DNA of 64,000 bases from Sphingopyxis lindanitolerans (GTDB lineage: Bacteria; Pseudomonadota; Alphaproteobacteria; Sphingomonadales; Sphingomonadaceae), in NCBI RefSeq assembly GCF_002993885.1, contig NZ_CM009578.1, positions 871,251-935,250 of the forward strand. The letters run 5' to 3'. Shown here one piece after another: positions 1 to 64,000 of this stretch. The stretch's first letter is position 1. Every line of letters begins with the position of its first letter. The notes under the pieces are model-generated. The model was given only the letters and a program-made list of their open reading frames with translations, did not search any database and was not told where the DNA came from. The position numbers and the translations under genes were made by a program.

Positions 1-1195
1 GCGGGTAATCCTCCTGCGTCCCGACCGCATGGTCGTTGCCGCCCACGCTGATCTCGCTCTTTGGGAACTGCACCGTCCCGGTCTTGGTGCAGCGCCCGCC
101 GACGAGCCCGAGCACCGCCTTACGGTTACGCCACAGCGCGGTCAGCGCGGTCTTGCTGTCATGCTCGGCGCGCATCCCGCGGTCGAGTTGGAGCAGGCCG
201 CGGTGGAACAGATATTTGGCGTAATTGGTGGACTCGACCCGCCGCGCGAGCCAGCCCGAAACACCGAGGCGCGGTTTGACCGAGCCGATCGCGGCCGTGA
301 CCTCGAACAGCATGAGATCACACCCCTGACCAAAGCTCGCAAGCAGAATGCGCTCGCCCGGCTTCGCCGTTTCGAGCGCCGCCGAGAGCATCACCAGCGG
401 ATGCGCCGCGCCGCTGTGGCCGAGCACCGGCGCCAGCGTGTCGGCGATCGCATCAGGCGCGATGCCCGCCTGCTTTGCCAGCATCTCGGGCACGCCCTTC
501 ACCGCAACGGGAACGATGAACCGATCGATCGCGTCGCCCGTTACACCCGCCTTGCCCAGCAGCGTCGCAACCGCGGGAACCAAGATTCGCGCGAAACCCT
601 CGTCGCGAACCCAGCGCGCTTCCCAGTCATAATCATGCGCGGCGCCCGCTTCGCGAAAATGGTCGACGAAATCGACCGTGACGCTGTGGCGTGCCACCAG
701 CGTCGCGATCGGTGTTCCGCGGCCGACAAGCAGCGCCGCCGCTGCGTCTCCGCTCGTCATCTCGCGCTCCGATGCGGGTTTCGGGGTCGCAATCTCGGCC
801 GCGGCGAGAAGCGTCGTCTCTGTGCCGCCCAGTGCCGCAAGCAGCGCCGAGGTCGCCGCGCGCTGCGACCCCGTGACATCCATCGCGCCGACCGCGTCGG
901 GCAGGTTCAGCGCCTCCTTGACGATCCCCGCATTCTGCCGGTCGGCGAAAGGCAGCGTGGTCGACGCGATCACGACGCGCTCGACGCGCGTGCGATCGAT
1001 ACCGTCGAGCACATCGCGCGCGGCCTCGACCGCCATGGTGACGCTGTCCTCGTCCCAGTTCGCGACCGCCTTCTCGCCCTTGGCGAGTCCGCCCAGGCCG
1101 CTGGCGAACCATTTGTTCGTCGCATGGATCGCGCCGCGTTGCAGCCGCGTGATCGGCACATAGGCGCCAAAGGCCAGGATTCCGAAATCGCTCAT
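1..1195 (-). CDS. KAS III/HMG-CoA synthase-like protein fused to a DUF35-type OB-fold domain (3' end cut by window)
   Basis: Leftward gene open to the window edge; at least 398 codons are visible from an ATG at 1195 that overlaps the upstream MaoC stop (ATGA). Residues 1 to about 340 look like the thiolase/KAS III superfamily, the family of HMG-CoA synthase and 3-oxoacyl-ACP synthase III. After about residue 350 a segment with an R-C-T-K-T-G zinc-ribbon-like turn followed by Q-F-P resembles the start of a DUF35 OB-fold domain. The position where this superfamily usually has its nucleophilic cysteine (after D-V-T) reads G-S-Q-R-A-A, with Ser110 and no Cys. Such KS-like/OB-fold proteins are known in acyl-CoA and steroid side-chain catabolism; the exact reaction here is unknown. 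The neighbours (hydratase, dehydrogenase) support a beta-oxidation-like role. Confidence 0.7.
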   Translation of the reverse strand, partial: MSDFGILAFGAYVPITRLQRGAIHATNKWFASGLGGLAKGEKAVANWDEDSVTMAVEAARDVLDGIDRTRVERVVIASTTLPFADRQNAGIVKEALNLPDAVGAMDVTGSQRAATSALLAALGGTETTLLAAAEIATPKPASEREMTSGDAAAALLVGRGTPIATLVARHSVTVDFVDHFREAGAAHDYDWEARWVRDEGFARILVPAVATLLGKAGVTGDAIDRFIVPVAVKGVPEMLAKQAGIAPDAIADTLAPVLGHSGAAHPLVMLSAALETAKPGERILLASFGQGCDLMLFEVTAAIGSVKPRLGVSGWLARRVESTNYAKYLFHRGLLQLDRGMRAEHDSKTALTALWRNRKAVLGLVGGRCTKTGTVQFPKSEISVGGNDHAVGTQEDYP

Positions 1196-2040
1196 GCCGT
1201 CTCCGCATAGCCGTTGGTAAAGATGATCTTGTCGCGCTCGACGACGCGGGCGCGAAAGGCAAGCTTTCCTTCGTCCCCAGACCCTTTGGCGTCCCAGATC
1301 ATCGTCTCGATCGTCTCGCCGGGATAGACCGGCGACGAAAAGCGCCCGTCGATACGGCGAAGCCGCGCCGGATCATTGCCGCAACGCACGGCGAGCAGCG
1401 CGCGCCCGATCACGCCATAGGTCGCGAGCCCGTGCAGGATCGGCCCGTCGAAGCCCGCACCCGCCGCGACATCGGGGTCGATATGCAGCGGGTTGAGGTC
1501 GCCCGACAGGCGATATATCTGCGCCTGGTTCGCGGCGGTCGCCAGCGTCACGATGGCATCGGGCGCGCGATCGGGCAGCGGGTGCGGTGTGGGGGCGCCT
1601 TCGCTCGTTCCGCCGAAGCCGCCGTCGCCGCGCAGGAAGGTCATCGAACGCGACGTTGCAAGATGCGCGCCCGCGCCATCGTGGATCTCGCGCGCCACCA
1701 TCGCGAGCGCCCCCTTGTCGGCGCCCTTGTCGAACAGTGCCTCGATGCGCGTCGTACCGACGATCTCGCCTTCCACCGGCAAAGGCTGGTGGAGGATCGT
1801 CGATTGCTCGCCGTGCAGGATTTTCCGCCAGTTCGCGCCCAGCGCCGGGTCGCGCCAGATGAAGCCCGGATAGCCCAAAGTCACCGCCATCGTCGGCAGT
1901 GCCTGCAACCGCTCCTCGAACAGGAAATCGAGTTCGGTCGCGCCGACGCCAAGCGCGTAGAGGATCGTGTCGCGCGGAGTCAGCCGTTGCCGCGTGACGA
2001 TGGGGGGCATCGAGAGAAGATGGTCAGGGTCGATCGCCAT
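1192..2040 (-). CDS. MaoC-family (R)-specific enoyl-CoA hydratase
   Basis: 282 residues, the size of a two-domain (double hotdog) hydratase 2 protein. The C-terminal half holds the family signature Y-R-L-S-G-D-x-N-P-L-H-I-D-P at about residues 175-190, with the catalytic Asp and His, followed by G-F-D-G-P-I-L-H-G. The expected reaction is hydration of trans-2-enoyl-CoA to (R)-3-hydroxyacyl-CoA in the cytoplasm. The gene follows an SDR gene with a 10-bp gap and overlaps the downstream KS-like gene by 4 bp, so the three are probably translated from one message. The SDR could oxidise the (R)-3-hydroxyacyl-CoA product. The substrate cannot be read from sequence. Confidence 0.85.
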   Translation of the reverse strand: MAIDPDHLLSMPPIVTRQRLTPRDTILYALGVGATELDFLFEERLQALPTMAVTLGYPGFIWRDPALGANWRKILHGEQSTILHQPLPVEGEIVGTTRIEALFDKGADKGALAMVAREIHDGAGAHLATSRSMTFLRGDGGFGGTSEGAPTPHPLPDRAPDAIVTLATAANQAQIYRLSGDLNPLHIDPDVAAGAGFDGPILHGLATYGVIGRALLAVRCGNDPARLRRIDGRFSSPVYPGETIETMIWDAKGSGDEGKLAFRARVVERDKIIFTNGYAETA

Positions 2041-2050
2041 GCCCTAATCC

Positions 2051-2965
2051 TCAGATCGGATCATAGCCGAACACATCCCCCGACCGTTCGCCCGGGTCGG
2101 CAAAACTGCCGCGGAACGCCGGCAGCATTTCGTCGGCGATCGCCTGCGCGGTCCAGCCTTCGCTTTTCTGCATCGAGCGGATCGGGCGCGGTTTGGAAAA
2201 GAGGAAAATCTCGTTCTTGCGGACGCCGAAAATCTGGTTGCTGACGTCCTGCGACGCATCGCTCGCGAGGAACGCCACCAAAGGTGCGATCTTGTCGGCG
2301 GTCATTGTCTTCATGCGTTCGATGCGCAGCGCCTCGGCCTCGTTGGTCGCGGGGATCGTCGCGATCAGTCGGCTCCACGCAAAGGGCGCGATACAGTTCG
2401 ATCGTACCCCGGCACGCGCCATGTCGAGCGCGATCGACTGCGACAGCCCGACGATCCCCAGCTTGGCCGCCGAATAATTGGCCTGGCCGAAATTGCCGAT
2501 CAGCCCGCTGGTCGAAGTGAAATGGACGAAGCTGCCCGACTGCTGCTCGCGAAAATAGGGGGTCGCCGCCTTCGAGACATTGAAACAGCCGTTCAGATGG
2601 ACGTCGATCACCGCGTTCCAGTCCTCATGACTCATCTTGTGCCAGATGCGGTCGCGCAGGATGCCGGCGTTGTTCACCACCGCGTCGATGCGGCCGAACG
2701 CCTGCACTGCATCCTCGACGATGCTCGCCGCACCCTTGGGGTCGGCGACGCTCGCGCCATTGACGAGCGCCTTGCCGCCTGCCGCCTTGATGTCGTCGAC
2801 GGTCTGCTGTGCGGGCGTCAGATCGGCGCCTTCGCCCTCGGCATTGCCGCCGAGATCGTTGACCACGACCGCGGCCCCCTCGCGCGCGCAAAGCAGCGCG
2901 ATCTCGCGCCCGACGCCGCGTCCCGCGCCCGTCACCGCGACCACTTTTCCTTCCAGAATTCCCAT
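2051..2965 (-). CDS. SDR-family (3R)-hydroxyacyl-CoA dehydrogenase-like oxidoreductase
   Basis: 304 residues. Shows the classical short-chain dehydrogenase motifs: T-G-A-G-R-G-V-G cofactor loop near residue 11, N-N-A-G near 95, catalytic Ser in the F-T-S-T-S-G strand, and Y-S-A-A-K with catalytic Tyr/Lys. The C-terminal extension and overall size match the dehydrogenase part of peroxisomal multifunctional enzyme type 2-like proteins, so NAD-dependent oxidation of a (3R)-hydroxyacyl-CoA is likely. Start at 2965 is backed by AGGAGG six bases upstream. First gene of the SDR-MaoC-KS unit, with an operator-like element 32-57 bp upstream of its start. Confidence 0.85.
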   Translation of the reverse strand: MGILEGKVVAVTGAGRGVGREIALLCAREGAAVVVNDLGGNAEGEGADLTPAQQTVDDIKAAGGKALVNGASVADPKGAASIVEDAVQAFGRIDAVVNNAGILRDRIWHKMSHEDWNAVIDVHLNGCFNVSKAATPYFREQQSGSFVHFTSTSGLIGNFGQANYSAAKLGIVGLSQSIALDMARAGVRSNCIAPFAWSRLIATIPATNEAEALRIERMKTMTADKIAPLVAFLASDASQDVSNQIFGVRKNEIFLFSKPRPIRSMQKSEGWTAQAIADEMLPAFRGSFADPGERSGDVFGYDPI

Positions 2966-2996
2966 GTCGATCCTCCTGGCGCGCGCCTCTAACTCA

Positions 2997-3022
2997 TATT
3001 ACCTAGTTATACAACTAACGAG
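2997..3022. promoter_or_regulatory. Operator-like element upstream of the SDR gene (copy 1)
   Basis: The + strand reads TATTACCTAGTTATA then CAACTAACGAG. It contains the inverted repeat TAGTT-atac-AACTA (3004-3017) and matches 22 of 26 positions of the element at 5381-5406 read on the opposite strand. It lies just upstream of the SDR start, where a repressor of the SDR-MaoC-KS unit would bind. The regulator is not in the window; a TetR-type protein is the usual one for such clusters, but this is inference. Confidence 0.6.
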
Positions 3023-3057
3023 CAGAGCCCGCGCCTATTTTCCATTGAAGGTCTCGC

Positions 3058-4068
3058 TTATCGCGGGGCGTCTGGCAAGGATTTCGCGAGCAAGGGAATG
3101 TCGGCGAACGAACGCAGCACGTCGTTGAGATGCGTGCAGCCGAGCGTACCGGGCAAGAATTCGAGCGTCGATTGGCGAAAGGCGGCGACCGGCTGGCCGA
3201 TCATGCGCGCCGCCTTGATCGCGGCGCCCGGGCATTCGCGAAACGGCAATGCGAGCGGCAATATCTGAAGCGCGGCGAGGCAGCCGTCGACCTCGTCGAT
3301 TTCGGCATGGACGCGATATTCGTGGATCGCGCTGCGACCGCCGCCGGGGTGCGAGCCGCTGTCCTGGAATCCCGCATCGACGTTGAGGACGCCCTCGGCA
3401 CGCCAGATATCGATCCGCCGCGCGCGGCGCGCGTGGGGACGGCCGGGTGCGTCGGCCATGGCGTGCCAGCCGAGCGGGTCGGCGGGATCGATCAGCGACC
3501 CGACCTCGACCGACGATGGCGCGTCGATGCCGCCGTCGCCGGTAAGCGAACTCGCCCCCTCGGCAAAGCCGGTGCAAATATTGACCATCCGTCGGCGCCG
3601 CGCTGCGGCATCGCCTTCGTCCCGAGGCGCCAGCGCGTCGTCGGCCCATGCCGACCATATCCATTTGGCGACGAGGCTCGCACCCGAAAAATCGTCGAGC
3701 AGTTGGAAGAGCGGGCTTCCTCGGCAATCGCCGAGCGCATCGACCAGCGCGCTCCGGCTCGCGCCGCCGGCGCGAACGCCGATGAGATGAGAGCCCCGCG
3801 GATGCGCCGGAGTAACGTCGATCTCCTCGATCGCACGAAGCGGCGAGGCGCGGATGTGAAATGCGCCCGCGGCCAGTTCGGCCGCCTCGCCCGCGAAATC
3901 GGTCACAAGATCGCGCGCGCGCCCCGTCATCATCCCCGACCGGCCGAAGCCGTCGGGCCATTCGGAATCGATCGAGGTCGTCCGGCGGATCGACCCCGGA
4001 CGCCGCGGCGGCGCGGGCCCGGCCGAGCCGCGCGCGATCGGAAACTGCGGCGGCGCGGGCAACGTCAC
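3058..4068 (-). CDS. DUF2889 domain-containing protein
   Basis: 336 residues from a GTG at 4068, placed 11 bp after the stop of the upstream dehydratase gene. The family signature is the C-terminal L-P-F-R-E-C-P-G-A-A-I-K segment and the ending G-C-T-H-L-N-D-V-L-R-S with conserved Cys/His residues. The middle part is acid-rich and has an E-Y-R-V-H-A-E-I-D strand. Function of DUF2889 is not established; members recur beside acyl-CoA and steroid/aromatic catabolism genes in sphingomonads and related bacteria, so an accessory or hotdog-partner role is possible. Longer overlapping frames start inside the upstream gene and are not credible starts. Confidence 0.7.
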   Translation of the reverse strand: MTLPAPPQFPIARGSAGPAPPRRPGSIRRTTSIDSEWPDGFGRSGMMTGRARDLVTDFAGEAAELAAGAFHIRASPLRAIEEIDVTPAHPRGSHLIGVRAGGASRSALVDALGDCRGSPLFQLLDDFSGASLVAKWIWSAWADDALAPRDEGDAAARRRRMVNICTGFAEGASSLTGDGGIDAPSSVEVGSLIDPADPLGWHAMADAPGRPHARRARRIDIWRAEGVLNVDAGFQDSGSHPGGGRSAIHEYRVHAEIDEVDGCLAALQILPLALPFRECPGAAIKAARMIGQPVAAFRQSTLEFLPGTLGCTHLNDVLRSFADIPLLAKSLPDAPR

Positions 4069-4079
4069 ATCGGCCCTGC

Positions 4080-5366
4080 TCAATCCCCGCCGAGTTCGCG
4101 GTGCCGCGCCAGCATGCGCACCGCCTTTTCGGCAAGCGCGTCGGGCACCTGCGGATAGAGCGGTAGCGGCCGGTCCTTGCTCGGCAGCGCGATCGTCGCG
4201 GTGGCGCGCACCGTTTCCTCGCCGCGCTGGTTGGTGAATTTCACCGCGACATCGACCAGGCTCTGTCCGCCCTCCTGCCGCTTGGCGAGCACTTCGCCGG
4301 TGACGCGCTGGACGTCGCCCATATAGTTGAACTTGCGAATCTCGTCGTGGACATGGGTGATCACGGCATCGTCGCCAGCCCAGTCGCTGAGATATTGCCA
4401 CAGGTAATTTTCGCGCATCACGCCATAATCATAGGCCATCGGATTGCCGATCGCCTGCGCCCACACCGGGTCCCAGTGCAACCGCTGCGCGACGTCGGGG
4501 ACGCCATATTCATTCTTGATGTAAAAGGCGGGGATGCGCTGACGGTTTTTGTGCGCGAGCCGGTTCGCGGTCGGCGCATAAGGCACGAAGCCATAGCCGC
4601 CGGCGTGGAAACAGATGACGTCGGTGACGGTCAGCGGACCCTTGGCTTGCAATCCGACCGAATCGCCCTTCTCGACGCTTTCGAACCAGCGTTTCTCGGC
4701 GCCCTGGACCTGTTCGGCGGCGTAGATATCCTCGACCGCCTGCATCTCCTCGTCGGTATAGGTCGCGGGTTCAATCGCCGAATATTTCCCCTTCTTCGCC
4801 GCAGTCTTGCGCTCGGTCAGGACGCGCAAGATGCGATAGACCGCGACGACCTCGCCGCGCTGGTTCATCTTGACGTCGCGGCGCACCGTGATCACCGAAC
4901 GGCCGGCGAATTCGGATTGCTTGACCTCGCACGTCTCGTCGCCGTTGAAACTGTAAATAGTGTCGCCCGGGAAAATCGGGCGATAGAAATCCCACTGCGA
5001 CCCCGAAACAAAGACGTGGATGCCCTTGAACAGGCTTTTCCTCAGCGCCTTGATCTCGTCGGGGATAGGGTCGCCCTTCATCGGCCGATTGATGATGCCC
5101 GCCATCATGCCGGGCGCGATCACACTGCCCCAGCGCGTCTTCCTGGCATAATGAGGGTCGGTATAGAGCGGCTTGTCGTCGCCCATGCCGTGCGCGAAAT
5201 TGCGGATATTATCCTCGGTCGCGGTCTGGATATATTCGCGCGTCCGCGACGCCTGGTCGAAACCGAGCAACGCGCGCTGCCGCTCGATATCCGCATCGGT
5301 AATTTCATAAGCGACGGCCTTCTGCCACTCGTCGCTTGCCTTGATATCGGACTTAGCTCCAGCCAC
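4080..5366 (-). CDS. FAS1-like/MaoC-type acyl dehydratase
   Basis: 428 residues. Two hotdog-like halves are seen: an N-terminal half (about 60-200) with G-S-V-I-A-P-G-M-M-A and F-Y-R-P-I-F-P-G-D-T, typical of FAS1-type dehydratase N-terminal domains, and a C-terminal half (about 240-410) with D-V-I-C-F-H-A-G-G and Y-M-G-D-V-Q-R-V-T-G-E-V. Probably hydrates or dehydrates a bulky acyl-CoA. Start is a GTG at 5366 with GGGAGG six bases upstream; an ATG a few bases upstream is in another frame. It leads the dehydratase-DUF2889 unit and has the second copy of the shared operator-like element in its promoter region. Confidence 0.75.
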   Translation of the reverse strand: MAGAKSDIKASDEWQKAVAYEITDADIERQRALLGFDQASRTREYIQTATEDNIRNFAHGMGDDKPLYTDPHYARKTRWGSVIAPGMMAGIINRPMKGDPIPDEIKALRKSLFKGIHVFVSGSQWDFYRPIFPGDTIYSFNGDETCEVKQSEFAGRSVITVRRDVKMNQRGEVVAVYRILRVLTERKTAAKKGKYSAIEPATYTDEEMQAVEDIYAAEQVQGAEKRWFESVEKGDSVGLQAKGPLTVTDVICFHAGGYGFVPYAPTANRLAHKNRQRIPAFYIKNEYGVPDVAQRLHWDPVWAQAIGNPMAYDYGVMRENYLWQYLSDWAGDDAVITHVHDEIRKFNYMGDVQRVTGEVLAKRQEGGQSLVDVAVKFTNQRGEETVRATATIALPSKDRPLPLYPQVPDALAEKAVRMLARHRELGGD

Positions 5367-5380
5367 CGCATGCCTCCCTT

Positions 5381-5414
5381 GTCGTTAGATATATAACGAG
5401 GTAATACATCTAAC
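5381..5414. promoter_or_regulatory. Operator-like element upstream of the FAS1-like dehydratase (copy 2)
   Basis: Perfect 7-bp inverted repeat GTTAGAT (5384-5390) and ATCTAAC (5408-5414) surrounds a core that, read on the minus strand from 5406, is TATTACCTCGTTATATATCT. It matches 22/26 bases of the element at 2997-3022. Both copies sit directly upstream of leftward genes of the same cluster, suggesting one regulator controls both units. Confidence 0.65.
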
Positions 5415-5499
5415 ATCGTCGCGCAAGCCTTTGCAGCGCGCGATCCCGCTTCGGCTCGGGCCGTTGCGGCGGAGGGCCAACCGCGTCGAGGAGAGCATC

Positions 5500-5883
5500 A
5501 TGGCAGGACGCGGGCATCGCGATATTTTCCGCGACGAGATCGACTGGAAGGCAGCATCGCCCGGTACGCGCTTTGCCATCTTCCCGATCGACGAGGCCAA
5601 TCCCACCGCACCAGCGGTCGTGCTCACCGACTTCGAGCCGGGCGAAGTCGTGGCGCCGCATGCCCACGACAGCAATTATTTCGAATATATCCTGGCCGGC
5701 GAACAAACGGTCGGAAAGACGCGCTTTGGCGCGGGCGACATTCGCATGGTCAAGCGCGGCACCGGCTATGGCCCGATCCGCGTCGGGCCGGAGGGTTGTT
5801 CGGTGCTCATCATATTCGAGGATGGTTCGCGAACCGCCCCCGAGAGCCGACCGCGCCAGCGGCGGAGCGCAACGGCAGAATAG
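5500..5883 (+). CDS. Cupin-domain protein
   Basis: 127 residues from ATG 5500, chosen because GAGGAG lies six to seven bases upstream; an in-frame upstream ATG lacks such a site. The single cupin barrel shows P-H-A-H-D-S-N-Y-F-E (metal-binding His residues and Glu, about residues 55-64) and a G-A-G-D-I-R turn. It resembles small cupins that bind a metal and act as sensors or dioxygenases. Divergent from the dehydratase unit, so the element at 5381-5414 could influence both. Substrate unknown. The C-terminus is Arg-rich and probably disordered. Confidence 0.7.
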   Translation: MAGRGHRDIFRDEIDWKAASPGTRFAIFPIDEANPTAPAVVLTDFEPGEVVAPHAHDSNYFEYILAGEQTVGKTRFGAGDIRMVKRGTGYGPIRVGPEGCSVLIIFEDGSRTAPESRPRQRRSATAE

Positions 5884-6056
5884 TGCCGCAGAATCTGAGG
5901 ACATGACACCGCGGCGACAAGGCGTATGGCGGAGGCTCTCACCAGACGCCGGAACGCCCCACCCCCTACCGGTCACGATCAACCGCAACGGTCCCTGCCT
6001 TGCGGCGCGGCTTTCCTGCGGTCAGCAAGCATGGCTGATACTAGCCCGTGATGAAC

Positions 6057-6095
6057 GGGTTCCACATGGCCCGTGACGGCCAAGAGGTGGAACCC
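6057..6095. repeat. Stem-loop just outside the left island border
   Basis: Perfect 9-bp inverted repeat GGGTTCCAC (6057-6065) / GTGGAACCC (6087-6095), with a nested TGGCC / GGCCA pair inside the loop. In the tRNA's reading direction it lies about 28 bp past the tRNA-derived 3' end at 6123. It may be the tRNA gene's original downstream processing or termination structure, displaced when the island inserted. There is no T-run, so intrinsic termination is uncertain. Confidence 0.45.
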
Positions 6096-6122
6096 TAACG
6101 ACCTGAAATTATTGAATTCAAA

Positions 6123-6167
6123 TGGTAGCCGAGGAGGGACTCGAACCCCCGACACGCGGATTATGAT
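6123..6167 (-). repeat. Distal attachment site: 45-nt copy of the 3' end of tRNA-Met
   Basis: Matches 20044-20088 at 44 of 45 positions (6130 is C where the intact tRNA has G at 20051). It covers the anticodon loop through CCA and then diverges at 6168, so it is a tRNA fragment and not a gene. Together with the integrase next to the intact tRNA it marks the far end of an integrated element. Confidence 0.9.
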
Positions 6168-6189
6168 CGCATCAAAAATCGCGGCGAAA

Positions 6190-6205
6190 CGGCAGAAATC
6201 TGCCG
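6190..6205. repeat. Palindrome near left island end
   Basis: CGGCAGAAATCTGCCG, 22 bp inside the left att copy. A 15/16-identical palindrome lies at 19997-20012 inside the right end. The paired placement suggests integrase or excisionase arm sites, although each could also be a small terminator stem. Confidence 0.45.
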
Positions 6206-6584
6206 CTCTTTGTAAAATAGGCCAAGAAAATCGTTGGGTCAATCACACGAATTGACTCGGCCCTGCACTCCCTCGCGCATACGCCGTCGCTATAGAAATC
6301 ATAGCGCGACCAAACGGGAATGCATGGCATAAGTTGGCCGAGTGCCGTTTAGCAGGTTCTGAGTGACACAAACGAAATAGCTTCGGTGGTCGACATGAAC
6401 TGTCAGGCAGTTGCCCCCGGCTCGAGCCATTCCGCGTGATGGCAGCGAAGGACTATTCTGGACAGAAACGGCCATTCATTCGCCGAAGACCGGACGATCG
6501 GTAATGCGCCTCTTTTCGGTCGTTCACCGCTTATGATTCAAAGCCACCAAGCGGCCGTTCCCTCATCGTGCGCTGGACAACGGG

Positions 6585-9116
6585 CTATCGGCGTGTTCGA
6601 GCGCGCAGCCTTACGGCGGTCCGGATATCGTGGAGGTCCACGCGTTGCGTCACGAGCTGGCGCCGGAATTCTTGGAAGATCGGCTGAGTGCGTTCGGGAT
6701 CTTCGATAGTGACGATCAGCGAGAAAGGTACACCCTCGGCGGGGAATTGCGCCTCGGCGCGCACGAGGCTTTCCACCTGCAATTGCCACTCGGTGCTGCT
6801 GCCGACACCGCCGCCAAAATTGGCGGCGTAGCGCTTGGTTGGCCACCATTTGAGGCCATGAGAGATCAACGCACGCTCTGGCGGCGTCATGCCCGAAGAT
6901 TTCGGCAAGAACGCTTGGGTTATCTGATCATGGAAGCTAGGCAAGCCGTCGGCGCGATCGACCGGCTGACGCTGGCGAAGCTTGGCATCTAGGTTCACGC
7001 GCACGAACTCGGTCCCGAAGGCCTGGTCGATCGGCGCGTCATAGACGAGCGTCATCCGCACTTGACCGCGACACGCGCGCGTTGACGGATCGACCATCGA
7101 AGCAGGCCACGCAAAGGGAAAGCGCAGAATAGCCGGCCGCTTCTCGCCGATGCTCAGGCGACTTTCGAACACGAGCGTAATTGAATGGTCGTCAGTCCCC
7201 AGCATCGACGCCGCATCGCTCGGCTGACCGAAGCCCACAAACTGGCGGGCAACATCTCTGAGAGATCGGTGTTCAAGGCAGGTTGGTATGGTTGCATGGT
7301 GGATGGCAAAAGCCCGCAGGGTGCGCGTATCGAGCTTTTGGCCAGTCATGGCGTCCAGCGTCGCAAGAGTTTTGGCGACAAGTGGAGCAGCGAAGCTAGT
7401 ACCGCGAGTCTCGGCGCAGTTTCCATCCAGCGCGCAGGACACTAGCGCGGTCTTGTCGGGCGAAGCAGAATCGCCCGTCCCGCCGTAATGGGCGAGATCG
7501 GGTTTAACACCGACCCGCAAGCCCGGACCACGGCGCGAATAAGTCGCCGGCGCGCCTTCCACATGGGAACCTCCGGGCGGATTAAGGGCGCCGACCGCGA
7601 GTGCGCGCACACTCTCGCAGGGCATGAAAATCGTATCGGACGCGGTCCGGGAGGCCAGTGCCGTGATCGCCTGGCGAGCTGTGCGCGGCCATGGCGCGCG
7701 CCATTCGGCACCGTTGAGGTTCCCGGCAGAATTGACGATGATTACACCTTGGCGATCCTGAATCTCATCGAGACGGGCGGCGTAGATGCTGTAGAGATTC
7801 TGTTCGACCGGCGAAGTGATGTTCAACGACATATTGAACACCCGAACATCGTGATTGTCGCGCGCCTCAACAATTGCAGCCTCCAGTTCCTCGAGAAAGG
7901 CTTCGAAACCACGCTGTCCGTAAACGTCGAAAAACCGTCCCTTGGGCATCAACGGAATATCGACCAGATCACAGCCGTCGGCCTCACGCCCAATGTCGTT
8001 GCCATTATGACTCTGCGCACCGATTAAAATCCCTGCGACCAGAGTGCCATGCGTCGCGTCACAGGCTTCAGTATCAAGATAGTCGTAGCGATCCTGAATC
8101 CAGTCCGAGAAGTGAGAGCAGATTCCAGTGTCGATCACCCCAACTTTGGGATACGTGCCGGTCGCCACACGCGCAGGGACGGCGAATGTCGTTGACCCAG
8201 GGCTTGCCGGTGCGTGGGAGGGCTGGAGCAGCACCGGAAATCGGATGCGACGAACCAGCGGATGCGCGGCCATTACCTTCAGCACGAGCTCGTGCCGCTC
8301 GACATCGGCGTCGACCTGCGCGACGGGCGGTACCAGCGTCAGCTCGCCGCGAACTGCGCGGCGATCCTCGATCAGCGGCCTCCTGGGGGCGGTGGTCACA
8401 AGCAATTCGATCGAGGGCACACCACCCGGACTGGGCAGTAACGCTGCATACATGCCATCGCCGAGTTGGGCGATATCCTGCTGCAGCGTGTCAAACGACT
8501 GGCGCATACCGAGAATATCGGCGCTGCTGATCACATCCAGTGGTTTCTGTTCGAACAGCTCGACAATGTAGCCGCTGGCGGCAGAAGGGTCGAGCATCGC
8601 ATCAACGGCTGAAGCAGCGGAAAAATCGCGCTTGGCGTCGGGAGCAGCGATCTCGATCGTTTCGATCGCACCGAGTTCCGACCTAGTGCGTGTGACATAA
8701 TGGTAGGGGTTGCCGGTCTTACTCGAAATCCGGGTTTCACCCGCAAGCTCGGCGTCCTCGAACCGCGCCCGCAGTCGGTTAAGGTGAATGCGTGGCGCCC
8801 GAAAGAAGAGCTCGCCGGGCGCACCAGCACCCACGCATGGGAACTGGTCGGCAAGGAACAGCGCCCGGTTCGGCCGATAGGATTTCGCTATGGCTTCCAC
8901 GCGCATACGTACCCGGACATAAGTAACAGGCCCGAAGCGAGAGATGGCGAGAGTTGCGTCGATCTCGTCCAGACGCGCGAGCATCGCCGCCTTATGCAAC
9001 GCGAACGCACGATCGTTCTTCTCAAAAAAGTCCTTGTCAGGACCCGCCCGACCGGGATCGGGCGCACGAAGGAATGAATCGTCGTTCAGGACGATCTGGA
9101 CGGGATTGTTAGGCAT
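6585..9116 (-). CDS. ietS: Subtilisin-like serine protease of an IetAS-type ATPase/protease pair
   Basis: 843 residues. A peptidase S8 domain occupies roughly residues 320-610 with an intact triad: Asp329 (V-I-D-T-G), His356 (T-H-G-T-L-V-A-G), Ser574 (G-T-S-F-A-A-P), and oxyanion Asn466 (N-S-A-G-N). The 320-residue N-terminal region and 230-residue C-terminal region have no recognised motif and no signal peptide, so the enzyme is probably cytoplasmic. ATG 9116 was chosen because AAGGGG lies upstream and it overlaps the ATPase stop by 8 bp, implying coupled translation. Coupled subtilase/AAA ATPase genes are known as IetAS, reported for plasmid stability and incompatibility in Agrobacterium and for phage defence. 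Assignment to that family is by architecture and context. Confidence 0.8.
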   Translation of the reverse strand: MPNNPVQIVLNDDSFLRAPDPGRAGPDKDFFEKNDRAFALHKAAMLARLDEIDATLAISRFGPVTYVRVRMRVEAIAKSYRPNRALFLADQFPCVGAGAPGELFFRAPRIHLNRLRARFEDAELAGETRISSKTGNPYHYVTRTRSELGAIETIEIAAPDAKRDFSAASAVDAMLDPSAASGYIVELFEQKPLDVISSADILGMRQSFDTLQQDIAQLGDGMYAALLPSPGGVPSIELLVTTAPRRPLIEDRRAVRGELTLVPPVAQVDADVERHELVLKVMAAHPLVRRIRFPVLLQPSHAPASPGSTTFAVPARVATGTYPKVGVIDTGICSHFSDWIQDRYDYLDTEACDATHGTLVAGILIGAQSHNGNDIGREADGCDLVDIPLMPKGRFFDVYGQRGFEAFLEELEAAIVEARDNHDVRVFNMSLNITSPVEQNLYSIYAARLDEIQDRQGVIIVNSAGNLNGAEWRAPWPRTARQAITALASRTASDTIFMPCESVRALAVGALNPPGGSHVEGAPATYSRRGPGLRVGVKPDLAHYGGTGDSASPDKTALVSCALDGNCAETRGTSFAAPLVAKTLATLDAMTGQKLDTRTLRAFAIHHATIPTCLEHRSLRDVARQFVGFGQPSDAASMLGTDDHSITLVFESRLSIGEKRPAILRFPFAWPASMVDPSTRACRGQVRMTLVYDAPIDQAFGTEFVRVNLDAKLRQRQPVDRADGLPSFHDQITQAFLPKSSGMTPPERALISHGLKWWPTKRYAANFGGGVGSSTEWQLQVESLVRAEAQFPAEGVPFSLIVTIEDPERTQPIFQEFRRQLVTQRVDLHDIRTAVRLRARTRR

Positions 9117-10326
9117 CGACGACCCCTTCTGATGAGGCGCCCTCAGGCGTCCAGTCCGCAGACCAGCGCGAGATCTTGCTCTGGCTGCAATCAAACATCT
9201 GCGCGAGACTCTCCTGCCGCACACCAAGCTCTGCGTGGAGAATCGCGCCGATGAACTTCGGCTCGTCGACAAGGAAAAGCCGCGCAGGCCCCATGTCGGC
9301 ATCTTCGATCCCGAGCCGCGGCAACAACGCCTTGGTCGCAATGGTGATGGCGCGCGGCGTCACCTCACTGCCCGACAGCGCCAAGCTGCGTCGGAGCGCA
9401 TCGGCGAACGTCTTCAGATCCGAGCCAGACCGGGCGCCGGCGACGTAGCTCAAGGTCTTAATGACATCGTCACCGAGTTCCAGCGAGCTTAGAAACGTGC
9501 GTAGCATTTCTAGCCTGGTCGGAAGATCGGGCTGGCCGATCCGCACATGGTTTTGGAAGCGGCGCCAGACCGCTGGATCGAGCAGGCCCTCATGATTGGT
9601 GATTGCGATCGTCAACCCTTTATCAGCGCGCGCGTCGAGGTTCTGAAGGAGCGTATTCACCACGCGTTTCAATTCGCCCAGTTCATGCGGGTCGTCGCGC
9701 ATTTTTGCGAGTGCATCGAATTCGTCGAGGACCAGCACGCACCTATAGCGGTTGGCAAAATCGAAGAGATTGGCAATGTTGCGGGCGGTCGTGCCCAGGA
9801 ACGAACTCACCAAACCATCGATCCGGGCATTGACGACCGGAAGGTTCAGCCGAGCCGCAAGCGTCAATGCAGCGAGCGTTTTCCCGGTGCCGGGAGGGCC
9901 ATAGAACAGACACGATCGGGAGGGTTCTACACCGAGAAGTTTGAGAGCGTCGGCGCGTTGCCATTCTGAGACTAGCGCATTCATGGCCAATTGGAGCGTT
10001 TCGTCGAAGATCGGCGTGGGCTGTCCCAACGCAGGTGCAAGCAAAATCTCCGCAAGGGGAACACTCGTTTCACGATCAGCCGGGGGGTGTACGTTGGGGG
10101 TCAACTCGTCACCCGTGACCAGCGACCGCGACACTTCTACGTTACTGGGAGCGAAGGACACCTCGCTCGTCACATTTGCCAGCAGCGCGCTGATCGTAGA
10201 GGCATCTCGCTCGTCGCCTGCTTTCGCCAATCGGTCACGTAATCTTTCGACCTGTTTTCTGAATCGCGCATCGCCGCTTTCTAGGCCGACCCGACACAAA
10301 CTTTGGACCGCCGAAAAATGCTCCAT
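9109..10326 (-). CDS. ietA: AAA-family ATPase of an IetAS-type pair, with C-terminal helix-turn-helix
   Basis: 405 residues. The N-terminal 120 residues are helical without known motif. The AAA core runs from about 125 to 330: Walker A G-P-P-G-T-G-K-T (143-150), Walker B V-L-V-L-D-E-F-D (D201/E202), sensor Asn244, and an arginine-finger-like R255-R256 after D-P-A-V-W. Residues 366-389 read like an XRE-type helix-turn-helix (Q-E-S-L-A-Q-M-F-D-C-S-Q-S-K-I-S-R-W), which is not a standard part of AAA proteases' partners. Family knowledge suggests the ATPase controls or unfolds substrates for the protease encoded just downstream. Three phased repeats upstream could be sites for the helix-turn-helix. 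Confidence 0.8.
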   Translation of the reverse strand: MEHFSAVQSLCRVGLESGDARFRKQVERLRDRLAKAGDERDASTISALLANVTSEVSFAPSNVEVSRSLVTGDELTPNVHPPADRETSVPLAEILLAPALGQPTPIFDETLQLAMNALVSEWQRADALKLLGVEPSRSCLFYGPPGTGKTLAALTLAARLNLPVVNARIDGLVSSFLGTTARNIANLFDFANRYRCVLVLDEFDALAKMRDDPHELGELKRVVNTLLQNLDARADKGLTIAITNHEGLLDPAVWRRFQNHVRIGQPDLPTRLEMLRTFLSSLELGDDVIKTLSYVAGARSGSDLKTFADALRRSLALSGSEVTPRAITIATKALLPRLGIEDADMGPARLFLVDEPKFIGAILHAELGVRQESLAQMFDCSQSKISRWSADWTPEGASSEGVVDA

Positions 10327-10349
10327 TACAAAATCCCATTATGAATCCG

Positions 10350-10390
10350 TTATCTGTCAGCGTTATGCCATTTAGATCTATCTTATGCAA
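10350..10390 (-). promoter_or_regulatory. Putative promoter of the ATPase/protease operon
   Basis: On the minus strand TTGCAT (near 10389-10384) and CATAAC (near 10366-10361) are 17 bp apart, about 35 bp before the ATG. The region is the most AT-rich near the operon. It overlaps the TTATGCMA repeats, so a protein bound there could block transcription. Confidence 0.4.
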
Positions 10391-10411
10391 CAATCATCGT
10401 AAATTATGCAA
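10363..10411 (+). repeat. Three phased TTATGCMA direct repeats (candidate operator)
   Basis: TTATGCCA at 10363-10370, TTATGCAA at 10383-10390 and TTATGCAA at 10404-10411; start-to-start spacing 20 and 21 bp, about two helical turns. They lie over the putative promoter of the ATPase gene, whose product carries a C-terminal helix-turn-helix. Autoregulation is an inference. Confidence 0.5.
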
Positions 10412-10801
10412 ATTTGCCGACAGGTCCGTATCTGCTCGGCGAAGCGGGGCTTCCGAGTCAGGGGAGAAAATGCAACGAGCTGATGGATGAAGGGTGCTGA
10501 AGCAGAATCAGACTCCTGGGCGGCATGCCCTTCGGCAATAAGCGGTCTTGGCGGCTGATGAACGGCCGTTAATTCGTCCTACTCTCGAAAAGCCGCCTGA
10601 CTGCAAACGGCCCGACTTTCGTATATGCTGCCGTCCTCTGACCGAAAGGATTGCGGCCGCTCCTGGCAATAACTGTCATTCGCAGCCGTCGCTTCGAACG
10701 GCAATAATGTCTCAGTTGCCGACATCAGCGGCCCGTGCCGGCCCCCAGCGGAAGAGCAATGACCCGAAGTTCAACCCGCCTGTGGCTATAGCGCGGTGTG
10801 C

Positions 10802-11101
10802 TCACGCCGCGATCAGGCTCGGCACCGACAGATCGGCCTCATGCTCGCGGGCCTTGCCGAGTTCATAGCGGGCCTGCATCCGCATCAACGTCTCGGCCTT
10901 CACGCCGAAGGCGTGCTCGAAGCGGATCGCCATGTCGGCCGACAGGGATGCCCGGCCGTTGAGCAGCGCGCTGATCGACTGCCGGCTGACCCCAAAGGCC
11001 TCGGCCAGCGCGTTGATCGAAACCCCGTGGGCCTCGATGATTTCAGTCTTGAGCCACTCCCCTGCGTGGATCGCGAACGACGGATGAATCTTGATGGCCA
11101 T
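10802..11101 (-). CDS. higA: HigA-family antitoxin
   Basis: 99 residues, the usual HigA length. An XRE helix-turn-helix is plain at about residues 29-50 (I-N-A-L-A-E-A-F-G-V-S-R-Q-S-I-S-A-L-L-N). It neutralises the HigB toxin and represses the operon. It follows higB with a 1-bp stop/start overlap (TGATG), in the toxin-first order typical of higBA. On an island such a pair often acts as a stabilising module or phage-response module. Confidence 0.9.
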   Translation of the reverse strand: MAIKIHPSFAIHAGEWLKTEIIEAHGVSINALAEAFGVSRQSISALLNGRASLSADMAIRFEHAFGVKAETLMRMQARYELGKAREHEADLSVPSLIAA

Positions 11102-11388
11102 CAGTGATAATCCTCCAGGTCCAGATCGACGATGGCGCCCTGCTCATTGAGTGAGAAGGTCATGCGCCAGTTGCGGGTCACGGTCATCGCCCATGTTCCG
11201 GCGCGGTCGCCGGTCAGAGGGTGAAGGCCGTAGTTCGGCGGCGTCGAGAGTTCGTCCAGCGTCGCGGCGTCAATGATGAGGGTCACCATCTTGAGCAGCC
11301 GATCGACCAGATCACCGGGCAAGCCCTTCGGTTTGCCGGTTTCGACAAACCGCCGGAGCGCCTTGTGATGGATGCTCTCGATTTCCAC
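11101..11388 (-). CDS. higB: HigB-family toxin (RelE/ParE-like mRNA interferase)
   Basis: 95 residues. Family features: H-H-K-A-L-R-R-F-V-E-T-G-K-P-K-G-L near the start, L-H-P-L-T-G-D-R-A-G-T-W-A in the middle and N-W-R-M-T-F at the core strand, then D-L-D-L-E-D-Y-H at the end, as in plasmid and chromosomal HigB toxins that cleave mRNA on ribosomes. Upstream half-sites at 11403-11436 look like the HigA operator. Confidence 0.9.
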   Translation of the reverse strand: MEIESIHHKALRRFVETGKPKGLPGDLVDRLLKMVTLIIDAATLDELSTPPNYGLHPLTGDRAGTWAMTVTRNWRMTFSLNEQGAIVDLDLEDYH

Positions 11389-11402
11389 GAATGGAAGGTA
11401 GT

Positions 11403-11436
11403 GCTTTACATCGGAATGTCAAGCGCCGCTTTACAT
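11403..11436. promoter_or_regulatory. higBA operator candidate
   Basis: ATGTCAAGC (11416-11424), spacer GCC, GCTTTACAT (11428-11436) form an inverted repeat with 8/9 pairing, and a further GCTTTACAT half-site lies at 11403-11411. On the minus strand TTGACA (11422-11417) falls inside the inverted repeat and could be the -35 box. The site is 15-48 bp before the higB start, where HigA autorepression is expected. Confidence 0.55.
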
Positions 11437-11497
11437 GATGCGCGATGAAGAACTTTTGCCCGGTGCGTCGGCGCGATCGTTGTGACGATACCTAACG

Positions 11498-11755
11498 TCA
11501 CCACAATGCGCGTGAGTCCAGCCATTTTTGAACCTCGTCCAATCGGAAACGAGGCCGGGGTTTGGTGCCCCTGCCGATATCATATTCGGTCGGAAAGCCC
11601 GATGGCCGGTCCCGGCGATAGCGGTTGAGCGTCCGCCGCGATATCCGTGCCAGGCGGGCGAATTCATCCGCGGTGATGAAGCGCGTGTCCAACGTCTCAA
11701 CATCCCGAGAAACGCCCAGTCGCGAACGGCTCGATGCAATCCTGTCGTCGTGCAT
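11498..11755 (-). CDS. AlpA-like helix-turn-helix regulator (possible excisionase)
   Basis: 85 residues from ATG 11755, chosen for GGAAGG seven bases upstream. Residues about 25-85 match the AlpA/MerR-type wing helix-turn-helix: I-T-A-D-E-F-A-R-L-A-R-I-S-R-R-T-L-N-R-Y followed by a F-P-T-E-Y-D-I wing and R-F-R-L-D-E-V-Q-K-W-L. Small proteins of this type often serve as excisionases or regulators of integrases on tRNA-borne islands, which fits the setting, though the integrase is 7 kb away. Confidence 0.7.
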   Translation of the reverse strand: MHDDRIASSRSRLGVSRDVETLDTRFITADEFARLARISRRTLNRYRRDRPSGFPTEYDIGRGTKPRPRFRLDEVQKWLDSRALW

Positions 11756-12090
11756 ATGGCGTCCTTCCGGTCTGGAATGACGCTCCCCGGCACGGAGATT
11801 GGCGATCCCGCGCACGTCTGCAAGGCGTCTCGCGATTTAGATGATAACCCCCTGAAAATCTGCCGTTCTTGGCGAGCATGTCTCGCACCGAAAACCGGAG
11901 TCTCGTGAAACTCGTGAAAAAAGGATGTGCAGACAACAGCTTATAAAATCGCGAGATTTTGCTTTTATCTTGCCATGACGAGCTTTCTCTCCCCAGCCGT
12001 TCCAAACCCCGCTTTCCCGACTCTTTCCGCCCTCCACCGTCTGCCTGGACAACCGACTCGGGGCGGCGAAATGAGCTCGTCGCCGCCCCG
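11756..12090. other. Intergenic region
   Basis: About 335 bp between the LuxR gene and the AlpA-like gene. The part around 11880-11960 is AT-rich, with GTGAAACTCGTGAAA-like direct repeats of CTCGTGAAA (near 11902 and 11911), and may hold the promoter of the AlpA-like gene. No gene supported. Confidence 0.45.
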
Positions 12091-12837
12091 TCATGACATG
12101 ATATCGTCGAGACCGATCAGACCGACGCGCAGCGCCGCGCACGCCAGTTCGGTGCGACTGCATACGCCGAACATTTGCCGAAGGTCAGCCATATAGGATC
12201 GGACTGTCGAGAGCCTGAGGTCCATGATGAGTGCGATCTGCGCGTCGGTGCGACCGATGACGGCCCAGCGCAGGCATTCGAGACGGCGTGCGCTTACGTG
12301 GGGAACCTCAGTCGCCTCGATCGCGACCGGATAGCCGTGCAGCCGCCGTGCTTCGGCAAAAGCCTCGTCGGCAATCCACGCGGCCGCCCGACACAATTCC
12401 GCTGAAGGCAGTTCGCTTGCGTCCGTTGCGAAGGTGCAGCATCCGGCGGGTTCGCCCGGAACCGAGACAGGGACCGTGAACCCGATACGAAGGCCGTGCC
12501 GAACGGCTTCATCCAAAATCCGGGTCTGCTTCGGATCGGGCTGCAAAGTTCGGCGCATTTCGTTCCAGGTGAAGGGCCGATTGGTCCGCTGTGACGTGAG
12601 CAGCGCGGGATCGTGGCGATAATATTTGCGCGCGACGAAGATGTCGCCCCATTCGTCAAAATTGTGATGGAAGATCAGGCGGCGACCAGGGCGGATGAAC
12701 CAGGAGGCGTGGACGATCGCCAGCCGGTTGAAGCCGAGCTCGCCTGCGGCCGCGAGCGTATGGTCGAAGATTTCGGCGGCGCTGCGCGCGGCGCGCACCT
12801 GCCGTTCGTGATCCCGGATCAGCCGATTGAGCGGCAT
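12091..12837 (-). CDS. LuxR-family quorum-sensing regulator without adjacent synthase
   Basis: 248 residues. The N-terminal autoinducer-binding domain (about 20-160) keeps hallmark ligand-pocket residues: W in D-E-W-G-D, Y in R-K-Y-Y, the D-P pair in H-D-P-A-L, and W in F-T-W-N-E-M. The C-terminal LuxR helix-turn-helix (about 180-240) reads L-R-W-A-V-I-G-R-T-D-A-Q-I-A-L-I-M-D-L with V-R-S-Y-M. No LuxI-type synthase is in the window, so it would sense acyl-homoserine lactones or related signals made elsewhere. Its targets could include neighbouring island genes. Confidence 0.85.
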   Translation of the reverse strand: MPLNRLIRDHERQVRAARSAAEIFDHTLAAAGELGFNRLAIVHASWFIRPGRRLIFHHNFDEWGDIFVARKYYRHDPALLTSQRTNRPFTWNEMRRTLQPDPKQTRILDEAVRHGLRIGFTVPVSVPGEPAGCCTFATDASELPSAELCRAAAWIADEAFAEARRLHGYPVAIEATEVPHVSARRLECLRWAVIGRTDAQIALIMDLRLSTVRSYMADLRQMFGVCSRTELACAALRVGLIGLDDIMS

Positions 12838-12937
12838 GGCAGAGGTCCGCGATCGTCTCGATCATATCGACCGATGATGAATATATTCCACAGAATGAAG
12901 CGGGCCGGTGGCTCAGCCGATCGGTTCGGGATCGCCC

Positions 12938-13255
12938 CTAGCGCGCCCATCCATCATGCGCGCGGGGCGCAATCACGACGCTGCGGTGCAGCACCGCAAG
13001 GCCGCTACGCACGGCGGCCGCGAAGATCAGCGAACGCGCGCCCACACTTTCGTTCGGCAGAAGATAGCCGCCTTGCATCCCTTCACCTCCAGCCTTCCAT
13101 CGGTCAGGGTTCTTCACGTCGCGCTGGTCGGGGTTGGCCCGCAGGGGAGCGGCGTCGCCACCGTGCCACCAGCGGCGCGCGGTCATCCCGCGACCGAATT
13201 TCCAGTTGCGCTTCTCGATGACCGGGCCTGCCGGATATTTGGTCTGAAGCGTCAT
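12938..13255 (-). pseudogene. Small gene or remnant with a metal-dependent-hydrolase-like N-terminus
   Basis: 105 codons from ATG 13255. The first 45 residues (K-Y-P-A-G-P-V-I-E-K-R-N-W-K-F-G, then R-R-W-W-H-G-G-D) resemble the N-terminus of the predicted metal-dependent hydrolase family PF10118, but the rest (G-G-E-G-M-Q-G-G-Y onward) does not continue that family. Probably a truncated or recombined remnant; it may instead be an unrelated small protein. Not sure. Confidence 0.35.
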
Positions 13256-13373
13256 GTTGGGTTCCTTCGCTGCCGGACAAATGGGGCCGCCGTCTGCAAC
13301 CGGCTGGATGCAGGCGGCAGCCAGGTCTTCCCTCAGGGGAGGGAGCGCGAGAGAACGCATCTTGTCCTGATCC

Positions 13374-13401
13374 AAAAAACCGGGCCGATGCTTGCACCCG
13401 G
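13374..13401 (-). terminator. Possible intrinsic terminator after the TonB receptor gene
   Basis: Minus strand: stem CCGGG/CCCGG (13401-13397 with 13384-13380), then six T's (13379-13374). A second stem GCTTGC/GCAAGC overlaps. It lies 50 bp past the receptor stop. Confidence 0.5.
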
Positions 13402-13450
13402 GAGCAAGCTTGGCATCGACCCGAGGTTGTTCCCCCAGTGGAGAGAGGAC

Positions 13451-16400
13451 CTAGAATTTCTTCGCGATGCTGAACCCGATGATGCGCGGGTCGAAGGTGA
13501 AGACGTTGGTGGTCAGGCCCGAGTCATCCGAATTGAGGAACGCATCGGTGATCGGCGTCGAGTTGAAGACGTTCTTCACATAGGCCTCGATCGACAGGTC
13601 GTCGGGACCATCGACGCGCAGCGAGATGTTGAAGTTCGTCCAGTCGCGCAGCCGGTCATAGGGGTTGAGGTTGTAGACCCGCGCCCATGATTTCGCCTGC
13701 CAGTAACCGTCGCCACGAATGGTCGCGCTCCAGTCGCCATCGAACGGGATCGTATATTCCGCGCCGACGTTCACCGTCCAATGCGGGGAGTTGGGAAGTT
13801 CCTTGCCCGAAAGGTCGGTGTAGAAGCCAGCACCGCCATTCAGCTCCGGATAGTTCGCCGGGTCATAGGGCTGACCCGTCTTTGGGTCGCGAAGCCTTAA
13901 TCCGGTCAGAGCAAGAAGACCGCCGCTCCATCCGCCGCACATCTTCCAATATTGCCCAATGCCTGTCTTAAACGAATTGAGCCAGGATTCCGCCATGTGA
14001 ATCGGTATGACACAATTTGAAGGGAGTTGAGGCCAAGGCTTGGTCACGACATAATCGGGATTGCCGAGCGTACGGTTCATCGGATCGATCGACTGTTCGC
14101 CCTTGCCGATCCGCGATCCGAGCCAGCCAACATTGGCGTTGAAGCGCAGGCGATCCACCGGCTCGAACTGCGCGGACAATTCGGCGCCCCACACTTTGGC
14201 GTCGAAATTCTCGTTCACCGCCGTCCGGTCGCGGATCTGCGACACCTGATAGTTGGAATAATCATAATAGAAGGCGCTGGCGTTGAGCGTCAGGCGTCCG
14301 CCCATCAGCACATTCTTGGTGCCGATCTCGAAGGCGTTGACGAATTCCGGTTTGAAGGTCGCGCCATAGTTCACCCCGGTTAGCTGGAGGACGGGAGCGA
14401 ACTTAAAAGCTTCCAAATAATCTCGTGTCGATTCAGGAAATATCCCGGCATCGACCAATTGTTGATTGGTAGGAAATCCAGGTGAAGGTGGATTCATTCC
14501 ACCAGCCTTATATCCACGACTATAGAAGGCATAGATGAGCGTATCATCGGTAAAACTCAGATTCGGCTTCCAGTCGAATCCTGCGCGGCCCGTAAATTCT
14601 CCCCAGCTCAGCTTGATGTCGTCCCCTGCGGGATAGCCCCTGCCTACCAGGCCGCCGGCATAAATGGTCGGCGCCAGAAGCAGTTGGCTGGGAACCGGCG
14701 TAAAAGTCTTCTCATCGCGAGTGAAGCGCAGTCCGCCAGTAAATTTAAGATTTGGATTAATATTGTAATATATCTCTCCAAACGCGGCATAGCTTTTCAA
14801 CTTATAGGGATTCGACGATCGAAAATAGTTGTGTCCCTGCCCATCGATATCTTTAACAGGATTAGAGTCTATATAAGGACAGTATTCTGCTCCTTCAACT
14901 GGCGGAGAAACCCCCAATCCGAAACCAACAGGCTGCAAGACACACCCGTCGCTGCCGCCGCTAAATGGATACATGCTCGCGATAGCGGTAAACATATTGC
15001 TCATGACATAATAATCGTCCTGAGTCCTGAATTTGGTGTAATTCCCTCCCAAGCTGAAATTGAACGGGCCCTCAAAATCCGACTGAAGACGAACTTCCTG
15101 CGCAAACTGCTTTGAATAGGCCGACGAAATATCGAAAACGCCGAGGGTTTTGGAACAACCGATCTGCGGGTCGCAAAAAATCCCGCCTGGGGCGAGGCCT
15201 CGCATCGAGCTCGGCGCCAACAAGCGGCTATTCTCGAACCAGCCCGACGTATCATTGAAAATCGGCAAAGTGTTGAAACGGTTATAGTCCTGAAAACTAT
15301 AGACATCGTCCCAATTCCACGCTGTTTGCGAAGACAGAGTAAGGCCTTCGGCGAGATCGGCGTCCAAATTCAGTTCGAGCACATCCGAACTTGCTCGATA
15401 GATCGGGTCTCGGAACGACGCGATTTCACGCAAATTACGTGATTGTCCCATGCCGCCGTAGGGATCGGTGAGGTTCAGCAAAGTGCCATTAGCTTTGATG
15501 GCAGGATCATAGCCCTGAACGAAAATGATGTTCGTTGCAGCGAGGCCGAATACATAGCCGGTTGCAAGGCCATTTGGCGTATCGAACGCCCCATCGTCAT
15601 ACAGGCTGCCCGCCTTGCAGCCCGTGCTGAACAGCGCCACGCGCAGTTCGTCCGAGCGATCCGGAGATGCGGCACGCACCGGCGTCGTTCCGATCATTTC
15701 GGGCCCATCATCGCGATGACAGAGCTGTTTCCCGGTTCGCGAACGGTTGTCTTTCTCGCGAAACCGCTCCCAGACGAAATTGCCGCGTAGCCAGTCGTTC
15801 TCAAAGCCGAGAGTTGCACGAAGCGAGTAAAGATCGCGGCCGTTGACCCGATTCTTGGTCACCGAATTATAATCGTAACCGTCGCGATCGGTCATCGACC
15901 CGGCGATGCGAAGGCCAAATTGATCGGGAACAATCGGGATGTTGAGCATTCCGGTCATACGACGGCTGTCGTAGTTGCCGACTTCGCCCTTTATGCTGCC
16001 CTCGAATTCCCCAAGCTTCGGCTTGGCGGTGATCAGATTGATCACGCCGCCGGTCGCGTTGCGGCCATAGAGAGTGCCCTGCGGTCCGCGCAGAACCTCC
16101 ATCCGCTCCATGTCGAAGAATTCCTGCTCGAAGAAGCGGTTCTTGATCATGCCGACGTTGTTGTAGCTCACCGCCACGCCGGGATCGCTGGTAGCGGAAA
16201 TCGCCTTGGTGCCGATGCCGCGAATGGAAATATTATAGCCGGTGAAGTTCGATTTGCTGAACGTCAGGTTCGGCACCGCACGCATGATGTCCGCGCCGCT
16301 CTCGATCTTCTGCTCTTCCAGATTTTTCTGCGACAGCGCGGTCATCGCGATCGGCACGTCCTGTATGGACTCAACCCGCTTTTGCGCGGTGACTACAATT

Positions 16401-16765
16401 TCGTTGGCAGCATAACCCGCGTCAGCGGCCTCCGCGCCGTTTCCCACCGGACGCACGAGATAGGCGCCCGAAGGGTCGCGGACCATCTCTGCATTGGCGC
16501 CGTCGAGCAATCGCCGCAGCGCCTCGTCGGCGGCGAGGATGCCCTGCACGCCCGCCGTGCGACGGCCGCGCAGTTCGGCGGCGTTGAACATCACCTCGAT
16601 ATGCGACTGACGTGAGAAGGCGCGCAGCCCCGCAACCAGATCGCCCGCCGGGATCTTGAACTCGGCCTGCCGCGATGAAGTTTCCTGCGCCTGCGCGGCT
16701 GACATGGCCGAAAGCACGCTCGTCGAGCCGAGCAATACCGCGAGCGCAATTTTCCTGATCCGCAT
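13451..16765 (-). CDS. TonB-dependent outer-membrane receptor with N-terminal signalling (STN) domain
   Basis: 1104 residues from ATG 16765, supported by GGGGGAGG just upstream. Signal peptide at 1-26 (ends A-Q-A-Q), then a secretin/TonB short N-terminal domain (about 30-100) that passes the ligand signal to FecR, a TonB-box-like E-I-V-V-T-A, a plug (about 130-260; R-G-I-G-T, V-L-R-G-P-Q-G-T-L-Y-G-R-N-A-T-G-G) and a beta barrel ending in aromatic F (K-K-F). The neighbouring fecR and ECF sigma genes make a cell-surface signalling set for uptake of a siderophore, vitamin or polymer; the ligand is unknown. The stretch 14380-15450 looks AT-richer than the rest of the gene. Confidence 0.9.
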   Translation of the reverse strand: MRIRKIALAVLLGSTSVLSAMSAAQAQETSSRQAEFKIPAGDLVAGLRAFSRQSHIEVMFNAAELRGRRTAGVQGILAADEALRRLLDGANAEMVRDPSGAYLVRPVGNGAEAADAGYAANEIVVTAQKRVESIQDVPIAMTALSQKNLEEQKIESGADIMRAVPNLTFSKSNFTGYNISIRGIGTKAISATSDPGVAVSYNNVGMIKNRFFEQEFFDMERMEVLRGPQGTLYGRNATGGVINLITAKPKLGEFEGSIKGEVGNYDSRRMTGMLNIPIVPDQFGLRIAGSMTDRDGYDYNSVTKNRVNGRDLYSLRATLGFENDWLRGNFVWERFREKDNRSRTGKQLCHRDDGPEMIGTTPVRAASPDRSDELRVALFSTGCKAGSLYDDGAFDTPNGLATGYVFGLAATNIIFVQGYDPAIKANGTLLNLTDPYGGMGQSRNLREIASFRDPIYRASSDVLELNLDADLAEGLTLSSQTAWNWDDVYSFQDYNRFNTLPIFNDTSGWFENSRLLAPSSMRGLAPGGIFCDPQIGCSKTLGVFDISSAYSKQFAQEVRLQSDFEGPFNFSLGGNYTKFRTQDDYYVMSNMFTAIASMYPFSGGSDGCVLQPVGFGLGVSPPVEGAEYCPYIDSNPVKDIDGQGHNYFRSSNPYKLKSYAAFGEIYYNINPNLKFTGGLRFTRDEKTFTPVPSQLLLAPTIYAGGLVGRGYPAGDDIKLSWGEFTGRAGFDWKPNLSFTDDTLIYAFYSRGYKAGGMNPPSPGFPTNQQLVDAGIFPESTRDYLEAFKFAPVLQLTGVNYGATFKPEFVNAFEIGTKNVLMGGRLTLNASAFYYDYSNYQVSQIRDRTAVNENFDAKVWGAELSAQFEPVDRLRFNANVGWLGSRIGKGEQSIDPMNRTLGNPDYVVTKPWPQLPSNCVIPIHMAESWLNSFKTGIGQYWKMCGGWSGGLLALTGLRLRDPKTGQPYDPANYPELNGGAGFYTDLSGKELPNSPHWTVNVGAEYTIPFDGDWSATIRGDGYWQAKSWARVYNLNPYDRLRDWTNFNISLRVDGPDDLSIEAYVKNVFNSTPITDAFLNSDDSGLTTNVFTFDPRIIGFSIAKKF

Positions 16766-16858
16766 ATGTCCTCCCCCATGTTCGCCGCTGAAAAATGCGG
16801 CTGTTATTGAGGAATACGAAGCTGCTTTTCTTTTCCGGTACGCGCGTCGCGCCGACAA

Positions 16859-17839
16859 TCAGATTTTTTTGAGGACCAGCTCTGTCCGGCCGTCCGGCAG
16901 GCTCTCGACGCCGAATCCCTGTTTGAGCAAACGCAGGAAGCCCGCGACATTGGTGGCGCGGAACGATCCGTCGACGATCACGCCCGTTGCGGACGGATCG
17001 ACGACGAGCTTGACCTGGTTGTAGCGATTGAACTCCGCCGCGACCTCGCCCAGCGGTTTGCGCTCGAAGATCAGCAGGCCGTCGCGCCAGCTCATCGCCA
17101 TGTCGATCGCCGCCGCGTCGAGCGGACGGACGACCGGAGTGGCACCCGTTGCGGTGGCGACCTGTCCCGCGGACGCGAAGACGGGCCGCGCTGCCACGCC
17201 GCTCGCGGCGGGCGGGTCGATGCGGACGCGGCCTTCGGTCACGACGACATCGATATCGCCGCCGCGCATCCTGACGGTGAAGGCGGTGCCGACCGCGGTG
17301 ACGCGCCACGCGCCCGCATGGACGACGAACGGGCGCTTGGCGTTCTTCGCGACCTTGAAGAAGGCTTCGCCCTGTTCGAGGTCGAGGCGGCGAACGGCCT
17401 TCGAGTAAGCGACGTCGAGCCGGGAATTGGTGTTGAGATCGACGCGTGATCCATCGGCCAGCGGCAGACGCTGAAAGCCGCCGACAGCGGTGGCATAGCT
17501 CTCGGCGCCGTTGAAGCTCTGGTAGATCGGGACGCTGACCAGCGCGAGCGAGGCCGCAATCGCAGCGGGCCACAGCCAGCGGCGGCGACGCGGCACGGGG
17601 AGATCGTCATCCACCGCGGCGGACGGCGGGGCCACCGCCTCACCATTGCCCAGCGCCGACGCGCGCAGGCGCCCGGCCTTGCGCCACACGGTTTCAAGCC
17701 GGATCACGGCGATGCGGTGCGCGGTTTCCTCGGCGACCCATTGGTCGAAGGCTGTCTGATCGGCGTCGGACCAGGCAGCGCCTTCGCGGCGCACGAGCCA
17801 TTCGGCCGCGGTCTCTTCGATGTCAGCGGCGCTTTTCAT
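16859..17839 (-). CDS. fecR: FecR-family anti-sigma/signal transducer
   Basis: 326 residues from ATG 17839; an in-frame ATG at 17860 is also possible. The cytoplasmic N-terminal DUF4880-type helix bundle (A-D-I-E-E-T-A-A-E-W-L and F-D-Q-W-V-A-E-E-T-A-H) binds the sigma factor. One membrane segment lies at about 79-97 (W-L-W-P-A-A-I-A-A-S-L-A-L-V). The periplasmic FecR domain carries L-A-D-G-S-R-V-D-L-N-T-N-S and a C-terminal STN-like region that meets the receptor. The gene overlaps the sigma gene 3' end, so the two are co-expressed. Confidence 0.9.
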   Translation of the reverse strand: MKSAADIEETAAEWLVRREGAAWSDADQTAFDQWVAEETAHRIAVIRLETVWRKAGRLRASALGNGEAVAPPSAAVDDDLPVPRRRRWLWPAAIAASLALVSVPIYQSFNGAESYATAVGGFQRLPLADGSRVDLNTNSRLDVAYSKAVRRLDLEQGEAFFKVAKNAKRPFVVHAGAWRVTAVGTAFTVRMRGGDIDVVVTEGRVRIDPPAASGVAARPVFASAGQVATATGATPVVRPLDAAAIDMAMSWRDGLLIFERKPLGEVAAEFNRYNQVKLVVDPSATGVIVDGSFRATNVAGFLRLLKQGFGVESLPDGRTELVLKKI

Positions 17840-18389
17840 CGCCGTCCGCCTTTCCATCATCCGGGCGCTTCCCCGACCGGGAAGCGGCGTTCCAGAAGCG
17901 ATCCGTCAATATCCGCATCGCTTTCACCATCTGCTTCTCGACCGTCGCTTCCGACACGCCCATCTTCTCCGCCGTCTCGCGCTGCGATAATTCGTCGATC
18001 TTGCGCAGCACGAACGTCTCGCGACATCGCTCCGGCAGGTCGCCTAGCGCGGCTTCGAGCCGCGCCAGCTCCTGACGACCGCTTATGATGCGGTCGGCCG
18101 TTATGTCATCCGATAATACGTTCGCCGCGTCCAAATCCTCCATCAGGTCGATCGGGACGACGCGGCTTTTCCGCAGCCGGTCGATCAGCAGGTTGCGGGC
18201 GATGGCGAAGAGAAAGAAGCGCGCGACCGGCGGGCGCCGCTTGGCCGCGCCCTGATAGACGCGGACATAGACTTCTTGCCGCAGGTCGGCGACCTCCGAC
18301 GCATCGGGCCACACGCGCCGTAGATAGGCGGTCAGCGCGCCCTCATACGGCAAAATCTGCTCCGCAAACCAATGATCGAGATCGTCCAT
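17823..18389 (-). CDS. ECF RNA polymerase sigma factor (FecI-like)
   Basis: 188 residues from ATG 18389. Region 2 (about 20-85: A-D-L-R-Q-E-V-Y-V-R-V-Y, F-L-F-A-I-A-R-N-L-L-I-D) and region 4 (about 120-170: L-P-E-R-C-R-E-T-F-V-L-R-K-I, S-Q-R-E-T-A-E-K-M-G-V-S) are clear. An upstream in-frame ATG at 18503 would add a low-complexity leader and is less likely. It likely transcribes the receptor gene when the ligand binds the receptor and FecR releases the sigma factor. Confidence 0.9.
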   Translation of the reverse strand: MDDLDHWFAEQILPYEGALTAYLRRVWPDASEVADLRQEVYVRVYQGAAKRRPPVARFFLFAIARNLLIDRLRKSRVVPIDLMEDLDAANVLSDDITADRIISGRQELARLEAALGDLPERCRETFVLRKIDELSQRETAEKMGVSEATVEKQMVKAMRILTDRFWNAASRSGKRPDDGKADGDEKRR

Positions 18390-18513
18390 CGCGCGCCCGA
18401 ATCCTCCCCCGCGCGAGGGTGTGCGGAAATGGGGCGATGTCAAGACGGCGCAGATATGCGCGAGGACGGCGGCAATTTGTGACAGCAATCCAGTGCGTTG
18501 CATGAGGCCCTCC

Positions 18514-19851
18514 CTAGAAGGCGAATTGCAACTGGGGGCTTTGCCGCAACGGCGGCCGGGGTGGAGGAGCGACGGGCGGAGGGCTGACGGGAGCCTGCTC
18601 TTCGGCGTCGGGGGCCGCCGGATAGGGATAGGGCACGCCGAGAAAGCCGGCGACTTTCATTTCTTCGGCGATCTCGACCAGCGACCGCTCCCAGCGGGCG
18701 AAGCCGTCGGCGCGCAGTTCGAGTTCGTCATTCTGGTCGTAGATTGCCTCCAGCCCCTTCTTCTTGTGGTTGAGCATCATCTCCGCGATGTCGCGTTCGA
18801 TCCCGACGCGGCGCGCGTGCGAGCGGAAGGTGCGGCGCAGATCGTGGAAGTGCCACCGCGCCAGCCGCTCGCCGGCGAATTTCTCCATCCGGGCGTGAAC
18901 GCGGTCGCGCGACTTGAACCAGCCGTTGCGCTGCGGGCCGTCGACCCTCGGCGACGGGAAAACCCACTCGTGGTTGGTCTGGGAGAGGCGCTGGCCCCAC
19001 GGCGCCAATGCGACATAATTCGGCTCGCCATTCTTCGACCTCTCGGCCGGAAGCGTCCAGAGGCCATCGACGATTTCGGATGCCGGCAGCTCGAAGAGTT
19101 CAGTCCGCCGCGCGGCGGTGAGCAAGAGCAGGCACAAGGCGCGGCGATAGAGATGGGGTTCCTCGACCAGTGCCCGAAAGAACCAGCCGATCTCCTCGAC
19201 GCTCAGATAGCGCTTGTTGCGGATCGGGCCGGTGGCGAACCAGTTGGAATTGAGCGTCGGGGCGGGATGCGCTTTCAGTCCGATTCCGGCGATATGCCCT
19301 TCGCGCCCTGAGCACCAGCGAAGGAAGCAACTGAGTTCGCCCGCAAGCTTGTTGGCGCGAACCTTCGAGGCTTTCGACTTGGCATAGACCACATCCCAGC
19401 ATTCGTCTTCGGTCAGCAGCACCAGCCGCTTGCGGCCGATCTGCGGCCGGATGTCGCGATCGAAGATCACCTGCTTGTCGTAGAGCGTCCGGGGCTTCAG
19501 AATCTTGCGGTCGCCGCGGTGCATCACCTCCATGTAAAGGAGGTGCGCTTGCTCGACCGTCAGCCCTCGCGCCTTCTTCGACCGGATGCGGGCTCGGGGG
19601 TCCTTGCCGCGTTCGGCGTCCTGGTTGAGTTCCATCGCCCATTCGCGCGCCGCAGCGATGGAAAAGGCCGGGAAATTTCCGAGTTTGAGCCTGACGACGG
19701 TGTCCGTGCCGATCACCCTGCGGCGATAAATCCAGCCCTTCCGGCCGGCCTGATCGACAAGGATAAAGAGCCCGACGATCTCGGGGTCGAAATATTTGCC
19801 TTCGGCAAGCCTGTCCAAGGCGGAAGGGCTTAATTTCAGGTAGTTTTTCAT
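18514..19851 (-). CDS. Tyrosine-recombinase integrase of the island
   Basis: 445 residues. The N-terminal part has the DUF4102-like arm-binding fold of tRNA-targeting phage/island integrases (L-K-L-G-N-F-P-A-F-S-I-A-A-A-R). The catalytic domain shows Arg in T-A-A-R-R-T-E-L-F, H-D-L-R-R-T-F (HxxR), His in L-N-H-K-K-K and Tyr in A-I-Y-D. The C-terminal 45 residues are Pro-rich. It lies 193 bp from the intact tRNA-Met and would catalyse site-specific insertion and excision. Confidence 0.92.
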   Translation of the reverse strand: MKNYLKLSPSALDRLAEGKYFDPEIVGLFILVDQAGRKGWIYRRRVIGTDTVVRLKLGNFPAFSIAAAREWAMELNQDAERGKDPRARIRSKKARGLTVEQAHLLYMEVMHRGDRKILKPRTLYDKQVIFDRDIRPQIGRKRLVLLTEDECWDVVYAKSKASKVRANKLAGELSCFLRWCSGREGHIAGIGLKAHPAPTLNSNWFATGPIRNKRYLSVEEIGWFFRALVEEPHLYRRALCLLLLTAARRTELFELPASEIVDGLWTLPAERSKNGEPNYVALAPWGQRLSQTNHEWVFPSPRVDGPQRNGWFKSRDRVHARMEKFAGERLARWHFHDLRRTFRSHARRVGIERDIAEMMLNHKKKGLEAIYDQNDELELRADGFARWERSLVEIAEEMKVAGFLGVPYPYPAAPDAEEQAPVSPPPVAPPPRPPLRQSPQLQFAF

Positions 19852-19996
19852 GGATTGCCTCGATGCGTTCGAGGCGATGAAACAATGACACGCACGTTAA
19901 CACAACGTGTGTCCGATTGTGTCTCGGAGTGTCCTGAAGGGTCCGGTCGGCCCCAGCCAAATTGAATCGGCGCACCATCATCCCATCACCTAAACT

Positions 19997-20012
19997 CGGC
20001 AGAAAACTGCCG
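19997..20012. repeat. Palindrome near right island end
   Basis: CGGCAGAAAACTGCCG, 31 bp inside the tRNA boundary, almost identical to the palindrome at 6190-6205. In the tRNA's direction it is preceded by five T's (TTTTTCGGCAG), so a role as tRNA terminator stem is an alternative to an integrase site. Confidence 0.45.
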
Positions 20013-20043
20013 AAAAATGCGAGGTTTGATGCTGATTTATATC

Positions 20044-20120
20044 TGGTAGCGGAGGAGGGACTCGAACCCCCGACACGCGGATTATGATTCCGCTGCTCTA
20101 ACCTGCTGAGCTACTCCGCC
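20044..20120 (-). tRNA. tRNA-Met (anticodon CAT), carries the proximal att site
   Basis: 77 nt with encoded CCA. Acceptor GGCGGAG pairs with CTCCGCT (G-U at the first pair), D-arm GCTC..GAGC, anticodon stem GCGGA/TCCGC with CAT in the loop, and T-arm with GGTTCGAGTCC. Elongator tRNA-Met is most likely; tRNA-Ile(CAU) with lysidine would need exclusion. The part from the anticodon loop to CCA (20044-20088) is duplicated at 6123-6167, so the island insertion left this gene intact. Confidence 0.92.
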
Positions 20121-20498
20121 CCGAAAGGCCGCCGCGACGGGCGAGCCGCGCCTATAAGCAGGCTGTTGGCGCCGGTCAATATCATGTGCGCACGCCGCGA
20201 ATATTGCGGGCGGCCGGAAAATGGACTGTGCGCCATCGGTCGAAATGGGGCTGATCGGCCGCGTCCATCACTGCGGTTGCAATGATGGACGCGGCGCCAG
20301 AGACCCGGAAAGGGAGGGGAAAGCCCGGGTCGGTTGGCTCGAGACGGGAGGGACGCAGCGATCGGGGGGAGGATATGCCGTCGTCCATGGGACGCCCTTT
20401 CTCGTGACCGCGCCAATGACGCAAAGCCGCCGCGCGATCTAATCGATTAATATGGTCACAATGATCGACCCCGCCGATAGCGTGGAAAAGCGCCCGCT
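20121..20498. other. Gene-free region upstream of the tRNA
   Basis: About 380 bp with no supported gene; it should hold the tRNA promoter. The main structure is a strong inverted repeat at 20258-20295, plus the small palindrome TAATCGATTA at 20440-20449. Confidence 0.5.
20258..20295. repeat. 13-bp perfect inverted repeat (hairpin)
   Basis: GCCGCGTCCATCA (20258-20270) and TGATGGACGCGGC (20283-20295) with a 12-nt loop. No T-run follows on either strand, so it could be a structured RNA element, a protein site or a repeat remnant. Confidence 0.6.
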
Positions 20499-21248
20499 TT
20501 ACAGACCGTTCCAATAGTCGCGCAACGCCGCCGCGACCTCGGCCGGACGCTCGGCGATCGCCCAATGCCCCGCCCCTTCGATGATGGTCAGTGGCACGCC
20601 GGTATTCGCCGCGAATCGCCGCGCCACCGACAGTTCGACATAGGGATCGCCCTCGCCCCAGATTAGCGCGCCGTTCGCGGGCAGTTTGCCGATGTCTCGC
20701 GCCCAGTCATGCGCGAAGCTGAGCCCCTTCGCCGATCGATAGAGCTTCAGGATCGCGCGCCTTTTGTCCTTGTTCGCCCATTGCCCGGCTTCTTCCGCGG
20801 CGATGTCCGCCGGCATCCCCTGCGCCGCAAGGCCCTGGGCGAGCTTGGCCGGCGCGCTCAGCGCCATGAAGATTTCGCCGAGAATCGGCGTGTTCCAGAT
20901 TCGCGCGATCCGGTGCCCGCGATAGTCGGGGTCGATCACCGCGTTCGATACCGCCCAGCTTCGGAACAAATCGGGCCGCAGCATCGCGGCGCGCTGCGCG
21001 ATCAGCGCGCCCCAGTCGTGGCCGACGATGTCGATCGGGCCGTGCGCGGCGGCCAGTGCCTCGGCCTCGGCCACCGCCCAATCGGCATAGGCTTCCTTGG
21101 TCGCGGCAAAGCCCGTAGGCAGCGGGCCGATGAAGCCGGGGAGCGCGGGAACCGCGACGGGCGTGTCGCCGAGGTCGAGCGCGGCGAGCAGCGGGCGCCA
21201 GATGGCGGGGCTGTCGGGGACGCCGTGAAGGAAGAGCTTTGCGGTCAT
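20499..21248 (-). CDS. Alpha/beta-fold hydrolase (haloalkane dehalogenase/epoxide hydrolase-like)
   Basis: 249 residues. The nucleophile elbow is G-H-D-W-G (Asp nucleophile, about residue 80), as in epoxide hydrolases and haloalkane dehalogenases rather than esterases. The acid follows I-W-G-E-G-D-P-Y, and the catalytic His is in G-A-G-H-W-A near residue 230. The cap region (about 110-190) is helical. Cytosolic; substrate unknown. It stands alone upstream of mltG on the same strand, separated by a repeat-bearing gap. Confidence 0.8.
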   Translation of the reverse strand: MTAKLFLHGVPDSPAIWRPLLAALDLGDTPVAVPALPGFIGPLPTGFAATKEAYADWAVAEAEALAAAHGPIDIVGHDWGALIAQRAAMLRPDLFRSWAVSNAVIDPDYRGHRIARIWNTPILGEIFMALSAPAKLAQGLAAQGMPADIAAEEAGQWANKDKRRAILKLYRSAKGLSFAHDWARDIGKLPANGALIWGEGDPYVELSVARRFAANTGVPLTIIEGAGHWAIAERPAEVAAALRDYWNGL

Positions 21249-21260
21249 CGTCGTCCCTCT

Positions 21261-21390
21261 TTTCGTTATCCCGGCGAAAGCCGGGATCTCACCGTGGGTT
21301 GATCCGCAATGTCGAGATCCCGGCCTTCAGCCTTTGGCTGAAGTTTATCCTGAGCGCCTGCCAAGGCAGTCGAAGGGCCGGGATGACGAT
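21261..21390. repeat. Dispersed intergenic palindromic repeat (CCCGGC-type)
   Basis: CCCGGCGAAAGCCGGGATCTC at the left and a partner GAGATCCCGG ... CCGGGATGACG at the right form a compound inverted repeat. Same family as 55894-55973 and 63226-63304. Confidence 0.65.
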
Positions 21391-21403
21391 CGATTGGGAA
21401 TCC

Positions 21404-22345
21404 TTACTCCATTTCCCCGCGCTCGCGCCGTAGCGCATACCATTTCTGGACATTGGCATTATGCTCGGCGAGCGTGCGCGCGAAGATATGGCCGCCGTCG
21501 CCCTTGGCGACGAAATAGAGATAGTCGTTCGCCTCGGGGTCGAGCACCGCGGCGATCGACGCCTTGCCGGGGTTGGCGATCGGCCCCTTGGGCAGGCCGA
21601 TCATGCTGTAGGTGTTGTAATCGTTCACCGCGAGGATTTCGGAGCGCAGGATGCGGCGGCCAAGCGGCTTGCCCTTGGTGATCGGGTAGATGATCGTCGG
21701 GTCGGCCTGGAGTTTCATGCCCACCGCGAGACGGTTGGTATAAACGCCCGCGACGGTGCGGCGTTCGGAGGGGACAGAGGTTTCCTTCTCGACGATCGAG
21801 GCAAGCGTCAGCGCTTCACCCCGGTCTTTCGCCGCGGTGCGCGGGGTGCGCTTTGCCCAGAGTTCGGCGAACGCCTTGTCCATCGCGGCCTGCATCCGCG
21901 CCACGACCGCGGCGCGGGTTTCGCCGGTGGTGAAGGCATAGCTGTCGGGAAGGATACTGCCCTCGGCGGGCACGGGGATGTCGCCCTTCAGGCGCGGTTC
22001 GGCCATCAGCCGGTCGCGGACCATGATCGAGGGCATGCCTTCGGGAATCATGACGAGGCGCTGGATCGTCTTGCCCGACTGGAGAAGACTCAGGATATCG
22101 CCCGCATCCATGCCTTTTTTGATTCTATACTCGCCGGGCTTGATCGGATCGCCGCCGCCGAAGAGGCGCGCATGGTTGCGAAAGCTCGCCGCCGAAACCG
22201 CACCCGCCTGTTCGAGGATCTCGCCTGCCCTGGCGATGCTTGCGCCGGGCGGAATGACCACCTCGGCATCGCGCGGCGCGCCGCCCGAGCAGGCGGCGAG
22301 CAGCAAGGCCATCATCGCCATCGTCAACCAGCGGAACGGACGCAC
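21404..22345 (-). CDS. mltG: Endolytic murein transglycosylase MltG (predicted lipoprotein form)
   Basis: 313 residues from GTG 22345 (GGGAG seven bases upstream); an ATG at 22399 would add 18 residues. YceG-like domain from about residue 95, with the catalytic Glu in L-A-S-I-V-E-K-E-T-S and the usual N-D-Y-N-T-Y and G-L-P-K-G-P-I-A-N-P motifs. It cleaves nascent glycan strands and limits their length at the inner-membrane outer face. The N-terminus ends in a lipobox (L-L-L-A-A-C-S) instead of a plain anchor. In many bacteria mltG follows fabF, as here. Confidence 0.92.
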   Translation of the reverse strand: MRPFRWLTMAMMALLLAACSGGAPRDAEVVIPPGASIARAGEILEQAGAVSAASFRNHARLFGGGDPIKPGEYRIKKGMDAGDILSLLQSGKTIQRLVMIPEGMPSIMVRDRLMAEPRLKGDIPVPAEGSILPDSYAFTTGETRAAVVARMQAAMDKAFAELWAKRTPRTAAKDRGEALTLASIVEKETSVPSERRTVAGVYTNRLAVGMKLQADPTIIYPITKGKPLGRRILRSEILAVNDYNTYSMIGLPKGPIANPGKASIAAVLDPEANDYLYFVAKGDGGHIFARTLAEHNANVQKWYALRRERGEME

Positions 22346-22507
22346 GCACTTCTCCCGTCGGTCATCGCCCGATGGCTTAAGGACACAAAAGACCCGCATG
22401 TGCAGGGCTTTTTTGTGTCCTTTGTGGCTTTAAGCCGAACCCGAGCGGCCTCATCGCTGCTAGAGCATGGCCGCGCCCTGTAGGAAAGAGGGATTTGCGA
22501 TCCGCAT

Positions 22508-22599
22508 CGTCATTGCGAGGAGCGAAGCGACGAAGCAATCTCCAGCTAGCGTCAGGACGGGCTCTGGCTGGAGATCGCTTCGCTGCGCTCGCAATGACG
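22508..22599. repeat. Dispersed intergenic inverted repeat (CATTGCGAGGAGC type)
   Basis: Left arm CGTCATTGCGAGGAGCGAAG with an imperfect partner CTTCGCTGCGCTCGCAATGA at the right end; spacer CCAGCTAGC..GGCTGG. Lies between fabF and mltG. Confidence 0.65.
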
Positions 22600-22606
22600 A
22601 AGGCGA

Positions 22607-23869
22607 TCAGTCCTCGACCGCTTTGACGATCAGGCTGGCGTTGGTGCCGCCGAAGCCGAAACTGTTGTTGAGCGCGGCGCGGACCTTGCGTTTTTTCGCG
22701 ACGTGCGGGACGAGGTCGGCGCCTTCGGTGCCCTCGTCGGGATTATCGAGATTGAGCGTCGGCGGGACGATCTGGTCGCGGATCGCGAGGATGCAGAAGA
22801 TCGTTTCGACCGCACCGGCGCCGCCGAGCAGATGGCCGATCGCGGACTTGGTCGAGCTCATCGAGACATTCGCCATCGCGTCGCCAAACAGCCGCTTCAC
22901 CGCGCCAAGCTCGATCGTGTCGGCCATCGTCGAGGTGCCGTGGGCGTTGATATAGTCGATGTCGTCGGGGGTCATTCCCGCCTTCTTGAGCGCCGCCTGC
23001 ATCGAGCGGAAGGCCCCGTCCATTTCGGGGTCGGGCGCGGTGACGTGATAGGCGTCGCCCGACAGGCCGTAACCGACGACCTCGGCATAGATTTTCGCGC
23101 CGCGCGCCTTGGCATGCTCATATTCCTCGAGCACGACGACGCCCGCGCCCTCGCCCATCACGAAACCATCGCGGTCCTTGTCATAGGGGCGGCTCGCCTG
23201 TTCGGGGCGGTCGTTGTAGCTCATGTTGAGCGCGCGCGCCTGCGCGAAACCGGCGATGCCGATCGGACAGATCGTCGCCTCGGCGCCGCCCGCGAGCATG
23301 ACGTCGGCATCGTCGTCGCGAATCATCCGCGCCGCGTCGCCGATCGAATGCGCGCCGGTCGAGCAAGCGGTGACGACGGCGTGGTTCGGGCCCTTCAGTC
23401 CATATTTGATGCTGACCTGGCCCGAAATCAGGTTGATCAGGCGGCCGTGGACGAAGTGCGGCGAAACGCGGCTCGGACCTTTTTCGGCGAGCAGCAGGCT
23501 TTCGCTCTCGATCCCCGGCAGGCCGCCGATGCCCGAGCCGATCGAGCAGCCGGCGCGAACCTTCTGTTCTTCGGTAAGGTCGGTCAGGCCCGCGTCCTCG
23601 AGCGCCTGGCCCGCCGCGTCGATGCCGAAGATGATGAACGGATCGACCTGGCGCTGCACCTTGTGATCGACGCGCTTGCTAGGATCGAAGCCATATTCGT
23701 GATCGGGGCCCTTCACCTCGCACGCGATCGTGCATTTCTGGTCCGACGCGTCGAAATGGGTAATGGTCCCCGCGCCCGATTTACCGGCGATCAGATTTTT
23801 CCAGGTGGTTTCGACATCGGCGCCCAGCGGCGTCACCAAACCCAAACCTGTCACGACAACCCGGCGCAT
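22607..23869 (-). CDS. fabF: 3-oxoacyl-[acyl-carrier-protein] synthase II
   Basis: 420 residues, standard KAS II length. Catalytic Cys in T-A-C-S-T-G-A-H (about 168), His in N-A-H-G-T-S-T and His in G-H-L-L-G-G-A-G, with G-F-G-G-T-N-A at the end. Elongates acyl-ACP with malonyl-ACP in type II fatty acid synthesis. ATG 23869 is preferred because AAAGGA is six bases upstream; the ATG at 23875 touches the SD. Paired with acpP immediately upstream. Confidence 0.96.
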   Translation of the reverse strand: MRRVVVTGLGLVTPLGADVETTWKNLIAGKSGAGTITHFDASDQKCTIACEVKGPDHEYGFDPSKRVDHKVQRQVDPFIIFGIDAAGQALEDAGLTDLTEEQKVRAGCSIGSGIGGLPGIESESLLLAEKGPSRVSPHFVHGRLINLISGQVSIKYGLKGPNHAVVTACSTGAHSIGDAARMIRDDDADVMLAGGAEATICPIGIAGFAQARALNMSYNDRPEQASRPYDKDRDGFVMGEGAGVVVLEEYEHAKARGAKIYAEVVGYGLSGDAYHVTAPDPEMDGAFRSMQAALKKAGMTPDDIDYINAHGTSTMADTIELGAVKRLFGDAMANVSMSSTKSAIGHLLGGAGAVETIFCILAIRDQIVPPTLNLDNPDEGTEGADLVPHVAKKRKVRAALNNSFGFGGTNASLIVKAVED

Positions 23870-23936
23870 AGACATTCCTTTCGTCGGCCCCTGCCTCCCG
23901 CGGGAGGCCGCATCAACTCGTTGGACGCGCGTCCAT

Positions 23937-23985
23937 AAAAAAGGCTTCCCGGCCACTGCGCGCGAACGCTCGGGACCGGGAAGCC
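23937..23985 (-). terminator. Intrinsic terminator between acpP and fabF
   Basis: Minus strand: GGCTTCCCGG (23985-23976), loop, CCGGGAAGCC (23952-23943), then TTTTTT. A full 10-bp stem plus T6 after acpP. It would let acpP be expressed far above fabF. Confidence 0.85.
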
Positions 23986-24039
23986 GGAAACGCGTGGGCG
24001 GCGTCGCCGCCGCGTCCGGCTACGCCGGACAGAGCCATG

Positions 24040-24276
24040 TTAGCCCTTGTTCGCTTCGATATAGTCGATCGCATCCTTGACGGTGGCGATCTTTTCCGCC
24101 GCATCGTCGGGGATTTCGACGCCGAATTCTTCCTCGAACGCCATCACCAGTTCGACGATGTCGAGGCTGTCGGCGCCCAGGTCGTCGATGAAGCTCGCCT
24201 CTTCGGTAACCTTGTCGGCTTCGACGCCCAGATGTTCGACGACGATCTTCTTAACCTTTTCGGCCGAATCGCTCAT
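24040..24276 (-). CDS. acpP: Acyl carrier protein
   Basis: 78 residues, acidic. The phosphopantetheine attachment site is [12 protein letters not shown] (Ser near 37). It carries growing acyl chains in fatty acid synthesis. Followed by a strong terminator before fabF. Confidence 0.97.
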
Positions 24277-24468
24277 GCACAGTTCCTTTTTTCTGACTAT
24301 GTCGTGAATGTTGGATTTTTCCCTAGTGCCCAGCGTCCGGGCTGGCAAGAGGGCTGGCATCGCGCCGCCCCCGATCCATTTCCCTTCCCGCCCGCCGGCC
24401 CCTGCGGCGAAGATAGGGGGGCCGCTCCTCGCCTGCAAGTCGCGCAAACGGGCGGCCGCGCCTTCGCG

Positions 24469-26211
24469 TCAGGGCCTCGGCGCCGTCGACGGGATACCCG
24501 ATTCGCGCACCGCCGCCGCCGCGCGCTCGATCACCGCGGGCGTGATCATGAACTGTCGCAGCACCGTTTCGGGCGCCGCATCCGCGGGCTGCTTCGTATA
24601 GTCGAGCAGGCGACGCCAGCCGACGCGCGCTTCGGGTAAATGTCCCTGACGTGCCAGCACGATCGACCGGATGAGCAGATATTGCGGTTCCAGCTTGCTG
24701 GGCGACGGGACGCGAGCGAGAATCGCCATCGCCCCTTCCTGATCGCCCGCCTGCGACCGGACGAACGCCAGCGTCACCGCCGGAACCCCCGGATAGGAGG
24801 AATCGAGGTCGAGCGAGCGCTGCAACAGCAGCCCCCCCTCTTCGCTCTGACCGCAGGCCAGCTTGAACAGCCCCATGAACCCGGAAAGGTCGGCGTCATA
24901 GGGGTTGAGCCGCAACGCGCCATTGCCCATCGCCAGCCCGCCCGCGCAATTGCGGCCATAGAAATTCGCGCGCGCCATCGCGAACTGCCCCGCCGCCGTG
25001 CCGGCGCCATTTTCATAGGCGCGGAACGCCAGCGCCCGCGCCTCGGCGAACGCCTTGGCCCCCTCGGGCGTGTCGCGCCGCGCCTGCCAGTCGCTGAAGC
25101 GAAGCAGCGACAGCGCGTTCAGCGCGACCGGGTCGTTCGCCTTGCGGTCGAGCGTCGCGCGCAGGCAGGCATCGACCTGTCGCGCGCCCTGCGGACTGCG
25201 CATCTGCCGCATCCGGTTGAATTGCGCGAGGCAGGGATAGCCGGGGGCGAAATCGTCGGGGCGCCGCTGAACCTGGTCGCGCACGATGACGCCATAATCG
25301 CCCGCGATCTGGGCGATCGCGGGATCGATCGCGGCGAATCCGGGCATTTCGCTCTCGGCCAGGTGGAATTGCTGCGACCAGATGGTGCGCTGGTCGGCGG
25401 TGCGATTGAGCACCAGCGTGATGTCGGCCGGTCCGTCGATCGTGCGGACGATCGAGGCGTCGAGCCGGTAATCGGCAGGCGCCGCCACGGCAGCCGGTCC
25501 GGCGCTGCGCAGATCGACCAGATCAAACCGGCGCAGCCCGTCGCGAAGTCGGCTTTCGAGCGCGCGGGCTAGCGCGCGCGATATCGGTGTGTCGCCCGAT
25601 TGGGGCATCGAAATCTCGAGCAGCGGCACGGGCTGTGCGGCCGAATGCGACAAGCGCGCCCAATGAGTCGATGCCCACCATCCGGCGGCGAGCGCAAGCG
25701 CAACGATCAGCGCTATCCAGCGCCAGCGGAGTCCGAACGAGCGGCGCGCCGAAGCCGTCCGGCCATCGGGGCGTGACGGCGACGCGGCCTTACCGGACGC
25801 GTCGGCCGCTGGTGCGTCATCCTCCCCGGCCGTCGGCCGCACCGGAGGCGAAGCGCGGCGCTGAACGACGATCTCATAGCTTCCCTGCGGCACCCGCAGC
25901 CGATGCACCCACGCCGTTTCGGCATAATAGCGGTCGAGCAACGTCCTGAGCCGCCCCACCATGACGCGCGGATAGCTATCGACGGCGGGGTCGAAATCGG
26001 CGTTGCGGCCCAGCGCTTCGGTCGCGATGGCATAAGCCTTGGGCGCGCTGCGCCCGCCTTGCAGGCGATGCTCGACCAGGAACTGGAGCAACCGCGACAG
26101 GACCGGCGACCGCGTGAACAGCGGCGACGTGCGCAGCCGCTCATATTCGGCCGCGACAATCCGGTCGTCATCGTCGCGCCCCGGAAGCTGGTTCGTTGTC
26201 GTGCGGTCCAT
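24469..26211 (-). CDS. Membrane protein with N-terminal winged-helix-like domain and TPR-type periplasmic region
   Basis: 580 residues from ATG 26211 (GAGGG upstream). N-terminal 110 residues carry a V-L-S-R-L-L-Q-F-L-V-E ... F-D-P-A-V-D-S pattern found at the front of many adenylate-cyclase/TolB-like sensory proteins and thought to be DNA- or partner-binding. One membrane helix at about 160-180 (W-I-A-L-I-V-A-L-A-L-A-A-G-W-W). The outer region (about 195-560) looks like a TolB-like domain followed by TPR-type helical repeats (P-G-Y-P-C-L-A-Q-F, L-N-P-Y-D-A-D-L-S-G-F). CadC-like one-component membrane regulation is possible; no function is known. Confidence 0.6.
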   Translation of the reverse strand: MDRTTTNQLPGRDDDDRIVAAEYERLRTSPLFTRSPVLSRLLQFLVEHRLQGGRSAPKAYAIATEALGRNADFDPAVDSYPRVMVGRLRTLLDRYYAETAWVHRLRVPQGSYEIVVQRRASPPVRPTAGEDDAPAADASGKAASPSRPDGRTASARRSFGLRWRWIALIVALALAAGWWASTHWARLSHSAAQPVPLLEISMPQSGDTPISRALARALESRLRDGLRRFDLVDLRSAGPAAVAAPADYRLDASIVRTIDGPADITLVLNRTADQRTIWSQQFHLAESEMPGFAAIDPAIAQIAGDYGVIVRDQVQRRPDDFAPGYPCLAQFNRMRQMRSPQGARQVDACLRATLDRKANDPVALNALSLLRFSDWQARRDTPEGAKAFAEARALAFRAYENGAGTAAGQFAMARANFYGRNCAGGLAMGNGALRLNPYDADLSGFMGLFKLACGQSEEGGLLLQRSLDLDSSYPGVPAVTLAFVRSQAGDQEGAMAILARVPSPSKLEPQYLLIRSIVLARQGHLPEARVGWRRLLDYTKQPADAAPETVLRQFMITPAVIERAAAAVRESGIPSTAPRP

Positions 26212-26688
26212 GCAACCCTCTAATGCCCTCGTCGTGGCGCGCGGTAGATACGCCATTCGACGGGGGCGGCCACCGATTTCCCAATGATGTAACGGTAACA
26301 GCCTATCCCGGCCTTATAACAAAATCACGACCCCGCTCCAAATGGCCCGGAAATTGGGGCTCAATGGTAAAGAAAATATTGCCATCCGGCTACACGCCGC
26401 GACGTGACCCATTGTAACTGCCATCTCCCCCCGGGGCATGAGATCGTTCAACGGTCGCGACACGCCATCGGCTGTCGTGGTTCGGACCGGGCCTGGTGCT
26501 CGATCCGGGCGAATGGGGTCGCAAGACCGAAGGGCGCGAGCTGGTCCCTGGCGCCTTTCGATACGTCTTGGGGCTCCATTGAACAGCGACTTCGCCGGGC
26601 GGGCATGCAGCCCCACCTGCATCCCTCCCGGCAAGTCCATCGTTCCGCGCCCCCTCATTTCCCAGCCCCTCCTTTTCCGGCCTGCCGA
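26212..26688. other. Gene-free region
   Basis: About 480 bp between the membrane-regulator gene and the VOC gene. The part 26280-26400 is AT-rich and could hold promoters. Several overlapping frames exist on both strands but none has a ribosome binding site or recognisable protein. A GGCCTGCC/GGCAGGCC stem (26679-26699) overlaps the VOC stop codon. Confidence 0.5.
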
Positions 26689-27090
26689 TCAGGCAGGCCC
26701 GATCCTGAACGCGCAGAGCTTGTTGCCGTCTGGATCGCGGAAATAGCCGGCGTAAAAAGCCTGCTCGCCCTCCTCGCCGCGAACCCCGGGCGCGCCTTCG
26801 CAGGTGCCGCCAAGCGCGAGAGCCTTCGCGTGAAGCAAATCGACCTTGGCCCGCTCGTCGACGACGATCGCGGCCATATGGCCGTTCCCACGCTCGGCCG
26901 GCGCGCCGTCATAGGGGCGCGTCACCGCGATCCCCGGCTGGCCCCAGCCGGTGCCATAGAGCGTGAAGCCATTCGCTTCGGTGTCGGACATCCGCATCAG
27001 CTCGCTCGCACCGATCGTCCCGAGCAGGCCCGAATAGAAGGCACGGGCGCGTTCGAGGTCGTTCGTTCCCATGGTGACATAGCCCAGCAT
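26689..27090 (-). CDS. VOC-family (glyoxalase/bleomycin-resistance-like) protein
   Basis: 133 residues from ATG 27090 with GAGGAGG upstream. Shows the beta-alpha-beta-beta-beta VOC modules: M-L-G-Y-V-T-M-G-T-N-D-L-E-R-A at the start, and A-G-Y-F-R-D-P-D-G-N-K-L-C-A-F at the end. Metal-dependent chemistry on small molecules is typical; substrate unknown. Confidence 0.85.
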   Translation of the reverse strand: MLGYVTMGTNDLERARAFYSGLLGTIGASELMRMSDTEANGFTLYGTGWGQPGIAVTRPYDGAPAERGNGHMAAIVVDERAKVDLLHAKALALGGTCEGAPGVRGEEGEQAFYAGYFRDPDGNKLCAFRIGPA

Positions 27091-27106
27091 CGCATTCCTC
27101 CTCCGC

Positions 27107-27141
27107 AAAGAAGAAGGGCGCCGATTCACACCGGCGCCCTT
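27107..27141 (-). terminator. Terminator after the DUF3617 gene
   Basis: Minus strand: AAGGGCGCCG (27141-27132) and CGGCGCCCTT (27123-27114), followed by a CTTCTTT tail. It ends the DUF3617 transcript just before the VOC gene. Confidence 0.7.
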
Positions 27142-27167
27142 CGGGTTTTCCTGTACGACGAGAGCCC

Positions 27168-27695
27168 TCAGCTCTTGGTCGTCGCCGCGCCGTCCTTGCA
27201 CGGGCCGGTGTGGGTGCTCGTCATCTGCAGCACCATTTCCATATCGCCCTGCCCGTTCGGCACCTTGCCCTTGGTCGTGATCGTCACGTCGGTCTTCTTG
27301 GCTTCCATCGTGCCGTTCATCGCCATGTCGACCGTCTGGCCGTTGGCGGTGCAGGTGCCCGCGACGTCGATCTTGCCGCCGGCGACCTCCTTCTTCGCCC
27401 ATTTGCACTCGCCGCCGCTGCCAGGGCCCTTGGCGAGTTCGGACGCGATGTCCTCCTTGTCGACCTGTTCCTGGGTGAAGCACTGGTCCATGCCGCTGGC
27501 GCCTTCCATCATCTTCGCCATGCCGTCCTTCATTTCGGGCGGCATGCCGGGGACTTCGAATTTCACCAGCTTGACGTCGGTCTTCCAATTGCCGGCCTCG
27601 CGCTTCACCGTGCCGCCGGCATTACTCTCGCTCTTGCCGCAGCCGGTGACCGCCAGCGCAACCCCAAGGGTCGCGATCGTCAGAAATTTCTTCAT
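27168..27695 (-). CDS. DUF3617-family lipoprotein
   Basis: 175 residues from ATG 27695; AGGAGG is nine bases upstream, while the ATG at 27704 touches the SD. The lipobox is A-V-T-G-C at residues 15-19. The body has the family's A-G-N-W-K-T-D-V start, a C-F-T-Q-E-Q segment and C-T-A-N-G-Q pattern with paired cysteines. A periplasmic protein of unknown function, common in sphingomonads and other Alphaproteobacteria. Confidence 0.8.
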   Translation of the reverse strand: MKKFLTIATLGVALAVTGCGKSESNAGGTVKREAGNWKTDVKLVKFEVPGMPPEMKDGMAKMMEGASGMDQCFTQEQVDKEDIASELAKGPGSGGECKWAKKEVAGGKIDVAGTCTANGQTVDMAMNGTMEAKKTDVTITTKGKVPNGQGDMEMVLQMTSTHTGPCKDGAATTKS

Positions 27696-27745
27696 GGATT
27701 TCATCCTCCTGTTGAGCAGATCGGAAACTCGGTCGCGACCGTTTC

Positions 27746-27780
27746 GGTTGCCCACCATATTGTTTGTGGTTGCGCACCAT
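27746..27780 (+). repeat. Direct repeat in the uvrB promoter region
   Basis: GGTTGCCCACCAT (27746-27758) and GGTTGCGCACCAT (27768-27780) share 12/13 bases with 22-bp spacing, directly before the uvrB start. It may be a regulator site; it is not the usual GTTC-N7-GTTC LexA box of Alphaproteobacteria. Confidence 0.5.
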
Positions 27781-27799
27781 CGATACCATATTGGCGCTA

Positions 27800-29986
<2,187 letters not shown>

Positions 29987-30082
29987 CGATCGCTTCGACC
30001 AAGCGCCATTGCACACAGACCAGCAACCTTGCCGCTCCTCCCCGTCCCGCTTAGGCTTCGCGCCTCAAACGGGGAGAAAATC

Positions 30083-31597
30083 ATGAAAACGGGTCTGTCG
30101 ATCATCGCGCTGGCGCTCGCCGTCGCTGCGCCTTCGATTCTTTTCGCACAGGACGCGCCGACCGAGAAGGCGGCCGACAAGGCGAAGACCGAAAAGCCGG
30201 TCGATTATACGCCCCAGACCCACACGACCAAGCTCTCCGGCACCTTTGGCGGCCAGCGGATCGCCTATGCCGCGACGATCGGCGAGACGATCCTCAAGAA
30301 CAAGGACGAGGTGCCCGAAGCCGCGATCGTCACCACCGCCTATATCAAGGAACCGCGCGACCCCAGCCGTCCGGTGACTTTCCTGTTCAACGGCGGCCCC
30401 GGATCGGGCACCGTCTGGCTGATGATGGGCGCCTTTGGCCCCAAGCGCGTCGCGATCCCCGGCGACGCGCGCGACGACGGCGCCCCGCCTTACCCGATCG
30501 TCGACAATCCCGACGCGCTGCTCGATGTCACCGACGTCGTCTTCATCGATCCACCGGGCACGGGCTTTTCGCACCTGATCGGCAAGGCCGACCCCAAGAA
30601 TTATTATGGCGTGACGCAGGACGCCAAGGCGGTCGCCGAGGTGATCCGCCTGTGGCTCAACGACAATGGCCGCTGGAACAGCCCCAAATTCCTCGGCGGC
30701 GAAAGCTATGGCACGACGCGCTCGGCGGCGGTCGCCAACCAGTTGATGAACGAAACCTTCAACGATGTGGGGCTGAACGGCATCATCCTGATCTCGACGG
30801 TGCTCGACTTCGCGGCGGGGGCCGACACGCCGGGTAACGAACTCAGCTATATCACCAACCTGCCTTCGATGGCGACGACCGCGCTCTATCATGGCAAGGC
30901 GAGCGCGCCGTCGGTCGAGCAATTCGCCGAGGAAGCGCGGCAATGGGCGATCGGCCCCTATGCCGCCGCGCTGCTGAAGGGGCAGAAATTGCAGGGCGAG
31001 GAACGCGCGGCGGTCCGCCGCGAACTGGCGCGCTTCACCGGCCTGTCGGAGGATTATCTCGAACGCGCCGACCTGCGGGTGACGCCCAGCCGCTTCTACA
31101 AGGAACTGCTCCGCGATCGCGGGCTGACGATCGGGCGGCTCGACAGCCGCTACACCGGCAAGGATTATGACAATGCGGGCGAAGAGCCCGACAACGACCC
31201 GAGCTTCTATGGCATCGATGCGGGCTATACCGCCGCGATCAACAGTTGGGCGCGCGACACGCTGGGGTTCAAGACGGATCGCGAATATCAGTCGATCGGC
31301 AATGTCGGCCCATGGGACTGGCGGATCGGCGGGCGCGACACCAACGCCTATCTGAACGTCGCGCCCTATATCGGGCAGGCGCTACGCGAAAATTCAGGCC
31401 TGCGGGTGTTCGTCGGCCAGGGCTATTATGATTTCGCGACGCCCTTTTTCGCCGCCGAATATGCGCTGTCGCGCACCGGCATCCCACAGGACCGCATCGA
31501 ATATAAATATTATGGCGCGGGCCACATGATGTACCTGCGCGGCGAGGACCGGCACAAATTGGCCGAGGATGTCCGGGCGTTTATTCGGGCGCGGTAG
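30083..31597 (+). CDS. S10-family serine carboxypeptidase-like protein
   Basis: 504 residues from ATG 30083 (GGGGAG upstream). Signal peptide 1-22 ending in F-A-Q. The alpha/beta hydrolase core has N-G-G-P-G-S-G (about 102-108), nucleophile G-G-E-S-Y-G (about 210-215), Asp in G-Q-G-Y-Y-D-F-A-T-P, and His in G-A-G-H-M-M-Y. Probably periplasmic and cleaves C-terminal residues from peptides. It follows uvrB but has its own upstream spacing and SD. Confidence 0.85.
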   Translation: MKTGLSIIALALAVAAPSILFAQDAPTEKAADKAKTEKPVDYTPQTHTTKLSGTFGGQRIAYAATIGETILKNKDEVPEAAIVTTAYIKEPRDPSRPVTFLFNGGPGSGTVWLMMGAFGPKRVAIPGDARDDGAPPYPIVDNPDALLDVTDVVFIDPPGTGFSHLIGKADPKNYYGVTQDAKAVAEVIRLWLNDNGRWNSPKFLGGESYGTTRSAAVANQLMNETFNDVGLNGIILISTVLDFAAGADTPGNELSYITNLPSMATTALYHGKASAPSVEQFAEEARQWAIGPYAAALLKGQKLQGEERAAVRRELARFTGLSEDYLERADLRVTPSRFYKELLRDRGLTIGRLDSRYTGKDYDNAGEEPDNDPSFYGIDAGYTAAINSWARDTLGFKTDREYQSIGNVGPWDWRIGGRDTNAYLNVAPYIGQALRENSGLRVFVGQGYYDFATPFFAAEYALSRTGIPQDRIEYKYYGAGHMMYLRGEDRHKLAEDVRAFIRAR

Positions 31598-31622
31598 GCG
31601 GGTGGAAACCGATCAACCATCC

Positions 31623-31653
31623 CCGTCGCTCCCCGCATGCGCGGGGGCGACGG
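31623..31653. repeat. Dispersed intergenic palindrome (CCCGC type)
   Basis: CCGTCGCTCCCCGC and GCGGGGGCGACGG form an inverted repeat between convergent genes. Confidence 0.6.
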
Positions 31654-31675
31654 CTTATGCGATCGCCCGCCTCCT

Positions 31676-32113
31676 CTAACGCAGCACCCCGGCGGCGGCC
31701 TGCCGCCGCGCATAGACGAACAGCGCGATCAGCACGACCCAGATGATCGCGGTGAAAACCATCGGAAAACTGCCAAACAGACGCTGCAAATCGCCATAAT
31801 GCAGGCCGAACTGATAGAGGCTGCTCACCGCCAACCCCGCGAGCGAGACCGCGAAGGCGGTCGCCGCATGGCGGTTGCGGATCAGAAGTAGCAGCGAGCC
31901 GAGGACCGAAGCCCAGACCCCGAACGCCCAACCGATATTCGCCCAGACCGGAAAGCCCTGAAAATAGGCCTGCTGATCGGCGGTAAAGGACGCCAGATAA
32001 TCGGCGTTCCCGAGCTTGGTCATCGTGTAGTCGAACGCGCCGATCGCGTTCCAGAGCAGTGATACGATGCCGACCACCCAGATATGCCACGGCGCCTGCC
32101 TGTTTTCGGTCAT
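31676..32113 (-). CDS. Small membrane protein of unknown function
   Basis: 145 residues with four predicted membrane helices (about 8-28, 55-78, 84-104, 115-136). The W-H-I-W-V-V-G-I-V-S-L-L-W-N-A-I-G-A-F-D start and Y-F-Q-G-F-P-V-W motif are seen in uncharacterised sphingomonad membrane proteins. No catalytic motif. Convergent with the S10 peptidase gene and divergent from the NRDE gene. Confidence 0.7.
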   Translation of the reverse strand: MTENRQAPWHIWVVGIVSLLWNAIGAFDYTMTKLGNADYLASFTADQQAYFQGFPVWANIGWAFGVWASVLGSLLLLIRNRHAATAFAVSLAGLAVSSLYQFGLHYGDLQRLFGSFPMVFTAIIWVVLIALFVYARRQAAAGVLR

Positions 32114-32193
32114 GTCCGTCTCCCCCAGAAAGATCGCCGGAAACTATCATGCTTCGCTTGGCAAAGCACCAGCAAAGCGCGATAGGCGCACGC

Positions 32194-32889
32194 ATGTGCG
32201 TCGTCGCCCTCGCCCACCGCGTCCATCCCGACTGGCCGCTGATTTTGATCGGAAACCGCGACGAATTCCACGCACGGCCCGCCGCGCCGTTGGCCGAATG
32301 GGACGACGGCAGCGGCATCGTCGCGGGGCGCGACCTCCAGGCGGGCGGGACATGGCTTGGCGTGCATCGACCGAGCGGGCGCGTCGTGGTGGTCACCAAT
32401 GTTCGCGGCGCGATGCCCGATCCGGCAAAGGAATCGCGGGGACAACTCGTCGTCGACCTGCTGCGCGGGACCGGGCGCTTTGCCGATCCGGGCGAGGCCG
32501 ATCTCGACCGGTTCAATGCGTTCAACCTGTTCGCGGTCGATGGCGGTGCACGGCGGTTCACCAACCGCCCGCAGCGGCTGGTTACATCTCTGGAACCTGG
32601 CGTCCATGCGCTCGCCAACGAGCCGGTCGACCAGCCTTGCCCGCGCGCCGAGCGGCTGCGCGCGGCGCTGGCGGCGGTGGTCGAGGCCGGAACCGCTCCC
32701 GAAGGCCTGCTCGATACGCTGACCGCCGAGAGCGATCCGGCGTTGTTCCTGCTTGGCGATGTTTACGGCACGCGCGCTTCGACGCTTGTCGCCATCGCTG
32801 CCAATGGAAGCGTGCGCATGATCGAGCGCCGATACGAAGCGGGCGGCCGTCCCGCTGGAACGACCGCCCTGCAATTTCGTCTCGGCTGA
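32194..32889 (+). CDS. NRDE-family (TANGO2-like) protein
   Basis: 231 residues from ATG 32194 (M-C-V-V-A-L-A). The hallmark is N-R-D-E-F at about residues 24-28, with W-L-G-V and T-N-V-R downstream. The N-terminal Cys2 and this fold resemble Ntn-like hydrolases; eukaryotic TANGO2 is linked to heme and lipid handling. Biochemical role in bacteria is unproven. Confidence 0.85.
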   Translation: MCVVALAHRVHPDWPLILIGNRDEFHARPAAPLAEWDDGSGIVAGRDLQAGGTWLGVHRPSGRVVVVTNVRGAMPDPAKESRGQLVVDLLRGTGRFADPGEADLDRFNAFNLFAVDGGARRFTNRPQRLVTSLEPGVHALANEPVDQPCPRAERLRAALAAVVEAGTAPEGLLDTLTAESDPALFLLGDVYGTRASTLVAIAANGSVRMIERRYEAGGRPAGTTALQFRLG

Positions 32890-32896
32890 AATTCAT

Positions 32897-32976
32897 CCGT
32901 CGTCCCCGCGAAGGCGGGGACCGCTGGAGATATAGCACAGGATAGATAGCGGCCCCCGCCTTCGCGGGGGCGACGG
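32897..32976. repeat. Dispersed intergenic palindromic repeat
   Basis: 29-nt arms 32897-32925 and 32948-32976 are inverted repeats with two mismatches. Core CCCCGCGAAGGCGGGG. It sits between convergent genes and may act as a bidirectional terminator. Confidence 0.75.
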
Positions 32977-32981
32977 AAAGA

Positions 32982-33518
32982 TTATTTCGGCGCGATGACC
33001 ATCAGCATCTGGCGGCCTTCGGTGCGCGGGTGCGCCTCGACCTTCGCGATTTCCGAGGTCAGCTCGGCGACGCGCTGGAGCACGTTCAGGCCAAGCTGGG
33101 TGTGGCTCATCTCGCGGCCGCGGAAGCGCATGGTCATCTTGACCTTGTCGCCTTCGCCCAGGAAGTCGAAGACCTTCTTCATCTTCACGTCGAAATCATG
33201 ATCGTCGATGTTCGGACGCATCTTGATCTCTTTGATTTCCTGCGTCTTTTGGCTCTTGCGTGCCAGGTTCGCCTTTTTCTGGGCTTCGTATTTGAACTTG
33301 CCCACGTCGAGGAACTTGCACACCGGCGGATCGGCATTGGGGGAAACCTCGACCAGATCCAACCCGACGGAGGCGGCCTGCTCGATCGCTTCGGCCGTCA
33401 GCATCACGCCCAGATTCTCGCCTTCCTCATCGATCACACGGACCTTGGGCGAAGCGATGAATTCATTGTATCGCGGGCCGTTTTTGGGCGGCATCGGCGC
33501 CATCGAGCGGCGAGTCAT
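32982..33518 (-). CDS. infC: Translation initiation factor IF-3
   Basis: 178 residues from ATG 33518. N-domain P-R-Y-N-E-F-I and V-R-V-I-D-E-E-G-E-N-L-G, linker Lys-rich, C-domain with K-M-R-P-N-I-D-D-H-D-F-D and G-R-E-M-S-H. Binds 30S and checks the start codon. No good SD precedes this ATG; AGGAG (33543-33539) instead is 8 nt before an in-frame ATA at 33530-33528. IF-3 genes often use non-AUG starts for autoregulation, so the real start may be that ATA. Not followed directly by rpmI/rplT in this window. Confidence 0.92.
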   Translation of the reverse strand: MTRRSMAPMPPKNGPRYNEFIASPKVRVIDEEGENLGVMLTAEAIEQAASVGLDLVEVSPNADPPVCKFLDVGKFKYEAQKKANLARKSQKTQEIKEIKMRPNIDDHDFDVKMKKVFDFLGEGDKVKMTMRFRGREMSHTQLGLNVLQRVAELTSEIAKVEAHPRTEGRQMLMVIAPK

Positions 33519-33688
33519 CGGCGGTGGTATAGCTGTATCTCCTGGTCGTTTAAGGCAGGCGTGCGGAATCGACGCGATCGACGCACGCCACGCTCATATA
33601 GTGATGCTGGGCGCGCCGTAAAGGCCACCCGTGGCACAAGGATGACGCTTTTCATCCGACTGTGGCGGCTAAGCCACGCCGCGACGCA

Positions 33689-34876
33689 TCACCATTTCGT
33701 CGGCGCCGGGTCGATCACGCGAAAGCCGCCCGCCCCCACCTCGCTCACTTCGAGCGCGCGCACCGCGATGCCGCGATTGTTGAAGCGGAAGATGCCGTCG
33801 ATGCCGCCGAACCCATCCGCGGCGAGCAGGCGCGATACAGGAAAGCTCGTCCCCGGCTTCCAGTCGCGCGCGATACGCACCGTCAGCAGCACCGAATCAT
33901 AGCCGAGGCTGGCGAGCCGGTACGGCGTCTTGCCGTAACGGGTACGGTATTTGGCGGCGAGCTGGCCGTAGAGGCCATCCGACACGCTGGCGAACCACGA
34001 TCCGCGCATCGCCGCACTGCCGCCGAGCGCGGCGTCGGTGTTCCACAGCTCGGTGCCCAGGATCTGCTTGTCGCCGCTGCTTTTCACCACCGGAACGGCG
34101 CGGATCGCGTTGCCGCCCGAATCGGCGATCAGCACCGCGTCGATGGCGCCCGCATTGGCGAGCCGCCGCGCCGCGCCGGTCAGCGCGGTCGCGCTGCGGT
34201 CATAGCTCTCGATCGCGACCAGCGTCCCGCCGGCCGCCGTCACCGCGGCGCGAAACGCCGCGGTCGAGCGCTCGCCATAAACCGTCTTGGGGACAAGCGC
34301 GCCAAAGCGCTGCTGCCCCTTGCTCCGCGCATAAGCGACGACGCGCTCGACCGATTGGCCGGGGACGAAGCCCATGATGAAGACGCCGTTGCCCGCGACG
34401 CTGCTGTCGTTCGAGAAGCTGAGCACCGGCACTTTCGCCGCGCGCGCGATCGGCGCCACCGCGGCGACATCCTCGCTGAGCAGGGGGCCGAGGATCAGCC
34501 GGTTGCCGTCGGCGATCGCCTGGCGCGCCGCGGCAGCGGCGCCGAGCGCGGTGTCATAGGTGGTGATGCGGACCTTTTCGGTGCGCGAATCGAGCAGGGC
34601 CATCGTCGTCGCATTGGCGATCGCGGTGCCGACATCGGCATTGGTACCACTCTCCGGAACGAGCAGCGCGACGCGGTGGCGATCGGTGTCGGTCGGCAGG
34701 CCGGGGCCCACATTGTCGCCGCCATTTTGCGGTGGTGGCGGGGTCGCGGGACCGCTGGCCTTGGGCACCATCTGGCACGCGGCGAGAAAACCCGCCATCG
34801 CCATGACGCCAAGCCCGCGCAGCAATTGCCGACGCGGTGACGCATATGCTTGGCGCTCGGCAGCAGTTTCTGCCAT
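33689..34876 (-). CDS. Penicillin-binding-protein activator (LpoA/YraM-like) lipoprotein
   Basis: 395 residues from ATG 34876 (GGAG six bases upstream). Signal peptide with lipobox L-A-A-C-Q near residue 33. Periplasmic-binding-protein fold (ABC-type substrate binding family 6): V-A-L-L-V-P-E-S-G-T-N near 75. In gammaproteobacteria LpoA activates PBP1A and sits beside rsmI (yraL) and yraN, which matches this neighbourhood. Divergent from rsmI; start codons are only 10 bp apart. Confidence 0.8.
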   Translation of the reverse strand: MAETAAERQAYASPRRQLLRGLGVMAMAGFLAACQMVPKASGPATPPPPQNGGDNVGPGLPTDTDRHRVALLVPESGTNADVGTAIANATTMALLDSRTEKVRITTYDTALGAAAAARQAIADGNRLILGPLLSEDVAAVAPIARAAKVPVLSFSNDSSVAGNGVFIMGFVPGQSVERVVAYARSKGQQRFGALVPKTVYGERSTAAFRAAVTAAGGTLVAIESYDRSATALTGAARRLANAGAIDAVLIADSGGNAIRAVPVVKSSGDKQILGTELWNTDAALGGSAAMRGSWFASVSDGLYGQLAAKYRTRYGKTPYRLASLGYDSVLLTVRIARDWKPGTSFPVSRLLAADGFGGIDGIFRFNNRGIAVRALEVSEVGAGGFRVIDPAPTKW

Positions 34877-34886
34877 TTTCGGCTCC

Positions 34887-35747
34887 ATGCCGGATTCGAC
34901 CATCTCAAAATCTCCCTTGCCCGGTCTCTATATCGTTGCGACGCCCATCGGCAACCTTGGCGACATCAGCGCCCGCGCGGCCGCGACGCTCGCCTCCGCC
35001 GACCTGATCGCCGCCGAAGACACGCGCGTGACCGCAAAGCTGCTGTCCCATCTGGGTTTGCGTGTGCCGATGACCCCCTATCATGATCATAGCGACGAAC
35101 GCGTCCGCGCCGCCTTGGTTGCGCGGATGGCGGCAGAAGTCGTCGTCCTGGTGTCGGATGCGGGGACGCCGCTGATTTCGGACCCCGGCTACAAGCTCGT
35201 CCGCGATGCGCGCGCGGCGGGGCGGCATGTGACCACCCTGCCCGGCGCCTGCGCCGCGATCGCCGCGATCACTTTATCCGGCCTGCCGAGCGACCGCTTT
35301 CTGTTTGCAGGATTCCTGCCCAACAAGGCGAAGGCACGCGCCGACACGATTGCCGAATTCGCGGCGCTGCGCTCGACGCTGGTCTTTTATGAAAGCGGGC
35401 CGCGACTGGCGGCGGCGCTCGGCGCGCTGGCCGCCGGGCTCGGCAACCGCGAGGCGGCGGTCGCGCGTGAGATCAGCAAGCTTTTCGAGCAATGCGTCAC
35501 CGGCACGCTCACCGACCTCGCCGCACGCTATGCCGATGCGCCGCCAAAGGGCGAGATCGTGATCGTCGTCGGCCCGCCGGGCGAGGCGATCGCCGAGACA
35601 GCCGACGACGCAACGATCGATGCGGCGCTGCGCGCCGCGATGGCCGACAAGCCCGTCGCGCAGGCGGCAAAGGCGGTCGCCAAGCAATATGGCCTCGACC
35701 GACACGCAATCTATGCGCGCGCGCTGACGCTGAAGGAACGGCCATGA
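34887..35747 (+). CDS. rsmI: 16S rRNA (cytidine(1402)-2'-O)-methyltransferase
   Basis: 286 residues from ATG 34887. The tetrapyrrole-methylase fold shows L-P-G-L-Y-I-V-A-T-P-I-G-N-L-G-D near the start, E-D-T-R and S-D-A-G-T-P-L-I-S-D-P-G-Y. Methylates the ribose of C1402 in 16S rRNA with SAM. Its stop overlaps the yraN start (ATGA). Confidence 0.94.
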   Translation: MPDSTISKSPLPGLYIVATPIGNLGDISARAAATLASADLIAAEDTRVTAKLLSHLGLRVPMTPYHDHSDERVRAALVARMAAEVVVLVSDAGTPLISDPGYKLVRDARAAGRHVTTLPGACAAIAAITLSGLPSDRFLFAGFLPNKAKARADTIAEFAALRSTLVFYESGPRLAAALGALAAGLGNREAAVAREISKLFEQCVTGTLTDLAARYADAPPKGEIVIVVGPPGEAIAETADDATIDAALRAAMADKPVAQAAKAVAKQYGLDRHAIYARALTLKERP

Positions 35748-36094
35748 ACCGTGCCGCCGCCGAGGCGCGCGGGCGCAAGGCCGAGCGCCGCGCGGCCTGG
35801 TGGCTGCGCCTCCACGGCTGGCGGATCGTCGGCGAACGGCTGCGCGTGGCGGTCGGCGAAGTCGATCTCGTCGCGCGGCGCGGGCGGACGCTGGCGTTCA
35901 TCGAGGTCAAGTGGCGCGAGCGGCCCGAAGACCTCGACCTCGCGATCGACGAACGGCGGCTGCGGCGCGTTGCCGCGGCGGCCGCGATGCTGGCGCCGCG
36001 CCTTGCGAGGCCAGCCGACGACATCCGCATCGACGTGATGCTCCTTGCGCCGAAGCGTTGGCCTCGCCATCTGGTCCACGTCTGGCAGCCGTGA
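35744..36094 (+). CDS. YraN-family (UPF0102) putative endonuclease
   Basis: 116 residues. Restriction-endonuclease-like fold: G-E-V-D-L-V-A-R-R (catalytic Asp) and F-I-E-V-K-W-R (Glu-x-Lys). Overlaps rsmI by 4 bp, in the conserved rsmI-yraN order. Function undefined; Holliday-junction-like resolvase activity has been proposed for the fold. Confidence 0.9.
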   Translation: MNRAAAEARGRKAERRAAWWLRLHGWRIVGERLRVAVGEVDLVARRGRTLAFIEVKWRERPEDLDLAIDERRLRRVAAAAAMLAPRLARPADDIRIDVMLLAPKRWPRHLVHVWQP

Positions 36095-36151
36095 CGGCGT
36101 TGAACAGATGACCCCCTCCCCGTCAGGGAGGGGCTTGAGAAGGATAGACGA

Positions 36152-37102
36152 ATGACCCTGCGCGCAGCCGTGCAAATGGACCCGATGGACGCGATCAACA
36201 TCCAGGGCGACAGCAGCTTTTACTTGATGCTGAAGGCGCTCGAGCGCGGCTATGCCATCTATCATTATGACGTGCGCGACCTGACGTGGGAGGCGGGGCG
36301 GCTGACCACCAAGGCGCACCGCGTCGTCGAAGCGAAGCGCGTGCCGGGCGATCATTACACGTTCGGCGAGCCGGTGACGCTCGACCTCGGCCGCGACGTC
36401 GATGTCGTGCTGATGCGGCAGGATCCACCCTTCGACCTCGGCTATCTGACCGGCACCTGGCTGCTCGAGCGGATCGCGAACGAGACGCTGGTCGTCAACG
36501 ACCCGGTGTCGGTGCGCAACGCGCCCGAAAAGGTGTTCGTGCTCGACTTCCCCGAATATATGCCGCCGACGATGGTCACGCGCGACCTCGACGCGGTGAA
36601 GGATTTCCAGGCGCGTTACGGCGCGGTCGTGATCAAGCCGCTGCACGGAAATGGGGGGAAGGCGGTGTTTCGTGTCGACGCCGACGGTGCGAACCTCGGC
36701 GCGCTGGTCGAGCTGTTCGGACAGGTCTGGCCCGAGCCGTTCATGGTCCAGCAGTTCCTGCCGAGCGTCAGCAAGGGCGACAAGCGCATCGTCCTGATCG
36801 ACGGCGAATTCGCGGGCGCGATCAACCGCAAGCCCGGCGAAGGCGAATTCCGGTCGAACCTGGCGGTCGGCGGCTATGCCGAAGCCGCCGGATTGACCCC
36901 GCGCGAGCGCGAGATTTGCGACGTCCTAGGCCCGCGACTCAAGGAACGCGGGCTGCTGTTCGTCGGCATCGACGTGATCGGCGGCGAGTGGCTGACCGAA
37001 ATCAACGTCACGTCGCCCACCGGAATCGTCGCGATCGACGGCTTCGACGGCACCGACACGGCGGCGATGATCTGGGACGCGATCGAACGGCGGATCGGCT
37101 GA
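36152..37102 (+). CDS. gshB: Glutathione synthetase
   Basis: 316 residues, ATP-grasp family. N-domain M-D-P-M-D-A-I-N-I-Q-G-D-S-S; ATP/Mg site K-P-L-H-G-N-G-G-K-A-V-F and E-I-N-V-T-S-P-T-G-I. Joins gamma-glutamylcysteine and glycine. Follows yraN on the same strand in a common proteobacterial arrangement. Confidence 0.96.
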   Translation: MTLRAAVQMDPMDAINIQGDSSFYLMLKALERGYAIYHYDVRDLTWEAGRLTTKAHRVVEAKRVPGDHYTFGEPVTLDLGRDVDVVLMRQDPPFDLGYLTGTWLLERIANETLVVNDPVSVRNAPEKVFVLDFPEYMPPTMVTRDLDAVKDFQARYGAVVIKPLHGNGGKAVFRVDADGANLGALVELFGQVWPEPFMVQQFLPSVSKGDKRIVLIDGEFAGAINRKPGEGEFRSNLAVGGYAEAAGLTPREREICDVLGPRLKERGLLFVGIDVIGGEWLTEINVTSPTGIVAIDGFDGTDTAAMIWDAIERRIG

Positions 37103-37127
37103 CGCGCTCGCGCGTTCCCTCCTTTGC

Positions 37128-37739
37128 ATGACCGGCTTCATTCTCGATCTCATCCAGGGGTGGGGCTATTTCGGCATCTTCGTGCTGATGGTCCTCGAAA
37201 ATGTCTTTCCGCCGATCCCGTCCGAAGTGATCATGGGCCTTGGCGGCATCGCGGTCGCGCAGGGGCGCTTCGATTTCTGGACGTTGATCGCGGTCGCGGT
37301 CGCGGGGACGACGGCGGGAAACTGGGTCTGGTATGCGATCGGGCGCTGGATCGGTTACGAGCGGCTCAAACCCTTCGTCGACCGGCATGGGCGCTGGCTG
37401 ACCCTCGACTGGGCGGAGGTCGAACGCCTGCATGGTTTTTTCCTGAAATATGGCCCCGCGATCGTCTTTGCGGCGCGCTTCATGCCGGTGGCGCGGACGA
37501 TGGTGTCGCTGCCCGCGGGCATGGTGCGGATGAATCAGGCGAAATTCCTGCTCTGGACCGCAGCGGGATCGACGATCTGGATCAGCGCGCTCGCCGGGGC
37601 AGGCCATTGGTTCGGCAGCCGCTTCGCGAATCTCGACGCCTTTGTCGGGCCGGTCGCGCTGGTCGCGATCGGATCGCTGGTGCTGATCTATCTGTGGCGG
37701 GTCATCACCTGGCGACCGCACCGGGATGACGACCGTTAA
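37128..37739 (+). CDS. DedA-family membrane protein
   Basis: 203 residues with about five membrane segments. Family motifs: E-N-V-F-P-P-I-P-S-E near 25-34, G-N-W-V-W-Y, and F-x-A-R-F-M-P-V-A-R (about 118-127), where acidic and basic residues are essential in known members. DedA proteins act as undecaprenyl-phosphate or other lipid flippases and affect envelope charge and pH tolerance. Lies 25 bp after gshB. Confidence 0.9.
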   Translation: MTGFILDLIQGWGYFGIFVLMVLENVFPPIPSEVIMGLGGIAVAQGRFDFWTLIAVAVAGTTAGNWVWYAIGRWIGYERLKPFVDRHGRWLTLDWAEVERLHGFFLKYGPAIVFAARFMPVARTMVSLPAGMVRMNQAKFLLWTAAGSTIWISALAGAGHWFGSRFANLDAFVGPVALVAIGSLVLIYLWRVITWRPHRDDDR

Positions 37740-37751
37740 AAGGAACGTCAC

Positions 37752-38642
37752 CTAGGCCCGCGGATGCGCGTGCCGGTAAATATCGAGCAGATGCGCGGCA
37801 TCGACCGCGGTGTAGACCTGTGTCGAGGCGAGGCTGGCATGGCCGAGCAATTCCTGGAGGCTGCGCAAATCGGCGCCGCCCGCCAGCAGATGCGTCGCGA
37901 AGCTGTGGCGCAGCGCGTGCGGCGTCGTGCGTTCGGGAAGGCCCAACGCCCGCCGCGCCGTGCGCACGCTCGCGCGGATCACCCCCGGCGCCAGCGGGCC
38001 GCCACGCGCGCCGAGGAACAGCGCCGTCTCCTTGCCGATCGGCCACGGGCAGGCCTCGGCATAGCGCGCCACCGCCGCCGCGACCGCGGGCAGAATCGGG
38101 ACGATGCGCGTCTTGTTCCGCTTGCCGGTGACGCCCAGCGTCTCGCCGAGCGGCAGCGCGGCGCCGGTGAGGCTCAGCGCTTCGCCGATCCGCAGCCCGG
38201 CGCCATACAGCAAAAGCAGCAGCGCGAAATCGCGCGCGCCGACCCAGCCCTCACGGGCATTGGCCTCGACGTCATGCGCAAGCCCAAGCGCTTCGTCGGG
38301 CGCGACGGGGCGCGGCAGCCCCTTTTTGACGCGCGGCCCGCGAAGCTGCGGCACGCTGGCGTTCGAGCCGCCGACAAAGCGCAGGAAGCCGCGCAAGGCC
38401 GAAAGCTCGCGCGCCGCCGACGCATTGCCCAGCCCCTCGGCGCGGCGGTCGGCGAGATAGGCGCGCAGATCGTTCGGCGTCAGCGATTGGAGCATCGGCG
38501 CATCGACCGCGCCGCCGCGATGGTACGACAGGAAGGCGCAGAAACGCTCGGCGGTCGCGATATAGGCGCGGCGCGTATGCTCCGACCGGCGCTTTTCGTG
38601 CGCCAGATGGGCGTCCCAGTCGCGGATGATGTCTACGCTCAC
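37752..38642 (-). CDS. xerC: Tyrosine recombinase XerC
   Basis: 296 residues, XerC/D size. SAM-like N-terminal core-binding domain, then catalytic R (G-A-G-L-R-I-G-E), K (G-K-R-N-K-T-R), H-x-x-R (H-A-L-R-H-S), His (L-L-G-H-A-S-L) and Tyr (Q-V-Y-T). Resolves chromosome dimers at dif with XerD. Convergent with the dedA gene. Confidence 0.92.
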   Translation of the reverse strand: MSVDIIRDWDAHLAHEKRRSEHTRRAYIATAERFCAFLSYHRGGAVDAPMLQSLTPNDLRAYLADRRAEGLGNASAARELSALRGFLRFVGGSNASVPQLRGPRVKKGLPRPVAPDEALGLAHDVEANAREGWVGARDFALLLLLYGAGLRIGEALSLTGAALPLGETLGVTGKRNKTRIVPILPAVAAAVARYAEACPWPIGKETALFLGARGGPLAPGVIRASVRTARRALGLPERTTPHALRHSFATHLLAGGADLRSLQELLGHASLASTQVYTAVDAAHLLDIYRHAHPRA

Positions 38643-38710
38643 TCAAAACCCGTTCATCGAAACCACAAGCCGATAGTAAAGCAGGATCGGCGCCGAATAA
38701 AAGCCTCCGT

Positions 38711-38790
38711 GCTCCCGCGACGGCGGAAACCCATCACCGGTCGGTGCGATGTTGAACCGGCGGGAGATGGGTTCCCGCCGTCGCGGGGAC
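38711..38790. repeat. Dispersed intergenic palindromic repeat
   Basis: 25-nt arms 38711-38735 and 38766-38790 in inverted orientation, few mismatches, with the inner TTGAACCGG...GGAGATGGG also found at 52306-52324. Confidence 0.7.
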
Positions 38791-38809
38791 ACGCGCTGCT
38801 TTCAGATGC

Positions 38810-39964
38810 TCAGCCTGCTTGCGCCGTCCGCACCACCTCGGCAAGGATCGAGTCGAGCAGCAATATCCCGTCCTCGGTTACCGCCAGCCGGTCGCCGTCC
38901 TGCACCAGCAACCCCTGCCCCGCGAGCCGCGCCACCGCATCGGCATCGACGAACGCCGCGCGTTCCAGCCCGCTGCGCCCCTCGACGCGCGCGAGGTCGA
39001 TACCCTCGGTCAGGCGCAGGCCCATCAACATGGCCTCGGTCGCGCGTTCGCGTCCTGGCAGGTCGGTCTCGACCTTGAGCCCGTGGCCGTTACGCCCCAC
39101 CGCCGCGATGAAATTCTCGGGCTTCCTGTGCCGCTCGGTCGCCTGGCCCAGACGGCGGCCATGCGCGCCGGGACCGACGCCGGCATAGTCGCCATAGCGC
39201 CAATAGGTCAGATTGTGGCGGCTCTCCTCGCCCGGCCGTGCGTGGTTCGATACTTCGTAGCGCGGCAGCCCGGCGGCGCGCGTGATCGCCTGCGTCGCGT
39301 CGAACAGATCGGCGGCGGCATCGCCGTCGGGAATGACGAGATCGCCCTTCGCCGCGAGCGTCGCGAAGCGCGTGCCGGGTTCGATGGTGAGTTGGTAAAG
39401 CGACAGATGGCCGGTGCCGAACGCCAGCGCGGCACCAAGTTCGGCCTCCCACGCCGCAAGCGACTGTCCGGGGCGGGCATAGATGAGGTCGAAGCTGACC
39501 CGCGCAAAATGCGCCTGCGCCGCCGCGATCGCCCGCCGCGCCTCGTCGCCGCTGTGTGCACGCCCCAGAAATTCAAGCACTTGCGGATCGAAGCTTTGAA
39601 CGCCGATCGACACGCGATTGACCCCGGCGGCGGCAAGATCGGCGAAATTGGCGACCTCGACCGAATTGGGGTTCGCCTCGAGCGTGATCTCGCAATCATC
39701 CGCGAGCCCCCATGCCGCATCGGCCGCCGCGATCACCGCCGCGACGGTTTCGGGCGGCATCAGGCTGGGCGTGCCGCCGCCGAAAAAGATCGACGAGACC
39801 GGGCGGTCGGGCAGCAGCGCCGCCTCGTGCCGTAGATCGGTGAGCAGCGCCGCGCGCCACGCCGCCTGATCGACAGCCTCGCGCACATGGCTGTTGAAGT
39901 CGCAATAGGGGCATTTCGACACGCAAAACGGCCAATGGACATAAAGGGCAAGCGGTTCGGGCAT
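38810..39964 (-). CDS. hemW: HemW-like radical SAM heme chaperone
   Basis: 384 residues. Radical SAM cluster motif C-V-S-K-C-P-Y-C-D-F-N-S-H at about 14-26 and the F-F-G-G-G-T-P-S SAM-binding motif. HemW (formerly HemN-like YggW) inserts or guards heme rather than acting as coproporphyrinogen oxidase. Ends near xerC but with a repeat-bearing gap. Confidence 0.9.
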   Translation of the reverse strand: MPEPLALYVHWPFCVSKCPYCDFNSHVREAVDQAAWRAALLTDLRHEAALLPDRPVSSIFFGGGTPSLMPPETVAAVIAAADAAWGLADDCEITLEANPNSVEVANFADLAAAGVNRVSIGVQSFDPQVLEFLGRAHSGDEARRAIAAAQAHFARVSFDLIYARPGQSLAAWEAELGAALAFGTGHLSLYQLTIEPGTRFATLAAKGDLVIPDGDAAADLFDATQAITRAAGLPRYEVSNHARPGEESRHNLTYWRYGDYAGVGPGAHGRRLGQATERHRKPENFIAAVGRNGHGLKVETDLPGRERATEAMLMGLRLTEGIDLARVEGRSGLERAAFVDADAVARLAGQGLLVQDGDRLAVTEDGILLLDSILAEVVRTAQAG

Positions 39965-39994
39965 TGCGGGCGCTATAGACTCAACTTAGGTTCA

Positions 39995-40087
39995 CGTCGC
40001 CCCCGCGCAGGCGGGGTGCCGCTGAATACCTGACTCCATCGTTGCGGCGTAAATCGACAGCGGCCCCCGCCTTCGCGGGGGGCGACG
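39995..40087. repeat. Dispersed intergenic palindromic repeat
   Basis: CGTCGCCCCCGCGCAGGCGG at the left and CCCGCCTTCGCGGGGGGCGA at the right; compound inverted repeat between rdgB and hemW. Confidence 0.7.
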
Positions 40088-40093
40088 ATCAGG

Positions 40094-40720
40094 TCAGAAC
40101 ACGCCCACCACCAGCTTCGCGAAAGCATCGGCGCGGTGGCTGATCGCATGCTTCTCCGCCGGGTCAATTTCCGCATAAGTCAGTGACTTGCTAACCGGAA
40201 CGAACACCGGATCATAACCGAAACCCAGCAACCCGCGTGGCGGCCAGGTCAGGCTGCCCTGCGCGCGGCCCTCGAACACCTCGGCATGGCCGTCGGGCCA
40301 GGCGAGCGCGAGGGTGCAGATGAAGGCGGCGCTGCGGTCGACGTCCGGCCCCTGTTCGGCGAGCAGCCCTTCGACCTTGCCCATCGCCATATACCAGTCG
40401 CGGCCTTCTTCGCCCTCGAACCATTGCCGTTCGGCCCAGTCGGCGGTGTAGACGCCGGGCCGCCCGCCGAGCGCCGCGACTTCGAGCCCGCTGTCGTCGG
40501 CGAGCGCGGGGAGGCCCGCCGCCGATGCGCTGGCATGCGCCTTGAGCAGCGCATTTTCAACGAAAGTCGTCCCGGTCTCCGCAGGCTCGGGCAGGCCCAG
40601 GTCGCCCGCCGACACCGGGTCGACCCCAAAGGGCAGCAGCAGCGCGCGGATTTCACGCACCTTGCCCGCATTATGGCTCGCGATGACGAGCTTGCCGGGG
40701 GTGAGTTTGCGATGGGTCAT
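40094..40720 (-). CDS. rdgB: XTP/dITP diphosphatase (RdgB/HAM1 family)
   Basis: 208 residues from ATG 40720. [10 protein letters not shown] substrate-loop at 16-25, [10 protein letters not shown] (metal site), G-F-G-Y-D-P-V-F and S-H-R-A-D-A-F near the end. Removes deaminated purine nucleotides. Longer upstream frame is not needed. Located next to rph, as in many Alphaproteobacteria. Confidence 0.95.
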
Positions 40721-40743
40721 GCTGTGCCCTCTCCCTATTTTCG

Positions 40744-40770
40744 TCACCCCGGATCGGGTCCGGCATGACG
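40744..40770. repeat. Short intergenic palindrome (CCGGATC family)
   Basis: CGTCACCCCGGATCGGGTCC and partner GGCATGACG, imperfect inverted repeat between rph and rdgB. Confidence 0.5.
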
Positions 40771-40778
40771 AAAAGAGA

Positions 40779-41495
40779 TTACCGTCCCACCGCCTTCGCC
40801 TGCGCGGCGAAGATGTCGGTGCAGCCGATGCGCGCGAGACGCAGCAGGCGCAGCAGGCCTTCCTCGTCATAGGTCGCGCCCTCGGCGCTGGCCTGCACCT
40901 CGACGATCTGGCCGCGGCCGGTGAGGACGAAATTGCCGTCGGCCTCGGCGTTCGAATCCTCGTCATAGTCGAGGTCGAGCACCGGCGTGCCCTTGAAGAT
41001 GCCGCACGAGATCGCCGCGACCTGATCCTCGATCGGGTCGGCGGTCAGCGCCTTGCTCGCGATCAGCTTGTCGACCGCAAGGCGCAGCGCGACCCACGCG
41101 CCCGAAATCGACGCGGTGCGCGTGCCGCCATCGGCCTGGATAACGTCGCAGTCGATGACGATCTGCCGCTCGCCGAGCTTTTTCATATCGACGACCGCGC
41201 GCAAGCTTCGCCCGATAAGCCGCTGAATTTCCTGCGTCCGTCCCGACTGCTTGCCTTTCGCCGCTTCGCGGCTGCCGCGGGTATGGGTGGCGCGGGGCAG
41301 CATGCCATATTCGGCGGTGACCCAGCCCTGCCCCTTACCGCGAAGGAACGGCGGCACTTTTTCCTCGACGCTGGCGGTCACCAGCACCTTGGTGTTGCCG
41401 AAGCTGACGAGGACGCTGCCCTCGGCATGGATGGTGAATTCGGTTTCGATGGCGATGGGGCGCATCTGGTCGGGCGCGCGGCCGGAGGGTCGCAT
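40779..41495 (-). CDS. rph: Ribonuclease PH
   Basis: 238 residues from ATG 41495 (AAAGGA upstream). Phosphorolytic RNase core: M-R-P-S-G-R start, [14 protein letters not shown], and [12 protein letters not shown]. Trims tRNA 3' ends with phosphate. Divergent from hrcA. Confidence 0.96.
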
Positions 41496-41697
41496 GGGTG
41501 ATCCTTTCGATTGATGATTGCCGCCGCCCTTAGGCCGCCGCCCGCACCCGCTCAAGCGCATAGCGAAGAAATCGGGGATTTCGTCGCACGGGTCGCCGCC
41601 GCCGAGTGGACGCGGGGGGCCATGACCGTTGCCTCCGCCTTCGCGGGGGCGATGAAATGGGTGGAAAGCCGAACGCCCCACCCCTACATCCTCCCCT

Positions 41698-42741
41698 ATG
41701 ACCAATCTGCCGATCACCGAACTGACGACGCGCGCGCGCGATGTGTTCCGGATGGTCGTCGACGCCTATCTCGAAACCGGCCAGCCGGTTGGGTCGCGCA
41801 CCTTGTCGAAGCTTGCGGCGCTCAACCTGTCGCCGGCGTCGATCCGCAACGTGATGCAGGATCTCGAGGAGTTCGGCCTGCTTGCCAGTCCGCACACCAG
41901 CGCCGGGCGGCTGCCGACCGAACAGGGGCTGCGCCTGTTCGTCGACGGGATGATGCAGGTCGCCGAACCTTCGGCCGAGGACCGCGCGCAGATCGAGGCG
42001 AGCCTCGCCGACGGCGGGCCGATCGAAAGCGCGCTCGCGCAGGCGACCGCCGCCTTGTCGGGACTGTCGGCCTGCGCCGGCCTCGTCCTCGTTCCCAAGC
42101 ATGAGCGAGTGCTGAAACAGATCGCCTTCGTGCCGATGTCTGGAACGCAGGCGCTCGTCGTTCTCGTCGCAGGCGACGGCACGGTCGAAAATCGCGTCAT
42201 CGAGGTTCCGGCGGGGCTCAATCCCTCGGCGCTGGTCGAGGCGGGCAATTATATCAGCGCGATGCTCGCGGGGCTGACGCTGTCCGAGGCGATGGCGCGG
42301 GTGCGGCACGAGATCGAGGCCGAGCGCATCGCGATCGACCGCGCCGCCACCGACCTTGTATCGCGCGGGCTCGCCATCTGGTCGTCGGACGGAACCGACC
42401 GCCCGGTGCTGATCGTGCGCGGCCAGGCGAATCTGCTCGACGAAAGCGCGCTCGGCGATCTCGACCGGGTGCGGCAATTGCTCGACGAACTCGAAACCAA
42501 GCAGGAAATCGCCGGGCTGCTCGACAGCGCGCGCGAGGGCAGCGCGACGCGCATTTTCATCGGGTCCGAAAACAAGCTCTTTTCGCTGTCGGGATCGTCG
42601 GTTATCGCCGCCCCCTATCACGGCAGCGACGGGCGCGTCGTCGGCGTGGTGGGCGTGATCGGCCCGACGCGCTTGAACTATGCGCGGATCGTTCCCATGG
42701 TGGATTTCACCGCCCAATCTCTCTCCAGACTGATACGATAG
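41698..42741 (+). CDS. hrcA: Heat-inducible transcription repressor HrcA
   Basis: 347 residues. N-terminal winged helix ([17 protein letters not shown]) followed by [11 protein letters not shown]. Represses groE/dnaK heat-shock operons at CIRCE sites; no CIRCE sequence is visible here. Four bp before grpE, so one transcript. Confidence 0.96.
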
Positions 42742-42745
42742 GTTT

Positions 42746-43294
42746 ATGACGAACATCGAAAATGACACCCCCGTCGACGACGGCCAGGCCCCCGATACCG
42801 CAACCGAAGCTCCGGCGACCGAAACGCAGGACGAAACGGCAAAGCTCGCCGAGCAGATTGCGACGCTCCAGCAGGATCTGCTCTATGCGCGCGCCGAGAC
42901 GCAGAATCTCGGCCGCCGCAAGGAAAAGGAGATCGCCGACGCGCACGCCTATGCGTCGACCAAATTCGCGCGCGATATCTTGTCGGTCGCCGACAATCTG
43001 GGCCGCGCGCTCGCGTCGCTGAGCGACGAACAGCGCGAGGATGCGGCGATCAAGCCGCTGCTCACCGGGCTCGAGGCGACCGAACGCGAGCTGCTGAGCG
43101 TGTTCGAGCGCCACGGCATCACCCGCATCGCCGCGATCGGCCTGCCGCTCGACCCGAATCAGCACCAGGCGATGCTCGAAATTCCGAGCGACAAGGAAGC
43201 CGGCACGATCGTGCAGGAAATGCAGGCGGGCTATATGATGAAGGACCGCCTGCTGCGCCCCGCGATGGTCGGGGTGGCAAAAAGGGCGGAGTAA
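42746..43294 (+). CDS. grpE: Nucleotide exchange factor GrpE
   Basis: 182 residues: acidic N-terminus, long coiled coil (about 30-75), then D-N-L-G-R-A-L and C-terminal beta wing with H-Q-A-M-L-E-I and V-Q-E-M-Q-A-G-Y-M-M-K-D-R-L-L-R-P-A. Releases ADP from DnaK. Co-operonic with hrcA. Confidence 0.96.
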   Translation: MTNIENDTPVDDGQAPDTATEAPATETQDETAKLAEQIATLQQDLLYARAETQNLGRRKEKEIADAHAYASTKFARDILSVADNLGRALASLSDEQREDAAIKPLLTGLEATERELLSVFERHGITRIAAIGLPLDPNQHQAMLEIPSDKEAGTIVQEMQAGYMMKDRLLRPAMVGVAKRAE

Positions 43295-43313
43295 GCCCGC
43301 ACCTAATAGTGGC

Positions 43314-43470
43314 GTGTTCCCCCGCGAAGGAGCATCGGGTCGGATCGTCCCCCGGACGATCCTTGACCATGCGGGGCATGGTCAACCCGATACTGGTCCA
43401 TCACCGGCCGTTTCAGATTTGCGCCGTCAGAAGATGGGTCCCCGCCTTCGCGGGGACACACGCTATGGCA
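43314..43470. repeat. Compound intergenic palindromic repeat
   Basis: Outer arms TGTTCCCCCGCGAAGG and CCCGCCTTCGCGGGGACACA; inside, GGATCGTCC..GGACGATCC and TTGACCATGC..GCATGGTCAA pairs. It fills the space between convergent grpE and def. Confidence 0.65.
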
Positions 43471-43479
43471 GTGTAGGCG

Positions 43480-44013
43480 TCACGCCGCCTTGCGCAGCTT
43501 CGCGAGCTTCTTCAGCACCATCTCGCGCTTGAGCCGCGACAGATGGTCGATGAAAAGAATGCCTTCCAGATGGTCGTGCTCGTGCTGGATGCACGTCGCC
43601 ATCAACCCGGTCATGCGTTCCCGGTGATGCTTGCCGTCGGCGTCCTGCCAGTCGACGGTGACCTCGGCGGGGCGCGTCACCTCGGCATATTGCTCAGGGA
43701 CCGACAGGCAGCCCTCCTGATAGACGCTATGCTCCTCGCTCTCGTCGGAAAAGACGGGGTTGATGAAGACGCGCGGGGTGCGGATCAGCTTTTCCCCCTC
43801 CTCATCCTCGGGATCGGGTTCCTGCAGGTCGATCACCAAAATACGCTTGGCAACGCCAACCTGAATCGCCGCCAACCCGATGCCGGGCGCGTCGTACATC
43901 GTCTCGAACATGTCGGCGACCAGCGTCTTCAATTCGGCGTCGAACGTCTCGACGGGCTTCGAAATGACGCGCAGCCGCGGATCGGGGGTCTCTATGATGG
44001 GTAACAGGGCCAT
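43480..44013 (-). CDS. def: Peptide deformylase
   Basis: 177 residues. Three metal/catalytic motifs: [10 protein letters not shown] (about 45), E-G-C-L-S-V-P and Q-H-E-H-D-H-L-E-G. Removes the formyl group from new proteins. fmt is 1.1 kb away on the other strand. Confidence 0.96.
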
Positions 44014-44069
44014 GGGTGCGAGGTATGATCGCGAAGGCTTGGGGTCAAGGGGGTGCTATTTCGATCTGG

Positions 44070-44405
44070 CTATCCTTGAAGAATGGCCAGATAAATGAAC
44101 GCGGTCGCACACCCGATCGCGATTATATCAAATACCGGCTTCATCACAAACAGCGGCGCCAGTGACCGTTGAGTGACTGTGAAAGCCGTTATGACACTCA
44201 GCAAAATGAATGTCGCGACGGGCATGTACCAAGAGAACACCCAAAAACCGGCAATCAAAATGGCGAACGTCGATAGCATTCCGAAGCCCGCAAGAATGAT
44301 GGCGACTAGGTTGCGCTGCTCGACACCTCCGCGCGCCATTACTGTCAAGGCCCTGCTGCCAATCAAGCCGGACAAAGCGCCCAAAAGGTAAATGGCCCAG
44401 AGCAT
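44070..44405 (-). CDS. Small hydrophobic membrane protein of unknown function
   Basis: 111 residues from ATG 44405 (GGGGAG seven bases upstream). Three or four membrane helices (about 3-22, 33-55, 60-80, 90-108). No known motif. Base use is less GC-rich than neighbours, hinting at acquired or fast-evolving DNA. Lies downstream of recR with its start 16 bp from the recR stop. Confidence 0.65.
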   Translation of the reverse strand: MLWAIYLLGALSGLIGSRALTVMARGGVEQRNLVAIILAGFGMLSTFAILIAGFWVFSWYMPVATFILLSVITAFTVTQRSLAPLFVMKPVFDIIAIGCATAFIYLAILQG

Positions 44406-44421
44406 ATTGGTTCTCCCCTCA

Positions 44422-45018
44422 TCAACCCACCGGCCGCCGCGCCCGCAAAGCCTGCGCCAGCGTGCCCTCATCCAGATAGTCGAGTTCGCCGCCGACCGGC
44501 AGACCATGCGCGAGCTGCGTCAGCCGCACCGGATGGCCCTCGAGCCGCTCGGCCAGATAATGGGCGGTGGTCTGTCCTTCCAGGGTCGCGTTCATCGCCA
44601 GCACGACCTCGTCGATCCCGCCCGCGGCGACGCGGGCGACGAGGGCGTCGATGCTGAGGTCCTGCGGTCGCACACCTTCCAGCGCCGACAGCCGCCCGCC
44701 CAGCACATGATATTTGCCCGGGAACAGCCGCGATTTGTCGAGCGCCCAGAGATCGGATACTTCCTCGACGACGCACAAGGACCGCGCATCGCGGCGCGGA
44801 TCGGTGCAGATCGCGCAGGGGTCGCGCGTGTCGACATTGCCGCAGATGGTGCAGGTGACGAGCCGTTCGGACACCGTCTGGAGTGCGGCGAGCAGCGGCG
44901 CAAAGCTGCTCTCGCGCTTCTTCATCAGGTGCAGCACCGCGCGCCGCGCCGACCGCGGGCCGAGCCCCGGCAGGCGAGCGAGTTGCTGGACGAGGGCTTC
45001 GATTTCGGTGGAGGCCAT
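44422..45018 (-). CDS. recR: Recombination mediator RecR
   Basis: 198 residues from ATG 45018. Helix-hairpin-helix [11 protein letters not shown], four-Cys zinc finger C-T-I-C...C-A-I-C (about 57-72), Toprim motif V-V-E-E-V-S-D, and Walker-like C-terminus. Loads RecA with RecO in gap repair. dnaX, its usual partner, is not in view. Confidence 0.95.
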
Positions 45019-45076
45019 GGATGCGGTGGTAGTGACGCGCGGGGGTGGGTGCAATATCCCTTCCCTCCCTCCCCTT

Positions 45077-45105
45077 CGTCACCCCGGACTTGATCCGGGG
45101 TGACG
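45077..45105. repeat. Intergenic palindrome (CCGGATC family)
   Basis: CGTCACCCCGGACTTGATCC and GGTGACG; 29-bp near-palindrome between recR and fmt. Confidence 0.65.
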
Positions 45106-45161
45106 AAAGTGGGGGGCGTTGATCTTGCACAACCCCGCAACCTCCGCCAAAGCGCCTCCTC

Positions 45162-46082
45162 ATGCGCATCGCCTTCATGGGAACGCCGCCCTTTGCGGTG
45201 CCGACGCTCGCCGCGCTGCACGCCGCGGGGCATCACATCGTCGCGGTCTACACCCAGCCGCCGCGCCCGGCGCAGCGCGGCAAGAAATTGCAGCAGAGCG
45301 CGGTGCACGACTGGGCCGAGGCGCATGACCTGCCCGTCCGCACGCCGAAAAGCCTGAAAGGCGCCGAGGAACAGGCCGCCTTCGCCGCGATCGACCTCGA
45401 TGTCGCGGTCGTCGCGGCCTACGGGCTGATCCTGCCGCAGGCGGTGCTCGATGCGCCGCGCGAGGGATGCCTCAACGTCCATGGCTCGATCCTGCCGCGC
45501 TGGCGCGGCGCGGCGCCGGTGCAGCGCGCGATCCTGGCGGGCGACGCCGAAACCGGCGTGACGATCATGCAGATGGACGCCGGGCTCGACACCGGCGCGA
45601 TGCGGCTGGTCGGGCGCACCCCGGTCGCGGGCAAGACCGCGGGCATGCTCACCGACGAGCTTGCCGAAATGGGGGCGGCGCTGATGGGGAGTGTGCTGAG
45701 CGACCTTGCCGCCTTCGCGCCCGCAGCGCAGCCCGACGCGGGCGTCACCTACGCCGCGAAGATCGACAAGAGCGAAGCGCGGCTCGATTTCCTGGTGAGC
45801 GCGGTGCAGGTCGAACGACAGGTGCGCGCCTTCAATCCGATGCCCGGCGCCTTTTTCGAACGCGATGGCGAGCGCTGCAAGATTCTCGCCGCCGAGGTCG
45901 TGCATCCTGCCGAGACCGTCGCGGGCGCCGCGCCCGGCGTGACGCTCGACGATGCGCTGACGATCGCCTGCAACCCCGGCGCGATCCGCGCCACGCGCGT
46001 GCAGCGCGCGGGCAAGCCCGCGATGGACGCCGCCGAATTGCTGCGCGGGCGGGCGGTGCCGAAGGGGACGCGGCTGGCATGA
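45162..46082 (+). CDS. fmt: Methionyl-tRNA formyltransferase
   Basis: 306 residues. [11 protein letters not shown] start, folate site [17 protein letters not shown] and D-T-G-A-M. Adds formyl to initiator Met-tRNA. Followed by truA with a repeat-bearing gap. Confidence 0.96.
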
Positions 46083-46102
46083 CGCTCTCTTCTCTCCCTC
46101 TT

Positions 46103-46178
46103 CGTCACCGCGGACCTGATCCGGGGTCCCGCTCAGCAACGGCGGCAAGTGGGACCCCGGATCAGGTCCGCGGTGACG
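46103..46178. repeat. Perfect 28-bp intergenic inverted repeat
   Basis: Arms 46103-46130 and 46151-46178 are exact reverse complements, beginning CGTCACCGCGGACCTGATCC; 20-nt loop. Lies between fmt and truA. Confidence 0.8.
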
Positions 46179-46200
46179 GGAATGAAGAGCGAGGCCGGTC

Positions 46201-46941
46201 ATGACCCGCTTTGCCCTTACCATCGAGTTCGACGGTCGCCCGTTCATGGGCTGGCAGCGCCAATCGCACGGCCCCAGCGTCCAGCAGGCAATCGAGGACG
46301 CGGTCGCGCGCATCACCGGCGGGGCGGCCGCGGTGCATGGCGCGGGGCGCACCGACGCCGGGGTCCATGCGATCGCGATGCGCGCGCATGTCGACATCGA
46401 CAAGGCGATCGCGCCCTTTCGCCTGATGGAAGCGCTCAACGCGCAGCTTCGCCCCGCCCCCGTCGCGGTGTTGGCCTGCGAAGAGGTCGCGGGCGACTGG
46501 CACGCGCGCTTTTCGTGCGTCGGGCGCGCTTATGAATATCGCATCGTCAACCGCCGTGCGCCGCTGACCTGGGACAAGGGCCTGTCGTGGCAGTTAGCGA
46601 AGCCGCTCGATGCCGAGGCGATGCACGGCGCGGCGCAGGCGCTCGTCGGCCACCACGACTTCACCACCTTTCGATCGGTGCATTGCCAGGCCGAAAGCGC
46701 CGTCAAGACGCTCGACCGGATCAGCGTCAGTCGCCACGGCGACGAGATCGTCATCGAGACCGCGGCGCGCAGTTTCCTGCACCACCAGGTGCGATCGATG
46801 GTCGGCTGCCTCAGTCTGGTCGGGACGGGCAAATGGTCAGCGCGCGATTTAAAAGCCGCGCTTACCGCCGCGGATCGCAGCGCGCTGGGCCTGAATGCGC
46901 CGCCCGACGGGCTGTATTTCGTGAGCGCGCGATACCCATAG
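46201..46941 (+). CDS. truA: tRNA pseudouridine(38-40) synthase
   Basis: 246 residues. Catalytic Asp in [11 protein letters not shown] (about 52), [11 protein letters not shown] at the start and F-L-H-H-Q-V-R near the end. Modifies the anticodon stem-loop of tRNAs. Confidence 0.96.
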
Positions 46942-46965
46942 CTCCGCTCGCCATGACGGCGAATG

Positions 46966-46996
46966 AAAAAGGGCGGCCCTTTCGGACCGCCCCTTC
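46966..46996. terminator. Bidirectional terminator between truA and carD
   Basis: GGGCGG (46971-46976) pairs with CCGCCC (46987-46992) plus flanking pairs; five A's on the left give a T-run for the leftward carD transcript and CTTCCCTTT gives a weaker tail for truA. Confidence 0.75.
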
Positions 46997-47018
46997 CCTT
47001 TGTCGTTATGCAGCGCGC

Positions 47019-47546
47019 TTACACTTTTTCGACATAATATAGCGGCGCATGTTCGTTGAGGATCTGGAGGATCTTCGCCTGCGCGGTCTTTTCGTCGCTT
47101 TCTTCCATCGCGCCCAGTTCGCGCGCGAGGCGGCTCGACGCCGCTTCGAAGATCTGGCGCTCCGAATAGCTCTGTTCGGGCTGGTCGTCGGCGCGGAACA
47201 GATCGCGGGTCACTTCGGCGATCGATACGAGGTCGCCCGAATTGATCTTGGCTTCATATTCCTGCGCGCGGCGCGACCACATGGTGCGCTTGACCTTCGG
47301 CTTGGTGGTCAGAACCTGAAGCGCTTCCTTCAGCGTCTTGTCCGACGACAGCTTGCGCATCCCGACGCCTTCGGCCTTGTTCGTCGGCACGCGAAGCGTC
47401 ATCTTTTCCTTTTCGAAACGCAGCACATAAAGTTCAAGCTGCATCCCGGCGATTTCGGATTTCTGCAATTCGATGACGCGCCCCACGCCATGCTTCGGAT
47501 AAACGACATAATCCCCGACTTCGAACAAAAGCGTATTGACGGACAT
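47019..47546 (-). CDS. carD: CarD-family transcription factor
   Basis: 175 residues from ATG 47546. The N-terminal CdnL/TRCF-like Tudor domain reads F-E-V-G-D-Y-V-V-Y-P-K-H-G-V-G-R-V (6-22). The C-terminal helical domain contains W-S-R-R-A-Q-E-Y-E. CarD/CdnL binds RNA polymerase and stabilises open promoters, chiefly for rRNA and housekeeping genes. A strong -10 lies far upstream at 47744-47749. Confidence 0.92.
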   Translation of the reverse strand: MSVNTLLFEVGDYVVYPKHGVGRVIELQKSEIAGMQLELYVLRFEKEKMTLRVPTNKAEGVGMRKLSSDKTLKEALQVLTTKPKVKRTMWSRRAQEYEAKINSGDLVSIAEVTRDLFRADDQPEQSYSERQIFEAASSRLARELGAMEESDEKTAQAKILQILNEHAPLYYVEKV

Positions 47547-47874
47547 GCAAGTTCCTTTCCTGGCCTTGCCGGTGGGCTGGGAAGCGCAAAAAGCCGGTTG
47601 CATCCTGCCCTTGTCGAAAGGGGGATCGGCGATTTCGGGCGGCGCTAGCCAGTCAGAGCGGCAAGGGATATGGCTCCATAAGGACGCCGTCGGTCTCCTG
47701 GCGCCCGGCGGGCGGGAGGCGAACCATCGACGCGTTGATATTTATTATAACAGAGTCGCAACAAAATTGCCACCCCCCGCACGGAAAACCGTGGGGTTGG
47801 ACGCTTGACGCCGCTCGGCGCCCGTTTCAGGCTGGCACAAGGACGAAGAGAGGAACGAAGATGGGGATGCGGAT
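47547..47874. other. Intergenic region between carD and an SDR gene
   Basis: 328 bp, divergent genes. A leftward promoter with a consensus -10 is visible, leaving a 5' leader of about 190 nt for carD. A CCCCGCACGG-AAAA-CCGTGGGG-like stem lies near 47779-47800. No gene supported. Confidence 0.5.
47744..47772 (-). promoter_or_regulatory. Likely carD promoter
   Basis: Minus strand: TATAAT (47749-47744), exact consensus in GC-rich surroundings, with TGGCAA 17 bp upstream (about 47772-47767) as a weak -35. Confidence 0.55.
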
Positions 47875-48693
47875 ATGAAGGATCAAATCTGGTGGGTCAC
47901 CGGCGCGTCGTCGGGCATCGGCGCCGCGCTGGCGCGGGGACTCGCAGGCCGCGGCGCGCGGTTGATCCTGTCGGGACGCAATGTCGCGGCGCTTGAGCAG
48001 GTCGCCGGGCAATGCGGCGCCGGGACGATGATCCTGCCCTTCGAGGCGACCGACTATGCCGCACTCCCGGCGTTGGCGCAAAAGGCGTGGGACTGGTGCG
48101 GGCGGATCGACGGCCTCGTCAACAATGCCGGCATCTCGCAGCGCAGCCTGGCGATCGATACCGATTTTTCGGTCTATCAGCAGATCGTCGCGGTCGACCT
48201 GCTCGCGCCGATCGCGCTGACCCAGCAGCTTTTGCCGCGGATGGTCGAGGCGGGCGGCGGGCAGATCGTCGCGATTTCCAGCGTCGCGGGGATCGCGGGC
48301 GTACCGCTGCGCAGCGCCTATTGCGCCGCGAAGCACGGGCTGATCGGCTATCACGACAGCGTGCGCGCCGAGAATGAGCATCTCGGATTGAAAGTCCTCG
48401 TCGTCGCGCCGGGATCGGTGCAGACCAATGTCAGCCGCAACGCGCTCAACGCCGACGGCAGCGTCCGCGGGACGAGCGACAAGGCGATCGACAATGGCCT
48501 GTCGCCCGACCTTGCCGCCACGCAGATACTGGACGCCGTCGAAGCCGGAACGCGCGAGCTGGTCGTCGCCGAAGGCGCCGAAGCCGCGATTCCCCCGCTC
48601 CGCCGCAGCGACCCCGACGCGCTGTTCGACCGGATGAGCGCGATGGTCCAGGCGGGCTATGCGGCACAGATGGGGGCTACCGGCACGGCCTGA
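47875..48693 (+). CDS. SDR-family oxidoreductase (DHRS7-like)
   Basis: 272 residues. T-G-A-S-S-G-I-G cofactor loop at 9-16, N-N-A-G at about 84, catalytic S-S-V-A-G and Y-C-A-A-K. No membrane segment. Typical for the dehydrogenase/reductase subfamily acting on carbonyl lipids; substrate unknown. Convergent with hppA. Confidence 0.85.
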   Translation: MKDQIWWVTGASSGIGAALARGLAGRGARLILSGRNVAALEQVAGQCGAGTMILPFEATDYAALPALAQKAWDWCGRIDGLVNNAGISQRSLAIDTDFSVYQQIVAVDLLAPIALTQQLLPRMVEAGGGQIVAISSVAGIAGVPLRSAYCAAKHGLIGYHDSVRAENEHLGLKVLVVAPGSVQTNVSRNALNADGSVRGTSDKAIDNGLSPDLAATQILDAVEAGTRELVVAEGAEAAIPPLRRSDPDALFDRMSAMVQAGYAAQMGATGTA

Positions 48694-48730
48694 GCAGCGG
48701 CTGGCGACCGGAAAGCGACATCTCCATTCT

Positions 48731-48833
48731 CGTCACCCTGAACTTGTTTCAGGGTCCATGGCCTGTCGTTTCCTTCGGCGCAGCGGTAGACGAGACCTCA
48801 GGCCGTGGATGCTGAAACAAGTTCAGCATGACG
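48731..48833. repeat. Dispersed intergenic repeat (GAACTTGTTTCAG type)
   Basis: Arms CGTCACCCTGAACTTGTTTC (left) and GCTGAAACAAGTTCAGCATG (right) are inverted copies, between the SDR gene and the hppA terminator. Confidence 0.65.
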
Positions 48834-48872
48834 AGCTTTGGAGGGCAGCTTCCCACTCCAAGGCAGACAAAG

Positions 48873-48906
48873 AAAAAAAAGCCCCGCCGGATCGCTCCGG
48901 CGGGGC
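48873..48906 (-). terminator. Intrinsic terminator of hppA
   Basis: 10-bp stem GCCCCGCCGG (48881-48890) / CCGGCGGGGC (48897-48906) followed on the minus strand by eight T's. Confidence 0.92.
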
Positions 48907-48933
48907 CTTATCTTTGCCCGCGGGCAGCGCAGC

Positions 48934-51057
48934 TTAGGCCGCGCCGTGCGCCAGTGCCGCGAGGAGCAGGATCGCCACGATGTTGGTGATCTTGATCATC
49001 GGGTTCACCGCCGGACCCGCGGTATCCTTGTACGGATCGCCGACGGTGTCGCCGGTCACCGCGGCCTTGTGAGCCTCGCTGCCCTTGCCGCCGTGGTTGC
49101 CGTCTTCGATATATTTCTTCGCATTGTCCCATGCGCCGCCGCCCGAGGTCATCGAGATGGCGACGAACAGCCCGCCGACGATGACGCCGAGCAGGAGTGC
49201 GCCGAGTGCTTCCAATGCCGCGGCCGGACCCGCCACCGCACGGATCACGAAGAAGACGACGATCGGCGCCAGCACCGGGAGCAGCGACGGGATGATCATT
49301 TCCTTGATCGCCGCCTTGGTGACGAGATCGACCGTGCGGGCATAGTCGGGCTTGCTCTCGTAGGTCATGATGCCCGGGTTATTCTTGAACTGGTCGCGAA
49401 CATCCTTGACGACCTCGCCCGCCGCGCGGCCCACGGCGGTCATGCCGAACGCACCGAAAAGGTAGGGCAGGAGCGCGCCGAGCAGCAGCCCGACGATGAC
49501 ATAGGGCGACGACAGCGAGAAAGTCAGCGGCTCGGTCAGACCGAGCTTGGCCGAATATTCGGTGATGTCGGCGGTATAGGTGCCGAACAGCACCAGTGCC
49601 GCAAGGCCCGCCGAACCGATCGCATAGCCCTTCGTCACCGCCTTGGTCGTGTTGCCCACGGCGTCGAGCAGGTCGGTCTTTTCGCGAACGCTGTCATCGA
49701 GGCCCGCCATTTCGGCGATGCCGCCGGCGTTGTCGGTGACCGGACCATAGGCATCGAGCGCAACGACCATGCCGGCGAGCGCCAGCATCGCGGTGGCGCC
49801 GAACGCGATCCCGACGATACCCGCCAACTGATAGGCGATGATGATGCCCGCACAGATGACGAGCGTCGGCAGCGCCGTCGATTCCAGGCTGATCGCCAGG
49901 CCCTGGATGACGTTGGTGCCGTGGCCGGTTTCCGAAGCCTTGGCGATCGAGCGCACCGGGCGATAATTGGTGCCGGTGTAATATTCGGTGATCCAGATGA
50001 TCAGCCCGGTGATGACGAGGCCGAGCAACGAGCAATAGAAAAGATCGGTGCCGTTGAAAGCCTTGCCGCTCAATTCCGCAATGGTCGTGGTCATGTCGCC
50101 AAGCGCATATTGCGTCGCGAACCAGATCGCCGGGATCGAGAGGACCGCGGTGACGAGGAAGCCCTTATACATCGCGCCCATGACGTTCGTCCCGCTGCCG
50201 AGACGGACGAAATAGGTGCCGATGATCGAGGTGATGATGCAGACGCCGCCCATCAGGAGCGGCAGCGTCATCAGCGGCAACAGCATGTCGCCCGTGCCCT
50301 TCAGGAGCAGCGCGATCAGCACCATGGTGGCGCCGACGGTAACGACATAGGTTTCGAACAGATCGGCGGCCATGCCGGCGCAGTCGCCGACATTGTCGCC
50401 GACATTATCGGCGATCACCGCGGGGTTGCGCGGATCGTCTTCGGGAATTCCGGCCTCGACCTTGCCGACGAGGTCGGCGCCGACGTCGGCGGCCTTGGTG
50501 AAGATGCCGCCACCGAGACGCGCGAAGATCGAGATCAGCGAAGCGCCGAACGCCAGCGCGACGAGCGCATCGACGACGGTGCGGTCATCGCCGCCGACGG
50601 TGTAGCCGCCGGGGCCGGTCAGATACCAGAAGAAGACCGAGATCGCGAGCAGCGCGAGGCCCGCCACCAGCATGCCGGTGATCGCGCCGGCGCGGAACGC
50701 CATCGTCAGACCGGCCTGCAACCCCTTTTGGGCCGCGGCCGCGGTGCGGACGTTCGCCTTTACCGAGATGTTCATGCCGACGAAGCCGGCGACACCCGAC
50801 AGGATGGCCCCGATCAGGAAGCCCGTCGCCGAAACCTCGCCCAGGAACCACCAGACCAGGATGGCGACGACGACGCCGACCATGGCGATGGTGCGATATT
50901 GGCGGCCGAGATAGGCCTTGGCGCCTTCCTGAATGGCGGCGGCGATTTCCTGCATCTTCTCATTCCCCGCGGATGCTCCGAGCACCTGCCGCGAGGTAAT
51001 GAACCCATAGAGCACGGCCAACAGGCCGCACGCTATCGCGATCAAAACCGGATTCAT
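48934..51057 (-). CDS. hppA: Proton-translocating membrane pyrophosphatase, K+-independent type
   Basis: 707 residues with about 15-16 membrane helices. Pyrophosphate-binding [11 protein letters not shown] and [12 protein letters not shown] motifs. The diagnostic site reads G-N-T-T-K-A (Lys at about 472), where K+-dependent enzymes have Ala, so this is the K+-independent H+ pump. It converts PPi energy into proton motive force. Confidence 0.95.
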
Positions 51058-51239
51058 GCGTGACTATTCCTTCCCCATCGAGAAGGGCGAACGCAAAGAT
51101 AGCAATCGAACGTCCGACTTGTTGATGCCGGCTCGCTCTTTCCCCTGATGCGACCGCCCCAAATTTGGACGGGCGGGTTATGGAAAGAAAGAAAGCCGAG
51201 GGCAAGCCCGCTCTTTCGGCAATAATGCGCGGACTCGCT

Positions 51240-52172
51240 TCAGTGCATGAAGCCCAGCCGTTCGGGGCGCGCCACCCGCTGCGCCCGGTGGACCAGCGCG
51301 ATCCCCTCGCCCACCCCGGCATGGCCGACCGGCGCCACCGCGACGCCGAGCCCCGCCGCGATCTCGCGGATCGCCGCCGCCTGGTCCGGATCGGCGGCGA
51401 ACAGGAGCTGGTAATCGTCGCCCGCGCTCGCCGCCGCGAGGCGGGTGTCGAGGACATCGGGGCGCACCGCGAGCAAGGCGGCCGACAGCGGCACGGTCTC
51501 GATCATCAGCGTGATCTCGCAGCCGCTTGCCGCCGCCATGCGCTCGGCGTCGATCAACAGCCCGTCGGAAACGTCCATCATCGCATGGACATGCGGCACC
51601 AGCGCCTGGCCGAGCGTAAGCTGCGGCTGCGGGCGGCTGTAGGCGGCCAGGCAGGTCTCGTTCGCCTCGACCTCACCCAGCCGCATCGCCAGGCCGACCC
51701 CGGCATTGCCGATCGTCCCGCTGACCCAAAGCTGGTCGCCGGGGCGCACCCCGCCGCGCGCCGGCGCGCCTTCGCGCGGCGCCCGGCCGATCGCGGTAAG
51801 GCCAAGGCTGCGCGGCGCGCCCGCCGGCACGCCGACGGTGTCGCCGCCGAGCAGCGGCAGGCCATAGCGGCGCAGCACGATGTCGAGCCCGTCGGCAAAG
51901 GCGGCGTCCCATGCGTCGTCACCGGCCAGGCTGTAGCCGAGCAGCACCCCGACCGGCACCGCGCCTTTTGCCGCAAGGTCAGAGAGATTCACCGCGACGA
52001 GCTTCCACGCAACGTCCTGCGGGCGTTCGTCGGGAAGGAAATGCACCCCTTCGACGATCATGTCATGGGTGAGCACAAGACCTTCGAACACTGCCGCATC
52101 GTCGGCAAGCCCGCGCGCCGCGGGATCGGTGGCGATCGCGCGCAGGCGGGCGATGAAATCGGCTTCGTTCAT
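51240..52172 (-). CDS. thiL: Thiamine-monophosphate kinase
   Basis: 310 residues from ATG 52172. D-D-A-A-V near 24, K-L-V-A-V-N-L-S-D-L-A-A-K-G and G-G-D-T-V (Mg/ATP sites), D-V-S-D-G-L and S-A-G-D-D-Y. Converts TMP to thiamine diphosphate. Downstream of nusB on the same strand, a widely conserved order (nusB-thiL). Confidence 0.94.
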   Translation of the reverse strand: MNEADFIARLRAIATDPAARGLADDAAVFEGLVLTHDMIVEGVHFLPDERPQDVAWKLVAVNLSDLAAKGAVPVGVLLGYSLAGDDAWDAAFADGLDIVLRRYGLPLLGGDTVGVPAGAPRSLGLTAIGRAPREGAPARGGVRPGDQLWVSGTIGNAGVGLAMRLGEVEANETCLAAYSRPQPQLTLGQALVPHVHAMMDVSDGLLIDAERMAAASGCEITLMIETVPLSAALLAVRPDVLDTRLAAASAGDDYQLLFAADPDQAAAIREIAAGLGVAVAPVGHAGVGEGIALVHRAQRVARPERLGFMH

Positions 52173-52261
52173 AGGGAGTGGTTTAGCGGCATTCATCCCG
52201 ATTGGACAATTGCTAGCTTGCACGCATCACCCGATGGACCGAACTGTATGTCCGCAAGAAC

Positions 52262-52345
52262 TGTTCCCCCGCGAAGGCGGGGGTCCATCTCCTGCGGGCG
52301 CCATCTTGAACCGGCCGGAGATGGGTCCCCGCCTTCGCGGGGACG
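52262..52345. repeat. Dispersed intergenic palindromic repeat
   Basis: Arms TGTTCCCCCGCGAAGGCGGG (52262 on) and CCCGCCTTCGCGGGGACG (to 52345), with inner TCCATCTCC/GGAGATGGG. Between thiL and nusB. Confidence 0.75.
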
Positions 52346-52363
52346 CCCCCATTGGCGGACGCC

Positions 52364-52813
52364 CTATTTCGCTCGCACATCCTTGCCGATCGCGTCGAGC
52401 AGGCCGTTGGCGAAGCCTGCCTCGCGACCGTCGAAGAATGCCTTGGCGACATCGACATATTCGCTGACCACCGCGCCCACCGGCACGTCGCCGCGCGCGA
52501 TCAGTTCATAGGCACCGGCGCGCAATATCGCCTTCATCGTGCGGTCGAGCCGTTCCATCGTCCAGCCGCTCGCGAGGCGTTCGATGATCGCGGCGTCGAT
52601 CTCCTCCGAACGCGCCAGCGCGCCTTTCACGATATCGTCGAAAAAAGCGACGTCGGCGTCGGCATATTCGGCATCCTCGATCGTCGCGCCGATGCGATGC
52701 TGGTGGAATTCATGGATGAGATGCGCGACCGGAGTGCCCTCCATCTCGTGCTGATAGAGCGCCTGCACGGCGGCGAGGCGGGCGGCGGAGCGGGATTGAG
52801 CGCGTTTGTTCAT
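52364..52813 (-). CDS. nusB: Transcription antitermination factor NusB
   Basis: 149 residues, all-helical. A-R-L-A-A-V-Q-A-L-Y-Q-H-E near the start and N-G-L-L-D-A-I near the end are family signatures. Works with NusE on rRNA operons (boxA). The hisD stop lies 5 bp upstream of its start. Confidence 0.94.
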   Translation of the reverse strand: MNKRAQSRSAARLAAVQALYQHEMEGTPVAHLIHEFHQHRIGATIEDAEYADADVAFFDDIVKGALARSEEIDAAIIERLASGWTMERLDRTMKAILRAGAYELIARGDVPVGAVVSEYVDVAKAFFDGREAGFANGLLDAIGKDVRAK

Positions 52814-52817
52814 GGCT

Positions 52818-54110
52818 TTATTTCAATCTGTTCTGGACGCTGAGCGCATGGGCGGGCAGCCCTTCGGCCTTTGCGAGCGCAATCGCCGCGGGGCCGATCG
52901 CCGCGAGCGCACCCTCGTCGAGCGCGAGGAAGCTGGTGCGCTTCATGAAGTCGGTGACCGACAGCCCGCTCGAAAAGCGCGCGCGGCGTCCGGTGGGCAG
53001 GACATGGTTGGGACCCGCGACATAGTCGCCGATCGCCTCGGGCGTGTGGCGGCCGAGGAAGACCGACCCCGCGTGGCGCACCTTCGCGAAGAGCGCATCG
53101 GCCTCCGCCGCGTCGACAGCAAGTTCGAGATGTTCGGGCGCGAGCCGGTCGCACAGGGGAATCGCGTCGGCCAGCGTCGGAACGACGATCACCGCGCCAT
53201 TGGCAGCCCAGCTTTCCTGCATCGTCGAGGCGGTGGCGAGCGTCGGGATCACCGCAGCGACCGCGACGGCAACCGCATCGGCGAAATCGCTATCGTCGGT
53301 GAACAGGATCGACTGGCTGGTCGGGTCATGCTCGGCCTGGCTGAGCAGATCGGCGGCGATGACATGCGGTTCATTCCTGCCGTCCGCGACGACGACGATC
53401 TCGCTCGGCCCCGCGACCATGTCGATCCCGACGACCCCGTAAAGCTGGCGCTTGGCCTCGGCGACCCAGGCGTTGCCGGGGCCGGTGACGACATCGACCG
53501 GCGCAATGCGCTTGGTGCCAAAGGCAAGCGCCGCGACCGCCTGCGCGCCGCCGACGCGCCAGATTTCATCGACTCCGCCGATATGCGCCGCCGCCATCAC
53601 GACCGGGTTCGTCGCGCCGTCGGGGGTCGGGGTGACCATCACGATCCGTTCGACCCCGGCAACCTTGGCGGGGATGATGTTCATCAAAACCGACGAGGGG
53701 TAGGCCGCGCGCCCGCCGGGAACATAGACCCCCGCCGCATCGACCGCGCCCCAGCGCGCGCCGAGCCGCGCGCCGGTGCCGTCGCGATAGTCGCGATCCT
53801 CGGGGCGCTGCGCGGCGTGATAGGCCCGGATACGCTCCGCCGCGAGGTTCAGCGCATCGCGCAGCTCGGGCGCGAGTCCGTCATAGGCCGCGGCGCATTC
53901 CGCTTTCGAGATGCTCCAGCCGCGCGCGTCGAGGTCGAAGCGGTCGAACCTCGCGGTATAGTCGGCCAGCGCGGCGTCGCCCTTCGCCTTCACCCGCGCG
54001 ATGATCGCGGCGACATCGGCCGAGACGTCGGACGCGCTCTCGCGCCGATCGTTCACCAGCGCGTCGAACGCCGCCGCAAAACCGGGATCGGAGGCGTCAA
54101 GCCGCCGCAT
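52818..54110 (-). CDS. hisD: Histidinol dehydrogenase
   Basis: 430 residues. [11 protein letters not shown] and D-M-V-A-G-P-S-E zinc/NAD region, L-A-P-E-H-L-E near 320. Oxidises histidinol to histidine in two NAD-dependent steps. Overlaps the hisG end by 14 bp, so translation is coupled. Confidence 0.96.
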
Positions 54111-54759
54111 CGCCCTGCCCTACGGCCTGACGGAACCGCTCGACCAGCGCCGGCACTTCGGCCGAGCGCAGCTTGAACGCGGCGCGGTTGACGATCAGCC
54201 GCGCCGACACCTCGCTGATCACCGTCTGCTCGGCGAGCGCATTTTCGACCAGCGTCCGCCCGGTCGAGACAAGATCGACGATGTGCGAGGCCAGCCCCAG
54301 CTTCGGCGCAATCTCCATCGCGCCATTCAGCTTGATGCACTCGGCCTGGATTCCCTGCTCCGCGAACCAGCGGCGCGTCGTCGCGGGATATTTGGTCGCG
54401 ACGCGGATATGGCTGGAGCCGATTCCCGGCGGCGCGCTGCCTTCAGGCCCCGCGAGCGACAGGCGGCAATGACCGATGCCAAGGTCGACGGGGGCATAAA
54501 GCTCCGAATAGTCGAACTCATCGACGACGTCCGACCCGACGATGCCGAGCTGCGCCGCGCCGTGCGCGACGAAGGTCGCGACGTCGAAGGCGCGGACGCG
54601 GATCAGCGAAATATGCGGATGGTTCGTCCCGAACACCAGCGCGCGGCTCTTCTTGTCGAAGAAATCTGCCGCGGGCTCGATACCGACGGCCGCGAGCAGC
54701 GGCAGCGCCTCGTCGAGGATGCGTCCCTTGGGGATGGCAAAGATGATCGGTTCGGGCAT
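54097..54759 (-). CDS. hisG: ATP phosphoribosyltransferase, short form
   Basis: 220 residues from ATG 54759. I-P-K-G-R-I-L at the start, [10 protein letters not shown] and D-L-V-S-T-G-R-T-L (PRPP site). The C-terminal regulatory domain of long HisG is missing, so it should work with HisZ, not found in this window. First committed step of histidine synthesis. Confidence 0.94.
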
Positions 54760-54797
54760 AAGCGCCGTGCCTTTAAGCGGCGACGGGAGAAAGGGCA

Positions 54798-55892
54798 ATG
54801 AGCGAGCGTTACGAGTATATCGACATGAAGGCGACCGGCGCCGGTGCGGTGCGCACCGCCTTTGCCAACCAGGTCGCCTATTGCCGCGCAGCCGACGCGC
54901 CGGTCACCGCGCGGATCGTCGCCGCGCTGGCGACGCTGCTCGACAAGCCGACGACCGAATTTGCCCGTCGCATGGCGGAATGGGAAGGCGCGCCGCTCGC
55001 CGACGCGCTGCCGCTGCGCGCCGCGGGCGGGCTGCATGCGCTGCACCTCGCGCGGGCCGCGCCCGAGCTTGCGCCCATCTATGCCGATGCCGAGGATATC
55101 AACGACGCCGCGATCGTCGCCGGAGTCGTCACCCGGCAGGAGGCGGCGCTGCTCCCCTGGCTCGACGGCCCGCCGCAGACCAACGAAGCGGGGCGCTCGT
55201 CGAATTTCGTCGCGGCGATGCTGTGGCTCGCCGACAGCGACGCAGGTGGGGGGCTGCCGCCGCGCTTCGACTGTATCGAGATCGGGTCGAGCGCCGGGAT
55301 CAACCTGATGCTCGATCGCTATCACTACGACCTTGGCGGGGTGCAGGTCGGGCCGCAGCCGGGCGCCATCGCCTTCACCCCCGAATGGCGCGGGGTCCAT
55401 CCGCCGCAGCATCCGATCGCGATCGCGGGGCTCAAGGGCTGCGACGTCGCGCCGGTCGACCTGACCGATCCCGCGCAGGCGCTGCGCCTCAAGGCCTATA
55501 TCTGGCCCGAACACCATATCCGCTTTGCGCGGATGGAGGCCGCGATCGCCGCGGCGCGCGAGGAAAAACCGAATCTGGTCCGCGCCACCGCCGCCGACTT
55601 CGTCGAGGCCGAGCTGAAAAAGCCGCAGGCCGCGGGCACGACGCGCGTCCTGATGCACTCGATCGTCTGGCAATATGTCCCCGAGGACCAGCAGATGCGC
55701 GTCACCACCGCGATGGAGGAAGCCGGCGCCGAAGCCACCCCCGACCGGCCGCTCGCCTGGATCGCGCTCGAGGCGAACCGTACTGCGCATCATCACGAAC
55801 TGGTCGTGCGCCACTGGCCGGGCGGCGAAGCGGGCCAGACCCTCGCCCGCTCGCATCCGCATGGGGCGTGGGTGGAGTGGATGACCGCCTGA
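54798..55892 (+). CDS. DUF2332-family protein
   Basis: 364 residues. The core [10 protein letters not shown] (about 160-170) looks like a nucleotide- or SAM-binding loop, and the L-M-H-S-I-V-W-Q-Y segment is conserved in the family. Proposed methyltransferase-like fold but function unknown. Divergent from hisG with a 38-bp gap. Confidence 0.8.
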
Positions 55893-55893
55893 T

Positions 55894-55973
55894 CGTCACC
55901 CCGGCGAAGGCCGGGGTCTCGCCGTCGCGTTGTATTGCACCGTCGAGATCCCGGTCTTCGCCGGGATGACGAA
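55894..55973. repeat. Dispersed intergenic palindromic repeat (CCCGGC-type)
   Basis: CGTCACCCCGGCGAAGGCCG left and CCCGGTCTTCGCCGGGATGA right. Between convergent genes. Confidence 0.7.
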
Positions 55974-55983
55974 AGAAATCAGA

Positions 55984-56442
55984 CTATATCCCGACCCCGA
56001 CCGCAGCATCCTGGGGCAACAAATCCCGGCATCCGGTGAAGATCGCGCCCAGCCGCTCGCGAATTTCCGCCCATACTTGTTGCTCGCCGGCCGCATCCGC
56101 GGGCACCGTGTCCGCGATCACGTCGATCGTCGCATCGAGCAGACCCTGATACCAGCCGAGCGGAACCTCGAGCGTGAAATGATGGTGCGGCACCGAATTT
56201 TCGAGCAATATCTCGATCTCGGCCGGGCGGTCGAGGCAGTGCATCAGGCAATAGAGGCTGTTTTCGACCATCTCGGCTTCGAGCGCCGCGGTCTTGCCGA
56301 GGCCATGATGCTCGAAACTCGCCGCAGCGCCGGGATGCCGCGCATAATAGAGCGCCATCGCATGCGGCGTGACGTCGCCGAGCGCCTCCGCCGCGCGCGT
56401 CAGGCTGTCGTCGAGCAGCGCGAGCTTTTCGGCACGATCCAT
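55984..56442 (-). CDS. Globin-like protein of unknown function
   Basis: 152 residues from ATG 56442 (GGGAG eight bases upstream). All-helical with a globin-like pattern: Y-Y-A-R-H-P-G-A-A-A-S-F-E near 30-45 and H-H-H-F-T-L-E-V-P-L-G-W-Y-Q near 85-100, where a proximal His could bind heme. Tetracysteine or zinc motifs absent. It may be a globin-fold sensor or heme protein; weak assignment. A 6-bp palindrome (GAGTAT/ATACTC) lies just upstream. Confidence 0.45.
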   Translation of the reverse strand: MDRAEKLALLDDSLTRAAEALGDVTPHAMALYYARHPGAAASFEHHGLGKTAALEAEMVENSLYCLMHCLDRPAEIEILLENSVPHHHFTLEVPLGWYQGLLDATIDVIADTVPADAAGEQQVWAEIRERLGAIFTGCRDLLPQDAAVGVGI

Positions 56443-56461
56443 CTTCCGCTCTCCCTTCGAG

Positions 56462-56487
56462 AAAAGAGTATTTCATATACTCCTTTT
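56462..56487. promoter_or_regulatory. Palindrome upstream of the globin-like gene
   Basis: GAGTAT (56466-56471) and ATACTC (56477-56482) with 5-nt spacer, flanked by AAAA and TTTT. It sits in the only AT-rich patch of the short gap to rcdA, 20 bp before the start codon. Confidence 0.5.
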
Positions 56488-56508
56488 AGGGCAAGCGAAT
56501 TTGGCGAG

Positions 56509-56979
56509 TCACAGCCGCGCGGACAGGTCCGCCAGCATCGCCTGCACCGGCGTCGCCGCGCGGGGCGCGTCCCAGCCGGCCTCGATCGCCGCGATACGCT
56601 CGAACAATCGCTCGCTCGCCGTGACGATGCGGCGGAGCGGATCGTCGAAGCGCGCGCAGACGTCCCAGTCGGCGATCACCGGCGCGCCGATGCGCGCCGC
56701 GCTGTCGTTCGGCCCGGCGCAGGGATCGCCCGCGATCATCGCGCGGCGGTGGAGCAGCCAGGCGATGACGTGCATCAGCCGCGTCGTCGTCTTGAGCGAT
56801 TCGCAGGCGAGTCCGATTCGCAGCAGGCTGTCGCCCGCGATGCCGCCGAGGTCGCGCTGCGCGGCAAAGGCGGCGTGCGCTTCATCGGCGAGCAGCATCG
56901 CATCGACATAGAGATTTTCGACCTGCGCGCGCTGCACCGGGAGGCTGGCCCAGCCTGCATCTGTCCGTCCCATCACCAT
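56509..56979 (-). CDS. rcdA: DUF1465/RcdA-family protein
   Basis: 156 residues, ATG 56979 or 56973. Matches DUF1465, the family of Caulobacter RcdA (regulator of CtrA degradation): Y-V-D-A-M-L-L-A-D-E-A-H near 24, L-A-C-E-S-L-K-T-T-T-R-L-M-H-V-I-A-W-L-L-H-R-R-A near 52-78. In Caulobacter RcdA acts as an adaptor for ClpXP proteolysis of cell-cycle regulators. Downstream of a DUF465 gene. Confidence 0.75.
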   Translation of the reverse strand: MVMGRTDAGWASLPVQRAQVENLYVDAMLLADEAHAAFAAQRDLGGIAGDSLLRIGLACESLKTTTRLMHVIAWLLHRRAMIAGDPCAGPNDSAARIGAPVIADWDVCARFDDPLRRIVTASERLFERIAAIEAGWDAPRAATPVQAMLADLSARL

Positions 56980-57056
56980 GGCCGAAGGGATGGCACGGCG
57001 CCCGCGATCCCCGCAATGGCCGGTAACCATGAAATTTGCAGCCGTCCCGTTTTGAA

Positions 57057-57254
57057 TCAGGCGATGATATCGGGAAGGAGTTGATCCTCGCACCAGCTTA
57101 TCTCGTCGCGCAGGCGAAGCTTGCGCTTCTTCAGACGCGCGAGCTGGAGCTGGTCGGGGACCGCCGTTTCGCCAAGCGCGATGATCGCGGCGTCGAGGTC
57201 GCGATGCTCAAGGCGAAGCAGTTCCAGGCGCTGGGTGATTTCCTCGGGGTTCAC
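57057..57254 (-). CDS. Small DUF465 (YdcH-like) protein, first copy
   Basis: 65 residues from GTG 57254 (AGGAGG six bases upstream). Almost all helix: E-E-I-T-Q-R-L-E-L-L-R-L-E-H-R-D-L-D, L-A-R-L-K-K-R-K-L-R-L-R-D-E-I. Such small coiled-coil proteins are often near cell-cycle genes in Alphaproteobacteria; function unknown. Divergent from a second DUF465 gene. Confidence 0.8.
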   Translation of the reverse strand: MNPEEITQRLELLRLEHRDLDAAIIALGETAVPDQLQLARLKKRKLRLRDEISWCEDQLLPDIIA

Positions 57255-57394
57255 GCCCCGCCTCCTGCCACGATCGGCTGCGGTCTGCAACGGGCTGTCC
57301 GGGACGGGGACCGACTGGGCGAATCGCGACGACATGGGAGGCGATTCGTGATCTACTCGGCCCCGCCAACACGAGTCGAAAAGGAGAATGGCCC

Positions 57395-57553
57395 ATGAGC
57401 TTGTCGCACCTTTCCGCCCTGAAGTCCCGTCATGCGGACCTCGACGCGAAAATTGCGAATGAAGAGCGCCGACCAAGCCCCGATACGGCATTATTGGCGC
57501 AGATGAAGAAACAGAAGCTGAGGCTGAAGGAAGAAATGGCCGCGACCGCCTGA
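57395..57553 (+). CDS. Small DUF465 (YdcH-like) protein, second copy
   Basis: 52 residues from ATG 57395 (AAGGAG eight bases upstream). L-K-S-R-H-A-D-L-D-A-K-I-A-N-E, L-A-Q-M-K-K-Q-K-L-R-L-K-E-E-M: the same helix pattern as the leftward DUF465 protein 140 bp away. A likely pair of related small coiled-coil proteins. Confidence 0.8.
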   Translation: MSLSHLSALKSRHADLDAKIANEERRPSPDTALLAQMKKQKLRLKEEMAATA

Positions 57554-57603
57554 CCGTCGCCTGACCGCTACCGCCCCGCTGACGCCTTCCCTTACGGAAC
57601 GCC

Positions 57604-57987
57604 TCAGCGTCGGCGGTAGGAAGGTCGATCGAGCGCCGAGATATGCGGCGGCACTTCCATCTTTTGAACCACCTGACGGCGCACCGCCTGCGGATCGACG
57701 ACATGGTCGAAGGCGATGCCGAACTTGCCCTCGCCGACCCAGACGACGCGCCCCGGCACAAAGCCGACATTGCGCAATTCGACCTCGACCGCGGCGCCTT
57801 CCACGACGCCGCGCACCACCGCCTCGGCCAGCATGCCACCCGCCGACAGATTGCGCACGCGCACGACGAGCGGTGTCGGCTGACCTGGCAAAAGGAGATT
57901 GGCCTGCATGAACAGGCTGTCCCGATCGGCGCTGCGCGACAGCGCCGCCACTTCTTCATCGACCGATAGCGATTCCCGCGATTCCAT
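57604..57987 (-). CDS. PilZ-domain protein
   Basis: 127 residues. R-V-R-N-L-S-A-G-G-M-L-A-E near 44 matches the PilZ N-x-S-x-G-G element; the N-terminal R-x-x-x-R is less clear (R-S-A-D-R). Binds cyclic-di-GMP in classical members; here that is only probable. Convergent with the small DUF465 gene. Confidence 0.75.
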   Translation of the reverse strand: MESRESLSVDEEVAALSRSADRDSLFMQANLLLPGQPTPLVVRVRNLSAGGMLAEAVVRGVVEGAAVEVELRNVGFVPGRVVWVGEGKFGIAFDHVVDPQAVRRQVVQKMEVPPHISALDRPSYRRR

Positions 57988-58081
57988 TGCGACCTGTTTC
58001 CCCGCGCTGCATGTCAGGCGGCGACTCTAGATTGCAGCGATTGCGGAAACGTAAAGAAAGCGCGATTTGTCCCGCGGCGGA

Positions 58082-58543
58082 TCAATCTTCGCGCGAGATG
58101 CGCTCGTTGCGCTCGTGGCGCTCCTGCGCTTCCAGCGTCATCGTCGCGATCGGACGGGCCTGGAGCCGGGCGAGCGAGATGGGTTCGCCGGTCACCGCGC
58201 AATAGCCATATTCGCCCTCGTCGATCCGGCGCATCGCCGCATCGATCTTCGCGATCAGCTTGCGCTGGCGGTCGCGGGTGCGAAGCTCGATCGCCCAGTC
58301 GGTCTCGCTCGACGCGCGGTCGGCAAGGTCGGGCTCGCGGAGCGGACCATCCTGCAGGTGCGCCAGTGTCGATTCGGCTTCGGTCAGGATCGATTTCTTC
58401 CATGCGAGCAACAGATTGCGGAAATAATCCTGCTGCCGCTCGTTCATAAACTCTTCGTCGTCGCTGGGGACATAGTCCGAATCGAGATTGGACTTGGCTG
58501 CCAGGAGCGCACCGGCGCCAACATCGGCGATCTGGGTTGGCAT
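58082..58543 (-). CDS. dksA: DksA/TraR-family RNA polymerase-binding protein
   Basis: 153 residues. Coiled-coil tip D-x-x-D-x-A (D72, D75, A77) is intact. The zinc finger is degenerate: only Cys115 (G-Y-C-A-V-T-G-E-P-I) is kept instead of four cysteines, as seen in many Alphaproteobacteria. Modulates rRNA and stress promoters with ppGpp at RNA polymerase's secondary channel. Confidence 0.9.
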   Translation of the reverse strand: MPTQIADVGAGALLAAKSNLDSDYVPSDDEEFMNERQQDYFRNLLLAWKKSILTEAESTLAHLQDGPLREPDLADRASSETDWAIELRTRDRQRKLIAKIDAAMRRIDEGEYGYCAVTGEPISLARLQARPIATMTLEAQERHERNERISRED

Positions 58544-58946
58544 AAAGGGCTTCTCGCGTCCTTTCCTGTCTCCTCAATCGCCCGGGACGGACGACCAGGG
58601 GAATGCGCCGCGCCTATAACCACCCCCAAGGGACGACACAAGCGCCGAAGCCGCAACTAGCGGCGAAGCGGTGAAGCCGGGCTGAACCAAGGCCCCTGTC
58701 GGCCCCTCTCTCGGCCCCTCCTCACCCCCGCCGGATGAACCGATTGGGCCGAATCGAAGGGATTTTCGTTCTGATATGGGACAGTTATGCGTATTTTCCT
58801 TGATTCCGGGGTCGGTTTCCCGCTCTCGGACAGGTAAACGCAGTTAACAGCGTGGACGCATTCACGAAGCTTTGTCCTTTTGACTTTAGCGGGAGGTGCA
58901 ACAGGACATCCTGTCGCGCCGCAACGGGAAAAGAGAGAACGAGATT
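58544..58946. other. Intergenic region
   Basis: About 400 bp between dksA and the poly-serine gene. It holds three nearby CGGCCCCT-like copies (58685-58725) and an AT-richer part at 58780-58860. No gene supported. Confidence 0.45.
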
Positions 58947-60104
58947 ATGTCTGTCCGAATGGCCCTCGCCAAGCTTTGTGCCTGCACCTGCGGCGGCGCG
59001 CTCATCGGGGGCGGCGCGATGCAGATCGCCGACGTTCCGGCGGCGGCATCGGTCCGCAAGGCGTCGTGCACGCCCTGCACCCCCCGCAAGGTCGTGCGCA
59101 AGCGGCACGCCGCGCGGAAGCATGTCAAGCGCATCCGCCGCGTCGTGACGACGAAGCGGATCATCCGCACCGTCACCCCGCAGCAGCAGGTGGTGACGCA
59201 GACGATCCCCCTGCCCCCGATTCCCTATGCCCCCTTCCCGCAGCGGAGCTGGGAAGGTGGCGGAGGCGGCGGCGGCGTCACGGTGGTCGGCGGCGGTTTT
59301 GGCGGCGGCTTCGGCGGCGGCTTTTTCGGCGGTTTCTTCGGCGGCAGTTCGGGCGGCGGCAGCAGCGGCAGCATCGTCGTCACCTCGACGACCACCGGCG
59401 GCGTATCGACCTCGACCAGTTCAACATCGGGCGGCGTATCGACCTCGACGGGGGGTGTCAGCACCTCGACCGGCGGGGTTTCGACCTCGACCGGCGGCGT
59501 GAGCACTTCGTCGGGTAATGTCTCGACCTCCTCGGGCAACGTCAGCACGTCGTCGGGCAATGTCTCGACCTCCTCGGGCAACGTCAGCACCTCATCGGGT
59601 AATGTTTCGACCTCGACCGGCGGCGTCAGCACCTCGTCGTCGAGCAGCAGTTCGTCGTCGAGTTCGTCATCCTCCTCTTCGTCGTCGAGTTCCTCGTCGT
59701 CGGGCGGCGGCAGCTCGCACGGCCATGGCAGTTCAGGTTGGGGCAGCTCGTCGCACGGCGGCAGTTCGGGCAGCTCGGGGGGCAGTTCGTCCTCGTCGTC
59801 GAGCAGCAGTTCGTCCTCGTCGAGCAGTTCGTCGAGCGGCGCCACCTCGTCGGGCGCGACCGGCGGCAGCAGTAGCTTCGGCAGCACCGGCAGCTCGTCC
59901 TCCTCCTCATCGAGCAGCAGTTCATCCTCGTCTTCTTCGTCCAGCTCGGGCGGCAGCACCAGCAGCGGCTCGTCGGGCACGCCGACCCCCGTCCCGGCGC
60001 CGCCGATGATGCTGTTGTTCGGCGCCGCCGCCGCCGCGCTCGTCGCGCGCCGCCGCGCCGCAAACCGCAACGACGAAAGCACCGACACGGCCGACGCGGC
60101 CTAG
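58947..60104 (+). CDS. Poly-serine/glycine repeat protein with PEP-CTERM-like sorting tail
   Basis: 385 residues from ATG 58947. Signal-like N-terminus, a Cys-Thr-rich and Arg-rich spacer (about 38-70), Gly-rich block (about 95-135), then heptads of the type G-G-V-S-T-S-T / G-N-V-S-T-S-S (10 units plus one separate copy, 59397-59639), followed by long Ser runs broken by S-G-G and S-G-A. The C-terminus P-V-P-A-P-P-M-M-L-L-F-G then a hydrophobic helix and A-R-R-R-A is a PEP-CTERM-type signal. Probably exported and anchored by an exosortase; surface or biofilm role inferred. Confidence 0.75.
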   Translation: MSVRMALAKLCACTCGGALIGGGAMQIADVPAAASVRKASCTPCTPRKVVRKRHAARKHVKRIRRVVTTKRIIRTVTPQQQVVTQTIPLPPIPYAPFPQRSWEGGGGGGGVTVVGGGFGGGFGGGFFGGFFGGSSGGGSSGSIVVTSTTTGGVSTSTSSTSGGVSTSTGGVSTSTGGVSTSTGGVSTSSGNVSTSSGNVSTSSGNVSTSSGNVSTSSGNVSTSTGGVSTSSSSSSSSSSSSSSSSSSSSSSSGGGSSHGHGSSGWGSSSHGGSSGSSGGSSSSSSSSSSSSSSSSSSGATSSGATGGSSSFGSTGSSSSSSSSSSSSSSSSSSSGGSTSSGSSGTPTPVPAPPMMLLFGAAAAALVARRRAANRNDESTDTADAA

Positions 60105-60190
60105 CATCCACTGGCGGTTGCGGGCCTGACCCGCGCCACCTGACTGAGGGCCGCCCCACCGGGTGGCCCTCTTTTCATGCGCGGCTCCAT

Positions 60191-60236
60191 ATGGTTTGCC
60201 AATCGGCGAACCATTAGCTATGCTTTACCATATGGT
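60191..60236. promoter_or_regulatory. Operator-like inverted repeats at the arsR-type gene
   Basis: ATGGTTTGCC (60191-60200) and GGCGAACCAT (60205-60214) pair at 9/10 positions, and ACCATATGGT (60227-60236) is a perfect palindrome that overlaps the start codon. Likely autoregulatory sites. Confidence 0.55.
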
Positions 60237-60576
60237 GAACCAACAGGCCGCCCTCAACACCCTCTTTCATGCGCTCGCCGACCCGACTCGGCGCGCGGTG
60301 ATCAGCCGACTGCTGAAAGGCGCGGCGCCGGTGACGCGCCTCGCCGCGCCGTTCGACATGGGGCTTCCCGCCTTCCTCAAGCATCTTGCGGTGCTCGAAA
60401 CATCGGGGCTGATCCGGTCGGAGAAGCAGGGCCGCGTCCGCACCTGCCATATCGATGCCGACCGGCTCGCCGCGGCCGAGGGCTGGCTCGGCGAGCAGCG
60501 CGCTATCTGGCAGAGCCGCACCGACCGGCTCGCCGCTTTCGTCGAATCGCAAACCGCCGAGGAGAAAAATCCGTGA
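60232..60576 (+). CDS. ArsR-family transcriptional regulator
   Basis: 114 residues from ATG 60232; ATG at 60220 is an alternative. H-A-L-A-D-P-T-R-R-A-V-I near 14 and a winged helix with F-L-K-H-L-A-V-L-E-T-S-G-L-I. No metal-binding Cys, so it resembles the SRPBCC-linked ArsR group. Overlaps the next gene by GTGA, consistent with one operon. Confidence 0.88.
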   Translation: MVNQQAALNTLFHALADPTRRAVISRLLKGAAPVTRLAAPFDMGLPAFLKHLAVLETSGLIRSEKQGRVRTCHIDADRLAAAEGWLGEQRAIWQSRTDRLAAFVESQTAEEKNP

Positions 60577-61034
60577 CGACCGACACCGAACTGACCATCT
60601 CGCGCCTGATCGCCGCGCCGCCATCGGCGGTGTGGGAGGCGTGGAGCATTCCCGCGAATCTCGAAAAATGGTGGATCCCGGCGCCGATCGCCTGCCGCGT
60701 CGACACGCTCGACCTGCGCCCCGGCGGCGGTTTCGTCACCCGGATGCGCGAAGGCGACGGCGACTGGCAACCGCACATCGACGGCTGCTTCCTCGAAGCG
60801 GTGCCCGAACAGAGGCTCGTCTTCACCACCGTGCTCACCGAAGGCTGGCAGCCCGCCGACCCCTGGCTCGCGGTGACCGCGATCCTGACCTTCGAGGCCC
60901 GCGACGGCGGCACGCTCTACTCGGCCCGCGTCCTCCACAAGAACCCCGAGGACAGCGCCAAGCATGATGAGATGGGCTTCCAGGAAGGCTGGGGCACCGC
61001 GATCGGCCAGCTTGCGGCGCTTATCGAACGCTAA
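60573..61034 (+). CDS. SRPBCC/AHSA1-family protein
   Basis: 153 residues from GTG 60573 (GGAG eight bases upstream). Helix-grip fold: I-A-A-P-P-S-A-V-W-E-A-W near 12, W-W-I-P, and C-terminal G-F-Q-E-G-W-G-T-A. Ligand-binding or chaperone-like (Aha1) role unknown. Stop/start overlap with the ArsR gene. Confidence 0.88.
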   Translation: MTTDTELTISRLIAAPPSAVWEAWSIPANLEKWWIPAPIACRVDTLDLRPGGGFVTRMREGDGDWQPHIDGCFLEAVPEQRLVFTTVLTEGWQPADPWLAVTAILTFEARDGGTLYSARVLHKNPEDSAKHDEMGFQEGWGTAIGQLAALIER

Positions 61035-61076
61035 ACCGGACTTGCACCACTAGCGCCGCGCCGCCATAGCGCGGCG

Positions 61077-62351
61077 ATGCACGATATCCGCCTGATCCGG
61101 GATAACCCGCAAGCCTTCGACGCCGGCCTCGCGCGCCGCGGCCTCGAGCCCCTGTCCGCTGAAATCCTGGGCCTCGACGCCTCGCTGCGCGCCTTGCAGA
61201 CCGAAATCCAGGCCGCGCTCGCGCGCCGCAACGAAGCGTCGAAGGCGATCGGCCAGGCGATGGCGACGGGCGACAAGGACAAGGCCGAGGCGCTGAAGGC
61301 CGAGGTCGCCGACCTCAAGGCGACGCTCCCCGCAAAGGAAGAGGCCGAGCGCGAACGACTGGCCGCGCTCCACGACCTGCTTGCCGCGCTGCCCAACCTT
61401 CCCGCCGCCGACGTCCCCGATGGCGAAGACGAAGACGGCAATGTCGAGATCGCGCGCTGGGGCACGCCGCGGACGTTCGATTTCACCCCTCAAGAGCACG
61501 CCGATTTCGCTCCAGCGCTCGGGCTCGATTTCGAGACCGCGGCGAAGATGTCGGGCGCGCGCTTCGCCTTCCTGCGCGGCCAGATGGCGCGGCTCGAACG
61601 CGCGATCGGCCAGTTCATGCTCGACAGGCAGACCGGCGAGCCCGGCTATGTCGAATGCGCGACCCCGCTGATGGTGCGCGACGAAGCGGCGTTCGGGACG
61701 ACCCAGCTTCCCAAGTTCCGCGAGGATCTGTTCCAGACCACCGACGGCCGCTGGCTGATCTCGACCTCCGAGATGAGTCTGACCAACGCGGTGCGCGAGG
61801 AGATTTTGCCCGAGGCCGAGCTGCCGATCCGCATGACCGCGCTCACCCCCTGCTTCCGCTCCGAAGCGGGTTCGGCGGGACGCGATACGCGCGGCTATAT
61901 CCGCCAGCATCAGTTCTGGAAGGTCGAACTCGTCTCGATCGTGCGGCCCGAGGACAGCGACGCCGAACTCGAACGCAAGACAAGGGCGGCCGAAAACATA
62001 TTGGAAGCGCTCGACCTTCCCTATCGCAAGATGCTGCTGTGCAGCGGCGACATGGGCTTTTCGGCGCGCAAGACCTATGATCTCGAAGTCTGGTTGCCCG
62101 GCCAGAACGCCTATCGCGAGATTTCGAGCTGCTCGAACTGCGGCGACTTCCAGGCGCGCCGCATGAACACGCGGTTCCGCCGCGAGAGCGTCAAGAGCCA
62201 TGCCTTCGTCCATACGCTCAACGGCTCGGGCCTCGCGGTCGGGCGCACGCTCGTCGCGATCCTCGAAAATTACCAGCAGGCCGACGGCAGCGTCGACATT
62301 CCGGCGGCGCTGCTGCCCTATATGGGCGGGATTACCAGACTTACCCCTTGA
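61077..62351 (+). CDS. serS: Serine--tRNA ligase
   Basis: 424 residues. N-terminal coiled-coil tRNA arm (about 30-100) and class II motifs 1-3: [27 protein letters not shown], and G-S-G-L-A-V-G-R-T. Charges tRNA-Ser. Upstream of surE. Confidence 0.96.
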
Positions 62352-62355
62352 TCCG

Positions 62356-62439
62356 TTCGTGCTGCGCTTGTCGAAGCACCGTCCTTCTCCTTGCAGCGCC
62401 AAAGAGAAGAACGGCCCTTCGACAAGCTCAGGGCAAACG
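62356..62439. repeat. Intergenic repeat (CTTGTCGAAG type)
   Basis: GCTTGTCGAAGCACCG near the serS stop and CCCTTCGACAAGCTCAGGGC before surE are inverted relatives, a motif also seen in shortened form at 21365-21380. Confidence 0.5.
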
Positions 62440-62459
62440 GAGTTTGAGAAAGACAGGCT

Positions 62460-63224
62460 ATGCGCATCCTCCTCACCAACGACGACGGCTATCATGCCCC
62501 CGGCATGGCGGTCCTCGAAGCGATCGCGCGCCAGCTTTCGGACGATATCTGGGTCTGCGCGCCCGCCGAGGAGCAATCAGGCGCCGGCCACTCGCTGACC
62601 CTCTCGCGCCCGGTCCGCGTCCACCGGCATGGGACACGCCGCTGGTCGTGCAGCGGCACCCCGACCGATTCGGTGATGATGGCGATCGGCAAGCTGATGC
62701 CCGAAAAGCCCGATCTGATCCTGTCGGGGGTCAACCGCGGCGCCAATCTGGGCGACGATATCACTTATTCGGGCACGGTTTCGGCGGCGATCGAGGGCGC
62801 GCTCGCGGGAATCCGCTCGATCGCGCTGAGCCAGGTCTATGCCCGCGAAGGCATGGGCGACGGCGTGCCGTTCGAGGCTGCCGAAGCGTGGGGGGCCAAG
62901 GTGCTGCGCCCGCTGATCGACAGGGAGATGCCGCCGCGCACGCTGATCAACGTCAATTTCCCGGCAATTCCCGCCGCCGAGGTCAAGGGCATCCGCATCA
63001 CGCGGCAGGGGTTCCACGACTATGGCCGCGGCTCGATCGTCGAGGGCACCGACCCGCGCGGCTATCGCTATTACTGGTTCGGCCTCCACGGCATCGTGCA
63101 TTCGCAGGGTCACGACAGCGACCTCGAAGCGATCGACGACCATCATATCTCGGTCACCCCGCTCCAGCTCGACCTGACCCACGACGCCTCGCTCGCGGCG
63201 CTGCGCGGAGCTTATTCATCCTAA
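62460..63224 (+). CDS. surE: 5'-nucleotidase SurE
   Basis: 254 residues. L-L-T-N-D-D-G-Y at 4-11 (metal site), G-V-N-R-G-A-N-L-G-D-D-I-T-Y-S-G-T-V-S-A-A near 88-108. Removes phosphate from 5'/3' nucleotides and short polyphosphate in stationary phase. Often next to pcm; here beside serS. Confidence 0.95.
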   Translation: MRILLTNDDGYHAPGMAVLEAIARQLSDDIWVCAPAEEQSGAGHSLTLSRPVRVHRHGTRRWSCSGTPTDSVMMAIGKLMPEKPDLILSGVNRGANLGDDITYSGTVSAAIEGALAGIRSIALSQVYAREGMGDGVPFEAAEAWGAKVLRPLIDREMPPRTLINVNFPAIPAAEVKGIRITRQGFHDYGRGSIVEGTDPRGYRYYWFGLHGIVHSQGHDSDLEAIDDHHISVTPLQLDLTHDASLAALRGAYSS

Positions 63225-63225
63225 G

Positions 63226-63304
63226 CCGTCATCCCGGCGAAGGCCGGGATCTCGACCTCTCGTCCTGACGCACCGGCGAGATCCCGGTCTTCGCCGGGAT
63301 GACG
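63226..63304. repeat. Dispersed intergenic palindromic repeat (CCCGGC-type)
   Basis: CGTCATCCCGGCGAAGGCCG and CCCGGTCTTCGCCGGGATGA in inverted orientation, nearly identical to 55894-55973. Confidence 0.7.
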
Positions 63305-63350
63305 AATGGCGGGCTAGCCATCCCCTCTCGCCTTTGGCAAAAGGACGGCG

Positions 63351-64000
63351 ATGAGCCGGCGGCCCAATCCGAAGCTGAAACTGCAACAGGGTTTGCACAC
63401 GCTGCGCCGCGCCGCGAAATGGCCGATCTGGGCCGACATCTCGGCGCGACTCGGCCTGGCCTTCCTGCTCATCGCGATCGTCATTCTCGTCCACTGGATC
63501 GACCGCGCCGGGCTGTACGACAGCCACGATGGGAAAATCAGCTTTCTCGACGTCGTCTATTTCACGATGATCTCGGTCACGACGACGGGCTTTGGCGACA
63601 TTGCCCCGGTCTCCGACCGCTCGCGCCTGATCGAGGCGGTGATCGTCACGCCGATCCGCATCGCGGTGCTGTTGATCTTCGTCGGCACCGCCTACAGTTT
63701 CGTCATCAAGCGCACATGGGATAAATGGCGTATGGCCCGCATCCAGGCAAAGCTCACCAATCATATCGTCGTGCTCGGCTATGGCGTCAGCGGCGCCGAG
63801 GCGGTGCGCGAACTGATCGCGCGCGGCACCGACCCCGCGTGCGTCGTCGTGATCGACGCGGCGCGCGGCCGCGTGAATGCCGCCGAGGCGGTGGGCTGCA
63901 ACGTGCTGGAGGGCGATGCGTCGAGCGACGAGACCTTGCTCGACGTGCGGATCGCCGCGGCGCAGTCGGTGCTGGTGTCGGCGGGGCGCGACGACACCTC
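63351..64000 (+). CDS. Ion-channel plus TrkA-N potassium channel-like protein (3' end cut by window)
   Basis: At least 216 residues from ATG 63351 (AAAGGA upstream). First membrane helix about 34-52, pore filter T-T-T-G-F-G-D near 76-82, second helix about 100-118, then an RCK/TrkA-N nucleotide-binding domain (V-V-L-G-Y-G-V-S-G-A near 140). This architecture is a calcium- or nucleotide-gated K+ channel of the MthK/Kch type. The window ends inside the RCK domain. Confidence 0.88.
   Translation, partial: MSRRPNPKLKLQQGLHTLRRAAKWPIWADISARLGLAFLLIAIVILVHWIDRAGLYDSHDGKISFLDVVYFTMISVTTTGFGDIAPVSDRSRLIEAVIVTPIRIAVLLIFVGTAYSFVIKRTWDKWRMARIQAKLTNHIVVLGYGVSGAEAVRELIARGTDPACVVVIDAARGRVNAAEAVGCNVLEGDASSDETLLDVRIAAAQSVLVSAGRDDT

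Follow-up and report, generated by a model that had tools for sequence, protein, structure and literature searches.

A phased direct-repeat array upstream of ietA accompanies the helix-turn-helix of IetA in an island-borne IetAS locus of Sphingopyxis lindanitolerans and in its relatives

The window analysed here is a stretch of 64,000 nucleotides from Sphingopyxis lindanitolerans (contig NZ_CM009578.1, positions 871,251 to 935,250), and its relevant features are listed in Table 1. The ietAS genes are carried on a 13.96-kb element flanked by a 37-bp exact direct repeat of the 3′ part of tRNA-Met. As anticipated by the original prediction of a tRNA island, an integrase gene lies by the tRNA gene, the 3′ part of the tRNA recurs at the far end, and the GC content is lower within the element (0.601) than outside (0.652 on the left, 0.660 on the right). 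A search with the joined flanks in 80 genomes of the genus, the own genome included, matched the tRNA side at E <1e-27 in 76 genomes and weakly in four. No empty site was found by this search; among the matches listed, none from another genome starts before query position 124, and the left flank is therefore unmatched among them. The HigBA pair that had been described beside ietAS is real. It was considered as a part of the IetAS system and rejected, since none of eight element proteins was found beside the ietAS genes of seven close relatives (L007-L010, L042/L043, L044 and L062), and its adjacency looks incidental. The sole element protein found elsewhere was LuxR (28-29%) in L011.

Table 1. 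Features of the element and of the ietAS locus (positions refer to the window)
Feature	Position	Strand	Remarks
Distal att repeat	6131..6167	+	37 bp exact; tRNA 3′ end goes on past one mismatch
ietS	6585..9116	-	843-aa subtilase (putative toxin/effector), without apparent export signal
ietA	9109..10326	-	405-aa AAA+ ATPase (putative antitoxin/regulator): three-helix N-terminus, AAA core, C-terminal helix-turn-helix
C-terminal helix-turn-helix of IetA	9142..9219	-	Residues 370-395; Pfam and predicted structure
Operator-like repeat 3, GCATAA	10363..10368	-	20 bp after repeat 2
Operator-like repeat 2, GCATAA	10383..10388	-	21 bp after repeat 1
Operator-like repeat 1, GCATAA	10404..10409	-	
HigBA	10802..11388	-	Separate adjoining TA pair; HigB 11101-11388, HigA 10802-11101
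Tyrosine integrase of the element	18514..19851	-	
tRNA-Met (CAT)	20044..20120	-	Integration target
Proximal att repeat	20052..20088	+	Within the tRNA-Met gene

In the list of open reading frames the frame of ietS extends over 6585-9341 with a TTG start. The ATG at 9116 yields the 843-residue IetS with the N-terminus MPNNPVQI, a beginning shared by several relatives. With the ietA stop codon at 9109-9111 and this ATG at 9114-9116, the two genes share 8 bp, the overlap already noted in the original prediction. Profile searches also bore out its assignment to the IetAS type. IetS matches the PADLOC IetS profile PDLC02199 with 898 bits (E 1.3e-270; residues 1-840 of 843, profile positions 1-825 of 826), and IetA matches the IetA profile PDLC02195 with 463 bits (E 3.3e-139; residues 1-390 of 405, profile positions 1-389 of 395). 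Gene order and catalytic residues are likewise those of IetAS. Of 26 loci compared, 25 have IetS-coding sequence next to ietA, and the exception (L031) has a short flank only. Both proteins score below the NCBIfam equivalog cut-offs (IetA 265.3 against 510 bits for IteA, IetS 305.9 against 900 bits for IteS), and thus the pair lies outside the core IteA/IteS group of NCBI. While these scores speak for the distinct or unstudied branch that had been suggested, this suggestion gains little overall, because PADLOC already has a near full-length model of the same IetS type. Judged by its sequence, the pair is a genuine and ordinary IetAS member, with no branch beyond the family.

The Asp329/His356/Ser574 triad of IetS is intact, as had been claimed, and so are the Walker motifs of IetA (Walker A at residues 143-150, including Lys149). 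In an alignment of 30 IetS proteins the triad is invariant, and so is Asn466, which by analogy with other subtilases would be the oxyanion position. The catalytic domain comprises about residues 310-649, a C-terminal jelly roll extends up to about residue 804, and a prodomain-like region starts at about residue 162 in the predicted model; the fold search barely covered the first ~160 residues. The flanks of the protease core had been described as matching no known motif. In part they resemble, according to the model, regions of known subtilases, namely the prodomain and the C-terminal jelly roll, the latter domain being also found in KP-43. Subtilases of the KP-43, SubHal and Tk-SP type are extracellular enzymes, whereas for IetS no signal peptide was apparent on inspection by eye, in agreement with the original prediction.

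The AAA core of IetA is nearest to p97 by sequence and to p97, PAN, FtsH, NVL and Vps4 by fold, and as a classic-clade AAA+ ATPase IetA is expected to form a ring. These neighbours, and the name anti-phage ATPase and peptidase given to the pair by NCBI, would suit an IetA that serves IetS as unfoldase partner instead of antitoxin and, in the manner of PAN and FtsH rings, supplies the protease with proteins captured from phage or host, while the helix-turn-helix of IetA merely regulates the operon. We regard this as unlikely, as IetS resembles free-standing subtilases and not a compartment protease, and as the ATPase neutralises the toxicity of the protease in two comparable pairs, according to the available text on sgiAT (PMC5006074) and on a mycoplasma pair (PMC8562856).

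The helix-turn-helix at the C-terminus of IetA was recognised by Pfam (Phage_CII, 22.6 bits against a cut-off of 21.3) and in the predicted structure, which places helices at residues 371-378 and 382-390 with a pLDDT of 96 for the block. It is found in the window copy and across subclades. Thus IetA possesses a DNA-binding domain as typical of type II TA autorepressor antitoxins, and its C-terminal domain likely binds DNA.

Upstream of ietA three operator-like GCATAA repeats are present (Table 1). A two-copy GCATAA pattern occurs twice in the window and in none of 100 shuffles, and in the whole genome it is found only upstream of ietA and at one other place. This other pair sits within long open frames. 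Read by eye, TTGCAT at repeat 2 could serve as -35 box and CATAAC at repeat 3 as -10 box with 17-bp spacing; in a sigma-70 scan of 10300-10800 the ietA strand gave no hit at the array. No report of a phased array at ietA was found in the literature searched, the founding 2009 pTiC58 paper lying outside that scope. Neither the helix-turn-helix of IetA nor the promoter array had been mentioned in the original prediction.

The comparison of ietA upstream regions started from 95 loci. L060 was dropped for lack of a match in the chosen orientation and L111 for lack of a start. Nine further loci (L015, L029, L052, L058, L059, L061, L105, L108, L110) were excluded because they were truncated, short or otherwise questionable, and the 84 loci left were reduced to 72 once upstream regions sharing 20 bp had been removed. 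Short direct repeats at 20/21-bp steps recur in these 72 non-redundant regions from diverse sources. Exact 5-mer pairs amount to 1.92 per sequence at 20 bp and 1.82 at 21 bp, whereas the other spacings average 0.27. The 21-bp spacing reached z = 17.1 in a window-like set of 45 regions and the 20-bp spacing z = 17.3 in 27 distant regions, related upstream sequences being non-independent draws in these array statistics. A simple array test (at least three pairs at 20, 21, 41 or 42 bp) was passed by 54 of the 72 regions and failed by 18; among control regions 47 of 306 and 13 of 71 passed. Relatives without helix-turn-helix were taken from a phylum search (30 loci, 29 used after exclusion of the own one) and supplemented with L059, L108 and L110, which gave 25 non-redundant regions of IetA relatives irrespective of an adjacent subtilase. 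Only two of these 25 passed, against 54 of 72 (Fisher p 3e-9), the two classes having been assigned by eye from the C-terminal ends. The array is therefore associated with the helix-turn-helix. L058 and five later helix-turn-helix-bearing loci were tallied separately from the 72, and three of these six passed.

As far as can be read from the sequences, the repeat motif tends to go with the IetA clade and not with the host. All eight loci of the window clade (at least 64% IetA identity), one of them from Burkholderia, have at least two GCAT cores at 20-21-bp steps. Binding of the phased repeats by a host protein in place of IetA would be favoured if the last repeats were mere promoter boxes (TTGCAT-N17-CATAAC, by eye), and also by the GCA core common to several IetA clades, which leaves some clades with little difference in motif. 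However, hosts of the same genus with different IetA clades have different best hexamers, namely in Sphingopyxis (GCATAA in the window, ATGCAA in L048), Bradyrhizobium (GCCGAT in L020, GCAAAA in L046) and Paracoccus (CGATAC in L025, CATCAT in L051), whereas Burkholderia L007 has GCATAA in common with the window. Together with the mostly missing array in relatives without helix-turn-helix, this makes a host protein improbable. Helix and motif covary modestly, with a partial Mantel r of 0.21 that none of 500 permutations attained, and for distant pairs (core identity <55%) the covariation all but disappears (r 0.09).

Centromeres built of short regular repeats occur in other partition systems, and the array could accordingly be a partition or incompatibility site, with IetA as DNA-segregating ATPase and the protease as enforcer. 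Going by the title of a 2009 paper, the pTiC58 relative raises plasmid stability and incompatibility. Such a role is very unlikely here: the window pair sits on a 4.15-Mb contig, the repeats lie directly upstream of ietA with no repeat excess at -460 to -260 from the gene, and the nearest relatives of IetA with a solved structure unfold or disassemble proteins. Among the matches listed in plasmid searches the founding pTiC58 pair was absent.

Triple GCATAA arrays were also found in at least 120 stretches of viral contigs, and 80 loci were examined as candidate targets of IetA. No such target emerged from this comparison. Within these loci 80 of 109 array matches fall in open frames of >150 codons and 86 of 109 show a 21+21 spacing, equal to seven codons, so that the viral arrays are mainly coding repeats. 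In 22 loci the arrays lie solely outside such frames. No IetA relative was found in the 80 loci.

Two related systems can be likened to the window pair by their published descriptions. In the available text on Salmonella Genomic Island 1 (SGI1), sgiAT is a working TA pair with an AAA ATPase antitoxin gene followed by an S8 protease toxin gene (PMC5006074); the island integrates at trmE, whereas the window element uses tRNA-Met. The mycoplasma pair TA132/133 is described as a functional TA with the ATPase antitoxin upstream of the subtilisin-like toxin, and direct repeats near it were interpreted by its authors as recombination scars (PMC8562856).

We consider it fairly probable that IetAS is a TA/defence module, carried as cargo of the tRNA-Met-integrated element, in which IetA restrains IetS and regulates its own operon via the phased repeats. 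The toxin and antitoxin roles are adopted from the papers on relatives: IetS would be an intracellular subtilase that, when active, arrests growth or causes cell death, and the IetA ring would keep it in check. For binding of IetA to the array, repression and the trigger we infer the following. The helix-turn-helix would bind the short direct repeats placed every two DNA turns across the ietAS promoter, and IetA would thereby govern the operon that encodes it, most probably as a repressor. Tight repression would fit poorly with sgiAT, because its authors propose positive activation (PMC5006074) and because, in the available text of a further study, sgiAT has the highest expression among the SGI1 genes tested in Salmonella, its ATPase being present (PMC9927553). 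IetA would be disturbed when a phage attacks or the element is lost, and the release of IetS would result in abortive infection or post-segregational killing.

For IetAS in general we tentatively suggest, at close to even chances, an AAA+ antitoxin ring whose helix-turn-helix domains read repeats two helical turns apart with a clade-specific motif. Up to six such domains on one DNA face might wrap the promoter and couple the ATPase state to toxin transcription, and incoming copies of the array on a plasmid or phage might titrate IetA and trigger the toxin.

IetAS appears in many defence surveys, and its mechanism is called unknown or incompletely worked out in the accessible parts of two papers (PMC11878078; PMC12755874). 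If our reading is true, an AAA+ ring doubling as phased-repeat regulator would join the known modes of TA operon control, and a DNA-binding antitoxin end together with a clade-specific operator would offer a simple handle on the regulation of IetAS and perhaps on its triggering.

Upstream of ietA lie three GCATAA hexamers at steps of 21 and 20 bp. A pattern of two such copies occurs twice in the window and in none of 100 shuffles, and the entire 4.37-Mb genome holds one further site of this pattern beyond the array, located within long open frames. Comparable repeats are present throughout the window's clade, defined by IetA proteins at least 64% identical: in seven relatives (L042, L007-L010, L062, L044) ietA is preceded by between two and four GCAT cores that follow one another every 20-21 bp, so that all eight loci including the window carry stepped cores. 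No such stepped cores were found in the more distant locus L080 (38% identity, with the window as best query). Triple GCATAA arrays outside long open frames were also seen on viral contigs (L124, L133, L144, L192 and others). Among the 80 viral-contig loci listed, 22 had such arrays only outside long open frames, and no IetA relative was found beside the arrays.

Features of the ietAS region and of the mobile element that carries it (window positions)
Feature	Position	Strand	Relative to ietA	Remark
GCATAA copy 1	10404-10409		-83	operator-like repeat
GCATAA copy 2	10383-10388		-62	operator-like repeat
GCATAA copy 3	10363-10368		-42	operator-like repeat
ietA	9109-10326	-		overlaps ietS by 8 bp
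ietS	6585-9116	-		ATG start
tRNA-Met	20044-20120	-		3' part duplicated at far end of element
Second copy of tRNA-Met 3' part	6131-6167			exact, 37 bp
LuxR-type regulator	12091-12837			autoinducer-binding
FecI/FecR/TonB-receptor set	13451-18503			cargo adjoining integrase

For quantification, 72 non-redundant ietA upstream regions were used. Exact 5-mer pairs numbered 1.92 per region at 20 bp and 1.82 at 21 bp, against an average of 0.27 at other spacings, 0.37 and 0.28 in the -460 to -260 control (n=71) and 0.32 and 0.34 upstream of other genes (n=306). Compared with 100 dinucleotide shuffles, z was 17.1 at 21 bp for the 45 regions matched best by an alphaproteobacterial IetA query, and 17.3 at 20 bp for the 27 regions matched best by the Acidovorax IteA query. 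A simple test (at least three pairs at 20, 21, 41 or 42 bp) was passed by 54/72 ietA regions, 13/71 distal controls and 47/306 other genes; a chain score of at least 7 was reached by 37/72, 1/71 and 2/200 (sampled from the 306), the loci in these statistics being partly related and not independent. AAA relatives lacking the C-terminal helix-turn-helix (HTH) passed the simple test in only 2 of 25 cases (p 3e-9 vs 54/72), and three of six HTH-bearing regions counted apart from the 72 passed.

Other IetA clades keep the step but differ in the motif. In the L014 clade, 13 of 16 loci have GAT within their best hexamer, and all four of L047-L050 have GCA; the best hexamer is TTTGAT in L079, TCTTCA in L087 and TGTTCT in L030, a Dehalococcoidia MAG. 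Beyond the effect of core similarity, recognition helix and motif covaried significantly by permutation, though modestly in extent and weakly at depth. The GCA core shared by several clades counts toward binding of the repeats by a host protein instead of IetA, a reading we regard as improbable.

Taken together, the HTH of IetA and the phased array suggest that IetA binds DNA at its own promoter. Two neighbouring repeats hold TTGCAT and CATAAC at a spacing of 17 bp, and bound IetA could therefore cover a promoter there. In related pairs a toxic S8 protease is neutralised by its ATPase partner, as described in passages of PMC8562856 and PMC5006074. We consider it probable that IetA restrains IetS and would also bind the phased operator, regulating its own operon. 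That an AAA+ antitoxin ring reads clade-specific phased repeats via its HTH across IetAS modules in general is a tentative extension, for which the chances appear about even. According to passages of PMC9927553, the promoter of the relative pair sgiAT of Salmonella Genomic Island 1 is strong and not SOS-regulated in Salmonella, and sgiAT had the highest expression among the island genes tested; tight repression is therefore not favoured for sgiAT in Salmonella. This result and the shared GCA core slightly lower our confidence both in the proposed restraint and regulation by IetA and in its general extension, and slightly raise that in binding by a host factor.

The window holds an ordinary member of the IetAS family, carried by a tRNA-integrated element. 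In line with the original prediction of an ATPase/subtilase pair of this type, both proteins match PADLOC models (IetS to PDLC02199, E 1.3e-270, residues 1-840; IetA to PDLC02195, E 3.3e-139, residues 1-390). The predicted residues D329, H356, S574 and K149 were all confirmed, and the gene coordinates bear out the proposed overlap. All 45 aligned IetA and all 30 aligned IetS proteins matched PADLOC IetA/IetS models; NCBIfam IteA/IteS scores of the window pair were below the equivalog cut-offs. IetA relatives are rare among near kin of the host, being found, own genome included, in 2/60 relatives (E 1e-40), 2/397 family genomes (E 1e-100; closest family-level IetA 89% identical) and 8/385 class genomes (E 1e-60). 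The phylum search (E 1e-60) yielded 49/398 genomes, and most of the 29 loci read out lacked the HTH. Loci L238-L265 from this search encode an IetA relative of ~330 aa without C-terminal HTH and mostly without promoter array. This form, found in many other Pseudomonadota genomes searched, may be a separate ATPase type.

The proposed tRNA island with HigBA beside ietAS also held: between the tRNA copies lie an integrase, the FecI-type sigma factor, FecR anti-sigma factor and 1135-aa TonB-dependent receptor, the LuxR-type regulator, HigBA and ietAS, at a GC content of 0.601 vs 0.652 and 0.660 outside. The best NCBIfam model of the LuxR-type regulator was TraR, below cut-off, and no LuxI-type synthase was seen among five neighbouring ORFs scanned, which matched no Pfam family. 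The tRNA side was matched at E <1e-27 in 76/80 genus genomes (own included) and weakly in the other four; for the left flank no other genus genome appeared among the matches listed for these 80, which thus yielded no empty site. Since at least nine of the 80 genomes, own not counted, carry a second copy of the tRNA-Met 3' end (42-49 bp, at least 94% identity), tRNA-Met looks like a recurrent integration target in the genus. None of eight element proteins (integrase, TonB receptor, FecR, FecI, LuxR, one small ORF, HigA, HigB) was detected beside the seven close ietAS relatives (E 1e-8, within stored flanks), which suggests that the pair moves as a cassette. In 4/10 plasmid regions fetched (L044, L045, L049, L053) ietAS has a TIR-domain, abortive-infection, SIR2 or Shedu gene nearby, in keeping with a defence setting.

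Neither an HTH in IetA nor an operator array came up in a word search of passages of PMC5006074 and PMC8562856, or in titles and abstract openings among the matches listed; these do not cover the founding 2009 paper, and either feature may already be in print. The phased array, for which no earlier report was found, is a putative regulatory feature that much of the IetAS family shares and that is easy to test.
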